From a virus, in IMG/VR virus record IMGVR_UViG_3300030117_000686, positions 2,263-33,847 of that record: a stretch of 31,585 nucleotides of DNA; one strand, written 5' to 3'. The notes under the pieces are model-generated. The model made no database searches, was not told where the DNA came from, and saw nothing but the letters and a program-made list of their open reading frames with translations. Positions 1-31,585 of the stretch are shown here, in pieces (the stretch's first letter is position 1; each line of letters begins with the position of its first letter). A program made the translations under genes and the position numbers.

Positions 1-29
1 ACTTGGTTTTTTATTGTGAGGGAGAAAAT

Positions 30-284
30 ATGACAAATAGAGATGCTATGTTACTTCGCAAGTATGCCAGGTCATACAAGACAAAAGAAAGTTTTGTTAA
101 TAGTGTGAAGCAAATGCCTTTTATGAAGAAGCTGAACAATGAAAGAATGGTTGAGCTTTCTCTTGAGGGATATTGGGTTTTTTTTAAAGAGCTTACTGAT
201 ATTCAAAGGATTGGAAGAAGTGCGGAAAAGTTTGTGCATGGTTATGTAAGTAAAAAGATACATGAGGTTTATAAAGATGAATAG
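30..284 (+). CDS. hypothetical small phage protein
   Basis: An 84-residue, lysine-rich, soluble-looking protein that I do not recognise. No signal peptide, membrane segment or known motif is visible. The ATG at 30 is chosen because a strong GAGGGAG ribosome binding site lies a few bases upstream. The frame is also open back to the window edge, so a longer form starting outside cannot be fully excluded. Its 3' end overlaps the start of the next gene, which suggests one transcript and coupled translation. The ten codons before it (frame 1, ending TGA at 31-33) may be the tail of a preceding gene, but that is too short to call. Confidence 0.7.
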   Translation: MTNRDAMLLRKYARSYKTKESFVNSVKQMPFMKKLNNERMVELSLEGYWVFFKELTDIQRIGRSAEKFVHGYVSKKIHEVYKDE

Positions 285-534
285 AGAGCAGTTATTAAAA
301 GAAGCATTAAAGGTTGTTTCTCATAGAGGTAAAGATTATGGCGATATTAAGACTAATCATGAGAGGATAGCTGCTCTCTGGTCTGTTATACTAGAGAAAG
401 AAGTTAAAGCTACTGATGTGGCTTTGTGCATGGTTGCAGTTAAGATGGCAAGATTGATTGAAACACCAGACCATCAGGATAGTTGGGTAGATATTGCTGG
501 TTACTCGGCTACTGGTTCGGAATGTTTAAAATAA
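277..534 (+). CDS. DUF6378-like phage protein
   Basis: An 85-residue protein with the pattern typical of the DUF6378 phage family: an N-terminal EQLLKEAL helix, then a KDYGD element, an NHERIAALWS segment, and a later VALCMVAVKMARL helix followed by SWVDIAGYS. The family is common in phage early regions; its biochemical function is not established, though its all-helical pattern resembles MazG-type proteins (inference). I choose the ATG at 277 because GAGG at 264-267 lies about nine bases upstream. An in-frame ATG at 262 would add five residues but has no ribosome binding site. It overlaps the stop of the preceding gene and is the last rightward gene before the terminator at 607-646. Confidence 0.75.
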   Translation: MNREQLLKEALKVVSHRGKDYGDIKTNHERIAALWSVILEKEVKATDVALCMVAVKMARLIETPDHQDSWVDIAGYSATGSECLK

Positions 535-606
535 ACTTGCAAACTTTCTCGTTTATAGTGTAGAATATTTATTGTGAGTCAACGACTCCATTGTTGTTAT
601 GATGAG

Positions 607-646
607 AAAAAAGAGGAAGTTAGAAATAGCTTTCTCTTTTTTTTTT
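607..646. terminator. bidirectional Rho-independent terminator
   Basis: A 13-bp stem (607-619 with 630-642, one G-T wobble) encloses a 10-base loop. The right arm runs into ten Ts on the + strand, and the left arm begins with six As, which gives a U-tract on the - strand too. It sits between converging gene clusters (rightward genes end at 534, leftward genes end at 861), so it can stop transcription from both sides. The A-rich/T-rich flanks form part of the stem, so the GC-containing core is short. Confidence 0.75.
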
Positions 647-711
647 GCTCTTTCGTTATTTTTTTATTGACAAGAAATTTCTCTTTTGTAAAATCCATCT
701 CTGATGGTGCT

Positions 712-844
712 ATTCATAGCATGCAATTCATAGTTTCTATTCATAGCATGCAATTCATATACAATTAAATTTAAAAAAAATATGAACAGCATGCAATTCA
801 TAGTTACTATTCATAGCATGCAATTCATAGCATGCAATGAATAG
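712..844. repeat. iteron-like array of 14-bp units with GCATGC cores
   Basis: The unit ATTCATAGCATGCA occurs intact at 712-725, 739-752, 809-822 and 823-836, with a variant (ATGAACAGCATGCA) at 782-795. Each run is followed by a partial unit ATTCATAG or close variant (726-733, 753-760, 796-803, 837-844, the last inverted to ATGAATAG). Linkers TTTCT (734-738) and TTACT (804-808) give a 27-bp superperiod. An AT-rich spacer (761-781) splits the array into two halves. GCATGC cores start at 719, 746, 789, 816 and 830. The 8-bp arms CTATTCAT (807-814) and ATGAATAG (837-844) are inverted repeats. On the - strand, 781-802 folds weakly and is followed by eight Ts, so part of the array may also end leftward transcripts. 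An origin, partition-like or regulator-binding site is possible; none is proven. The rest of the 535-860 gene-free stretch holds only the terminator at 607-646. Confidence 0.9.
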
Positions 845-860
845 TAGCAAAGTTTAAATT

Positions 861-1037
861 TTAAACATCTACAAAACAATTTGTTGTTGCACAATCGCTG
901 CAACAATCATTTCTAACATATCCATCATGTGCAAAGTTCCAATCGTCTATAGTAAGTTCTTCGACAACAAATTGTTTCCTGCATACATTACATTTTATAA
1001 CATCTTCTTCTACTATGTCAGTTAAGTATTGTGCCAT
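861..1037 (-). CDS. small Cys-rich zinc-ribbon-like protein
   Basis: A 58-residue ORF with six cysteines: C16 and C19 as one CxxC, C45, C46 and C49 containing a second CxxC, and C54. Two CxxC pairs separated by about 26 residues fit a zinc-ribbon fold; metal binding is inference. A GTGGAG ribosome binding site lies eight bases before the ATG, and the ATG overlaps the stop of the upstream gene in a TAATG junction, so translation is probably coupled. It is the last gene of the leftward cluster, ending just before the repeat array. DNA binding, RNA binding or a protein partner role are all possible; I cannot name the family. Confidence 0.75.
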   Translation of the reverse strand: MAQYLTDIVEEDVIKCNVCRKQFVVEELTIDDWNFAHDGYVRNDCCSDCATTNCFVDV

Positions 1038-1243
1038 TATTCAATCTCCACTTCCTCTAAATCATTCCATGCTATTAACTTAAAATCTCTTAAAGTCTTA
1101 TCTTTAAAAGTAAACTTATTTAATCTATCAAGAAAATTCCATGCTTTTTTTTCATTATTAAAAAATCTATGCCTAGTGTTTTCTCTTGTTTCTTCCTCGT
1201 TCCAACATCTAGCCATACCAAAACTAACTTTATATGTTTTCAT
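1037..1243 (-). CDS. hypothetical small phage protein
   Basis: A 68-residue charged protein beginning MKTYKVSFGMARCW, rich in Glu, Lys and Asn, with no membrane segment. It is preceded by AAGGAG eight bases before the ATG. Its stop overlaps the start of the Cys-rich gene (TAATG) and its start touches the stop of the gene upstream. The opening pattern (MK-x-Y followed by a beta-strand-like stretch) resembles that of the neighbouring 1243-1437 product, so the pair could be distant paralogues, but the similarity is short. I do not recognise the family. Confidence 0.65.
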   Translation of the reverse strand: MKTYKVSFGMARCWNEEETRENTRHRFFNNEKKAWNFLDRLNKFTFKDKTLRDFKLIAWNDLEEVEIE

Positions 1244-1437
1244 TATTTAATCTCCTTTATATTGTCATACAAAGACAATTTAATTTCTTTCACTTCAAAA
1301 TCGTTTGCTCTTTCGTGATAATCTTCTTCTCTTTTAGAATTATGTTCTTCTAACCATTTCTCAAAGTTATCAGTAATTCCCTCAAAAGTTTTAGGGTTAT
1401 TTTCATCTCCCTTATAGTGTATGCTATATAGTTTCAT
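1243..1437 (-). CDS. hypothetical small phage protein
   Basis: A 64-residue acidic/charged protein (MKLYSIHYKG start, then several EE and KR pairs). It has no cysteines, signal peptide or membrane segment. It is preceded by the leader ACAACAATGGAG followed by AAATAAA and the ATG, so GGAG at proper distance supports this start rather than the ATG buried in the leader. It abuts the next gene in a tight head-to-tail arrangement, which indicates one leftward transcript. No family is recognised. Confidence 0.65.
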   Translation of the reverse strand: MKLYSIHYKGDENNPKTFEGITDNFEKWLEEHNSKREEDYHERANDFEVKEIKLSLYDNIKEIK

Positions 1438-1458
1438 TTTATTTCTCCATTGTTGTTG

Positions 1459-1767
1459 TTATTTTTCATCTTGATAGATTCTATTGATAAGAATTGAAAG
1501 AGTATTGCTTATGGCTCTTTCTCCTCTTTCGTGCCTGGAAACAGATATTTTATCTATTCCTAGTAAGTTCGCAAACTCATCTTGTGAATATTGCAATTCT
1601 GTTCTGATAGCTTTGTATTGCTCTTTTGTCATGCTGCTATTGAAATTGCTTTTATGAATTAGCTTTTCTCTCAATACATTGATTTCACCCTGATAACCAA
1701 GTATTGCATTTTTTAGAGATACAACTTCTTTTCGTGCTTTCTCTAATTCCAGGTTAATAACTTCCAT
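1459..1767 (-). CDS. coiled-coil plus Cro/CI-type HTH regulator
   Basis: A 102-residue protein. Residues 5-40 form a heptad-like coiled coil rich in Glu, Lys and Leu. Residues about 50-95 form an XRE/Cro-CI helix-turn-helix: YKAIRTELQYSQDEFANLLG is helix 1-2, and ISVSRHERGERAIS is the turn and recognition helix with the family's usual W/H-E-x-G-x-R ending. Known members bind palindromic operators as dimers; the coiled coil would supply dimerisation here (inference). A GAGGAA site lies eight bases before the ATG, and the gene overlaps the end of the upstream gene by 14 bases. The 17-bp palindrome in the promoter at 3752-3780 is an obvious candidate target, which would make the operon self-regulating; this is not shown by the sequence. 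Confidence 0.85.
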   Translation of the reverse strand: MEVINLELEKARKEVVSLKNAILGYQGEINVLREKLIHKSNFNSSMTKEQYKAIRTELQYSQDEFANLLGIDKISVSRHERGERAISNTLSILINRIYQDEK

Positions 1768-1930
1768 GTTGCTGTTCCTCTAGTATTTTTAATATTTCTC
1801 TTGCTCTATTTGGTGTAAGCTCCATTTGATTTGTAAAGTTCCCCTCTCCATCAAATATTTTTATGCTGTAACCAAACTCTGTTTTCTTTAATCTATCAAA
1901 TTGATTTCTTAAATATTCTTCACTTGTCAT
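1754..1930 (-). CDS. hypothetical small phage protein
   Basis: A 58-residue protein (MTSEEYLRNQFDRLKK start). The middle contains a short beta-strand-like SIKIFDGEGNF segment, followed by an amphipathic LTPNRAREILKILEEQQ helix. I place the start at 1930 because GGAG followed by AAACAA precedes that ATG. An in-frame ATG at 1942 would add four residues, but it lies inside the AACAACAAATGGAG leader and has no ribosome binding site. It overlaps the start of the HTH regulator by 14 bases, so the two are probably co-translated. The function is unknown. Confidence 0.65.
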   Translation of the reverse strand: MTSEEYLRNQFDRLKKTEFGYSIKIFDGEGNFTNQMELTPNRAREILKILEEQQHGSY

Positions 1931-1984
1931 TTGTTTCTCCATTTGTTGTTTAATGACTGTTTAAAGCTCATACAAGCTAGGTAA

Positions 1985-2009
1985 AGGTGGTCTAGCTAGT
2001 AAACCACCT
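1985..2009. other. intergenic hairpin
   Basis: AGGTGGT at 1985-1991 pairs with ACCACCT at 2003-2009. The 11-base loop contains the self-complementary CTAGCTAG. It lies in the short gap between the 2019-2174 and 1754-1930 genes of the leftward operon. No clear U-tract follows on either strand, so it may be an RNA-stability or processing hairpin, a weak attenuator, or a protein-binding site. Confidence 0.5.
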
Positions 2010-2018
2010 GGTTTCTCT

Positions 2019-2174
2019 TTATGCAAATATGGCGTAAAGAAAATAAAGTTCTACAAGTAAACCTAAAAACAAAAGACAATAGAATATTTCTTTTAAGTCT
2101 ATTAGTTTCGGCTTGTAGCCAGTTTCCGAAGTTTCTTTTATATGGTTTATTATATACTTGTTTATTTTTTGCAT
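2019..2174 (-). CDS. small single-span membrane protein
   Basis: A 51-residue ORF with a charged N-terminal half (residues 1-30, Lys-rich) and a hydrophobic C-terminal half (about residues 31-50, with CLLFLGLLVELYFLYAIF), consistent with one transmembrane helix and the basic half on the cytoplasmic side. It has an excellent ribosome binding site, AGAGGAG, before the ATG. The start leader GGAGTTTTAACAATGCA is identical to that of the 3020-3367 gene. Its ATG lies only a few bases after the stop of the 2177-2320 gene. The function is unknown; small phage membrane proteins in early regions often act on host membrane processes (family-level knowledge, not shown here). Confidence 0.7.
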   Translation of the reverse strand: MQKINKYIINHIKETSETGYKPKLIDLKEIFYCLLFLGLLVELYFLYAIFA

Positions 2175-2176
2175 TG

Positions 2177-2320
2177 TTAAAACTCCTCTTTTAAAAAGTT
2201 TTCTATTGTTTTATAACTTGCTCTAGTTTTTAAAAGCTCTATTAATTCTTCATTTTCTAAAGCTATGTTTATATCTATTAAATACTTTCCGCATAATGCG
2301 TGAAATTCTGATTTAGTCAT
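2177..2320 (-). CDS. hypothetical small acidic protein
   Basis: A 47-residue, mostly helical protein beginning MTKSEFHALCGKYLID, then an acidic IALENEELIELLKTR helix. It has a GGAGCAGC site before the ATG, and the ATG overlaps the stop of the upstream 2320-2637 gene in a TAATG junction. Similar short proteins with an EFH...C..YLID...ALEN pattern are familiar from marine phage genomes, but I know of no assigned function. The next gene starts three bases after its stop. Confidence 0.7.
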   Translation of the reverse strand: MTKSEFHALCGKYLIDINIALENEELIELLKTRASYKTIENFLKEEF

Positions 2321-2637
2321 TATTGCTGCTCCTTTACTTTATCTAAATAATAAAAGTTTTTATTTTCTCCAGGAGAAAAATTGTCTTTTCTAATTTCTTG
2401 AAAATTAACTTTTATTTGTTTACTTTTTAAAAGTTTGACCAGCTTGTTTGCATCACAATCTTCTTCAAGATATGCACAAGCGTTGTCTGGATTATAAAAA
2501 CTAAAATTAGAAAATTCATTTAATTTAATATTAAAGCCCTTTAAGTCATAATAAGATATTTTTACATAACTATGACTAGCTGTAATTATATAAGGTATAG
2601 TTATTGTTTTAATGTAATCTTCTGTTATTGTTTGCAT
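2320..2637 (-). CDS. hypothetical phage protein
   Basis: A 105-residue protein with many Lys, Asn and aromatic residues and alternating strand-like stretches (TIPYIITASHSYVKISYYDL; IKVNFQEI). There is no signal peptide or membrane segment. The ribosome binding site AAAGG precedes the ATG, with the shared motif ATAACAACA just upstream of it. The stop overlaps the next start (TAATG). The 12-bp-armed inverted repeat at 2685-2709 lies between this gene and the one transcribed before it. I do not recognise the family. Confidence 0.65.
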   Translation of the reverse strand: MQTITEDYIKTITIPYIITASHSYVKISYYDLKGFNIKLNEFSNFSFYNPDNACAYLEEDCDANKLVKLLKSKQIKVNFQEIRKDNFSPGENKNFYYLDKVKEQQ

Positions 2638-2684
2638 TTTATTTGCCTTTCTGTGTTGTTATGATTTGCAATAAACAAATCTTG

Positions 2685-2709
2685 TACAGCAGGAATAATT
2701 CCTGCTGTA
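2685..2709. repeat. perfect inverted repeat, 12-bp arms, 1-base centre
   Basis: TACAGCAGGAAT (2685-2696) and ATTCCTGCTGTA (2698-2709) are exact reverse complements around A2697. It lies in the gap between the 2716-2988 and 2320-2637 genes. On the - strand it is followed by a mixed sequence with only short T runs, so it is a poor terminator. The near-zero spacer fits a dimer-binding operator, or an RNA hairpin that opens its top base pairs. Confidence 0.8.
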
Positions 2710-2715
2710 ATAGGT

Positions 2716-2988
2716 TTATTTATTATGGTTTATATTTGATATTATATTATTCAAATTTTTATTGCTCCAATTAAATCCAGAGCTTTCCCAGCTGGAATAA
2801 ATTTCGGCTACCATACTGTTTAAATTGTATAACTCAATAGTCTTTTTTTCTTCTGGTCTCCATAAATTCGCAACTTCAAGAAATAAATAATTTTTAATTA
2901 TCTTGTATTTAGTGGATTTTATTATTTTTATATAATCAATTCCTCTATCTCCAAGCCAATTTTTAATATCTCGTAATTGGTACTTCAT
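2716..2988 (-). CDS. hypothetical protein with WLGD segment
   Basis: A 90-residue protein. Residues 5-30 read as a helix with KNWLGDRGIDYIKIIKS, which resembles KQWLGDQAFDIINIIKN in the product of the preceding gene (3020-3367): both have K-x-WLGD, then D-x-I-x-IIK. The remainder is Asn/Lys-rich, with two tryptophans in SSWESSGFNWS. AAAAAGGAG precedes the ATG, with the ATAACAACA leader just upstream. It is part of the leftward operon, 31 bases after the 3020 stop. The function is unknown; distant paralogy with its neighbour is inference from one short segment. Confidence 0.65.
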   Translation of the reverse strand: MKYQLRDIKNWLGDRGIDYIKIIKSTKYKIIKNYLFLEVANLWRPEEKKTIELYNLNSMVAEIYSSWESSGFNWSNKNLNNIISNINHNK

Positions 2989-3019
2989 GTTTATACTCCT
3001 TTTTGTTGTTATGATTAAC

Positions 3020-3367
3020 TTAAGCTGCTTGTTTATTAATGTAGTCTTGAACTATTTGCTCACCAACAATATAAACATACATGTTAACGACTCTTTCAGG
3101 TTCTGAAAAATCTGTTGTAACTTCACCAAAATTATCCTGTTCATAGTTTTTGATTATGTTTATTATATCAAAAGCTTGATCGCCTAGCCATTGCTTCGCC
3201 TTGTACGTGCCAATAATATAATAATCTTGGTTAAATGCGTAATGATGCAAATCATCTAAATATGTTGTTGGGTAATTTTCTGTTAAGTAACTTAGATTTT
3301 CTTTTAGGTAGTCATCAAAGTAACTTTGTATTTCTTCGTATTTATAAGTTTGTGTAAAATGTTGCAT
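3020..3367 (-). CDS. hypothetical protein with WLGD segment
   Basis: A 115-residue acidic protein rich in Tyr and Asp. Order: N-terminal helices with TYKYEEIQSYFDDYLKENL; a DDLHHYAFNQDYYIIGTY segment; the AKQWLGDQAFDIINIIKNYE helix; a NFGEVTTDFSEPERVVNMYVYIVGEQI end. This arrangement matches a small protein recurrent in marine phages whose function is unknown (recognition from memory, not a search). It has an AATAGGAG site and the same GGAGTTTTAACAATGCA start context as the 2019-2174 gene. It is the third gene of the leftward operon, downstream of two small membrane proteins. Confidence 0.75.
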   Translation of the reverse strand: MQHFTQTYKYEEIQSYFDDYLKENLSYLTENYPTTYLDDLHHYAFNQDYYIIGTYKAKQWLGDQAFDIINIIKNYEQDNFGEVTTDFSEPERVVNMYVYIVGEQIVQDYINKQAA

Positions 3368-3378
3368 TGTTAAAACTC

Positions 3379-3558
3379 CTATTTGTTGTTATGAATTGTT
3401 ATTAGTGGATAGTATAAAGTTATTATTGTAAACATTCCAGAAAGCATCATTACTGTAAAGAATAAGCCTGGCATGTTTAAAGATAGTAAGTAAAAGCTTA
3501 AAGGCATTATAAAAAAGAATTGTGCCAAAGCTATTAATAATGTTGTTTGATAAGTCAT
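3379..3558 (-). CDS. small two-span membrane protein
   Basis: A 59-residue, strongly hydrophobic protein. Residues about 5-27 and 28-52 form two predicted transmembrane helices (LLIALAQFFFIMPLSFYLL; GLFFTVMMLSGMFTIITLYY) with a short LNMP turn. I prefer this frame over an overlapping 62-codon frame (3389-3577) because it gives a coherent membrane protein and its ATG overlaps the stop of the upstream membrane gene (TAATG). The other frame gives a random-looking product. Its stop lies in the leader of the 3020-3367 gene. A role at the host membrane (holin-like, superinfection exclusion or similar) is possible but unsupported. Confidence 0.7.
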   Translation of the reverse strand: MTYQTTLLIALAQFFFIMPLSFYLLSLNMPGLFFTVMMLSGMFTIITLYYPLITIHNNK

Positions 3559-3719
3559 TACATTTTGTCCATTTCATTATTCAATTCTATTGTAAGAAAC
3601 ACTAACAATGCCAAGAATATGAATGGCATTATTGGAAGTATTAGAATTGTAGATATCATTAAACAAGCTAAACAAAGCAGCCATGTAATTGTTAATAATG
3701 TAATAGATAAGTATATCAT
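3558..3719 (-). CDS. small two-span membrane protein, first gene of leftward operon
   Basis: A 53-residue hydrophobic protein. One long or two short transmembrane helices (LSITLLTITWLLCLACLM, then a PIMPF kink and FLALLVFLTI) lead to a charged tail LNNEMDKM. AGAGGAAACC gives a good ribosome binding site before the ATG, and the stop overlaps the next start in TAATG. It is the first gene after the promoter at 3752-3780, with a leader of about 25 bases carrying ATAACAACAC. An alternative overlapping frame (3577-3780) would have to start upstream of the -10 element and lacks a ribosome binding site, so I reject it. The function is unknown. Confidence 0.75.
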   Translation of the reverse strand: MIYLSITLLTITWLLCLACLMISTILILPIMPFIFLALLVFLTIELNNEMDKM

Positions 3720-3751
3720 TGGTTTCCTCTTGTGTTGTTATAATTAAGAGA

Positions 3752-3780
3752 AGCATAAACCATTGGTTTATTATTGTCAA
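3752..3780 (-). promoter_or_regulatory. sigma70-like promoter of the leftward operon
   Basis: On the - strand, a perfect -35 TTGACA (3780-3775) is followed by exactly 17 bases and a -10 TATGCT (3757-3752). Transcription would start near 3745, giving a short leader to the ATG at 3719. The -35 matches consensus fully and the -10 matches in four of six positions. The spacer is occupied by a perfect palindrome that also covers part of the -10, so the promoter should be tightly controlled. Confidence 0.8.
3755..3771. promoter_or_regulatory. 17-bp palindromic operator in promoter spacer
   Basis: ATAAACCA T TGGTTTAT is an 8+1+8 perfect dyad overlapping the -10 and much of the spacer of the leftward promoter. 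The position is that of a classic repressor site that blocks RNA polymerase. The size fits a dimeric HTH repressor such as the Cro/CI-type protein encoded at 1459-1767 of the same operon. The identity of the binder is inference. Confidence 0.75.
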
Positions 3781-3920
3781 CTACTAATTATAAAAAAAGT
3801 AAAATAAATTAATTAAAGCTGAGAGACTATATATAAGGGAAAGAATAAAATACTATATTTTTATACATAGACATGATACACCTAGATACAGCAAAGAAAG
3901 AAACAATATAAAAGTTTTTA

Positions 3921-4050
3921 CAATGCAAAGAGAACAACAAAGAATAAATAGACCAGGTGCAGCAGCAAGCAAAACAATAGACAGACCAGGAGCAGCACCA
4001 GGAGCAGCAAATAAAACAATAATAGAACAGCAAAGACAAGGCATGGGGGG
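3921..4050 (+). other. T-depleted leader region with 12-bp repeats
   Basis: Within the gene-free stretch 3781-4124 the + strand is nearly free of T from 3921 to 4050 (nine Ts in 130 bases) in an otherwise AT-rich genome. It contains CCAGGTGCAGCA (3953-3964) and CCAGGAGCAGCA twice, back to back (3986-3997, 3998-4009). AAAACAATA recurs after the repeats. A 64-codon frame (3923-4117) is open here, but it lacks a ribosome binding site and T-poor DNA rarely contains stop codons, so I do not call it a gene. It lies just upstream of the terminase operon and could be an untranslated leader or a protein-binding or packaging site. I saw no clear sigma70 promoter on the + strand. Confidence 0.6.
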
Positions 4051-4124
4051 AGCAATTTGGAACAGCACCCACCCAAACGCACCGAGCCACTTTATATATA
4101 TATTAACTGACCTATAAACACACA

Positions 4125-4523
4125 ATGACAATTAGCAACTACAAGAAAAACAAGATAGTAAAGGCGATTACAGACGGCTACACGCTTGTTAAGGCATGTG
4201 AAGATAACAATGTAAGCAGAGCTACCTTTTACCGACACATGGACAAAGACAATGATTTATCCGACACAGTTAAGTCTGCACAGAGAAAGTCTGCTGAAAA
4301 AGCATTAGAAGATGTAGAAGATATGTATCAGGACAGTCTGCATGGCAGAAAGAGATATGACCCTAACCTTTTAAGAGATTATGCTTCTCATGTGAGGTGG
4401 AAAGTGCAAAAGGTGTTGCCTGACAGGTTTGGTGAAGCAAAGCAGAGAACAGGTGTTGAGATAAGTGATGGCACTTTAAGAGTAGTTTGGGAAACTGATG
4501 GCTCAAGTAAAGATTCCATATAA
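4125..4523 (+). CDS. terS: terminase small subunit
   Basis: A 132-residue protein that should recognise viral DNA and assist the packaging motor. Residues about 10-40 form a helix-turn-helix (KAITDGYTLVKACEDN, then VSRATFYRHMDKD). A central charged helical segment follows, and then a WKVQKVLPDRFGEAK motif near residues 90-105, the arrangement seen in Sf6 gp1-like small terminases. It overlaps the large terminase by 26 bases. No clear ribosome binding site precedes the ATG at 4125 (ATAAACACACA), which is unusual for the first gene of the late operon. Translation may depend on the A-rich leader. Confidence 0.85.
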   Translation: MTISNYKKNKIVKAITDGYTLVKACEDNNVSRATFYRHMDKDNDLSDTVKSAQRKSAEKALEDVEDMYQDSLHGRKRYDPNLLRDYASHVRWKVQKVLPDRFGEAKQRTGVEISDGTLRVVWETDGSSKDSI

Positions 4524-5790
4524 GCCAAGAGATTTACAGGCGGAGATGCACGAAAGTCTCAAGCGTTGGAATGTGTTAGTCATGCACAGAAGATTTGGCA
4601 AAACTGTGTTTGCTGTTAATCACATGATAAAACATGCGTTGACTTGCCCACTTCCAAGACCAAGAGTTGCGTTAGTAGCTCCTACTTTTACCCAGGCAAA
4701 AAGAATAAGTTGGGATTATGTAAAATATTATGCAGGTGTTATACCAGGCGTTACCTTTAATGAAACTGAACTGCGTGCTGATTTTCCTAATGGTGGAAGG
4801 ATTATGCTTTTATCTGGAGAAAACCCTGATGCTTTAAGAGGTATTTATTTAGATTTATGTGTATTTGATGAGTATGGCATGCAAAACCCTAGAGTATGGG
4901 GGGAGGTTGTAAGACCAGCACTATCGGACAGAGAGGGTGCGGCTATATTTTTAGGTACACCAGCAGGTCATAATCATTTTTTTGAAATACTGCAACAGGC
5001 AAAAGAGCAAAGTGAAGAAGGTTCAGACCAATGGTATTGGCGTATAGCAAAAGCAAGTGATACTGGATATGTTAAGGAAATGGAATTAGACGCTGCAAGA
5101 TTGCAAATGACACCAGAACAGTTTGAACAAGAGTATGAATGTAGTTTTACCGCAGCGATAATTGGTGCTTACTATGGGAAGTTATTAACAGATGCAGAAG
5201 ATAACGGAAAGATTACAAGGGTGCCGTATGACCCTGCCCTACCAGTTCATACAGCTTGGGATTTAGGAATTAATGATTCAACAGCAATTTGGTTTGCACA
5301 GGTTTATAGAGGAGGTGCGGTTAATGTTATTGACTATTATGAAAATAGTGGGGTTGGACTTGACCATTATGCAGAAGTATTGCGAAAAAAAGATTATCAT
5401 TGGGGAGATCATTTGGCACCGCATGATATTGAAGTTAGAGAACTGGGTTCAGGGAAATCAAGATTAGAAACGGCTTTTAGTTTAGGTATTCGTTTTAGGG
5501 TTATTCCAAGAATGAAGATAGCGGATGGTATTAACGCTGCAAGAATGATGTTACCTAAATGTTATTTTGATAGAGACAAATGTTCAGAGGGTTTGGAGAT
5601 GCTACGGCAATACAGACAAGAGTGGGATGAAAGAAAAAAAATATTTAGAGACCAACCAAGACATGATTTCACATCTCACGCTGCGGATGCTTTTCGTTAT
5701 TTAGCTGTTGGATTAGAAAACAGAACGACTATGACAAAAGCACCACAAACTGTTGCCGTTAATGAGTATAATCCATTTGCAATGCAATGA
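4498..5790 (+). CDS. terL: terminase large subunit
   Basis: A 430-residue packaging ATPase and nuclease. Walker A is MHRRFGKT (residues 29-36), Walker B is LCVFDE (120-125), and the coupling motif FLGTPAG lies near 151-157. The C-terminal RNase H-like nuclease shows AWDLGINDS with D255 and D260, and a late HAADAFRY with D397; together these supply the acidic metal-binding residues. Length is typical for the short podovirus-type TerL. It overlaps terS at its start and the acyltransferase-like gene at its stop (ATGA). It docks on the portal and cuts concatemeric DNA; the packaging mode (cos, pac or terminal repeats) cannot be told from the sequence here. Confidence 0.97.
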   Translation: MAQVKIPYKPRDLQAEMHESLKRWNVLVMHRRFGKTVFAVNHMIKHALTCPLPRPRVALVAPTFTQAKRISWDYVKYYAGVIPGVTFNETELRADFPNGGRIMLLSGENPDALRGIYLDLCVFDEYGMQNPRVWGEVVRPALSDREGAAIFLGTPAGHNHFFEILQQAKEQSEEGSDQWYWRIAKASDTGYVKEMELDAARLQMTPEQFEQEYECSFTAAIIGAYYGKLLTDAEDNGKITRVPYDPALPVHTAWDLGINDSTAIWFAQVYRGGAVNVIDYYENSGVGLDHYAEVLRKKDYHWGDHLAPHDIEVRELGSGKSRLETAFSLGIRFRVIPRMKIADGINAARMMLPKCYFDRDKCSEGLEMLRQYRQEWDERKKIFRDQPRHDFTSHAADAFRYLAVGLENRTTMTKAPQTVAVNEYNPFAMQ

Positions 5791-6182
5791 AAGATTTGCG
5801 TGATGCTTTAAAAATAATGCAGACAAGTGCTATTCATAAAACTTGGGGTCCAGAGGAAATAAACAGATGTATTGTAACACCATTAGAATTAAGCCAGTAT
5901 AGTATTATAACTGAAAATAATGAGCCAGTTGTGTTTGGCACATGGGGATTTCCTACAGAAAAACATATAGAAGAATATTTAGAAACACAAAAATTTCCGA
6001 TTGAAGGTTACAAAAGTCAAGGAAAAGACGTTTGGATGATTGATTTTATTTCAAAAAAAGATTATACCTTTAAAGGTGTTAGATATTTTAAGTATTTATT
6101 AGATAACAAAGGTTATAACAAAGCGTTTTGGTTTAGGGTTAATAATTTAAAAATATCTTGGCATAAATGGAAAGGAAAATAA
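5787..6182 (+). CDS. HlyC/RTX-type toxin-activating lysine acyltransferase homologue
   Basis: A 131-residue protein. Compared from memory with E. coli HlyC, the match runs in order: SAIHKTW (HlyC SPLHRNW), LSQYSIITENNEPV (NQYVLLTRDNYPV), GTWGF, EEYL, a YKSQGKDVW segment (DWTSGDRKW) and WMIDFIS (WFIDWIA). His17 and Asp86 correspond to the catalytic His23 and Asp92 of HlyC, with the same 69-residue spacing. HlyC moves fatty acyl groups from acyl carrier protein to toxin lysines. No RTX toxin is visible here, so the substrate would differ; a virion, phage or host protein is possible. It is shorter than HlyC (170 residues). ATGA overlap with terL places it in the late operon. Catalytic activity is inference. 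Confidence 0.8.
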   Translation: MKDLRDALKIMQTSAIHKTWGPEEINRCIVTPLELSQYSIITENNEPVVFGTWGFPTEKHIEEYLETQKFPIEGYKSQGKDVWMIDFISKKDYTFKGVRYFKYLLDNKGYNKAFWFRVNNLKISWHKWKGK

Positions 6183-6183
6183 T

Positions 6184-6582
6184 ATGGGTGGCTCTCCAAA
6201 AATTATAAGAAAACTTACACGAATACCTGGAAAAATTGTGAAGGCAGTTGATAAAACTATTATAGAACCGCTAGAAAAACCTGTTAAAAAAACAATTAAT
6301 GTTGTTGAAAAAGTTGGTGCAGAAGTTGTGGAACCATTTGAAAAGCCAGTAAAAAAACTTGTGCAGGAAGTAAAGGAAACTGTAACAGGAACAGATAAAG
6401 AAGATTATAGGGTTCCAGAACAACCAGCTACAACACCAGAAGTAACACCAGAAATAGTGCCAGATGATACAATTACCACACGATACGCAAGAAGAAGAAG
6501 TAAAAGGTTGGGTCAAGCAGCAACAATTATAGAAGGTTATGGCGTTGTGCAAAGACCAAAATCAGAAAAAGCTATTACATAG
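6184..6582 (+). CDS. hypothetical basic virion-region protein
   Basis: A 132-residue protein with an internal repeat: IIEPLEKPVKKTINVVEKV and VVEPFEKPVKKLVQEVKET (about residues 26-67) are near copies. A proline/threonine-rich acidic linker (77-95) follows, then a basic tail with YARRRSKRLGQAATIIEGYG. The ending resembles that of the next gene (RRGRGSTIVAGGLG), suggesting a shared interaction motif. AAAGGA precedes the ATG. The position between terminase and portal is typical of small, poorly characterised head-associated proteins in marine podoviruses. The function is unknown. Confidence 0.7.
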   Translation: MGGSPKIIRKLTRIPGKIVKAVDKTIIEPLEKPVKKTINVVEKVGAEVVEPFEKPVKKLVQEVKETVTGTDKEDYRVPEQPATTPEVTPEIVPDDTITTRYARRRSKRLGQAATIIEGYGVVQRPKSEKAIT

Positions 6583-6591
6583 GAGTTTGTT

Positions 6592-6813
6592 ATGTCATTT
6601 TTGAAGCCTAAAGTTTATGTTCCACCACCGCCACCACCACCAGAGGAGCCAAGTCAAACAGACTACGAAACAGCTACAGCGTTAGCACAAGAAGCAGAAA
6701 CGGCAGAAAGAAAAAAACGCAGAGGTAGAGGTAGTACAATAGTTGCTGGTGGATTGGGAGAAACATCTACTAGTATGAGTAGCACAGGTGGTACACCAAC
6801 TTTATTAGGGTAA
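6592..6813 (+). CDS. hypothetical proline-rich virion-region protein
   Basis: A 73-residue protein with a run of seven prolines near residues 11-17, an alanine/glutamate-rich helix (TATALAQEAETAERKK), a basic KKRRGRG patch and a Gly/Ser/Thr-rich end finishing TPTLLG. AGGAG seven bases before the ATG supports the start. Short proteins with a poly-Pro start and an R-rich, ...LLG end are often seen next to portal genes in marine phages; their role is not established. It shares a TI(I/V)xGxG motif with the upstream gene. Confidence 0.7.
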   Translation: MSFLKPKVYVPPPPPPPEEPSQTDYETATALAQEAETAERKKRRGRGSTIVAGGLGETSTSMSSTGGTPTLLG

Positions 6814-6817
6814 GAAT

Positions 6818-8413
6818 ATGATGGATGTAAAAGATATAGTCGCTAGATTTGAGCACATAGAAGGTCAGCGTGATAATTGGAACAACCATTATCAAGAACT
6901 TGCGGATTATATGTTGCCAAGAAAAGCCGATATAGTCAAAAAAAGAAGTCGTGGCGAAAAAAAGATGGAGCTTATCTTTGATGGCACAGCTTTACAATCA
7001 GTAGATTTACTTTCCAGTTCATTACATGGGATGCTCACATCAGGTGCAAGTGCTTGGTTTCATTTAACAATGAAGGATGAAGAACTTGGTAGAGATGAAG
7101 AAGTACAAAGATGGTTAGAAGATAGTTCGCAACGAATGATGCGTGCCTTTACAATGTCAAACTTTGAAACTGAAGTGCATGAGATGTATGTAGATTTAGT
7201 TGTTTTTGGTACAGGATGTATGTTTGTAGAAATGGAAAACAATACATTAAGGTTTTCAACACGCCATGTATCTGAATTTTATGTAGCAGAGGACCAGTAT
7301 GGCATTGTAGATACAGTATTTAGAAAATATGAATTATCAGCAAGACAAGCTGTGCAAAGGTTTGGGATAGACAATGTTGGAACATTTATACAAAGAACAT
7401 TTAAAACAAAACCTGATGAAGAAGTTACAATTTTACATGCGGTGATGCCACGAAAAGACAGAGACCCAAGTAAAAAAGATAATAAAAACATGCCGTTTGC
7501 TTCTATGTATATTTGCATGGAAACAAAAATGATAATTGCTGAAAGTGGTTTTCAGGAATTGCCTTATGTAGTTCCACGCTTCCTCAAGGCAACAGGGGAA
7601 GTCATGGGTAGATCGCCTGCTATGGTTGCGTTGCCAGATGTAAAAATGTTAAATTTAATGTCTAAAACAATTATTCAAGCTGCACAGAAAATGATAGACC
7701 CACCTCTATTAGTTCCTGATGACGGATTCCTCCTCCCTATCAGAACGCAGCCAGGCGGTCTAAACTTTTATAGGTCTGGTTCAAGAGATACAATAACGCC
7801 ATTAAACACAGGTGCTAATATACCGATTGGGTTACAAATGGAAGAACAAAGAAGGCAAGCAATTCGTGCAGCATTTTTTGTAGACCAGTTGTTAAGTGGC
7901 ACAACGCCAAATATGACCGCTACAGAAGTTATACAAAGACAAGAAGAAAGAATGAGAGTAATAGGTCCTGTTCTTGGTAGGTTGATGAATGAAATGTTAA
8001 GACCTTTAATAGACAGGGCGTTTGCATTAATGTTACGAGCAGAAATGTTATCAGTTCCACCAGAGGTGTTGCAAGGCGTAGATGTAGATATAGAATATGT
8101 ATCACCACTTGCAAGGGCACAAAAATCAAGTTCAGTAAACGGAGTTATTAGGGCGTTAGAAATATTAATGCCATTAGCACAAAGTTTACCAGTAGGAGAC
8201 CATATTAATCCAGATGGATTGGTTAATTATCTAACTGAATCTTTAGGGGTTCCAAAGAAGGTATTAAAACCACAATCAGCTATTGATGAAGAAAGAGAAG
8301 AAAGAGCAGCTATGCAACAAGAGCAGATGGAAAGACAGATGGAGCAAGAGGATGTTGCTACTGCTGGTCAGGCAGCACAGGCAGTAAGGATGGTTGGTGC
8401 AAATGAGCAATGA
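6818..8413 (+). CDS. portal (head-to-tail connector) protein
   Basis: A 531-residue portal of the T7-type head-to-tail connecting family. Evidence: N-terminal RDNWNNHYQELADYMLPRKA, then FDGTALQSVDLLSSSLHGML, SAWFHLT, and FNTEV-like NFETEVHEMYVDLVVFGTG. The C-terminal half has TATEVIQRQEERMRVIGPVLGRLMNEML, all in the family's usual order. The last 40 residues are Glu/Gln-rich. Twelve copies would form the ring through which DNA enters and leaves the head, contacting TerL during packaging and the tail adaptor (11120-11716) afterwards. Two adjacent ATGs (6818, 6821) are possible starts; neither has a strong ribosome binding site. It overlaps the next gene. Confidence 0.95.
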   Translation: MMDVKDIVARFEHIEGQRDNWNNHYQELADYMLPRKADIVKKRSRGEKKMELIFDGTALQSVDLLSSSLHGMLTSGASAWFHLTMKDEELGRDEEVQRWLEDSSQRMMRAFTMSNFETEVHEMYVDLVVFGTGCMFVEMENNTLRFSTRHVSEFYVAEDQYGIVDTVFRKYELSARQAVQRFGIDNVGTFIQRTFKTKPDEEVTILHAVMPRKDRDPSKKDNKNMPFASMYICMETKMIIAESGFQELPYVVPRFLKATGEVMGRSPAMVALPDVKMLNLMSKTIIQAAQKMIDPPLLVPDDGFLLPIRTQPGGLNFYRSGSRDTITPLNTGANIPIGLQMEEQRRQAIRAAFFVDQLLSGTTPNMTATEVIQRQEERMRVIGPVLGRLMNEMLRPLIDRAFALMLRAEMLSVPPEVLQGVDVDIEYVSPLARAQKSSSVNGVIRALEILMPLAQSLPVGDHINPDGLVNYLTESLGVPKKVLKPQSAIDEEREERAAMQQEQMERQMEQEDVATAGQAAQAVRMVGANEQ

Positions 8414-8630
8414 GAATATGACACAACTTAAAGTAATGTATAGGGATGTGTTTAAAGACCATGCTGGTAAAAAGGTTTTAGAGGATTTGGAGATACGCTG
8501 TAACTGGCGTGCTTCAAGTTATGTAGCAGGAGATGCCAACGCTACAGCTTTTGAAGAAGGTAAAAGGGCAGTAATCTTACATATTTATAACATGATGAAA
8601 GAGGAAGAAAATGTCAGAACAAGTAGCTGA
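8403..8630 (+). CDS. Bbp19-like phage structural protein
   Basis: A 75-residue protein with the pattern of the Bbp19 family: YRDVFKDHAGKKVLEDLE, then CNWRASSYVAGDANATAFEEGKR (in two parts here) and VILHIYNMM. The GD...ATAF-EGKR block is the most diagnostic. The family is found in podoviruses between portal and scaffold genes; its role in the virion is not well defined. An in-frame ATG at 8394 would add three residues. It overlaps the portal gene by 11 bases and the scaffold gene by 20, indicating coupled translation. Confidence 0.75.
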   Translation: MSNENMTQLKVMYRDVFKDHAGKKVLEDLEIRCNWRASSYVAGDANATAFEEGKRAVILHIYNMMKEEENVRTSS

Positions 8631-9456
8631 ACAGGTAGACCAACCGACCCAGCCATCTGTGTTGGAAACTCCAGCAGAGGTAGCTCAAGGTGGTTCTGGT
8701 AACAGTTTTATGGAAATGATACCAGAAGAATTAAGAGAACATCCAAGTTTATCGCCAATAAAAGATGTTGGTAATTTGGCAAGAAGTTATGTAAACGCAC
8801 AAAAATTAATTGGTGCAGACAAAATTCCACTACCAAAAAATCCAACAGATGAGGAATTAGATAACATTTACAATAAGTTAGGCAGACCAGAGACCGCAAG
8901 TGGTTATGATTTGCCTGTTGATGGCAATGTTATTACAGAAGAAATAGCCACACAATATGCAGATATTGCACATACTTTGCGATTAACTCCACAACAAGCA
9001 CAGGGCGTTTTAGATTATTACAAAAGCACAGTAGCTCAAACACAGGAAGGGTTGCAACAGGAAGCAGAAAAACAAGCAGAAAAAACTGCGTTAGAGTTGC
9101 AAAAAGAGTGGGGTAATGAGTTTGAATCTAAAGTAACATTAGCAAAAGATGTTGTGGAGCAATTTGGTAATACAGAATTATTGCAAATGAAATTAGAAGA
9201 TGGAACCTTAATAGGTAATCATCCATCTTTTATTAAAGCATTTGCTGCTATGGGCGATTTTAAGAAAACTGTTACAAGCGAAGATACAGTTTCAGATAGC
9301 ACAAAGAATGTAAACTTTACACCAGCTATGGCACAACAGGAAATAGATAGTATTATGAATGACAAACAACACGCTTATTGGAATAGGAAAGACCCTATTG
9401 GCAGACAGCGTGCTGTTGAACGCATGCAAGAATTGATGGGATTAGTTCATGGTTAA
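8611..9456 (+). CDS. capsid assembly scaffolding protein
   Basis: A 281-residue acidic, Gln/Glu-rich protein directly before the capsid gene. It has a disordered N-terminus (1-30), a MIPEELREHPSL segment, a LARSYVNAQKLIG helix near 55-70, and the LGRPETASGYDLP motif common to podovirus scaffolds (about 90-105). A long helical region with alternating Glu, Gln and Lys follows (125-200), and a C-terminus with WNRKDPIGRQRAVERMQELM. It would template procapsid assembly and then leave. GAGGAAG precedes the ATG. Confidence 0.9.
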   Translation: MSEQVAEQVDQPTQPSVLETPAEVAQGGSGNSFMEMIPEELREHPSLSPIKDVGNLARSYVNAQKLIGADKIPLPKNPTDEELDNIYNKLGRPETASGYDLPVDGNVITEEIATQYADIAHTLRLTPQQAQGVLDYYKSTVAQTQEGLQQEAEKQAEKTALELQKEWGNEFESKVTLAKDVVEQFGNTELLQMKLEDGTLIGNHPSFIKAFAAMGDFKKTVTSEDTVSDSTKNVNFTPAMAQQEIDSIMNDKQHAYWNRKDPIGRQRAVERMQELMGLVHG

Positions 9457-9661
9457 TGAAGTAAAACCAGAAAAAGAAATTCGTTTAGAATGTTTACGGC
9501 TTGCCGTTGAATTTGGAACGCAAAGAGATTTATTGCATCCAGAACGACTTGCTGATATATATTATAAATGGGTAACACAGGGTAGCTTGGAAACAAGTCC
9601 TAAAGACAATCGGATAGACGATAGCTTTAAGACAGCTAAAAAGACTAGGAGTGTCCGTTAA
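9449..9661 (+). CDS. hypothetical small protein between scaffold and capsid
   Basis: A 70-residue protein. The N-terminal half is helical (KEIRLECLRLAVEFGTQRDLL, in two parts), followed by HPERLADIYYKWVTQG and a basic, disordered tail. This LECLRLA...PERLADIYYKW layout recurs in small proteins next to podovirus capsid genes; no function is known to me. It overlaps the scaffold stop by eight bases. The gap that follows (9662-9711) carries the capsid gene's strong ribosome binding site. Confidence 0.7.
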   Translation: MVNEVKPEKEIRLECLRLAVEFGTQRDLLHPERLADIYYKWVTQGSLETSPKDNRIDDSFKTAKKTRSVR

Positions 9662-9711
9662 AGGGTAGCACGCTGTAAAATTCAAATGTAACTTTATTAA
9701 GGGAGACAATT

Positions 9712-10575
9712 ATGTCAACTTCAGTAACTACAGCATTTGTCCAACAGTATTCTGCGAATGTGCAGATGCTATCTCAACAAATGGGAAGCCGTTTGAGAGA
9801 TGCAGTTCGTGTAGAAAACATTACTGGGAAAAATGCTTTTTTTGACCAAGTTGGTGTTGCAACAGCACAGTTGCGTACTAGCAGACATGCCGACACTCCA
9901 CAGATAGATACACCTCACGCAAGGCGTAGAGTAAGTCTAGCTGATTACGAGTATGCGGATTTAATAGACGACCAAGACAAAGTAAAAATGTTAATTGACC
10001 CAACATCTAGCTATGCTATGGCTGCGGCTTCAGCAATGGGTAGAGCAATGGATGATGTTATCATTACAGCAGCTCTTGGAACTGCCTACACAGGCGAAAC
10101 AGGTTCAACTTCAACATCATTTTCATCTGATAATCAGATTGCAAATGGAAGTGCAGATATGTCAGTCGCTAAACTAATACAAGCTAAAAAGTTATTAGAT
10201 TTAGGAGATGTTGACCCATCTATACCGAGATATATTGCGGTTGGTCCTAATCAGATTGAAGCATTACTTAATACTACTTCAGTAACAAGTTCTGATTTCA
10301 ATACAGTAAAAGCTCTAGTTCAAGGTGAAGTAGACACCTTCATGGGTTTTAAATTTATCGTGTCAAACAGATTGTCAAAGTCAGGCAATATTCGTTCATG
10401 TTTTGCATGGGCGGAAGATGGTTTAGCTTTAGGAATTGGCAAAGACATTAATGCAAGAATAGATGAGAGAGCAGACAAAGGTTACTCAACTCAAGTTTAT
10501 TACTGCATGAGTGTAGGTGCTACTCGTATGGAAGAAGCTAAAATTGTCCAGATTGACTGTGATGAATCAGCGTAA
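9712..10575 (+). CDS. major capsid protein
   Basis: A 287-residue capsid protein of the podovirus type, expected to have the HK97 fold. Typical features in order: FVQQYSANVQMLSQQMGSRL at the N-terminus; HADTPQIDTPHARRRVSLADYEYADLIDDQDK; IDPTSSYAMAAASAMGRAMDD; AKKLLDLGDVD and an IAVGPNQIEALL segment; then MGFKFIVSNRL and a C-terminal GYSTQVYYCMSVGATRMEEAKIVQIDCD. The AAGGGAG site before the ATG is the strongest in the region, as expected for the most abundant protein. It is separated from the previous gene by about 50 bases. Neighbours are scaffold upstream and a decoration-like protein downstream. Confidence 0.93.
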   Translation: MSTSVTTAFVQQYSANVQMLSQQMGSRLRDAVRVENITGKNAFFDQVGVATAQLRTSRHADTPQIDTPHARRRVSLADYEYADLIDDQDKVKMLIDPTSSYAMAAASAMGRAMDDVIITAALGTAYTGETGSTSTSFSSDNQIANGSADMSVAKLIQAKKLLDLGDVDPSIPRYIAVGPNQIEALLNTTSVTSSDFNTVKALVQGEVDTFMGFKFIVSNRLSKSGNIRSCFAWAEDGLALGIGKDINARIDERADKGYSTQVYYCMSVGATRMEEAKIVQIDCDESA

Positions 10576-10588
10576 GGGAGAGTGAAAT

Positions 10589-11071
10589 ATGACTACTAAA
10601 AACTCTACACTTGTATCTAACTTTGAAGCTAGTCCTCAAGTTGCAAGTGATGCTCACGAGCTACATGGCGTATTGCGTGTTGCTCAAGGCACTATAGCTC
10701 TAGCGGCTGGTGATAGCACAGATGATGATATTGTCATGCTTGCACCAATACCAAGTAACGCATCTATAACTGCACTACAAGTTGCAGCAGATGGGTTAGG
10801 CGGAAGTTGCACATTCAATGTAGGTTTGTATCAAACAGACGGAACTGTTGTAGATGAGGATTATTACGCCACATCTGTAGCAGATGGCACAACAGCAGTA
10901 GCAGATTTAAGAACTGAAGCAGCTAATATTAACACTATTGGCAATCAGCTTTGGCAAGATGCTGGTGCGAGTACCGATCCAGGTGGCTACTACTATGTTG
11001 CAGTAACTTTTAATGCGACTGGTGGAACATTAGGTGATATGTCTTTTATCATACACTATGTTGTAAACTAA
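10589..11071 (+). CDS. putative head decoration or cement protein
   Basis: A 160-residue, beta-rich, Ala/Gly/Thr/Asp-rich protein with low Lys/Arg content. It begins MTTKNSTLVSNFEASPQV and contains IVMLAPIPSNASITALQVAAD, FNVGLYQTDGTVVDEDYY and YYYVAVTFNATGGTLGDMSF, all strand-like. Its place right after the capsid gene, the AAGGGAG site and the composition fit a capsid surface protein; this is inference from position and composition, not a family match. A hairpin follows the stop. Confidence 0.65.
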   Translation: MTTKNSTLVSNFEASPQVASDAHELHGVLRVAQGTIALAAGDSTDDDIVMLAPIPSNASITALQVAADGLGGSCTFNVGLYQTDGTVVDEDYYATSVADGTTAVADLRTEAANINTIGNQLWQDAGASTDPGGYYYVAVTFNATGGTLGDMSFIIHYVVN

Positions 11072-11079
11072 AATTAGTT

Positions 11080-11101
11080 AGGAGCAGTTAATTCTGCTCC
11101 T
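11080..11101 (+). terminator. hairpin after capsid cluster, partial terminator or processing site
   Basis: AGGAGCAG (11080-11087) pairs with CTGCTCCT (11094-11101) around a six-base TTAATT loop. The sequence after it, TACTTTCAGG, has only a weak U-tract, so it probably lets part of transcription through or protects the 3' end of the abundant capsid message. The next gene's ribosome binding site (CAGGAG) follows a few bases on. Confidence 0.55.
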
Positions 11102-11119
11102 TACTTTCAGGAGTTTAAA

Positions 11120-11716
11120 ATGCCATCAGTTGTAGATATTTGTAACGAAGCAATGGATTTATTAGGTGCAGCAACGATTACAGCACTTACAGAAAATTCA
11201 AAAGAAGCACGATTATGTAACAGAAGATTCGAAACAGTAAGAGATGCTGTTTTTAGAGCACACACATGGAATGTTTCTATTCAAAGAGCATCATTAGCAG
11301 TAGACACAGCAACTCCTGCTTTTGGATTTGCTTATCAATTTAGTTTACCAACCGATCCTTATTGTTTAAGAGTTGTTTCTTTTTGGAACTCAAATGTAAA
11401 CAATGATGTAGCTGCTTATGACAGCAATGTCATGTTTAAGATTGAGGGTAGAAAAGTTTTATCTAACGAGGGAACTTGTAGTATTATTTATATTGCCAGA
11501 ATAACAGATACAGAGCAGTATGACCCTTTGTTAAGTAGTACCATAGCACATAGGTTAGCGTCAGAAACCGCTTATGCTATTACTGGTAGTAATTCTTTAG
11601 CACAGTCAATGTATGCTTTATATCAAGCAAGGTTAAGTGAAGCAAGAAGCATGGATGCACTAGAGGGTTATCCAGAACAATTACAGGCGGACACCTACAC
11701 AAACGCAAGGTTGTAA
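11120..11716 (+). CDS. tail tubular protein A-like adaptor
   Basis: A 198-residue protein of the T7 gp11-type adaptor family. It opens VVDICNEAMDLLGAATITAL, then has ENSKEARLCNRRFETVRDAVFRAHTW, a hallmark of this family (repeated cycles of small helical proteins joining portal to tail). Later comes FAYQFSLPTDPYCLRVVSFW and a C-terminal LASETAYAITGSNSLAQSMY helix. It would form a ring between portal and nozzle. CAGGAG precedes the ATG. The order adaptor then nozzle is that of T7-like phages. Confidence 0.88.
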   Translation: MPSVVDICNEAMDLLGAATITALTENSKEARLCNRRFETVRDAVFRAHTWNVSIQRASLAVDTATPAFGFAYQFSLPTDPYCLRVVSFWNSNVNNDVAAYDSNVMFKIEGRKVLSNEGTCSIIYIARITDTEQYDPLLSSTIAHRLASETAYAITGSNSLAQSMYALYQARLSEARSMDALEGYPEQLQADTYTNARL

Positions 11717-11717
11717 A

Positions 11718-14453
11718 GTGGCAAGAGTATCTTCTATAATCACCAATTTTAGAGCAGGTGAAATATCGCCACGATTAGAAGGTAGGATTGATTTACAAAA
11801 ATATAACGAAGCAGTTAAAGAACTTGAAAACATGATAGTCTTTCCTCAAGGCGGTATAACGAGGAGACCAGGCACTTATTTTGCAGGGATTACAAAAGAT
11901 AGTGGTCAAGTTAGATTAATTAATTTTGAATTTAGTGATACGCAAGCATATATACTGGAATTTGGTAATAATTATATAAGAATATACAAAGATGGTGGTT
12001 TAGTTACAGCAGCAACCACATCTATAAGTGCTATTACTAAAGCAAACCCAGCAGTTGTTACATCTACTTCTCATGGTTTAGTCAATGGTGATAGAGTGTT
12101 TATAACTGGTGTTGTAGGGATGACAGAAGTTAATAATTTAGAATTTACTGTCGCTAACAAAACAGCTAACACCTTTGAGTTAAGTGGTATAAATAGTTCT
12201 GCTTACACAACTTATGGAAGCGGTGGAGCTGCTGGAAAAATAATAGAAATAACAACGACTTATACAACAGCACAACTATCTAACATTAATTACGCACAAT
12301 CTGCTGATGTTTTGTATCTTTCGCATGAAAGCCATGAACCAGCAAAACTTACTAGAACCAGTCATACAGCTTGGACACTAACAGATATTGATTTTACAGA
12401 TGGACCTTATTTAGATGAAAACATAACGGCTACTACATTGTATTCTTCTGCAAATACAGGTTCAGTAACAATTACAGCTTCAGCAAGTTTGTTTGCAAGC
12501 ACAGATGTAGGAAGATTAATAAGATTTAGAGAAATAGTAGAAGCAGAACATGATGAATGGAAAGCAAGCACAGGTTATGCTCAAAACGCAATAGTTAGAT
12601 ACAATGGAAATGTTTACAAGAAAACAGACACAGGAACAGACACAAGTGGTGCTACACCACCTGTTCATGTAACTGGCTCAAAAGAATATGGTGATAATAT
12701 CACATGGGCGTTTCAGCATAATGGAACTGGTTATTTAAAAATAACTGGCTATACAAGTGCTACAGTTGTAACGGCAACATTTAAAAATAGTGCAGGGGTT
12801 TTGCCTGCTAGTGTTATTGGGAGTAGCAATGCTACAACTTTATGGTCATTAGGCAGTTTTAGTGCGACAACTGGATTTCCAAGAGCAATAGCTTTTTATG
12901 AAGAAAGATTATATTTTGCAAGTACAACAGACCAACCACAAACTATTTTTGGTTCTGTAAGTGCTGATTTTGAAAATCATACACCTGGCACAAATGCAGA
13001 TGATGCTATTAATGTAACCATAGCTTCAGACCAGGTTAATGTTATTAAACATTTATTACCTGCAAGATTTTTACAATTACTTACAACAAGTGCTGAATTT
13101 ACTTTATCAGGAGGTTCTGGTTCAGAGCCAGTAACACCAACAAATGTAAATGTATTAAGAGAAACAACATTTGGAACTGGTAATATTAAACCATTAAGAG
13201 CAGGAAACAGTACAATATTAATACAAAAAGGTGCTGAAAAGGTAAAAGAAATAACTTTTGATTTAGATACAGACGGCTTATTAGGTGTTGATTTAACAGT
13301 ATTAGCAGACCATTTAGCAAGAGGTGGATTAAGTGATATGGTTTGGCAACAGGAGCCAGAGTTATTATTGTGGTTTGTGCATACAGATGGGCGTTTGATT
13401 GGATTAACTTATGACAGAGCTAATGCAACTGTAGGTTGGCATGAACATAAAATGGGCGGTAGATTTGGAGATGCAACAATAACAGTTACAGATTATGGTA
13501 ATATAGCAACAGGAACAACTATTACTTTAACGAAGTCTGATGGCACAACTGTTACATTTACAAGTGAAGCTGCTGGTGGAACAAGTCCTTCAAGTTCTTT
13601 AGGATTTAGACCAAACACAAACAACGACACAACAGCAGATAATATTTATACAGCTATTAATGCACATGCAGACTTTACTGTAGCTAACCCTGCTTCTAAT
13701 GTAGTTACAATAGAAGAAACAACGCCAAGTGCTTATGGATATTTGTCTATAAAAACATCTGATACAACAAGATTAGCAAGCACAGATCAAGGAGCACCTG
13801 TAGTAGAAAGTATAACAGCAATTCCAAGTGGAGCAGAAGATCAAGTTTATGTAAGTGTTAAAAGAACAGTAAATGGGTCTACAGCAAGAAGTGTTGCGTA
13901 TTTAAAGTCTTTATATTTCAATGATTTAGTAACAGATGCTTTCTTTTTGGATAATGGTTTAACTTACGATAGCACCGCTACAACCACTATTAACAGTCTA
14001 AATCATTTAGAAGGAGAAACTGTGCAAATTCTAGCTGATGGCTCCGCACATCCAGATAAAACTGTAAGTGGTGGTAGCATAACATTAGATAGAAGTGCAT
14101 CTAAAGTTCATATTGGATATAGTTATAATTCATTAGTAGAAACATTAAGGATGGAAGCTGGTGCAGAGGATGGGGTTGCACAAGGAAAAATTAAAAGAAT
14201 ACATGGTGTAACAGCAAGATTTTTAAACACAGTTGGTGCGGAATTAGGACCAGACACAGATAATTTAGACAGATTACCTTTTAGAGACAGTAGCATGGCT
14301 ATGGATGAAGCTGTGCCTTTATTTTCAGGAGATAAAGAAATATCATTTCCATCAGGATATGATAATGATGCAAAGATAGTAATAAGACAAACACAACCCT
14401 TGCCAATGACCATATTGGCTATAGTGAGAAGGTCTAATACATTTGATGCTTAA
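11718..14453 (+). CDS. tail tubular protein B-like nozzle protein
   Basis: A 911-residue protein of the T7 gp12-like nozzle family. The N-terminus has NFRAGEISPRLEGRIDLQKY and MIVFPQGGITRRPGTYF, both diagnostic. Two inserted domains are visible: about residues 100-170, an FCCH-like beta module (NPAVVTSTSHGLVNGDRVFI, GMTEVNN, FELSGI); and about 275-330, a carbohydrate-binding-like module (WKASTGYAQNAIVRYNGNVY, ITW). The core resumes at FPRAIAFYEERLYFAST. It starts with GTG at 11718, one base after the previous stop, because the conserved N-terminus begins exactly there. It forms the distal tail tube with the fibre attached. The insertions could bind host surface sugars (inference). Confidence 0.92.
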   Translation: MARVSSIITNFRAGEISPRLEGRIDLQKYNEAVKELENMIVFPQGGITRRPGTYFAGITKDSGQVRLINFEFSDTQAYILEFGNNYIRIYKDGGLVTAATTSISAITKANPAVVTSTSHGLVNGDRVFITGVVGMTEVNNLEFTVANKTANTFELSGINSSAYTTYGSGGAAGKIIEITTTYTTAQLSNINYAQSADVLYLSHESHEPAKLTRTSHTAWTLTDIDFTDGPYLDENITATTLYSSANTGSVTITASASLFASTDVGRLIRFREIVEAEHDEWKASTGYAQNAIVRYNGNVYKKTDTGTDTSGATPPVHVTGSKEYGDNITWAFQHNGTGYLKITGYTSATVVTATFKNSAGVLPASVIGSSNATTLWSLGSFSATTGFPRAIAFYEERLYFASTTDQPQTIFGSVSADFENHTPGTNADDAINVTIASDQVNVIKHLLPARFLQLLTTSAEFTLSGGSGSEPVTPTNVNVLRETTFGTGNIKPLRAGNSTILIQKGAEKVKEITFDLDTDGLLGVDLTVLADHLARGGLSDMVWQQEPELLLWFVHTDGRLIGLTYDRANATVGWHEHKMGGRFGDATITVTDYGNIATGTTITLTKSDGTTVTFTSEAAGGTSPSSSLGFRPNTNNDTTADNIYTAINAHADFTVANPASNVVTIEETTPSAYGYLSIKTSDTTRLASTDQGAPVVESITAIPSGAEDQVYVSVKRTVNGSTARSVAYLKSLYFNDLVTDAFFLDNGLTYDSTATTTINSLNHLEGETVQILADGSAHPDKTVSGGSITLDRSASKVHIGYSYNSLVETLRMEAGAEDGVAQGKIKRIHGVTARFLNTVGAELGPDTDNLDRLPFRDSSMAMDEAVPLFSGDKEISFPSGYDNDAKIVIRQTQPLPMTILAIVRRSNTFDA

Positions 14454-14868
14454 ATTTAAAAAGTTTGAGAAAGAACATTTAGATATGATAGAAACACAAT
14501 TTCATTTCCCAGAAAGCTCAAAATTAGCTATGGTAAAAGAAAGTTGTTTAAGTGCTTATACAGCATTGTTAGAAAGTAAAGTGCTAATGATTGGTGGAGT
14601 ATATGGATTGTGGCAAAATGTAGGCGAAGCATGGTTTCTTATGTCAAGTATGGCTTACAATAAACCTTTTGCTGTTGCTAAATATTCTAGTCAGTTGTTA
14701 CAACATGTGATAGAAGAAAATAAACTAGCTAGAGTGCAAGCAAGTGTGCATGTAGATGACAAGCAAGCTGTTAGGTATGTGGAATGGTTAGGGTTCGAGA
14801 ATGAAGGTCTTATGAAAAAGTTTGGTCCAGATGGTTCTGATTATTATAGATTTGCGAGGGTAATGTAA
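14446..14868 (+). CDS. GNAT-like acetyltransferase-fold protein
   Basis: A 140-residue protein. The C-terminal half has the GNAT acetyl-CoA-binding arrangement: LARVQASVHVDDKQAVRYVE, then WLGFENEGLMKKFGPDGSDY and a YRFARVM end, matching motif B of the N-acetyltransferase fold. In marine podoviruses such a gene commonly sits between the nozzle and internal virion proteins, in the place of T7 gp13. It may be a virion-assembly protein or modify a virion or host protein; no substrate can be inferred. The ATG at 14446 is preferred to a TTG three bases earlier. It overlaps the nozzle gene by eight bases and the next gene by one. Confidence 0.75.
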   Translation: MLKFKKFEKEHLDMIETQFHFPESSKLAMVKESCLSAYTALLESKVLMIGGVYGLWQNVGEAWFLMSSMAYNKPFAVAKYSSQLLQHVIEENKLARVQASVHVDDKQAVRYVEWLGFENEGLMKKFGPDGSDYYRFARVM

Positions 14869-15365
14869 TGGCAACTTATCCAAATGACGCCAACGCATCA
14901 CAAAGTGCAAGACGAAGCAACCCTATTGGTGTTGCGTCTACAGGAATTACAGCAATTATGGGATTTAAAGCAAGTCAAGCTGCTGCAAAAACAGCAAAAC
15001 TAACTGCTGAATATGATGCTAAAGTTAAAGAAAACGAAAGAATATTATTACAAAGACAAGCAAGAGAAGAAGAAAAACAATTAAGACAAAACTCTGAACA
15101 GCTTATGTCAGCTCAAAGAGTTGCTATAAGTAAATCAGGCACACAACTAGGTGGCAGTAATTTACTTGCATTAAGGGATGCAGCTATGGGAACGGAATTA
15201 GATGCTATAGCGATTAGGTATGCAAGTAGTATAGAACAACAAAAGAAAACAGCCGAAGCAGCTATGGCAAGAGCTTCAGGCAGGGCAAGAGCTTCACAAA
15301 TAAAAACACAAGCATACGCAAACTTAATTGAAAGTGGTGCAAGAGCCGCCACTATGATGGGGTAA
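14868..15365 (+). CDS. internal virion protein B-like (T7 gp14-like)
   Basis: A 165-residue protein, Ala/Gln/Arg-rich and mostly helical. It has an N-terminal glycine-containing hydrophobic stretch (NPIGVASTGITAIMGFKASQA, in two parts), then a long charged coiled coil (EYDAKVKENERILLQRQARE). A Gly/Ser-rich SGTQLGGSNLLALRDAAMG segment follows, and then more Ala-rich helix. This pattern is typical of podovirus gp14-like core proteins, which are ejected and inserted in the outer membrane during infection. It starts within the previous stop (TAATG). Confidence 0.75.
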   Translation: MATYPNDANASQSARRSNPIGVASTGITAIMGFKASQAAAKTAKLTAEYDAKVKENERILLQRQAREEEKQLRQNSEQLMSAQRVAISKSGTQLGGSNLLALRDAAMGTELDAIAIRYASSIEQQKKTAEAAMARASGRARASQIKTQAYANLIESGARAATMMG

Positions 15366-15368
15366 ATT

Positions 15369-17963
15369 ATGAGAATACCAGTATATCAACAAGGCAAAGG
15401 TGTAAGAAAACCAACGACACAGTTGGGTTTAAAAGCAGATACACAGGCATTTGTTGGTTCTGATTTAGAAACAGTAGAATTTTTTAAGAAAGCAGAAAAA
15501 GCTCAATTTGATTTTATTATGGCAGAAAAAGATGCGGAAACCAAAGCTGTTTACACAAAAATTAAAAATGAATATGTTGATGAAGTAAATGAATTTCAAA
15601 GAAATGACAGGTCAACTACAACAACAGAATATCAAAATAATTTTAATAATTTTAATAAAAAGTTTAATTTAAGGTATGGAAAATATAATTTAACGGCAAA
15701 CCAAACTCGTGATGTAAAACAAAAAATGTCTTTGTTGGTTACTAATGCACAACAAACAGGTAAGCAATCTGCCTTTAATAGAGGTAGAGACGAAGCTAGT
15801 AAACTAAACAACAGCATTATAAGAAACTATGTAACAGAAATAAGTAAATTGCCTTTAGACCATCCATTAAGAAATGAGATGGTAAAACAGGCAGAAGAAG
15901 AAATACAATATGCACAAGACAATGGTGAAACAAAACATTTAGATATTTCTACAAGAGACAAATTAACACAAGAAATTCTAACAAACGATACAATGATGTT
16001 AGTTGATACCACTAACAGTTTAGATTCGTTAGATTCTTTGCGAGAAACAACTTTGCAAAGTGAAAAAATATTGTCATCAGAAAAGTCATCAATACTTGCT
16101 AAAATAGATGCTAAAACAAAAACAGTATTGAATCAAGTAGCATCTGATGTTGTTAATGAAATTATAACAGCAGATTTAGGTGAAGAAACTAACAAGTCAA
16201 TTCAGTCCGCCATAGCTAAAATTAAAGGGAACGAAGATTTAAAAATAAAATCTACTAAAGATGGCAAAGTGGTTGATATAAATTTTGGGAAAATACCTGC
16301 TAAATATAAAGATGCGTTTATATTAAAAATAGAGACAGAGTGGGGTAAAGCACAAGATAAAGAATATGCTAATGTTTACAATACTTTAAAAACCGATATA
16401 CAATCAAAAAATTTGTCTACATTAAAAAAACAATTAAAATTAATAGAAACTAACAAATCATATAAACAATTTATTGATGTAAATAAAAGAAATGGGTTGG
16501 CAAGATTAATACAAGATGAAATTAATGAACGAGCACCAAAAGCCGTAGCAAATGCAAGGGAAGTTGTCGCAAATATAGAAGCTAAAATAACAGTAAAAGG
16601 TGTTGTAGATGAAGATGACGAATCAAACTTTGCTGATGCTCATAATAAATTATTGTTAGCAGAAAGATATGACGAAGCAAGTAAACTAAAAACCGAATTT
16701 AATGCTTTAAAAGTAGGAGCAAATGTCTTTAACCAAATACAATTTTCAAGTGCAGAGGAAACGGCTAAAGCAAGATTAGAATTAGCAAGAGAGTTAAAAG
16801 AAAACCCCAATGTTGTAACAAAAAAACAATTAGAAATTTTTGATAATTTAGTTAAAAAAAGAGAAGCAGAACTTAAAACAGACCCAGTAAGTTATTATTT
16901 AACAAATTCTAATTTAAAACCAGAAGATGTAACTACTGAAAAATTAATAGAATTTCAAAGAAATTTAAAAGTTCCTGAATTTGAAATAAGATTACACACA
17001 AATCAAGAATTAGAATCATTTAAAAATACATACGAAGGTGCTCAAACATATTCGGATAAAGCAAACGCATTAAATAGTTTTGTGGTTAGTAAAGGTATAA
17101 ATAATGAAAAAAGGGTTTTAAGGCATTTAGTTGAAAGTGGCACAATAGCATTAAGAGATAATTTTTTAGCAGCATTTGGAACTAATGCTAGAACAAAATC
17201 TGTTTACATTGCTAACGCAGATGAAAATATTAAAAGATACAAGACTTCTGTAACTCTAGCAAATAGAAATGAAGTGTCTAATGAAACAACTGAATTATTT
17301 GGAGATTATTCAAATAGTTTTTTAGGAGTTGGTGCAGATGATGTTTTAGGCGGTGGTTTTACAAAAGGTAGAGCAAGTTTTATACTAGGTATGCGTGATT
17401 TAGTAACAAATACTGCAAATTTTTACTTGGATTCTGGTCAAGAAAAAGACCCTGTAGTTGCTGCTAATAGAGCTTTTGAGGATGTTGTTGGAGGTAATTA
17501 TAATTTAAACAACAAAATAAATGATGGTGTTGTAAGATTTGACAAATCCATAACAGAAGAAACAGCTACTAATGTTACAGAAATTTTATCAGTTTCATTG
17601 CTAAATAATGTAGATTATTTAAAAACTGTTGTTGTTCCTCCTCCTGCTCCTTTTGGTTTAGATGAAGCTGGAATACAGCAACATAATGAAAATTATTATG
17701 AAGAATTAGCAGAAAAGGGCACATGGAGAACAACTAACGATAATCAAGGTGTTTATTTGGTTGACCAATTAGGAAATATAGTTCAGCGAAAAGACAGCAT
17801 AACCGACCCTGGTGTATCGGAACAACCTTTTGTAAGCGTCAGGTTTAGTAAAGTAGGTGAGTATTTAGAAAAATATAATGAAATAAAGTCTAACCAAGCA
17901 AATATTACGCAAAGAAAACTAGACCTAATAAAACATTTTATCCAAGTAGGGCAGTTATTTTAA
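15369..17963 (+). CDS. internal virion protein (T7 gp15-like position)
   Basis: An 864-residue, mainly alpha-helical, Lys/Glu/Asn-rich protein. The N-terminus MRIPVYQQGKGVRKPTTQLG is a common start for podovirus internal core proteins. A long helical repeat-like body follows, with many (I/L)xxxL heptads from about residue 40 to 560. I see no enzymatic motif. It would form part of the internal core ejected into the host to build the DNA channel. The start is three bases after the previous stop; the stop overlaps the next start. Confidence 0.75.
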   Translation: MRIPVYQQGKGVRKPTTQLGLKADTQAFVGSDLETVEFFKKAEKAQFDFIMAEKDAETKAVYTKIKNEYVDEVNEFQRNDRSTTTTEYQNNFNNFNKKFNLRYGKYNLTANQTRDVKQKMSLLVTNAQQTGKQSAFNRGRDEASKLNNSIIRNYVTEISKLPLDHPLRNEMVKQAEEEIQYAQDNGETKHLDISTRDKLTQEILTNDTMMLVDTTNSLDSLDSLRETTLQSEKILSSEKSSILAKIDAKTKTVLNQVASDVVNEIITADLGEETNKSIQSAIAKIKGNEDLKIKSTKDGKVVDINFGKIPAKYKDAFILKIETEWGKAQDKEYANVYNTLKTDIQSKNLSTLKKQLKLIETNKSYKQFIDVNKRNGLARLIQDEINERAPKAVANAREVVANIEAKITVKGVVDEDDESNFADAHNKLLLAERYDEASKLKTEFNALKVGANVFNQIQFSSAEETAKARLELARELKENPNVVTKKQLEIFDNLVKKREAELKTDPVSYYLTNSNLKPEDVTTEKLIEFQRNLKVPEFEIRLHTNQELESFKNTYEGAQTYSDKANALNSFVVSKGINNEKRVLRHLVESGTIALRDNFLAAFGTNARTKSVYIANADENIKRYKTSVTLANRNEVSNETTELFGDYSNSFLGVGADDVLGGGFTKGRASFILGMRDLVTNTANFYLDSGQEKDPVVAANRAFEDVVGGNYNLNNKINDGVVRFDKSITEETATNVTEILSVSLLNNVDYLKTVVVPPPAPFGLDEAGIQQHNENYYEELAEKGTWRTTNDNQGVYLVDQLGNIVQRKDSITDPGVSEQPFVSVRFSKVGEYLEKYNEIKSNQANITQRKLDLIKHFIQVGQLF

Positions 17964-19726
17964 TGGTTGATTTATACATACCAGAACAAAAATATGATAA
18001 AAATCTTAACGACAATTATTACGATTTAGCAAAAACTGGCACACTAGATGTATTAGGAGCTTCTTTTCAAGAAACTTTATATTACAATCCTGCAAATGCT
18101 TTAGGTAGAACTTTAGAACAATTTACAGGCAAAGGTATTCAGGGAAGAATTTTATCAAAAGAAGAATGGGAAAATAGCGAGTATTTTAGAAATGGTATAG
18201 AGATTGGCGAAGATGGCATAAAAGAAGGTTTAGCTCAATTATTTGCTGAAAGAGTAGATAAAAGGCGTTCATTTAATAATGTTTTACAAAGGTCTAAAGG
18301 TGGATATGGATTGGGTGCAGCACAATTTGGAGTAGCATTAGCTGGAAGTTTGTTAGACCCATTAAATGTTGCTTCTGGTTTTATACCTTCAATAGCGGTT
18401 GCTCGTAGTGCTACATTAGCTGCTAAATTTGGTCAAAGGGGGAAAAGATTTAGCACAGGATTAGTGGATGGAGCTATTGGTGCTGCGGTTTTAGAGCCAT
18501 TGGTTTTAGGTCAATCTATTGCTGAACAAGATAAAGACTACACATTAATGGATAGTTTTTTAAACATTGCTTTAGGGGGTGTGTTGAGTGGGGGATTACA
18601 TTACGGCATAGGTAAAATGTCAGATAGAATAAATAAAATAAAACCTACAACAAGAGAAAATATACATAAAACTGCCACAAGCCAAGCTTTAACAGATGAA
18701 AAAATAAACATTAGCAAATTAGCAGAAGAATCTGAAACTGTAAAAATAAAACAACCAGACCAAGAAGTTGACCAAATTGTTGTGTATGATTCTAAAGGCA
18801 AACCAAAATTAGTTACTAAAGTTTCTACAGAACCAGATGGTAAAATTGTTGTAAAAGATACTGATGGCACAGAAAAAATATTAGATAAAAGCAGTCTTTC
18901 TTCTAAATCCATTTATGACGAAGATTACCAAGTGGACACTTTTAGCATACGAAATGGTGAGTTTTCACTAGATGAATTTGGCACTTTTAATTTAAAAGAA
19001 ATTACTTCTCTTAAAACAGACGAACTTACAAAAGTTGACCACATAAAATTGTTAAATGATTTAAAAGAAACTGTTAATTTAAGTGGCAAATTATTAAAAG
19101 ACCAGAAAAAAAACATAGCAGAAGATATAAGAGAAAAGTACAGCAAACTTGGTCAAGTTTTTAAGAAAAGTGAAATTAAAAAGAAAATTGAAGATGTTAT
19201 AAAAAACATAGATGAAACACTTGCTGTTTATGAAAGGCACATAAATGCTATTGAAATAGCTAAAAAAAGAGTACAAGGAAAAAAAGTTATTAGACCAAAA
19301 GACCCTGTAAAAAACAGAGTTTCTAAAGATGGAGAAAAAGATTTACAAACTTCTGAAACAATAGCAGAAGTTAAAGAAGGCGAAGAATTAAACCCAGAGC
19401 AACTGTCTAATACTCAAGATTCAACTAAAATTGTTAATAAGTTAGGAGCTTTAGACGAATACCAAGCTAAAGTAAACGAAATTAAAAATGAAAGTTCAGA
19501 ATATCAAGGTCAGACTTTAGAAGAAATAAACGAAGAAAATTTATCTTTACAAGAAGAACTAGATGACCCAAATGTTACAAAAGATTTGCCTGAAGTTGCA
19601 CAAAATTATCTATCAGGGTTAAAAGCACAAATAAAGACAGCAGATGCTTTATCAGAAAAAGCTACTACATCTTATGAAAAAGCTGTAAATGCTGGAGCCA
19701 CTTGTGTTATGAGAGGTAAAACATGA
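17963..19726 (+). CDS. internal virion protein
   Basis: A 587-residue protein. The N-terminal third contains hydrophobic glycine-rich segments (GLGAAQFGVALAGSLLDPLN at about 113-132; GAIGAAVLEPLVLGQSIAEQ; LMDSFLNIALGGVLSGGLHY) that could enter membranes. From about residue 240 onward it is charged and helical, rich in Lys/Glu, with repeated Asp-Gly turns (PDGKIVVKDTDG). The end carries a lone cysteine (CVMRGKT). It probably cooperates with the next protein, whose start overlaps its stop (ATGA), as a channel-forming ejection protein. I found no clear lytic transglycosylase motif. Confidence 0.7.
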   Translation: MVDLYIPEQKYDKNLNDNYYDLAKTGTLDVLGASFQETLYYNPANALGRTLEQFTGKGIQGRILSKEEWENSEYFRNGIEIGEDGIKEGLAQLFAERVDKRRSFNNVLQRSKGGYGLGAAQFGVALAGSLLDPLNVASGFIPSIAVARSATLAAKFGQRGKRFSTGLVDGAIGAAVLEPLVLGQSIAEQDKDYTLMDSFLNIALGGVLSGGLHYGIGKMSDRINKIKPTTRENIHKTATSQALTDEKINISKLAEESETVKIKQPDQEVDQIVVYDSKGKPKLVTKVSTEPDGKIVVKDTDGTEKILDKSSLSSKSIYDEDYQVDTFSIRNGEFSLDEFGTFNLKEITSLKTDELTKVDHIKLLNDLKETVNLSGKLLKDQKKNIAEDIREKYSKLGQVFKKSEIKKKIEDVIKNIDETLAVYERHINAIEIAKKRVQGKKVIRPKDPVKNRVSKDGEKDLQTSETIAEVKEGEELNPEQLSNTQDSTKIVNKLGALDEYQAKVNEIKNESSEYQGQTLEEINEENLSLQEELDDPNVTKDLPEVAQNYLSGLKAQIKTADALSEKATTSYEKAVNAGATCVMRGKT

Positions 19727-22326
19727 GTTGTATATCTGAAATTATGGATGCTGCTAAACGAGCAGGTATAGAAATACTTGAAGATGAAGCAAAAGAAATA
19801 GAACAAATTTTAAGCGAAAAGTTAGCTAAAAAAGTTGCTGAATCTGGGGATGATACAAATTTAGATATTTTTAAATTAGCAAGGCAAATAGCAAAGCAAG
19901 CAAGAATAAATGCAGCAATACAAAGAAAATCAAGATTAATAAATGCAAGAGCTTACACAGCTATTATGAAACGAATAGTTGCAAACAAAGATAATCCTGG
20001 AGAAGCTCTGTCAGCTATTATGGTTGGAGACATTAAAACATTAGAAAATGGATTGTCTAGTGTAGACGCAAGGCAACAAGCAATAGGAACAGAGTATGCA
20101 GGCAGATTAGTTGCAGCATTACGAGATGCTGATTTAGAAGATGTGTTTAAAAGTGGAGATTTAGACGAGTTAATTTACACAGCAATGTTTGATGGTCCAT
20201 CTAAATTAGATAACTCAACAGCTTCTAAAGATGCAATTAAAATTGCTGAAATAGTAAAAAAGGTGCAAAAACAATTAGTTAAACGGAAAAACAGAAGTGG
20301 TGCGGTAATTACAGAATTGGAAAATTATGTTGTAAGGCAATCGCATGATTCGGTTTTATTAAGAAAAGCAGGCAAGGCAAAATGGGTTTCTAAAATTAAG
20401 GAAAAGTTAAGCGATAAAACTTTTGAAAACAAACCTGCATTTAAAGATGGCAAACCTTATACAGAAGATCAATTTTTAGAAGATATATATGATAGTTTAG
20501 TTAGTGGGAATCATCAAAAAACAGATGGTTCAGATTCCCCAGACAATATGTTGCAATCTATTGACGCTTTTTCAGGTCCTTCAAATTTAGCAAAAAAATT
20601 AAGCACTTCAAGAGTTTTGCATTTTAAAGATGGACAATCTTCTTACGATTATTCTAAAGAATTTTCACGAATGACTTTTTCAGAATCAGTAGTAAATGGG
20701 ATTATACATGATGGTCAATCTATAGGTTTAATGGAAACTTTTGGCACAAACCCAAAATCTATGTTTGAAACAGTTTTAAAGCACATACAAAATATAAACA
20801 AAGGCAAACCGACTGCTTTAAGCACTATCAACAAATATCGTTTAGAAAATCAATTTAAAGAGCTAGATGGCACAACAAGAGCCAGAGGGTCTAATAAACT
20901 TTATTTTGGCAATAGTGTTGATTTTGCAGGAATTGGTGCTGCTGTAAGAATGATACAAAACATGGCAAAATTAGGAATGGCTACAATATCTTCTTTTTCA
21001 GATGTGGCAACAAAAGCTGCGTTTATAAATTCACGAACTGATAGGGGTATATTTGGTTCTTATGCAAAAGCATTTTCAGATATTTTTAAAGGTTACAATT
21101 CTAAAGAGCAAAAAAAATTAGCTTATTTGTTAAATGTTGGTGTAGATAATTTTTTAGGAGAGGTTCACGCAAGATTTGGTGCAAACGACAGTATGCCTGG
21201 AATGATTGGAAAAGCACATCAAATGTTTTTTAGATTGAATGGTATGCAATGGTGGAATAATGCACAAAAAACTGGTTTAGTTCGCATGATGGCAGCAGAT
21301 TTGGCTCAATACACAGATTTAGCTTTTTCAGACATACCTGTAAAAACAAGAACTAATTTAACTAGATATGGCATTGGTGAACTTGAATGGAGTTTATACA
21401 GTCAAATGCAGAAAACAGCATTAGATAATAACAATTATTTAGTGCCTTCTGCTGTAGACACTATACCTAGTCAAGTAATAGAACAAGCAGCTTTAGCAAG
21501 GGCAAATGCTTTTAGAAAAAGAAAAAAGAAAGTTGTAACTGAAAATGAATTACAAAAATATAAAGATGAATTAACTACAAAGCTATCTACTTTTTACGGA
21601 GATGCAGCAGATTCAGCTATACCAACGCCAGGAGCTAAAGAAAGAGCCGTTATGAATATGGGAACTTTAAGGGGAACTGTTGTAGGTGAAGCTGTAAGAG
21701 CTATAATGCAACTTAAAGGATTTCCAATAACTTATATTACTAAAGGTATGAGACAACAATATTATGCACAAAAACAAATAGGAAATAGTGGAATATTAGG
21801 TTTATCACAAATGATGGTAGGCACAACTGTTATGGGTTATTTATCTATGTCATTAAAAGATATTTTAAAAGGCAAAAATCCAGCAGAAGTTTTTAGTGAA
21901 AGAAATGGTTTAAATACAAAAACATTTATGAGAGCTTTTACGCAAGGTGGTGGTGCAGGGATTTACGGAGATTTTGTTTTTGGAGAATTTAACAGATACG
22001 GACAATCACCATTAGAAACTTTTGCAGGTCCTACATTTGGAACAGCAGCCGATATGTTAAAGTTATATTCTAATTTAAGAGATGGTAATGTTGATAAAGT
22101 AACGCAACAAGGATTTAGAACTTTAGTTTCTAACACACCTTATATTAATCTATTTTATACAAAAGCAGCTTTAGATTATATGTTTATATATGGTTTAATG
22201 GAAAAGTCTAATCCTGGTTATTTAAAAAGGATGGAAAGACGAATGAAAAAAGATTTTGACCAACAATTTTATTTACCGCCATCAAGGTTTGCAAAAAAAA
22301 CTATTATAGAGAAAGCAATAGATTAA
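19723..22326 (+). CDS. large internal virion protein (T7 gp16-like position)
   Basis: An 867-residue helical protein. Residues 1-60 hold helices with paired cysteine/serine (MSCISEIMDAAKRAGIEIL). The central part includes NMAKLGMATISSFSDVATKA and ARFGANDSMPGMIGKAHQMF segments, common in the C-terminal half of T7-like gp16-type proteins. The last third has VGEAVRAIMQLKGFPITYIT and GLSQMMVGTTVMGYLSMSL, which look membrane-active. It is the last of the internal core genes and lies before the tail fibre, the usual place. The peptidoglycan hydrolase domain of T7 gp16 is not evident in this or the preceding protein. Confidence 0.75.
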   Translation: MSCISEIMDAAKRAGIEILEDEAKEIEQILSEKLAKKVAESGDDTNLDIFKLARQIAKQARINAAIQRKSRLINARAYTAIMKRIVANKDNPGEALSAIMVGDIKTLENGLSSVDARQQAIGTEYAGRLVAALRDADLEDVFKSGDLDELIYTAMFDGPSKLDNSTASKDAIKIAEIVKKVQKQLVKRKNRSGAVITELENYVVRQSHDSVLLRKAGKAKWVSKIKEKLSDKTFENKPAFKDGKPYTEDQFLEDIYDSLVSGNHQKTDGSDSPDNMLQSIDAFSGPSNLAKKLSTSRVLHFKDGQSSYDYSKEFSRMTFSESVVNGIIHDGQSIGLMETFGTNPKSMFETVLKHIQNINKGKPTALSTINKYRLENQFKELDGTTRARGSNKLYFGNSVDFAGIGAAVRMIQNMAKLGMATISSFSDVATKAAFINSRTDRGIFGSYAKAFSDIFKGYNSKEQKKLAYLLNVGVDNFLGEVHARFGANDSMPGMIGKAHQMFFRLNGMQWWNNAQKTGLVRMMAADLAQYTDLAFSDIPVKTRTNLTRYGIGELEWSLYSQMQKTALDNNNYLVPSAVDTIPSQVIEQAALARANAFRKRKKKVVTENELQKYKDELTTKLSTFYGDAADSAIPTPGAKERAVMNMGTLRGTVVGEAVRAIMQLKGFPITYITKGMRQQYYAQKQIGNSGILGLSQMMVGTTVMGYLSMSLKDILKGKNPAEVFSERNGLNTKTFMRAFTQGGGAGIYGDFVFGEFNRYGQSPLETFAGPTFGTAADMLKLYSNLRDGNVDKVTQQGFRTLVSNTPYINLFYTKAALDYMFIYGLMEKSNPGYLKRMERRMKKDFDQQFYLPPSRFAKKTIIEKAID

Positions 22327-22372
22327 TTGATTTATACAACAAAATATATTATAAACAAAAAATGAGGTAGCC

Positions 22373-24205
22373 ATGACAGTAAGTAGCACAACCACAAGGA
22401 ACAGTTATTCAGGTGATGGAAGCACAACCACTTTTGCTTACGGCTTTAAAATATTTGCAGATGCAGATTTAACAGTAATTTTAAGGTCAAGCACAGGAAC
22501 GGAAACTGTCCAAACATTAACAACACATTACACAGTAACTAATGCTGGTGTTACAAGTGGTGGTAATGTTGAGTTTGGTAGTGCACCTGCAAGCGGAGTT
22601 ACTGTTGTAATTAGAAGAAACATGGCATTAACACAATCAACAGATTATGTTGCTAATGACCCATTTCCTGCGGCTACTCATGAAGATGCTTTAGACAGAT
22701 TAACTTTTATTACACAGCAAATGCAAGAGGAAGTTGACAGGTCATTTAAAGTATCAAGGACAAACACGATAACAACGCCAGAATTTACAGATAGTGCAAC
22801 AAATAGAGCGTCTAAAGCATTAGGGTTTGATAGTGATGGTAACTTAACAACAATAGCGGATTTTTTACCAGCAGGTGGTGATTCTGCACAATTTACATAT
22901 TCAACTACAACTACTGATTCTGATCCTGGTTCTGGTTATATTCGTTTTAACAACGCAACATTATCTTCTGCAACAATAGCGTATGTAGATGATGCAGAAA
23001 TAAATGGCACAGATGTAAGTGCGTGGGTGCAAAGTTTTGATGATGTATCTGGTAACGCAACTAACAGGGGAAGAATAAGATTAAGTAAATCTAATACATT
23101 AGACACATGGGCGGTGTGGAAAATATCAGGTGCGGTTACTGATGCTTCTGGTTACACAAAATTAGCTTTAACTTACATTGATGGTGCTGGAACATTTGCA
23201 AATGATGACAAGGTATTTCTATCATTTGTAGCTAGTGGTGAGGATGGAGCAATACCAGGTTATTATTATAAATTTGATAGTGGTACTTCTGATGCTGATC
23301 CTGGAGCTGGGGAAATAGCTTTTAATAATGGAACTTATGCGAGTGTAACAGCTATATATATAGATGATGCTGATGCAAATGGTGTAACAACACAAGCTGA
23401 CACAATAGCATGGGATGATAGCACCTCTAGTGTTAAAGGTTTTTTACATATAGTAGATATAAATGATTCATCTACTTATGCTAGGTTTTCTATAACTGGA
23501 GCTGCTACAGATGCAAGTGGTTATAACAAACTAGCTGTAACTCATTTAGCTTCTAATAATACTTTTAGTGCAGCAGATGAACTATCAGTACATTTTACCA
23601 GAACTGGTGATAAAGGCGATACTGGATCAACAGGTTCTACTGGAGCTTCTGGCGTGGCTGGTTTAGCAATGACTTGGAGTAATTCAACTTCTGACGCTGA
23701 TCCTGGTTCTGGAAAGATTGCGTTTAACAATGCAACTGTGTCAAGTGTTTCTGTTCTTTATGTAGATGATGCTGATGATGCTGGGGTTGATATTTCTGGC
23801 TTTGTTCAATCATGGGATGATGTAACTAATGACGCTAGTCGTGGATTTATAACAGTTACAAAAGAAGGCACTCCATCAACTTATGCTACGTTTAAAGTAA
23901 GTGGTGCTGTTACAGATGCTAGTGGATATACTAAAGTAGCTGTAACTCATGTGATTTCAAACGGTACGTTTTCTAATTCAGATGGCGTTGGAGTGCAATT
24001 TGTTCAATCAGGTGCAGATGGCTCTGGGGAAATGACAAGTTTTACTGTTGCAGGGTCTAGTGGTTCTAGTCAAACAATAACAAATGGAAATACATTAACA
24101 ATAGCTGCTGGTGCAAATATTACGACTACAGGCAGTTCTACAGATACAGTAACAATAGCGTGTACTTTAGAGGACCCAGTTGCTCTTGCAATCGCTTTGG
24201 GTTAG
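22373..24205 (+). CDS. tail fibre protein with T7 gp17-like N-terminus
   Basis: A 610-residue protein. Residues 1-165 match the T7-type fibre anchor: TRNSYSGDGSTTTFAYGFKI, NVEFGSAPASGVTVVIRR, and DYVANDPFPAATHEDALDRL, which attaches the fibre to the nozzle. Three homologous modules of about 120 residues follow, starting near residues 173, 297 and 430. Each contains D(S/A)DPG(S/A)G.I.FNN, YVDDA/YIDDA, and TDASGY.KLA(V/L)TH-type elements. A short collagen-like GDKGDTGSTGSTGASG stretch lies between modules two and three. GAGGTAG lies a few bases before the ATG. Binds the host receptor (family knowledge). The last 60 residues are Thr/Gly-rich and end ALAIALG. Confidence 0.9.
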   Translation: MTVSSTTTRNSYSGDGSTTTFAYGFKIFADADLTVILRSSTGTETVQTLTTHYTVTNAGVTSGGNVEFGSAPASGVTVVIRRNMALTQSTDYVANDPFPAATHEDALDRLTFITQQMQEEVDRSFKVSRTNTITTPEFTDSATNRASKALGFDSDGNLTTIADFLPAGGDSAQFTYSTTTTDSDPGSGYIRFNNATLSSATIAYVDDAEINGTDVSAWVQSFDDVSGNATNRGRIRLSKSNTLDTWAVWKISGAVTDASGYTKLALTYIDGAGTFANDDKVFLSFVASGEDGAIPGYYYKFDSGTSDADPGAGEIAFNNGTYASVTAIYIDDADANGVTTQADTIAWDDSTSSVKGFLHIVDINDSSTYARFSITGAATDASGYNKLAVTHLASNNTFSAADELSVHFTRTGDKGDTGSTGSTGASGVAGLAMTWSNSTSDADPGSGKIAFNNATVSSVSVLYVDDADDAGVDISGFVQSWDDVTNDASRGFITVTKEGTPSTYATFKVSGAVTDASGYTKVAVTHVISNGTFSNSDGVGVQFVQSGADGSGEMTSFTVAGSSGSSQTITNGNTLTIAAGANITTTGSSTDTVTIACTLEDPVALAIALG

Positions 24206-24230
24206 TGTATAAAGAAGATAGGAGAAAGTA

Positions 24231-24590
24231 ATGGCTAATACATTTAAAGTGGTAACATTTGCAGCCGAGCCAAATAGTGCAGGTACACCATATACAGTTT
24301 ATACTACACCAAGTAGCACAACGACTGTTATCATAGGTCTTGTTCTTACAAATATTCATACTGCTCAAGTTACAGCAGAGGTTGAATTGGAATCAGACAC
24401 ATCAGGTGGTGGCAGAGGTGCTACAAATGGAACAGCTTTTTTAGCAAAGGATGTACCTATTCCAGTAGGTTCTTCATTAGAACTTTTAACAGGTGGCAAG
24501 GTAATATTAGAGACAACAGATGTATTAAAGATAGATTGTTCGGTAGCAGATAAACTTTCAGGAACATTAAGTATCATGGAGATTACATGA
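24231..24590 (+). CDS. small tail-associated protein
   Basis: A 119-residue beta-rich protein (MANTFKVVTFAAEPNSAGTP, VYTTPSSTTTVIIGLVLTNI, then LAKDVPIPVGSSLELLTGGK and LKIDCSVADKLSGTLSIMEI). Similar proteins with PYTVYTTP and P.GSSLELL...KI...T.D.I patterns lie beside fibre genes in many marine phages and are usually tail or virion surface proteins. AGGAG precedes the ATG. The stop overlaps the next start (ATGA). Confidence 0.7.
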   Translation: MANTFKVVTFAAEPNSAGTPYTVYTTPSSTTTVIIGLVLTNIHTAQVTAEVELESDTSGGGRGATNGTAFLAKDVPIPVGSSLELLTGGKVILETTDVLKIDCSVADKLSGTLSIMEIT

Positions 24591-25069
24591 TAAAAACACC
24601 AGAGTTTCAAGGTACACATTTATGGGATAGGTTACTTTGGGCGAAAGAAAAGCTAGAAGGTGTGCAATCAGAATATCGTGTTGTATGGGAGGACCCAGAT
24701 GCACCAGACGAATGTGCAAAAATAACTGTGCCTGATCCTAATTGGATGGCTTGTGCGTTACAAGGTGGCATACTACCACCAGTTGAAGTCTACTGGGCGT
24801 TAGCAGAAGATGAAGCAAAACCAGATTTTAAAAAACATACAAGAGGTTACTTGTTACACAATACTAAACCTATTGAAGCAATGACAGAAGAACAGGCAAT
24901 AGAATATTTAATTATGAAGGATATACCACAGAGAGTGTGGAGAAATTACGAAAAAGCCAATAGACCTAGATTGGTTATCTGTAGAAAGGATCAACTTCCA
25001 AGTACAAGAGTTTGGAGAAATGCTTGGAAAATTGATGAGAATATTAACAAAAGCCAAAAAGTAGCATAA
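24587..25069 (+). CDS. hypothetical tail-region protein
   Basis: A 160-residue protein, Trp-rich, beginning MIKTPEFQGTHLWDRLLWAK. It has a proline-rich middle with DPNWMACALQGGILPPVEVY. The C-terminus contains STRVWRNAWKIDEN, which resembles SDRHFRNAWSLSG in the next gene. It is translated from an ATGA overlap with the previous gene. The position after the fibre suggests a fibre chaperone or adaptor, but no family is recognised. Confidence 0.65.
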   Translation: MIKTPEFQGTHLWDRLLWAKEKLEGVQSEYRVVWEDPDAPDECAKITVPDPNWMACALQGGILPPVEVYWALAEDEAKPDFKKHTRGYLLHNTKPIEAMTEEQAIEYLIMKDIPQRVWRNYEKANRPRLVICRKDQLPSTRVWRNAWKIDENINKSQKVA

Positions 25070-25079
25070 GGAGTTAGAT

Positions 25080-25451
25080 ATGGCGAAAACAATGATAGTG
25101 GATAAAGATGGCAATAGTGTAGATGCTTCTAAAGCAACTGTTCCATCTGATAGACATTTTAGAAATGCTTGGAGTTTATCTGGATCAACAATAACCGAAG
25201 ATATAACAGCAGCTAAAGTTATATTTAAAGATAAAATAAGGGAAGTAAGAAAAGATTTGCTTGAAGAACAAGATACTTTGTTTATGAAAGCATTAGAAGA
25301 TGATGATACATCTGCTCAATCTACAATTAAAACGAAGAAAAAAGCATTAAGAGATGCACCTGCTGCAAAGGCAATATCAGATGCAGACACTATTGCTAAA
25401 CTTAAAGCAGCTTGGGATTCAACTAATTTAGGAACAAGTCCTTACGCATAG
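25080..25451 (+). CDS. putative tail fibre assembly-like protein
   Basis: A 123-residue helical protein. Residues about 21-45 hold VPSDRHFRNAWSLSGSTITE, then a lysine/glutamate helix (AKVIFKDKIREVRKDLLEEQ) with LFMKALEDDD, and a C-terminal ALRDAPAAKAISDADTIAKL-type helix. The RHFRNAW... then FKDKIRE...R..LL...D..F..ALE order occurs in small phage tail proteins near fibres, some annotated as fibre assembly factors. AAGGAG precedes the ATG. The chaperone role is inference. Confidence 0.65.
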   Translation: MAKTMIVDKDGNSVDASKATVPSDRHFRNAWSLSGSTITEDITAAKVIFKDKIREVRKDLLEEQDTLFMKALEDDDTSAQSTIKTKKKALRDAPAAKAISDADTIAKLKAAWDSTNLGTSPYA

Positions 25452-25460
25452 GAGTAAGAC

Positions 25461-25649
25461 ATGAGTGAGTTAAATTACATTGGCAAATCTGGAGATCAAG
25501 CTACTTATGAGTCTGTAGTAAGATTAAATGAAAATCAAATAGTTTCCAGTTTTACTATTGATGCAGCTAATAATGGTATGTCTGCTGGTCCTGTTACCAT
25601 TGCAACAACTGCTACTGTTACTGTTAGTGGGTATTGGAGCATTGTATGA
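25461..25649 (+). CDS. small tail-tip-like protein
   Basis: A 62-residue protein: MSELNYIGKSGDQATYESVV, a short linker, then SFTIDAANNGMSAGPVTIAT and VSGYWSIV. The NGMSAGPVTIA...V.V..G..W.I pattern is a familiar ending in marine phage tail fibre and tail tip proteins, so this may be a free-standing copy of that terminal domain. AGGAG precedes the ATG. The stop overlaps the next start (ATGA). Confidence 0.65.
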   Translation: MSELNYIGKSGDQATYESVVRLNENQIVSSFTIDAANNGMSAGPVTIATTATVTVSGYWSIV

Positions 25650-26047
25650 CAAGTCAATTAAATGTAGATAAAATTACAGGTGTAACCACATCAGGCAGTA
25701 TATCAGTTACAGGTGAGGGAAACTCAACGACAACCAATCTCCAACAAGGTTTGGCTAAATGTTGGACACGAACAAGTGGTGATGGCACAAGTTTATTAGA
25801 TTCTTTAAATTGCAGTTCAATAGATGACAGAGCAACAGGTCAAGTAGATGTAAATTTTACTAATTCAATGGCTTCCGTAAATTTTTATATATCTCTTACA
25901 ATACAACAAGAAAGTGGTGGTCTTAATCTTATTTTATCCTCAACAAACGCAACAACAACTGCACAATTTGCTCATGGTACAACAAATACTTCTGTTTCAT
26001 ATCAAGATCACGCAATGGGGTCATCAGTTCATGGAGATTTAGCATAA
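25646..26047 (+). CDS. fibre-tip-like protein, tandem paralogue 1
   Basis: A 133-residue protein. Residues 1-40 share a module with the next two genes: LNVDKITGVTTSGSISVTGE, then TNLQQGLAK. A variable beta-rich body follows with LDSLNCSSIDDRATGQ, and the end reads HGDLA. LKVDKI..T....I.V.GEG-type starts are typical of fibre proteins with repeating receptor-binding domains in marine phages. The start is the ATG at 25646 with GGAG eight bases before; an earlier in-frame TTG is rejected. It is probably one of three alternative or cooperating surface proteins. Confidence 0.75.
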   Translation: MTSQLNVDKITGVTTSGSISVTGEGNSTTTNLQQGLAKCWTRTSGDGTSLLDSLNCSSIDDRATGQVDVNFTNSMASVNFYISLTIQQESGGLNLILSSTNATTTAQFAHGTTNTSVSYQDHAMGSSVHGDLA

Positions 26048-26484
26048 TGGCTAGTATATTAAAAGTAGACACATTAACTGGAGTTACAGCAACAGGCAGC
26101 ATTAGTGTTACAGGAGAGGGTGGTTCAAATGCTACAAACTTACAACAAGGATTAGCTAAAATGTGGATAAATTTAGATAGTGATGCTTCTACACCTGCGG
26201 CTTTAGATTCGTTAAATGTTGGGAGTATAACAGACGGTGGTTCAGGGATTTACACTTATAATTTTAGCACAAACATGAGCAATATAAATTACTGCTTTCA
26301 AGGCACAGCAGCTCAAATACCTAGTGGGACTTCATCTGGCTTACATCACGAACCACAGGATAACACTGCAAGTTATGCTACAAGTTCTGTAAAATGTGAA
26401 ACTTACTATGTTGACAGCAGTACAAATAGAACTAACGCTGACTTATCTAACAGCAATGGCACAACATTTGGAGATTTAGCATAA
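26047..26484 (+). CDS. fibre-tip-like protein, tandem paralogue 2
   Basis: A 145-residue protein. The N-terminus (ASILKVDTLTGVTATGSISV, TGEGGSNATNLQQGLAKMW) closely matches paralogue 1. The body diverges but keeps LDSLNVGSITDGGSG and FSTNMSNINY in the same order as paralogue 1's SFNTS/NFTNSMASVNFY. The end is TTFGDLA. It starts within the previous stop (TAATG). Divergence in the middle with conserved ends is what one expects of receptor-binding proteins under selection; the role is inference. Confidence 0.75.
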   Translation: MASILKVDTLTGVTATGSISVTGEGGSNATNLQQGLAKMWINLDSDASTPAALDSLNVGSITDGGSGIYTYNFSTNMSNINYCFQGTAAQIPSGTSSGLHHEPQDNTASYATSSVKCETYYVDSSTNRTNADLSNSNGTTFGDLA

Positions 26485-26990
26485 TGGCAAGTGAATTAAA
26501 AGTAGACAAATTATTAAATGCTAGTGGAGATCAAGATTCTGGCATTAATTTAGCAACAAATGATACAATTAAGTTAGATATAGCTGGATCAACTAAAGCA
26601 ACAATGGCTTCTACTGGTATAGTTTCTATAATTGGTGAAGGAACTGCTACGACTAATCTTCAACAAGGTTTGGCTAAACAATGGAGCAGAGTATCAGGTT
26701 CAGGTATGACTGTTTCAGATTCATTTAATACAAGTTCAGTTACGGATTCTGCTACAGGCAAAGCGGCTCCAGTATTTACTTCAAATATGGGTGGTACAGT
26801 TTATAATACAGTTTTTGGAGGTGATGACAAACAAGATGGTGGTGGAGTTTTTGTTGTAAATATAGATGATGCTGTTAATCAAGCAACAACAGGTTATGGA
26901 TTTAGTATTAAAAAACAAACATCTTCATCAGTAGCACTTGCAGACCTTAACCAAAATGGTTCAAGCACAGTATTTGGAGATTTAGCATAA
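26484..26990 (+). CDS. fibre-tip-like protein, tandem paralogue 3
   Basis: A 168-residue protein. It has an extra segment in the N-terminal module (SGINLATNDTIKLDIAGSTK, about residues 18-37), and then rejoins its paralogues at ISIIGEG-type and TNLQQGLAKQW. SDSFNTSSVTDSATGKAAPV and FTSNMGG parallel the other two; the end is TVFGDLA. The ATKATMASTGI-like stretch resembles a bacteriophage tail fibre repeat linker. It is joined to paralogue 2 by a TAATG junction. It is the last of the tail genes before the lysis cassette. Confidence 0.75.
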   Translation: MASELKVDKLLNASGDQDSGINLATNDTIKLDIAGSTKATMASTGIVSIIGEGTATTNLQQGLAKQWSRVSGSGMTVSDSFNTSSVTDSATGKAAPVFTSNMGGTVYNTVFGGDDKQDGGGVFVVNIDDAVNQATTGYGFSIKKQTSSSVALADLNQNGSSTVFGDLA

Positions 26991-26995
26991 CTGTT

Positions 26996-27187
26996 ATGTT
27001 GGGAGCTTTATTAGAGTATATGCCTAAATTAACTGTTACAGAATTAAAAGCACAAGTTGATACACATGAAGCTGTGTGTGCAGAGAGATGGAAAGAAACA
27101 ATACTTCGCATTAAAAGAATAGAACACATAATGATTGGCACTTCTGGTACTGCAATTATTCTTTTAATAGGTTTGTTAGTGAGATGA
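26996..27187 (+). CDS. XhlA-like holin-associated protein
   Basis: A 63-residue protein. N-terminal heptad-rich helix (TVTELKAQVDTHEAVCAERW) then RIKRIEHIM and a C-terminal transmembrane helix (IGTSGTAIILLIGLLVR). This layout is that of the hemolysin XhlA family, which sits with holins and endolysins. The ATG at 26996 lacks a ribosome binding site; an in-frame ATG at 27020 (55 residues) is an alternative start, with GGGAG 14 bases upstream. Membrane role in lysis is inference from family and place. Confidence 0.7.
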   Translation: MLGALLEYMPKLTVTELKAQVDTHEAVCAERWKETILRIKRIEHIMIGTSGTAIILLIGLLVR

Positions 27188-27199
27188 AAGAATACTTAA

Positions 27200-27685
27200 A
27201 TGGACCCATTAACAATTACAGCAGCAGTAGGAATTGCCACCAAAGCATTTGAAACAATTAAAGCTGGATTTCAGTTAGGTCGTGATTTAGAAAGTATGAC
27301 TGGCGATATTGGTCGTTGGATGGGTGCTGTATCTGATGTTGACAACGCTGAAAAACAAGCTAAAAACCCACCTTTATTTAAAAAACTTATGTATGCAAGT
27401 TCTATAGAGCAACAAGCATTAGAAGCATACGCTGCAAAAAAGAAACTTGAACAACAAAGACAAGAACTAAAAACATTTTTAAATTTTACATTTGGACCAA
27501 ATTCATATAATGAGTTGCTTCAAATGGAGGGCAAAATAAGAAAAGATAGACAAAAGCAAATTTATGAAAGGCAACAATTTAAAGAACAAATATTAAGTGC
27601 TATAGGCATAATAATATTATGTGTAACTGTAATAGGTTTTATTGTTTTTATTTTGTTATTATTAAAAAATAAATATGGTTGGTAG
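27200..27685 (+). CDS. membrane-anchored phage protein of the lysis region
   Basis: A 161-residue protein. The N-terminal segment (DPLTITAAVGIATKAFETIK) is hydrophobic/amphipathic. A Gln/Lys/Glu-rich coiled-coil region (about 70-130) precedes a C-terminal transmembrane helix (ILSAIGIIILCVTVIGFIVF) and a KNKYGW tail. Such proteins occur in marine phages next to lysis genes and have no agreed function. The topology (long cytoplasmic or periplasmic coiled coil plus anchor) could fit an i-spanin in reverse order, but i-spanins have their anchor at the N-terminus, so I do not call it one. Confidence 0.65.
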   Translation: MDPLTITAAVGIATKAFETIKAGFQLGRDLESMTGDIGRWMGAVSDVDNAEKQAKNPPLFKKLMYASSIEQQALEAYAAKKKLEQQRQELKTFLNFTFGPNSYNELLQMEGKIRKDRQKQIYERQQFKEQILSAIGIIILCVTVIGFIVFILLLLKNKYGW

Positions 27686-28016
27686 TTATGTTATTGCATT
27701 TTTACTTATGTTATATCCAACCACACTTAACTCTGGCGGAAAAGAATACAAATACAAAGGTCAACCAAAGTGGTCCTGGCAACAAAAACAATACAGGAAA
27801 AACAAAAAAGTGTATGTAACTTGCAGATTAAAGTATCAAAAAACTTACAAAGGCAAGTTAGCTTGTATTTATCAAGGAGCAAATAAAACTTATGAATTGG
27901 AATTTACTGATACTTTTATTGGTTGTCCTCGTCAATTTAAATGCTTGCACAATCCAAATTCAAAAGAACCAACTATTGATGATGTTTTAGATAGTTTAAG
28001 GCAGAGTGTAAAATGA
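27675..28016 (+). CDS. secreted-looking Cys-containing protein
   Basis: A 113-residue protein with an N-terminal hydrophobic stretch (VGSYVIAFLLMLYPTTLNSG, residues 2-21) that fits a signal peptide or anchor, then a basic Tyr/Lys-rich region (KEYKYKGQPKWSWQQKQYRK). Four cysteines follow (VTCRLK, LACIYQ, GCPRQF, KCLHN) and could form two disulfides in the periplasm. It overlaps the preceding gene by 11 bases. The start has no clear ribosome binding site. An outer spanin role was considered, but no lipobox is evident. Confidence 0.6.
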   Translation: MVGSYVIAFLLMLYPTTLNSGGKEYKYKGQPKWSWQQKQYRKNKKVYVTCRLKYQKTYKGKLACIYQGANKTYELEFTDTFIGCPRQFKCLHNPNSKEPTIDDVLDSLRQSVK

Positions 28017-28207
28017 AACCAGCTTTTCTTTTAATGTGTTATTTGGCTGGTGTTCCAGCAGGGCAAACGCATTTTGCTAATGTAAATAATTGCGATTATT
28101 TTAAAAATTACCTTGACAATCAATCAATTAAAATTGGTGAAGATGAAAAAAACTATGATTGTTTCTGTAAATTGGTTAATGTAAATGAAACTATGAGGTT
28201 ATATTAA
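28013..28207 (+). CDS. small secreted-looking Cys protein
   Basis: A 64-residue protein with a signal-peptide-like start (MKPAFLLMCYLAGVPAGQTH) and then ANVNNCDYFKNYLDNQSIKI and DCFCKLVNV. Cysteines at the NNCDYF and DCFCK positions could pair after export. Similar FANVN.CNYF...CFCKLV proteins are common in marine phage lysis regions, without known function (recognition from memory). It overlaps neighbours on both sides (ATGA and TAATG), indicating tight coupling. Confidence 0.65.
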   Translation: MKPAFLLMCYLAGVPAGQTHFANVNNCDYFKNYLDNQSIKIGEDEKNYDCFCKLVNVNETMRLY

Positions 28208-28413
28208 TGACAGATGATAAGAAAAAACCTATTGATTTAAAGGTAGGAGAAAATAGTTTTGAACTTATACTGCGAATACTTGGCAATGAATTTGTGGCTA
28301 TACGCATAGGTTCAACAAACTTTTCTGGTAAACTTATAGCAGGTGGTGTGTTGTTATTGTTTCTTACTTTTATGTTACTAGAGGTTTTTGGATTAAATGA
28401 GATTTTAAGATGA
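28207..28413 (+). CDS. small single-span membrane protein
   Basis: A 68-residue protein with a charged N-terminus (TDDKKKPIDLKVGENSFELI), an FVAIRIGSTNFSG segment, and one transmembrane helix near residues 43-62 (LIAGGVLLLFLTFMLLEVFG). It lies between the secreted-looking protein and the holin-like gene with overlapping codons. It could be part of the holin system or an anchor protein; no family match is known to me. Confidence 0.6.
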   Translation: MTDDKKKPIDLKVGENSFELILRILGNEFVAIRIGSTNFSGKLIAGGVLLLFLTFMLLEVFGLNEILR

Positions 28414-28646
28414 ATGTAGATACATTTTTAAAGTGGAAAATTCTACCACGCTTCATGATGTTAGCAAGTACGATAATGTCTTGGAGATGTGCTGAATGGT
28501 TTATGAATTTAACAGACCCAACCGCAAGTCAATCAGCTTTTGTTTCAGTTGTTATGGGAGTAATGACTGGAGTATTTGGAATATGGATGGGTCATGAACA
28601 TAAAGGAGATAACAATGCTAACAGCACTAATAGGTCCAGTAAGTAA
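28410..28646 (+). CDS. putative two-span holin-like protein
   Basis: A 78-residue protein. Residues about 11-33 (ILPRFMMLASTIMSWRCAEW, with FM) and 42-62 (AFVSVVMGVMTGVFGIWMG) form two hydrophobic helices separated by NLTDPTASQS. A hydrophilic tail with GHEHKGDNNANSTNRSSK follows. The size and topology fit class II holins, which make holes in the inner membrane at lysis. The PR.LM...W...EWFM...P...QSAF.S.V.G pattern recurs in marine phages beside 3TM holins. It overlaps the next gene by 32 bases. Confidence 0.65.
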   Translation: MNVDTFLKWKILPRFMMLASTIMSWRCAEWFMNLTDPTASQSAFVSVVMGVMTGVFGIWMGHEHKGDNNANSTNRSSK

Positions 28647-29010
28647 ACTTGTTGGAAAGTTTATTGAGGACAAAGATGTCAAAAATAAATTGGCACATGA
28701 CCTGGCTACTATGGCAGAAAAACACGCACAAGAATTAGCTAAAGGTCAGATTGAAATTAACAAAGCAGAAGCACAACATAAGTCTATATTTGTTGCTGGG
28801 TGGAGACCTTTTATTGGCTGGACTTGCGGCATTGCTTTATGTTGGCACTTTGTCCTTGCACCTGTAACTATATTTGTGTGTGCATATTTAAAAATACAAA
28901 TACCAGAGTTACCAGTTTTTGATATGGGTTCTTTAATGACTGTACTTATGGGTATGCTTGGATTAGGCGGACTTCGTACTTTTGAAAAGTATAAGAAGAT
29001 AACAAAATGA
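28615..29010 (+). CDS. 3TM-type holin family protein
   Basis: A 131-residue protein. The N-terminus is helical (LTALIGPVSKLVGKFIEDKD, then an Ala/Glu/Lys-rich helix to about residue 48). WRPFIGWTCGIALCWHFVLA begins the membrane part, with a second span in APVTIFVCAYLKI and a third near the MGSLMTVLMGMLGLGGLRTF C-terminus. The (A)GWRPFIGW motif and order match the GTA-type 3TM holin family. The start is set at 28615, where AAGGAG lies six bases before the ATG. Works with the endolysin two genes on. Confidence 0.8.
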   Translation: MLTALIGPVSKLVGKFIEDKDVKNKLAHDLATMAEKHAQELAKGQIEINKAEAQHKSIFVAGWRPFIGWTCGIALCWHFVLAPVTIFVCAYLKIQIPELPVFDMGSLMTVLMGMLGLGGLRTFEKYKKITK

Positions 29011-29141
29011 TTAGTTTTTATTTGAGTTTGTCAAAGTTCTTTAATAAAATTGGCAATTATTTTTATATGAAACATTGTGCATTACTTATGGGAAAGAGAG
29101 GAAAAACAAATGGATATAGAAAGACTAAAAGAAGAAATTAA
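29007..29141 (+). CDS. possible tiny basic protein
   Basis: A 44-codon frame starting in an ATGA overlap with the holin stop. The product begins MISFYLSLSKFFNKIGNYFY, aromatic and amphipathic, and ends in a basic MGKRGKTNGYRKTKRRN tail. It overlaps the endolysin start by 32 bases, in another frame. It fills a gap of about 100 bases that would otherwise be the longest in the cassette. No ribosome binding site or homologue is clear, so it may be chance; the tail overlaps coding sequence of the lysozyme. Confidence 0.35.
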   Translation: MISFYLSLSKFFNKIGNYFYMKHCALLMGKRGKTNGYRKTKRRN

Positions 29142-29556
29142 AGCTGATGAGGGCTACAAGAATGAGATTTATTTAGATCATCTTTCCCTAAAGACGCTAG
29201 GCGTGGGTCATTTGATAAAAGAAACAGACCCAGAATATAATTTAGAAGTTGGTACATATATAGATGATGAAAGAGTAAATGAACTATTTGAACAAGATTT
29301 AAATATAACTTTAGATGAATGTACTTTGTTATATGACGATTTTTATACTTTGCCAGAAGAAGCACAATTAATTATAGCTAACATGATGTTCAACATGGGT
29401 AGACCAAGATTATCTCGCTTTCATAAGATGAAAAGAGCAGTTGATAATCTTGAGTGGCAAGAAGCAGCATTTCAAATGGAAGATTCCAAATGGTATAAAC
29501 AAGTAACTAACCGTGCTGAAAGATTATGTAAAAGAATGAGGAATATATCAACATGA
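29110..29556 (+). CDS. T4-type lysozyme (endolysin), GH24
   Basis: A 148-residue muramidase. Counting from the ATG at 29110, Glu14, Asp23 and Thr29 (ADEGYK, IYLDHLS, KTLGVGH) reproduce the catalytic Glu11-Asp20-Thr26 of T4 lysozyme with the same 9- and 6-residue spacing. The MMFNMGRPRLSRFHKMKRAV and SKWYKQVTNRAERLCKRMRN segments match the C-terminal lobe. There is no signal peptide, so release to the periplasm would need a holin. The ATG is favoured over an upstream in-frame GTG (29077) because GAGAGGA sits close before it. Cleaves the glycan strands of peptidoglycan. Confidence 0.92.
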   Translation: MDIERLKEEIKADEGYKNEIYLDHLSLKTLGVGHLIKETDPEYNLEVGTYIDDERVNELFEQDLNITLDECTLLYDDFYTLPEEAQLIIANMMFNMGRPRLSRFHKMKRAVDNLEWQEAAFQMEDSKWYKQVTNRAERLCKRMRNIST

Positions 29557-29735
29557 TTACAACAATAATTAAAAAATTTTTAATTGCGTGTTATTATCGT
29601 CTTGTAAATATTTTACGATTATTAAAAAACAAATTAAAAAAGGATAAATCTATGCCTTATGGAAAGAAAAAAGGTAGACCATTAAAGTCTACCCCTGTTA
29701 AAAAAACTAAAAAGAAATCTAAAAAGAAGTCTTAA
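29553..29735 (+). CDS. small lysine-rich protein, possible internal start
   Basis: A 60-residue frame in an ATGA overlap with the lysozyme stop. The N-terminal half (MITTIIKKFLIACYYRLVNI) is hydrophobic/basic. The C-terminal half starts at a second ATG (29652) with its own AAGGA site about eight bases upstream and reads MPYGKKKGRPLKSTPVKKTK plus more lysines. MPYGKKK... miniproteins are common in marine phages, so the 27-residue form may be the true or an additional product. It is the last gene of the late operon. Its stop overlaps the stop of the converging gene by two bases. Confidence 0.6.
   Translation: MITTIIKKFLIACYYRLVNILRLLKNKLKKDKSMPYGKKKGRPLKSTPVKKTKKKSKKKS
29667..29693 (-). terminator. 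Rho-independent terminator of the right leftward operon, inside a + strand gene
   Basis: On the - strand, GGTAGAC (29693-29687) pairs with GTCTACC (29679-29673) around a seven-base loop and is followed at once by six Ts (29672-29667). It lies about 40 bases past the stop of the SSB-like gene. The T-tract is the complement of AAA lysine codons of the + strand gene at 29553-29735. On the + strand the same hairpin lacks a U-tract. Confidence 0.7.
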
Positions 29736-30085
29736 AAAGGAATATCATCCCCATCTAATTTCTTTTCTTCTTCTTTCTTTTCTTCAACTTGATTTGATTC
29801 CATAACTTCAGCTATGGATTTCATGCCTGGTTGTGATACTGCTGCGGAAATAGAATCCATCTCGCCTTCGTATGTGTTTATTATTTCAGATAAAGAAAAA
29901 TCAAACCCCCCTGAATCATTTTCAAACAAACTTGCTGAATATTTTTTTCCTGCCTTTAAAACAATATCCGCTTGTTCTTTGTTTACCATAGGAACCCAAT
30001 TACTGTTGCTATGTGTTCTGTTAGAAATAACCCTTTCGTTTTTAAATAACTTACAGGTAAATACTTTCTTATATTGATTAGCCAT
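29732..30085 (-). CDS. ssDNA-binding-like protein with SSB-type acidic tip
   Basis: A 117-residue protein. N-terminal residues 1-65 are strand-rich (YKKVFTCKLFKNERVISNRT, SNWVPMVNKEQADIVLKAGK) and could be a compact OB-like fold; this is inference. A disordered acidic linker with EEKKEEEKK follows, and the last residues are DGDDIPF. The DDIPF tip matches the C-terminal tip of E. coli SSB, which recruits replication and repair partners. AAGGAG precedes the ATG. It is transcribed just after the annealing protein gene, a common SSB-recombinase pairing. It might alternatively be a non-SSB protein that mimics the tip. Confidence 0.7.
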   Translation of the reverse strand: MANQYKKVFTCKLFKNERVISNRTHSNSNWVPMVNKEQADIVLKAGKKYSASLFENDSGGFDFSLSEIINTYEGEMDSISAAVSQPGMKSIAEVMESNQVEEKKEEEKKLDGDDIPF

Positions 30086-30086
30086 T

Positions 30087-30794
30087 TTATCTCCTTATTT
30101 GTGATTTTAATTGATTTTCGGCATCCGTAAATAATTTTAATATTTTTTGTTGAATTTCTTTTGGTAGTTTCATTATTTCACTTTCATAGTCTCTCTGAAA
30201 TCTATCTTGTAATAATCTTAACTGACCTGCTTCCCTGTTTTCAGTAAATCGAGCTTGTTTTATACGAGTAATCATTTGCTCGTATCTTTGAACTGCGTCT
30301 AAAGGGTTAATCTGTGCATTTGGTTGAGATGGTGGAGTGTTATCTACAGGGGTTTGCTCCACCACCTCATTCTTTACCTCTTTTTGAGGTGTCTCTTTAA
30401 TGGCATCAGTTTTGCGAACAACTGCATCCATTTCATTTGCACTTGCATACTCACCACCAGCAAGTCCAAGACTAGCTAATGCTCTACCAATAGCAGATGT
30501 TTCAGCATTTTCCAATGCAGATGTTGTGTTGACAAGACCTTGCCCTCGTATTTCTTCAGCCATACCAGCACCAACTATACGACTATCTTTGTCTGTTATA
30601 ATTGCTTTTACTACAACTTTTTGTCCGTCATTTACAAGTATAGATGTATCAACACCAAACTCTGTGCCATGTTGCTTTCTAAACGCTTCCATTCTGTGAA
30701 CAACCTGTGTATAAAGTTTACCACCTTTTTGTCTTACACCATGCGATTTGTGCAGCTCTGCTACTGCATCCATAGTTTTGTTTAGGTTAGTCAT
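30087..30794 (-). CDS. ERF/Rad52-like single-strand annealing protein
   Basis: A 235-residue protein. Residues 89-121 (VNTTSALENAETSAIGRALA, SLGLAGGEYASANEM) are the conserved block of ERF-type phage recombinases, preceded by a GKLYTQVVHRMEAFRKQHGT and VKAIITD core. A Pro/Gln-rich linker (about 132-165) leads to a helical C-terminal domain (165-235). Members coat ssDNA and pair complementary strands in recombination-dependent replication. It has a GGAGAG site before the ATG, overlaps the upstream coiled-coil gene by eight bases, and has the SSB-tailed gene just downstream. No exonuclease partner is visible in the window. Confidence 0.75.
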   Translation of the reverse strand: MTNLNKTMDAVAELHKSHGVRQKGGKLYTQVVHRMEAFRKQHGTEFGVDTSILVNDGQKVVVKAIITDKDSRIVGAGMAEEIRGQGLVNTTSALENAETSAIGRALASLGLAGGEYASANEMDAVVRKTDAIKETPQKEVKNEVVEQTPVDNTPPSQPNAQINPLDAVQRYEQMITRIKQARFTENREAGQLRLLQDRFQRDYESEIMKLPKEIQQKILKLFTDAENQLKSQIRR

Positions 30795-30951
30795 TGCTCT
30801 CTCCTGTAAACTTTTCTAACAAAATGTTACAATGATTTAAACTCTCCAAAAGAGTTTGCTTTTCTTTCTGAATAGACTTTAATTCTTCTTTTATCTTGTC
30901 TAATTTCATTTGCAATAGGTCTAACCTCTGCTCTCTTTCATTATAATCCAT
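30787..30951 (-). CDS. small coiled-coil protein
   Basis: A 54-residue protein made almost wholly of a charged helix: MDYNEREQRLDLLQMKLDKI, then KEELKSIQKEKQTLLESLNH, with leucine/isoleucine heptads along its length. It is likely a dimeric coiled coil. It sits between the winged-helix and annealing-protein genes, overlapping the latter by eight bases. The start directly follows the upstream stop (TAAAATG). It may be a partner of one of its neighbours; no function is known. Confidence 0.7.
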   Translation of the reverse strand: MDYNEREQRLDLLQMKLDKIKEELKSIQKEKQTLLESLNHCNILLEKFTGESND

Positions 30952-30952
30952 T

Positions 30953-31300
30953 TTATACCCCTAATAATCCCTGTAATTTTTCTTCTTCTGTTAAATCCTC
31001 TAAATCGTAATATCTTTTAGACATCATATAACGCTGACTACGACCTGAATCACCTTTTTTGGTGGTGTTACACCTAACAATCAAGTTCTTCTCCTCTAGT
31101 GCCTTAAAACGAGCAGTAATGGATGAATATCTAAATTGAGGTAGCTTTTTTAATACATCATCCTGTATGCACCCAGATTGTCCGTAACTATCTATGACTT
31201 CATAGACAATTTTCTCCATTTTTGACACATCAATGCTTTCAACTGCTTCAATGCTAGTTGTATCAGCATCATTTCTGTAAAGTTTATATAGTTCTGTCAT
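30953..31300 (-). CDS. winged-helix DNA-binding-like protein
   Basis: A 115-residue protein. Residues about 25-95 have a winged-helix layout: MEKIVYEVIDSYGQSGCIQD, then VLKKLPQFRYSSITARFKAL with the recognition helix, then EEKNLIVRCNTTKKGDSGRS and QRYMMSKR as strand-wing. The S(S/V)(I/V)(T/S)AR...AL-E-x(K/N)L(I/V) pattern recurs in phage wHTH proteins near recombination genes. An acidic tail follows. It may regulate early genes or bind replicating DNA. It starts in a TAAATG junction with the preceding gene. Confidence 0.8.
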   Translation of the reverse strand: MTELYKLYRNDADTTSIEAVESIDVSKMEKIVYEVIDSYGQSGCIQDDVLKKLPQFRYSSITARFKALEEKNLIVRCNTTKKGDSGRSQRYMMSKRYYDLEDLTEEEKLQGLLGV

Positions 31301-31585
31301 TTAATACTCCCAAAGTTGTTTTGCGATTTGAACAAACTCTGGTCCATGTAACCTAGCTATCTCATTCATGTCTGGTTGAATAAGACTACATAAAGTTTTC
31401 CATGAACCATTACTTGCTTTCAGTAAATTCTGGGTAACTTCCCAAGATTTTACCATTTCATTATAAGCTATTTCAAGGTTATCTTCCTGTAATAACTCAC
31501 AATTCGTTTCATCTATGATGTTATAATCTGATGCAGTAACAGAAAGTAAAGCTGGTTTTTGTCCTGTTGCTTTCCAATAAACTGC
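31301..31585 (-). CDS. hypothetical protein, 5' end outside window
   Basis: The final 94 codons of a leftward gene whose start lies beyond the window end. The visible product (AVYWKATGQKPALLSVTASD ... EIARLHGPEFVQIAKQLWEY) is soluble, mixed alpha/beta, with four tryptophans and no recognised motif. It ends in TAA next to the ATG of the winged-helix gene (TAAATG), so it belongs to the same transcript. The family cannot be judged from the fragment. Confidence 0.65.
   Translation of the reverse strand, partial: AVYWKATGQKPALLSVTASDYNIIDETNCELLQEDNLEIAYNEMVKSWEVTQNLLKASNGSWKTLCSLIQPDMNEIARLHGPEFVQIAKQLWEY

Follow-up and report, generated by a model that had tools for sequence, protein, structure and literature searches.

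A GCATGC repeat array as the candidate body of a conserved, promoter-led element between converging early operons of an uncultured pelagiphage

Genome setting and layout of the locus

The DNA analyzed here (referred to as the window) is a stretch of 31,585 nucleotides, comprising bases 2263 to 33847 of an IMG/VR virus record with a total length of 33,847 bases (IMGVR_UViG_3300030117_000686). End-to-end comparison of the record retrieved 98 identical bases at both ends, as expected for a complete, circularly closed genome of ∼33.7 kb. The encoded portal protein shares ∼57% identity with its counterparts in HTVC010P, HTVC034P, Skadi, and Lederberg, which places the phage in an uncultured lineage that is sister to the HTVC010P-type pelagiphages, a group that ranks among the most abundant viruses of the sea. 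Virion gene order matches that of HTVC010P, HTVC034P, and Lederberg (Ubiqueviridae), and the early operons converge correspondingly. Phages of this type are described as relying on host RNA and DNA polymerases, with no DNA polymerase of their own (PMC10504331). Left of the window, the rightward early operon includes a C-5 cytosine DNA methylase gene (L088:997-1938; record positions 997 to 1938), and a run of N at window positions -9 to 0 (record positions 2254 to 2262) marks an assembly gap within a reading frame.

The junction of the two early operons carries the following features, given in window coordinates:

262-534, plus strand: DUF6378 gene, the last of the rightward early genes
537-645, plus strand: adjacent 3' untranslated region (UTR) or putative small RNA (sRNA), with a promoter-like sequence (537-566), a hairpin (576-588), an anti-leader segment (586-605), and an intrinsic terminator (604-645)
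667-694, plus strand: sigma70-type promoter-like site TTGACA-N16-TAAAAT (11/12), reading into the array
695-707, no strand assigned: palindrome CCATC-TCT-GATGG, overlapping the predicted transcription start and present as a single copy in the genome
712-759, plus strand: left half of the array, with units at 712 and 739, a variant unit at 726, and a half unit at 753
760-781, plus strand: AT-rich spacer with A-tract TTAAAAAAAATAT; an A-tract followed by TAT is common to the elements of sister clades
782-844, plus strand: right half of the array, with a diverged unit at 782, units at 809 and 823, a variant unit at 796, and an inverted half unit at 837
805-824 and 827-846, no strand assigned: terminal inverted repeat (90%), pairing GCATGC cores 4 and 5
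about 865-1037, minus strand: small gene right of the array, at the end of the leftward operon
about 4090 to 865, minus strand: leftward early operon, including the gene for a small HTH_3 protein
1459-1767, minus strand: small HTH_3 protein of this opposing operon (Pfam match to HTH_3), evaluated below as a candidate array binder

An initial sequence-only reading of the window had reported the array at 712-844, and its description (five GCATGC cores in 14-bp units, a 27-bp superperiod, and an AT-rich spacer) was reproduced in full. Exact copies of the unit ATTCATAGCATGCA start at 712, 739, 809, and 823, while the copy at 782, ATGAACAGCATGCA, differs from it by 3 mismatches. The variant units ATTCATAGTTTCT (726) and ATTCATAGTTACT (796) lie between copies and give rise to the 27-bp superperiod, which is underlain by two ATTCATAG-TTTCT/TTACT spacers. 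GCATGC cores are located at 719, 746, 789, 816, and 830; the entire 33.8-kb record contains 7 such sites, 5 of them within the array. A genome-wide search for the unit at 0 to 2 mismatches gave no additional copies beyond the reverse-complement match of the terminal inverted repeat itself, and 100 first-order Markov simulations of the window never placed four copies of the same 14-mer inside 150 bp. The reported placement between converging operons, with the DUF6378 gene (plus strand) on the left and a small minus-strand gene on the right, was likewise borne out. Two details of the reading required revision. The units were described as direct repeats, but because GCATGC is self-complementary, the same units are also inverted repeats. 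Additionally, the region had been considered one where no promoter is expected, whereas the site at 667-694 matches the sigma70 consensus at 11/12 positions and points into the array.

The array is rare in sequence databases. The 18-mer CATAGCATGCAATTCATA was found in only three other virus contigs among 2.9 million; among bacterial genomes, two unrelated metagenome-assembled genomes (MAGs) gave an 18-mer match, in each case isolated and without an array. Searches of public phage records using blastn found neither the array nor the corresponding element of a sister clade (clade B, described below). Literature searches gave no paper on GCATGC iterons in phage and none describing the element in pelagiphages. 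A search of Rfam gave no covariance-model match at the gathering score, with weak microRNA matches falling below the cut-off.

Frame and body of the element among related phages

Searching for the unit in relatives, as the sequence-only reading had proposed, retrieved the same array from an equivalent position in three close relatives (L085, L086/L091, and L087/L092). The gene to its right differs among these phages, being a zinc-finger-like open reading frame (ORF), another ORF, or the HTH gene directly. Across the four array-bearing sequences, 9 of 139 columns are variable in the array versus 13 of 132 in the remaining spacer. In the isolated phages HTVC010P, HTVC034P, and Lederberg, at most ∼60 bp separate the converging genes and the element is absent.

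In clade B, the larger sister clade, the promoter, an A-tract (AAAAAAAATAT), and the terminal inverted repeat align with those of the window at the same spacing, while the body is a different, nonrepetitive sequence. These three components align across 23 distinct intergenic regions. In all, ∼46 distinct clade B copies were collected. The promoter is present in 36 of 36 distinct matching clade B cores and in all 41 exact 17-mer matches that belong to the element; the remaining exact 17-mer matches to the clade B core are unrelated sequence. The aligned counterpart of the promoter in many relatives is a perfect TTGACA-N16-TATAAT (12/12), which is the only such site in the relative contigs L035 and L044. 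The start-site palindrome recurs in relatives with other arms (CAGC/GCTG, CAAGC/GCTTG, or CAAC/GTTG) and variable 3-nt centers, and it has been lost in one subgroup of clade C. A different inverted repeat occupies the terminal position in relatives. When a sequence-only model was applied, each of six relatives (32.5 to 35 kb) gave one element on the expected strand, and the clade A relative G009 gave a weak match; HTVC034P, HTVC010P, and Lederberg gave none. Because its body has diverged, the window falls short of the cut-off of this model.

Clade C (L068, L256, L260, L267, L270, L275, and L278) combines the same promoter with an unrelated direct-repeat array, in which a 13-bp unit, ACTGCAGTAATAT, is present in 3 or 4 copies and carries its own palindromic core, CTGCAG. 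This array is followed by an A-tract and then by a long stem (AAATAGTCGTG/CACGACTATTTTT; -24 kcal/mol) that leads into a T-run. Comparison of the clade A, B, and C elements indicates that the frame was kept while the body was rebuilt, twice as an array of 13- to 14-bp units with a 6-bp palindromic core. Judging from these alignments, the array in the window forms the body of an element that is conserved and consists of a promoter and start-site palindrome, a variable body, and an A-tract with a terminal inverted repeat. The case is of interest in that one conserved, promoter-led, putatively non-coding element would have had its body rebuilt from different repeats in each clade. An AT-only array in another relative (TATAATATATACTG; 14/28-bp period; L094:1752-1845) was initially assigned to this locus. 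Because it is flanked by the HTH gene and a small Zn-ribbon-like ORF, it was not counted as the same element.

Predicted transcript and competing explanations

The predicted fold of the plus-strand RNA of the window contains two core pairings, one between cores 2 and 3 that encloses the A-tract and one between cores 4 and 5 that forms a terminal hairpin (energy z of -6.5 relative to dinucleotide shuffles). Folds more stable than those of dinucleotide shuffles were predicted for 13 of 13 elements tested (z of -2.4 to -7.1). Folds of the reverse strand are about as stable, and as such these values demonstrate conserved inverted repeats rather than which strand matters. The inverted repeats persist with changed arms across relatives, and in some clade B relatives one pair of the terminal stem is changed on both sides, from U-A to A-U. 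Terminator-like folds (a stem plus a T-tract) are clear in clade C and in part of clade B, while no clear rightward terminator was found after the array in the clade of the window. A simple terminator scan found none because the folds have long nested loops.

The promoter, the frame, the inverted repeats, the position, and the turnover of the body are directly visible in the sequences. With a probability of roughly 0.5, we interpret the array as the body, specific to its clade, of a short and structured non-coding transcription unit rather than as a classical replication origin. Host RNA polymerase would start at TTGACA-N16-TAAAAT (667-694) and produce an RNA of roughly 150 to 180 nt, which in this clade would be built from self-complementary 13- to 14-bp units. 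In the sister clades, the same promoter would lead into other hairpin or repeat bodies with a terminator-like fold at the end, and in each case the unit would be placed where two early operons converge. From these features we infer transcription, selection acting on the RNA rather than the DNA, and a regulatory or decoy role of the RNA during infection. As a candidate RNA gene, the element has its own promoter by sequence match alone, one that is conserved across clades; against such a gene, the start-site palindrome would fall mostly outside the RNA. Relative to phage-encoded small RNAs (reviewed in PMC12197685), the element is similar in being intergenic and non-coding, with its own host-type promoter and a structured predicted RNA; it differs in that its body is a clade-specific repeat array with no Rfam match. 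The 180-bp element provides a defined target for studying early-gene control and the initiation of replication in HTVC010P-type phages.

Could the element instead serve chiefly to keep the two early operons apart, as a bidirectional terminator or roadblock to which the promoter and repeats are accessories? It sits exactly between the converging operons, as bidirectional intrinsic terminators do; the clade C stem, flanked by an A-tract and, on its other side, by a T-tract, can be read as a terminator in either direction, and leftward transcripts in the window would meet TATGAATTGCATGCTGTTCATA-TTTTTTTT (-4.1 kcal/mol). However, a near-consensus promoter firing into a terminator would be superfluous, the rightward operon in this clade already possesses its own terminator (604-645), and no clear rightward terminator follows the array here. 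Cultured HTVC010P, HTVC034P, and Lederberg also manage with at most ∼60 bp at this junction. We regard such a barrier function as unlikely. A role as a replication origin, either through iterons bound by a phage initiator or through transcription priming (promoter plus A-tract) with the host replisome, appears slightly more doubtful. The architecture is suggestive of one: tandem direct repeats of one short unit are present, as an iteron origin requires, and they occur together with an AT-rich spacer, an A-tract, a promoter, and adjoining early genes. The lack of an own DNA polymerase in the HTVC010P type (PMC10504331) is compatible with this view. In addition, HTVC034P and Lederberg both carry a DnaA C-terminal-domain (DnaA_C) protein; searching this genome and 11 relatives for the HTVC034P gene gave no match. 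Initiation could therefore proceed differently in this lineage, and an alternative origin is conceivable. A DnaA-type origin was rejected, since DnaA boxes form no cluster, are not enriched, and do not occur in the array, in addition to the missing DnaA_C gene. Duplex stability is unexceptional, the best array window being weaker than most of the genome, yet with 2 to 7% of genome windows weaker still. The proposed GC-skew inflection was not evident: composition skew follows gene direction, and no difference in third-codon GC skew was seen between the two putative arms (z of 1.25). The AU-rich composition of the RNA disfavors a stable RNA-DNA hybrid, and a strong promoter reading through the repeats sets the element apart from iteron-type origins, as does its absence from cultured family members. 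As for a partition site, no Par proteins were matched among the selected genes scanned with Pfam. Overall, the iteron-like architecture, converging position, and conservation noted in the sequence-only reading stand, while its origin or partition interpretation is disfavored by the promoter, the turnover of the body, and the lack of a co-varying binder.

This last point also bears on the possibility that the direct repeats form an operator cluster, bound by the HTH (1459-1767) or winged-helix (30953-31300) protein and controlling the promoter. A small HTH gene lies near the element in every relative, the start-site palindrome is typical of a dimeric repressor site, and CTATTCATAG half-palindromes occur within the array. 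Both proteins had been suggested as binders of the array, and they were rejected as such, whether as repressors or as origin initiators, because neither tracks its sequence. In clade B2, one and the same body and palindrome occur together with HTH proteins of two unlike recognition helices (TIRMITYYES and DAMTVSRYET); conversely, clades A, B, and C have winged-helix proteins with a similar recognition region despite their unrelated arrays. Furthermore, the palindrome and the array unit are absent from the other promoters of the genome. An operator cluster is accordingly the most improbable of the explanations considered. Close relatives differ in their small HTH protein, whose recognition helix comes in at least four kinds; this variation suggests that DNA specificity has been exchanged. 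HTVC034P carries gp08 (L090:2100-2567) at its equivalent convergent junction, a protein that is annotated as DNA-binding and shows a weak match, below the cut-off, to an Sf6 small-terminase-like family.

The neighboring anti-leader segment

A terminated segment (∼571-648) lies between the DUF6378 gene and the array promoter. Within it, CTCCATTGTTGTTATGATGA (586-605, plus strand) is complementary to leaders of the opposing genes: 5 of 11 leftward leaders match it perfectly over 9 to 13 nt, either at the Shine-Dalgarno sequence or immediately upstream of it. Among these leaders are the following:

1445-1457, minus strand: AACAACAATGGAG, leader of the 1243-1437 gene; 13 nt complementary, covering the Shine-Dalgarno sequence
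2654-2665, minus strand: ATCATAACAACA, leader of the 2320-2637 gene; 12 nt complementary
3003-3015, minus strand: ATCATAACAACAA, leader of the 2716-2988 gene; 13 nt complementary
3383-3394, minus strand: TCATAACAACAA, leader of the 3020-3367 gene; 12 nt complementary

The null expectation for complementary leaders is 0.4. In a control run that excluded the spacer itself, ∼3% of random segments matched as many leaders, and the count of 5 of 11 alone is therefore suggestive rather than decisive. A stronger point, to judge from the paired sequences, comes from the relative L094, in which the segment reads GTTGTTGTGATGA and the leader ATCACAACAAC, corresponding to a compensated change at one pair (A/G and T/C swaps relative to the present phage). 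Such complementarity to leaders was not found for the clade B and C elements. The array unit was also considered as an antisense sequence to phage gene leaders and was rejected, giving no match of ≥9 nt in its own genome.

The segment at 586-605 could be an antisense regulator that the phage directs at its own early genes, and it predicts a specific RNA-RNA interaction spanning several phage genes. Taken further, a fast-evolving, repeat-bodied non-coding RNA gene and an anti-leader 3' UTR or sRNA might together constitute an RNA-level switch between converging early operons in a widespread lineage of ocean phages, a proposal that we put forward only tentatively and consider improbable as a whole. 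Separately, many leftward genes in clades B and C have leaders with AACTAGCAAAGG in common (for example, at L011:3799-4298, at L035:5369-6359, and in L068). Directly downstream of the promoter, several clade B elements contain CTAGCAAAG in the same sense, either as a possible decoy or by chance.
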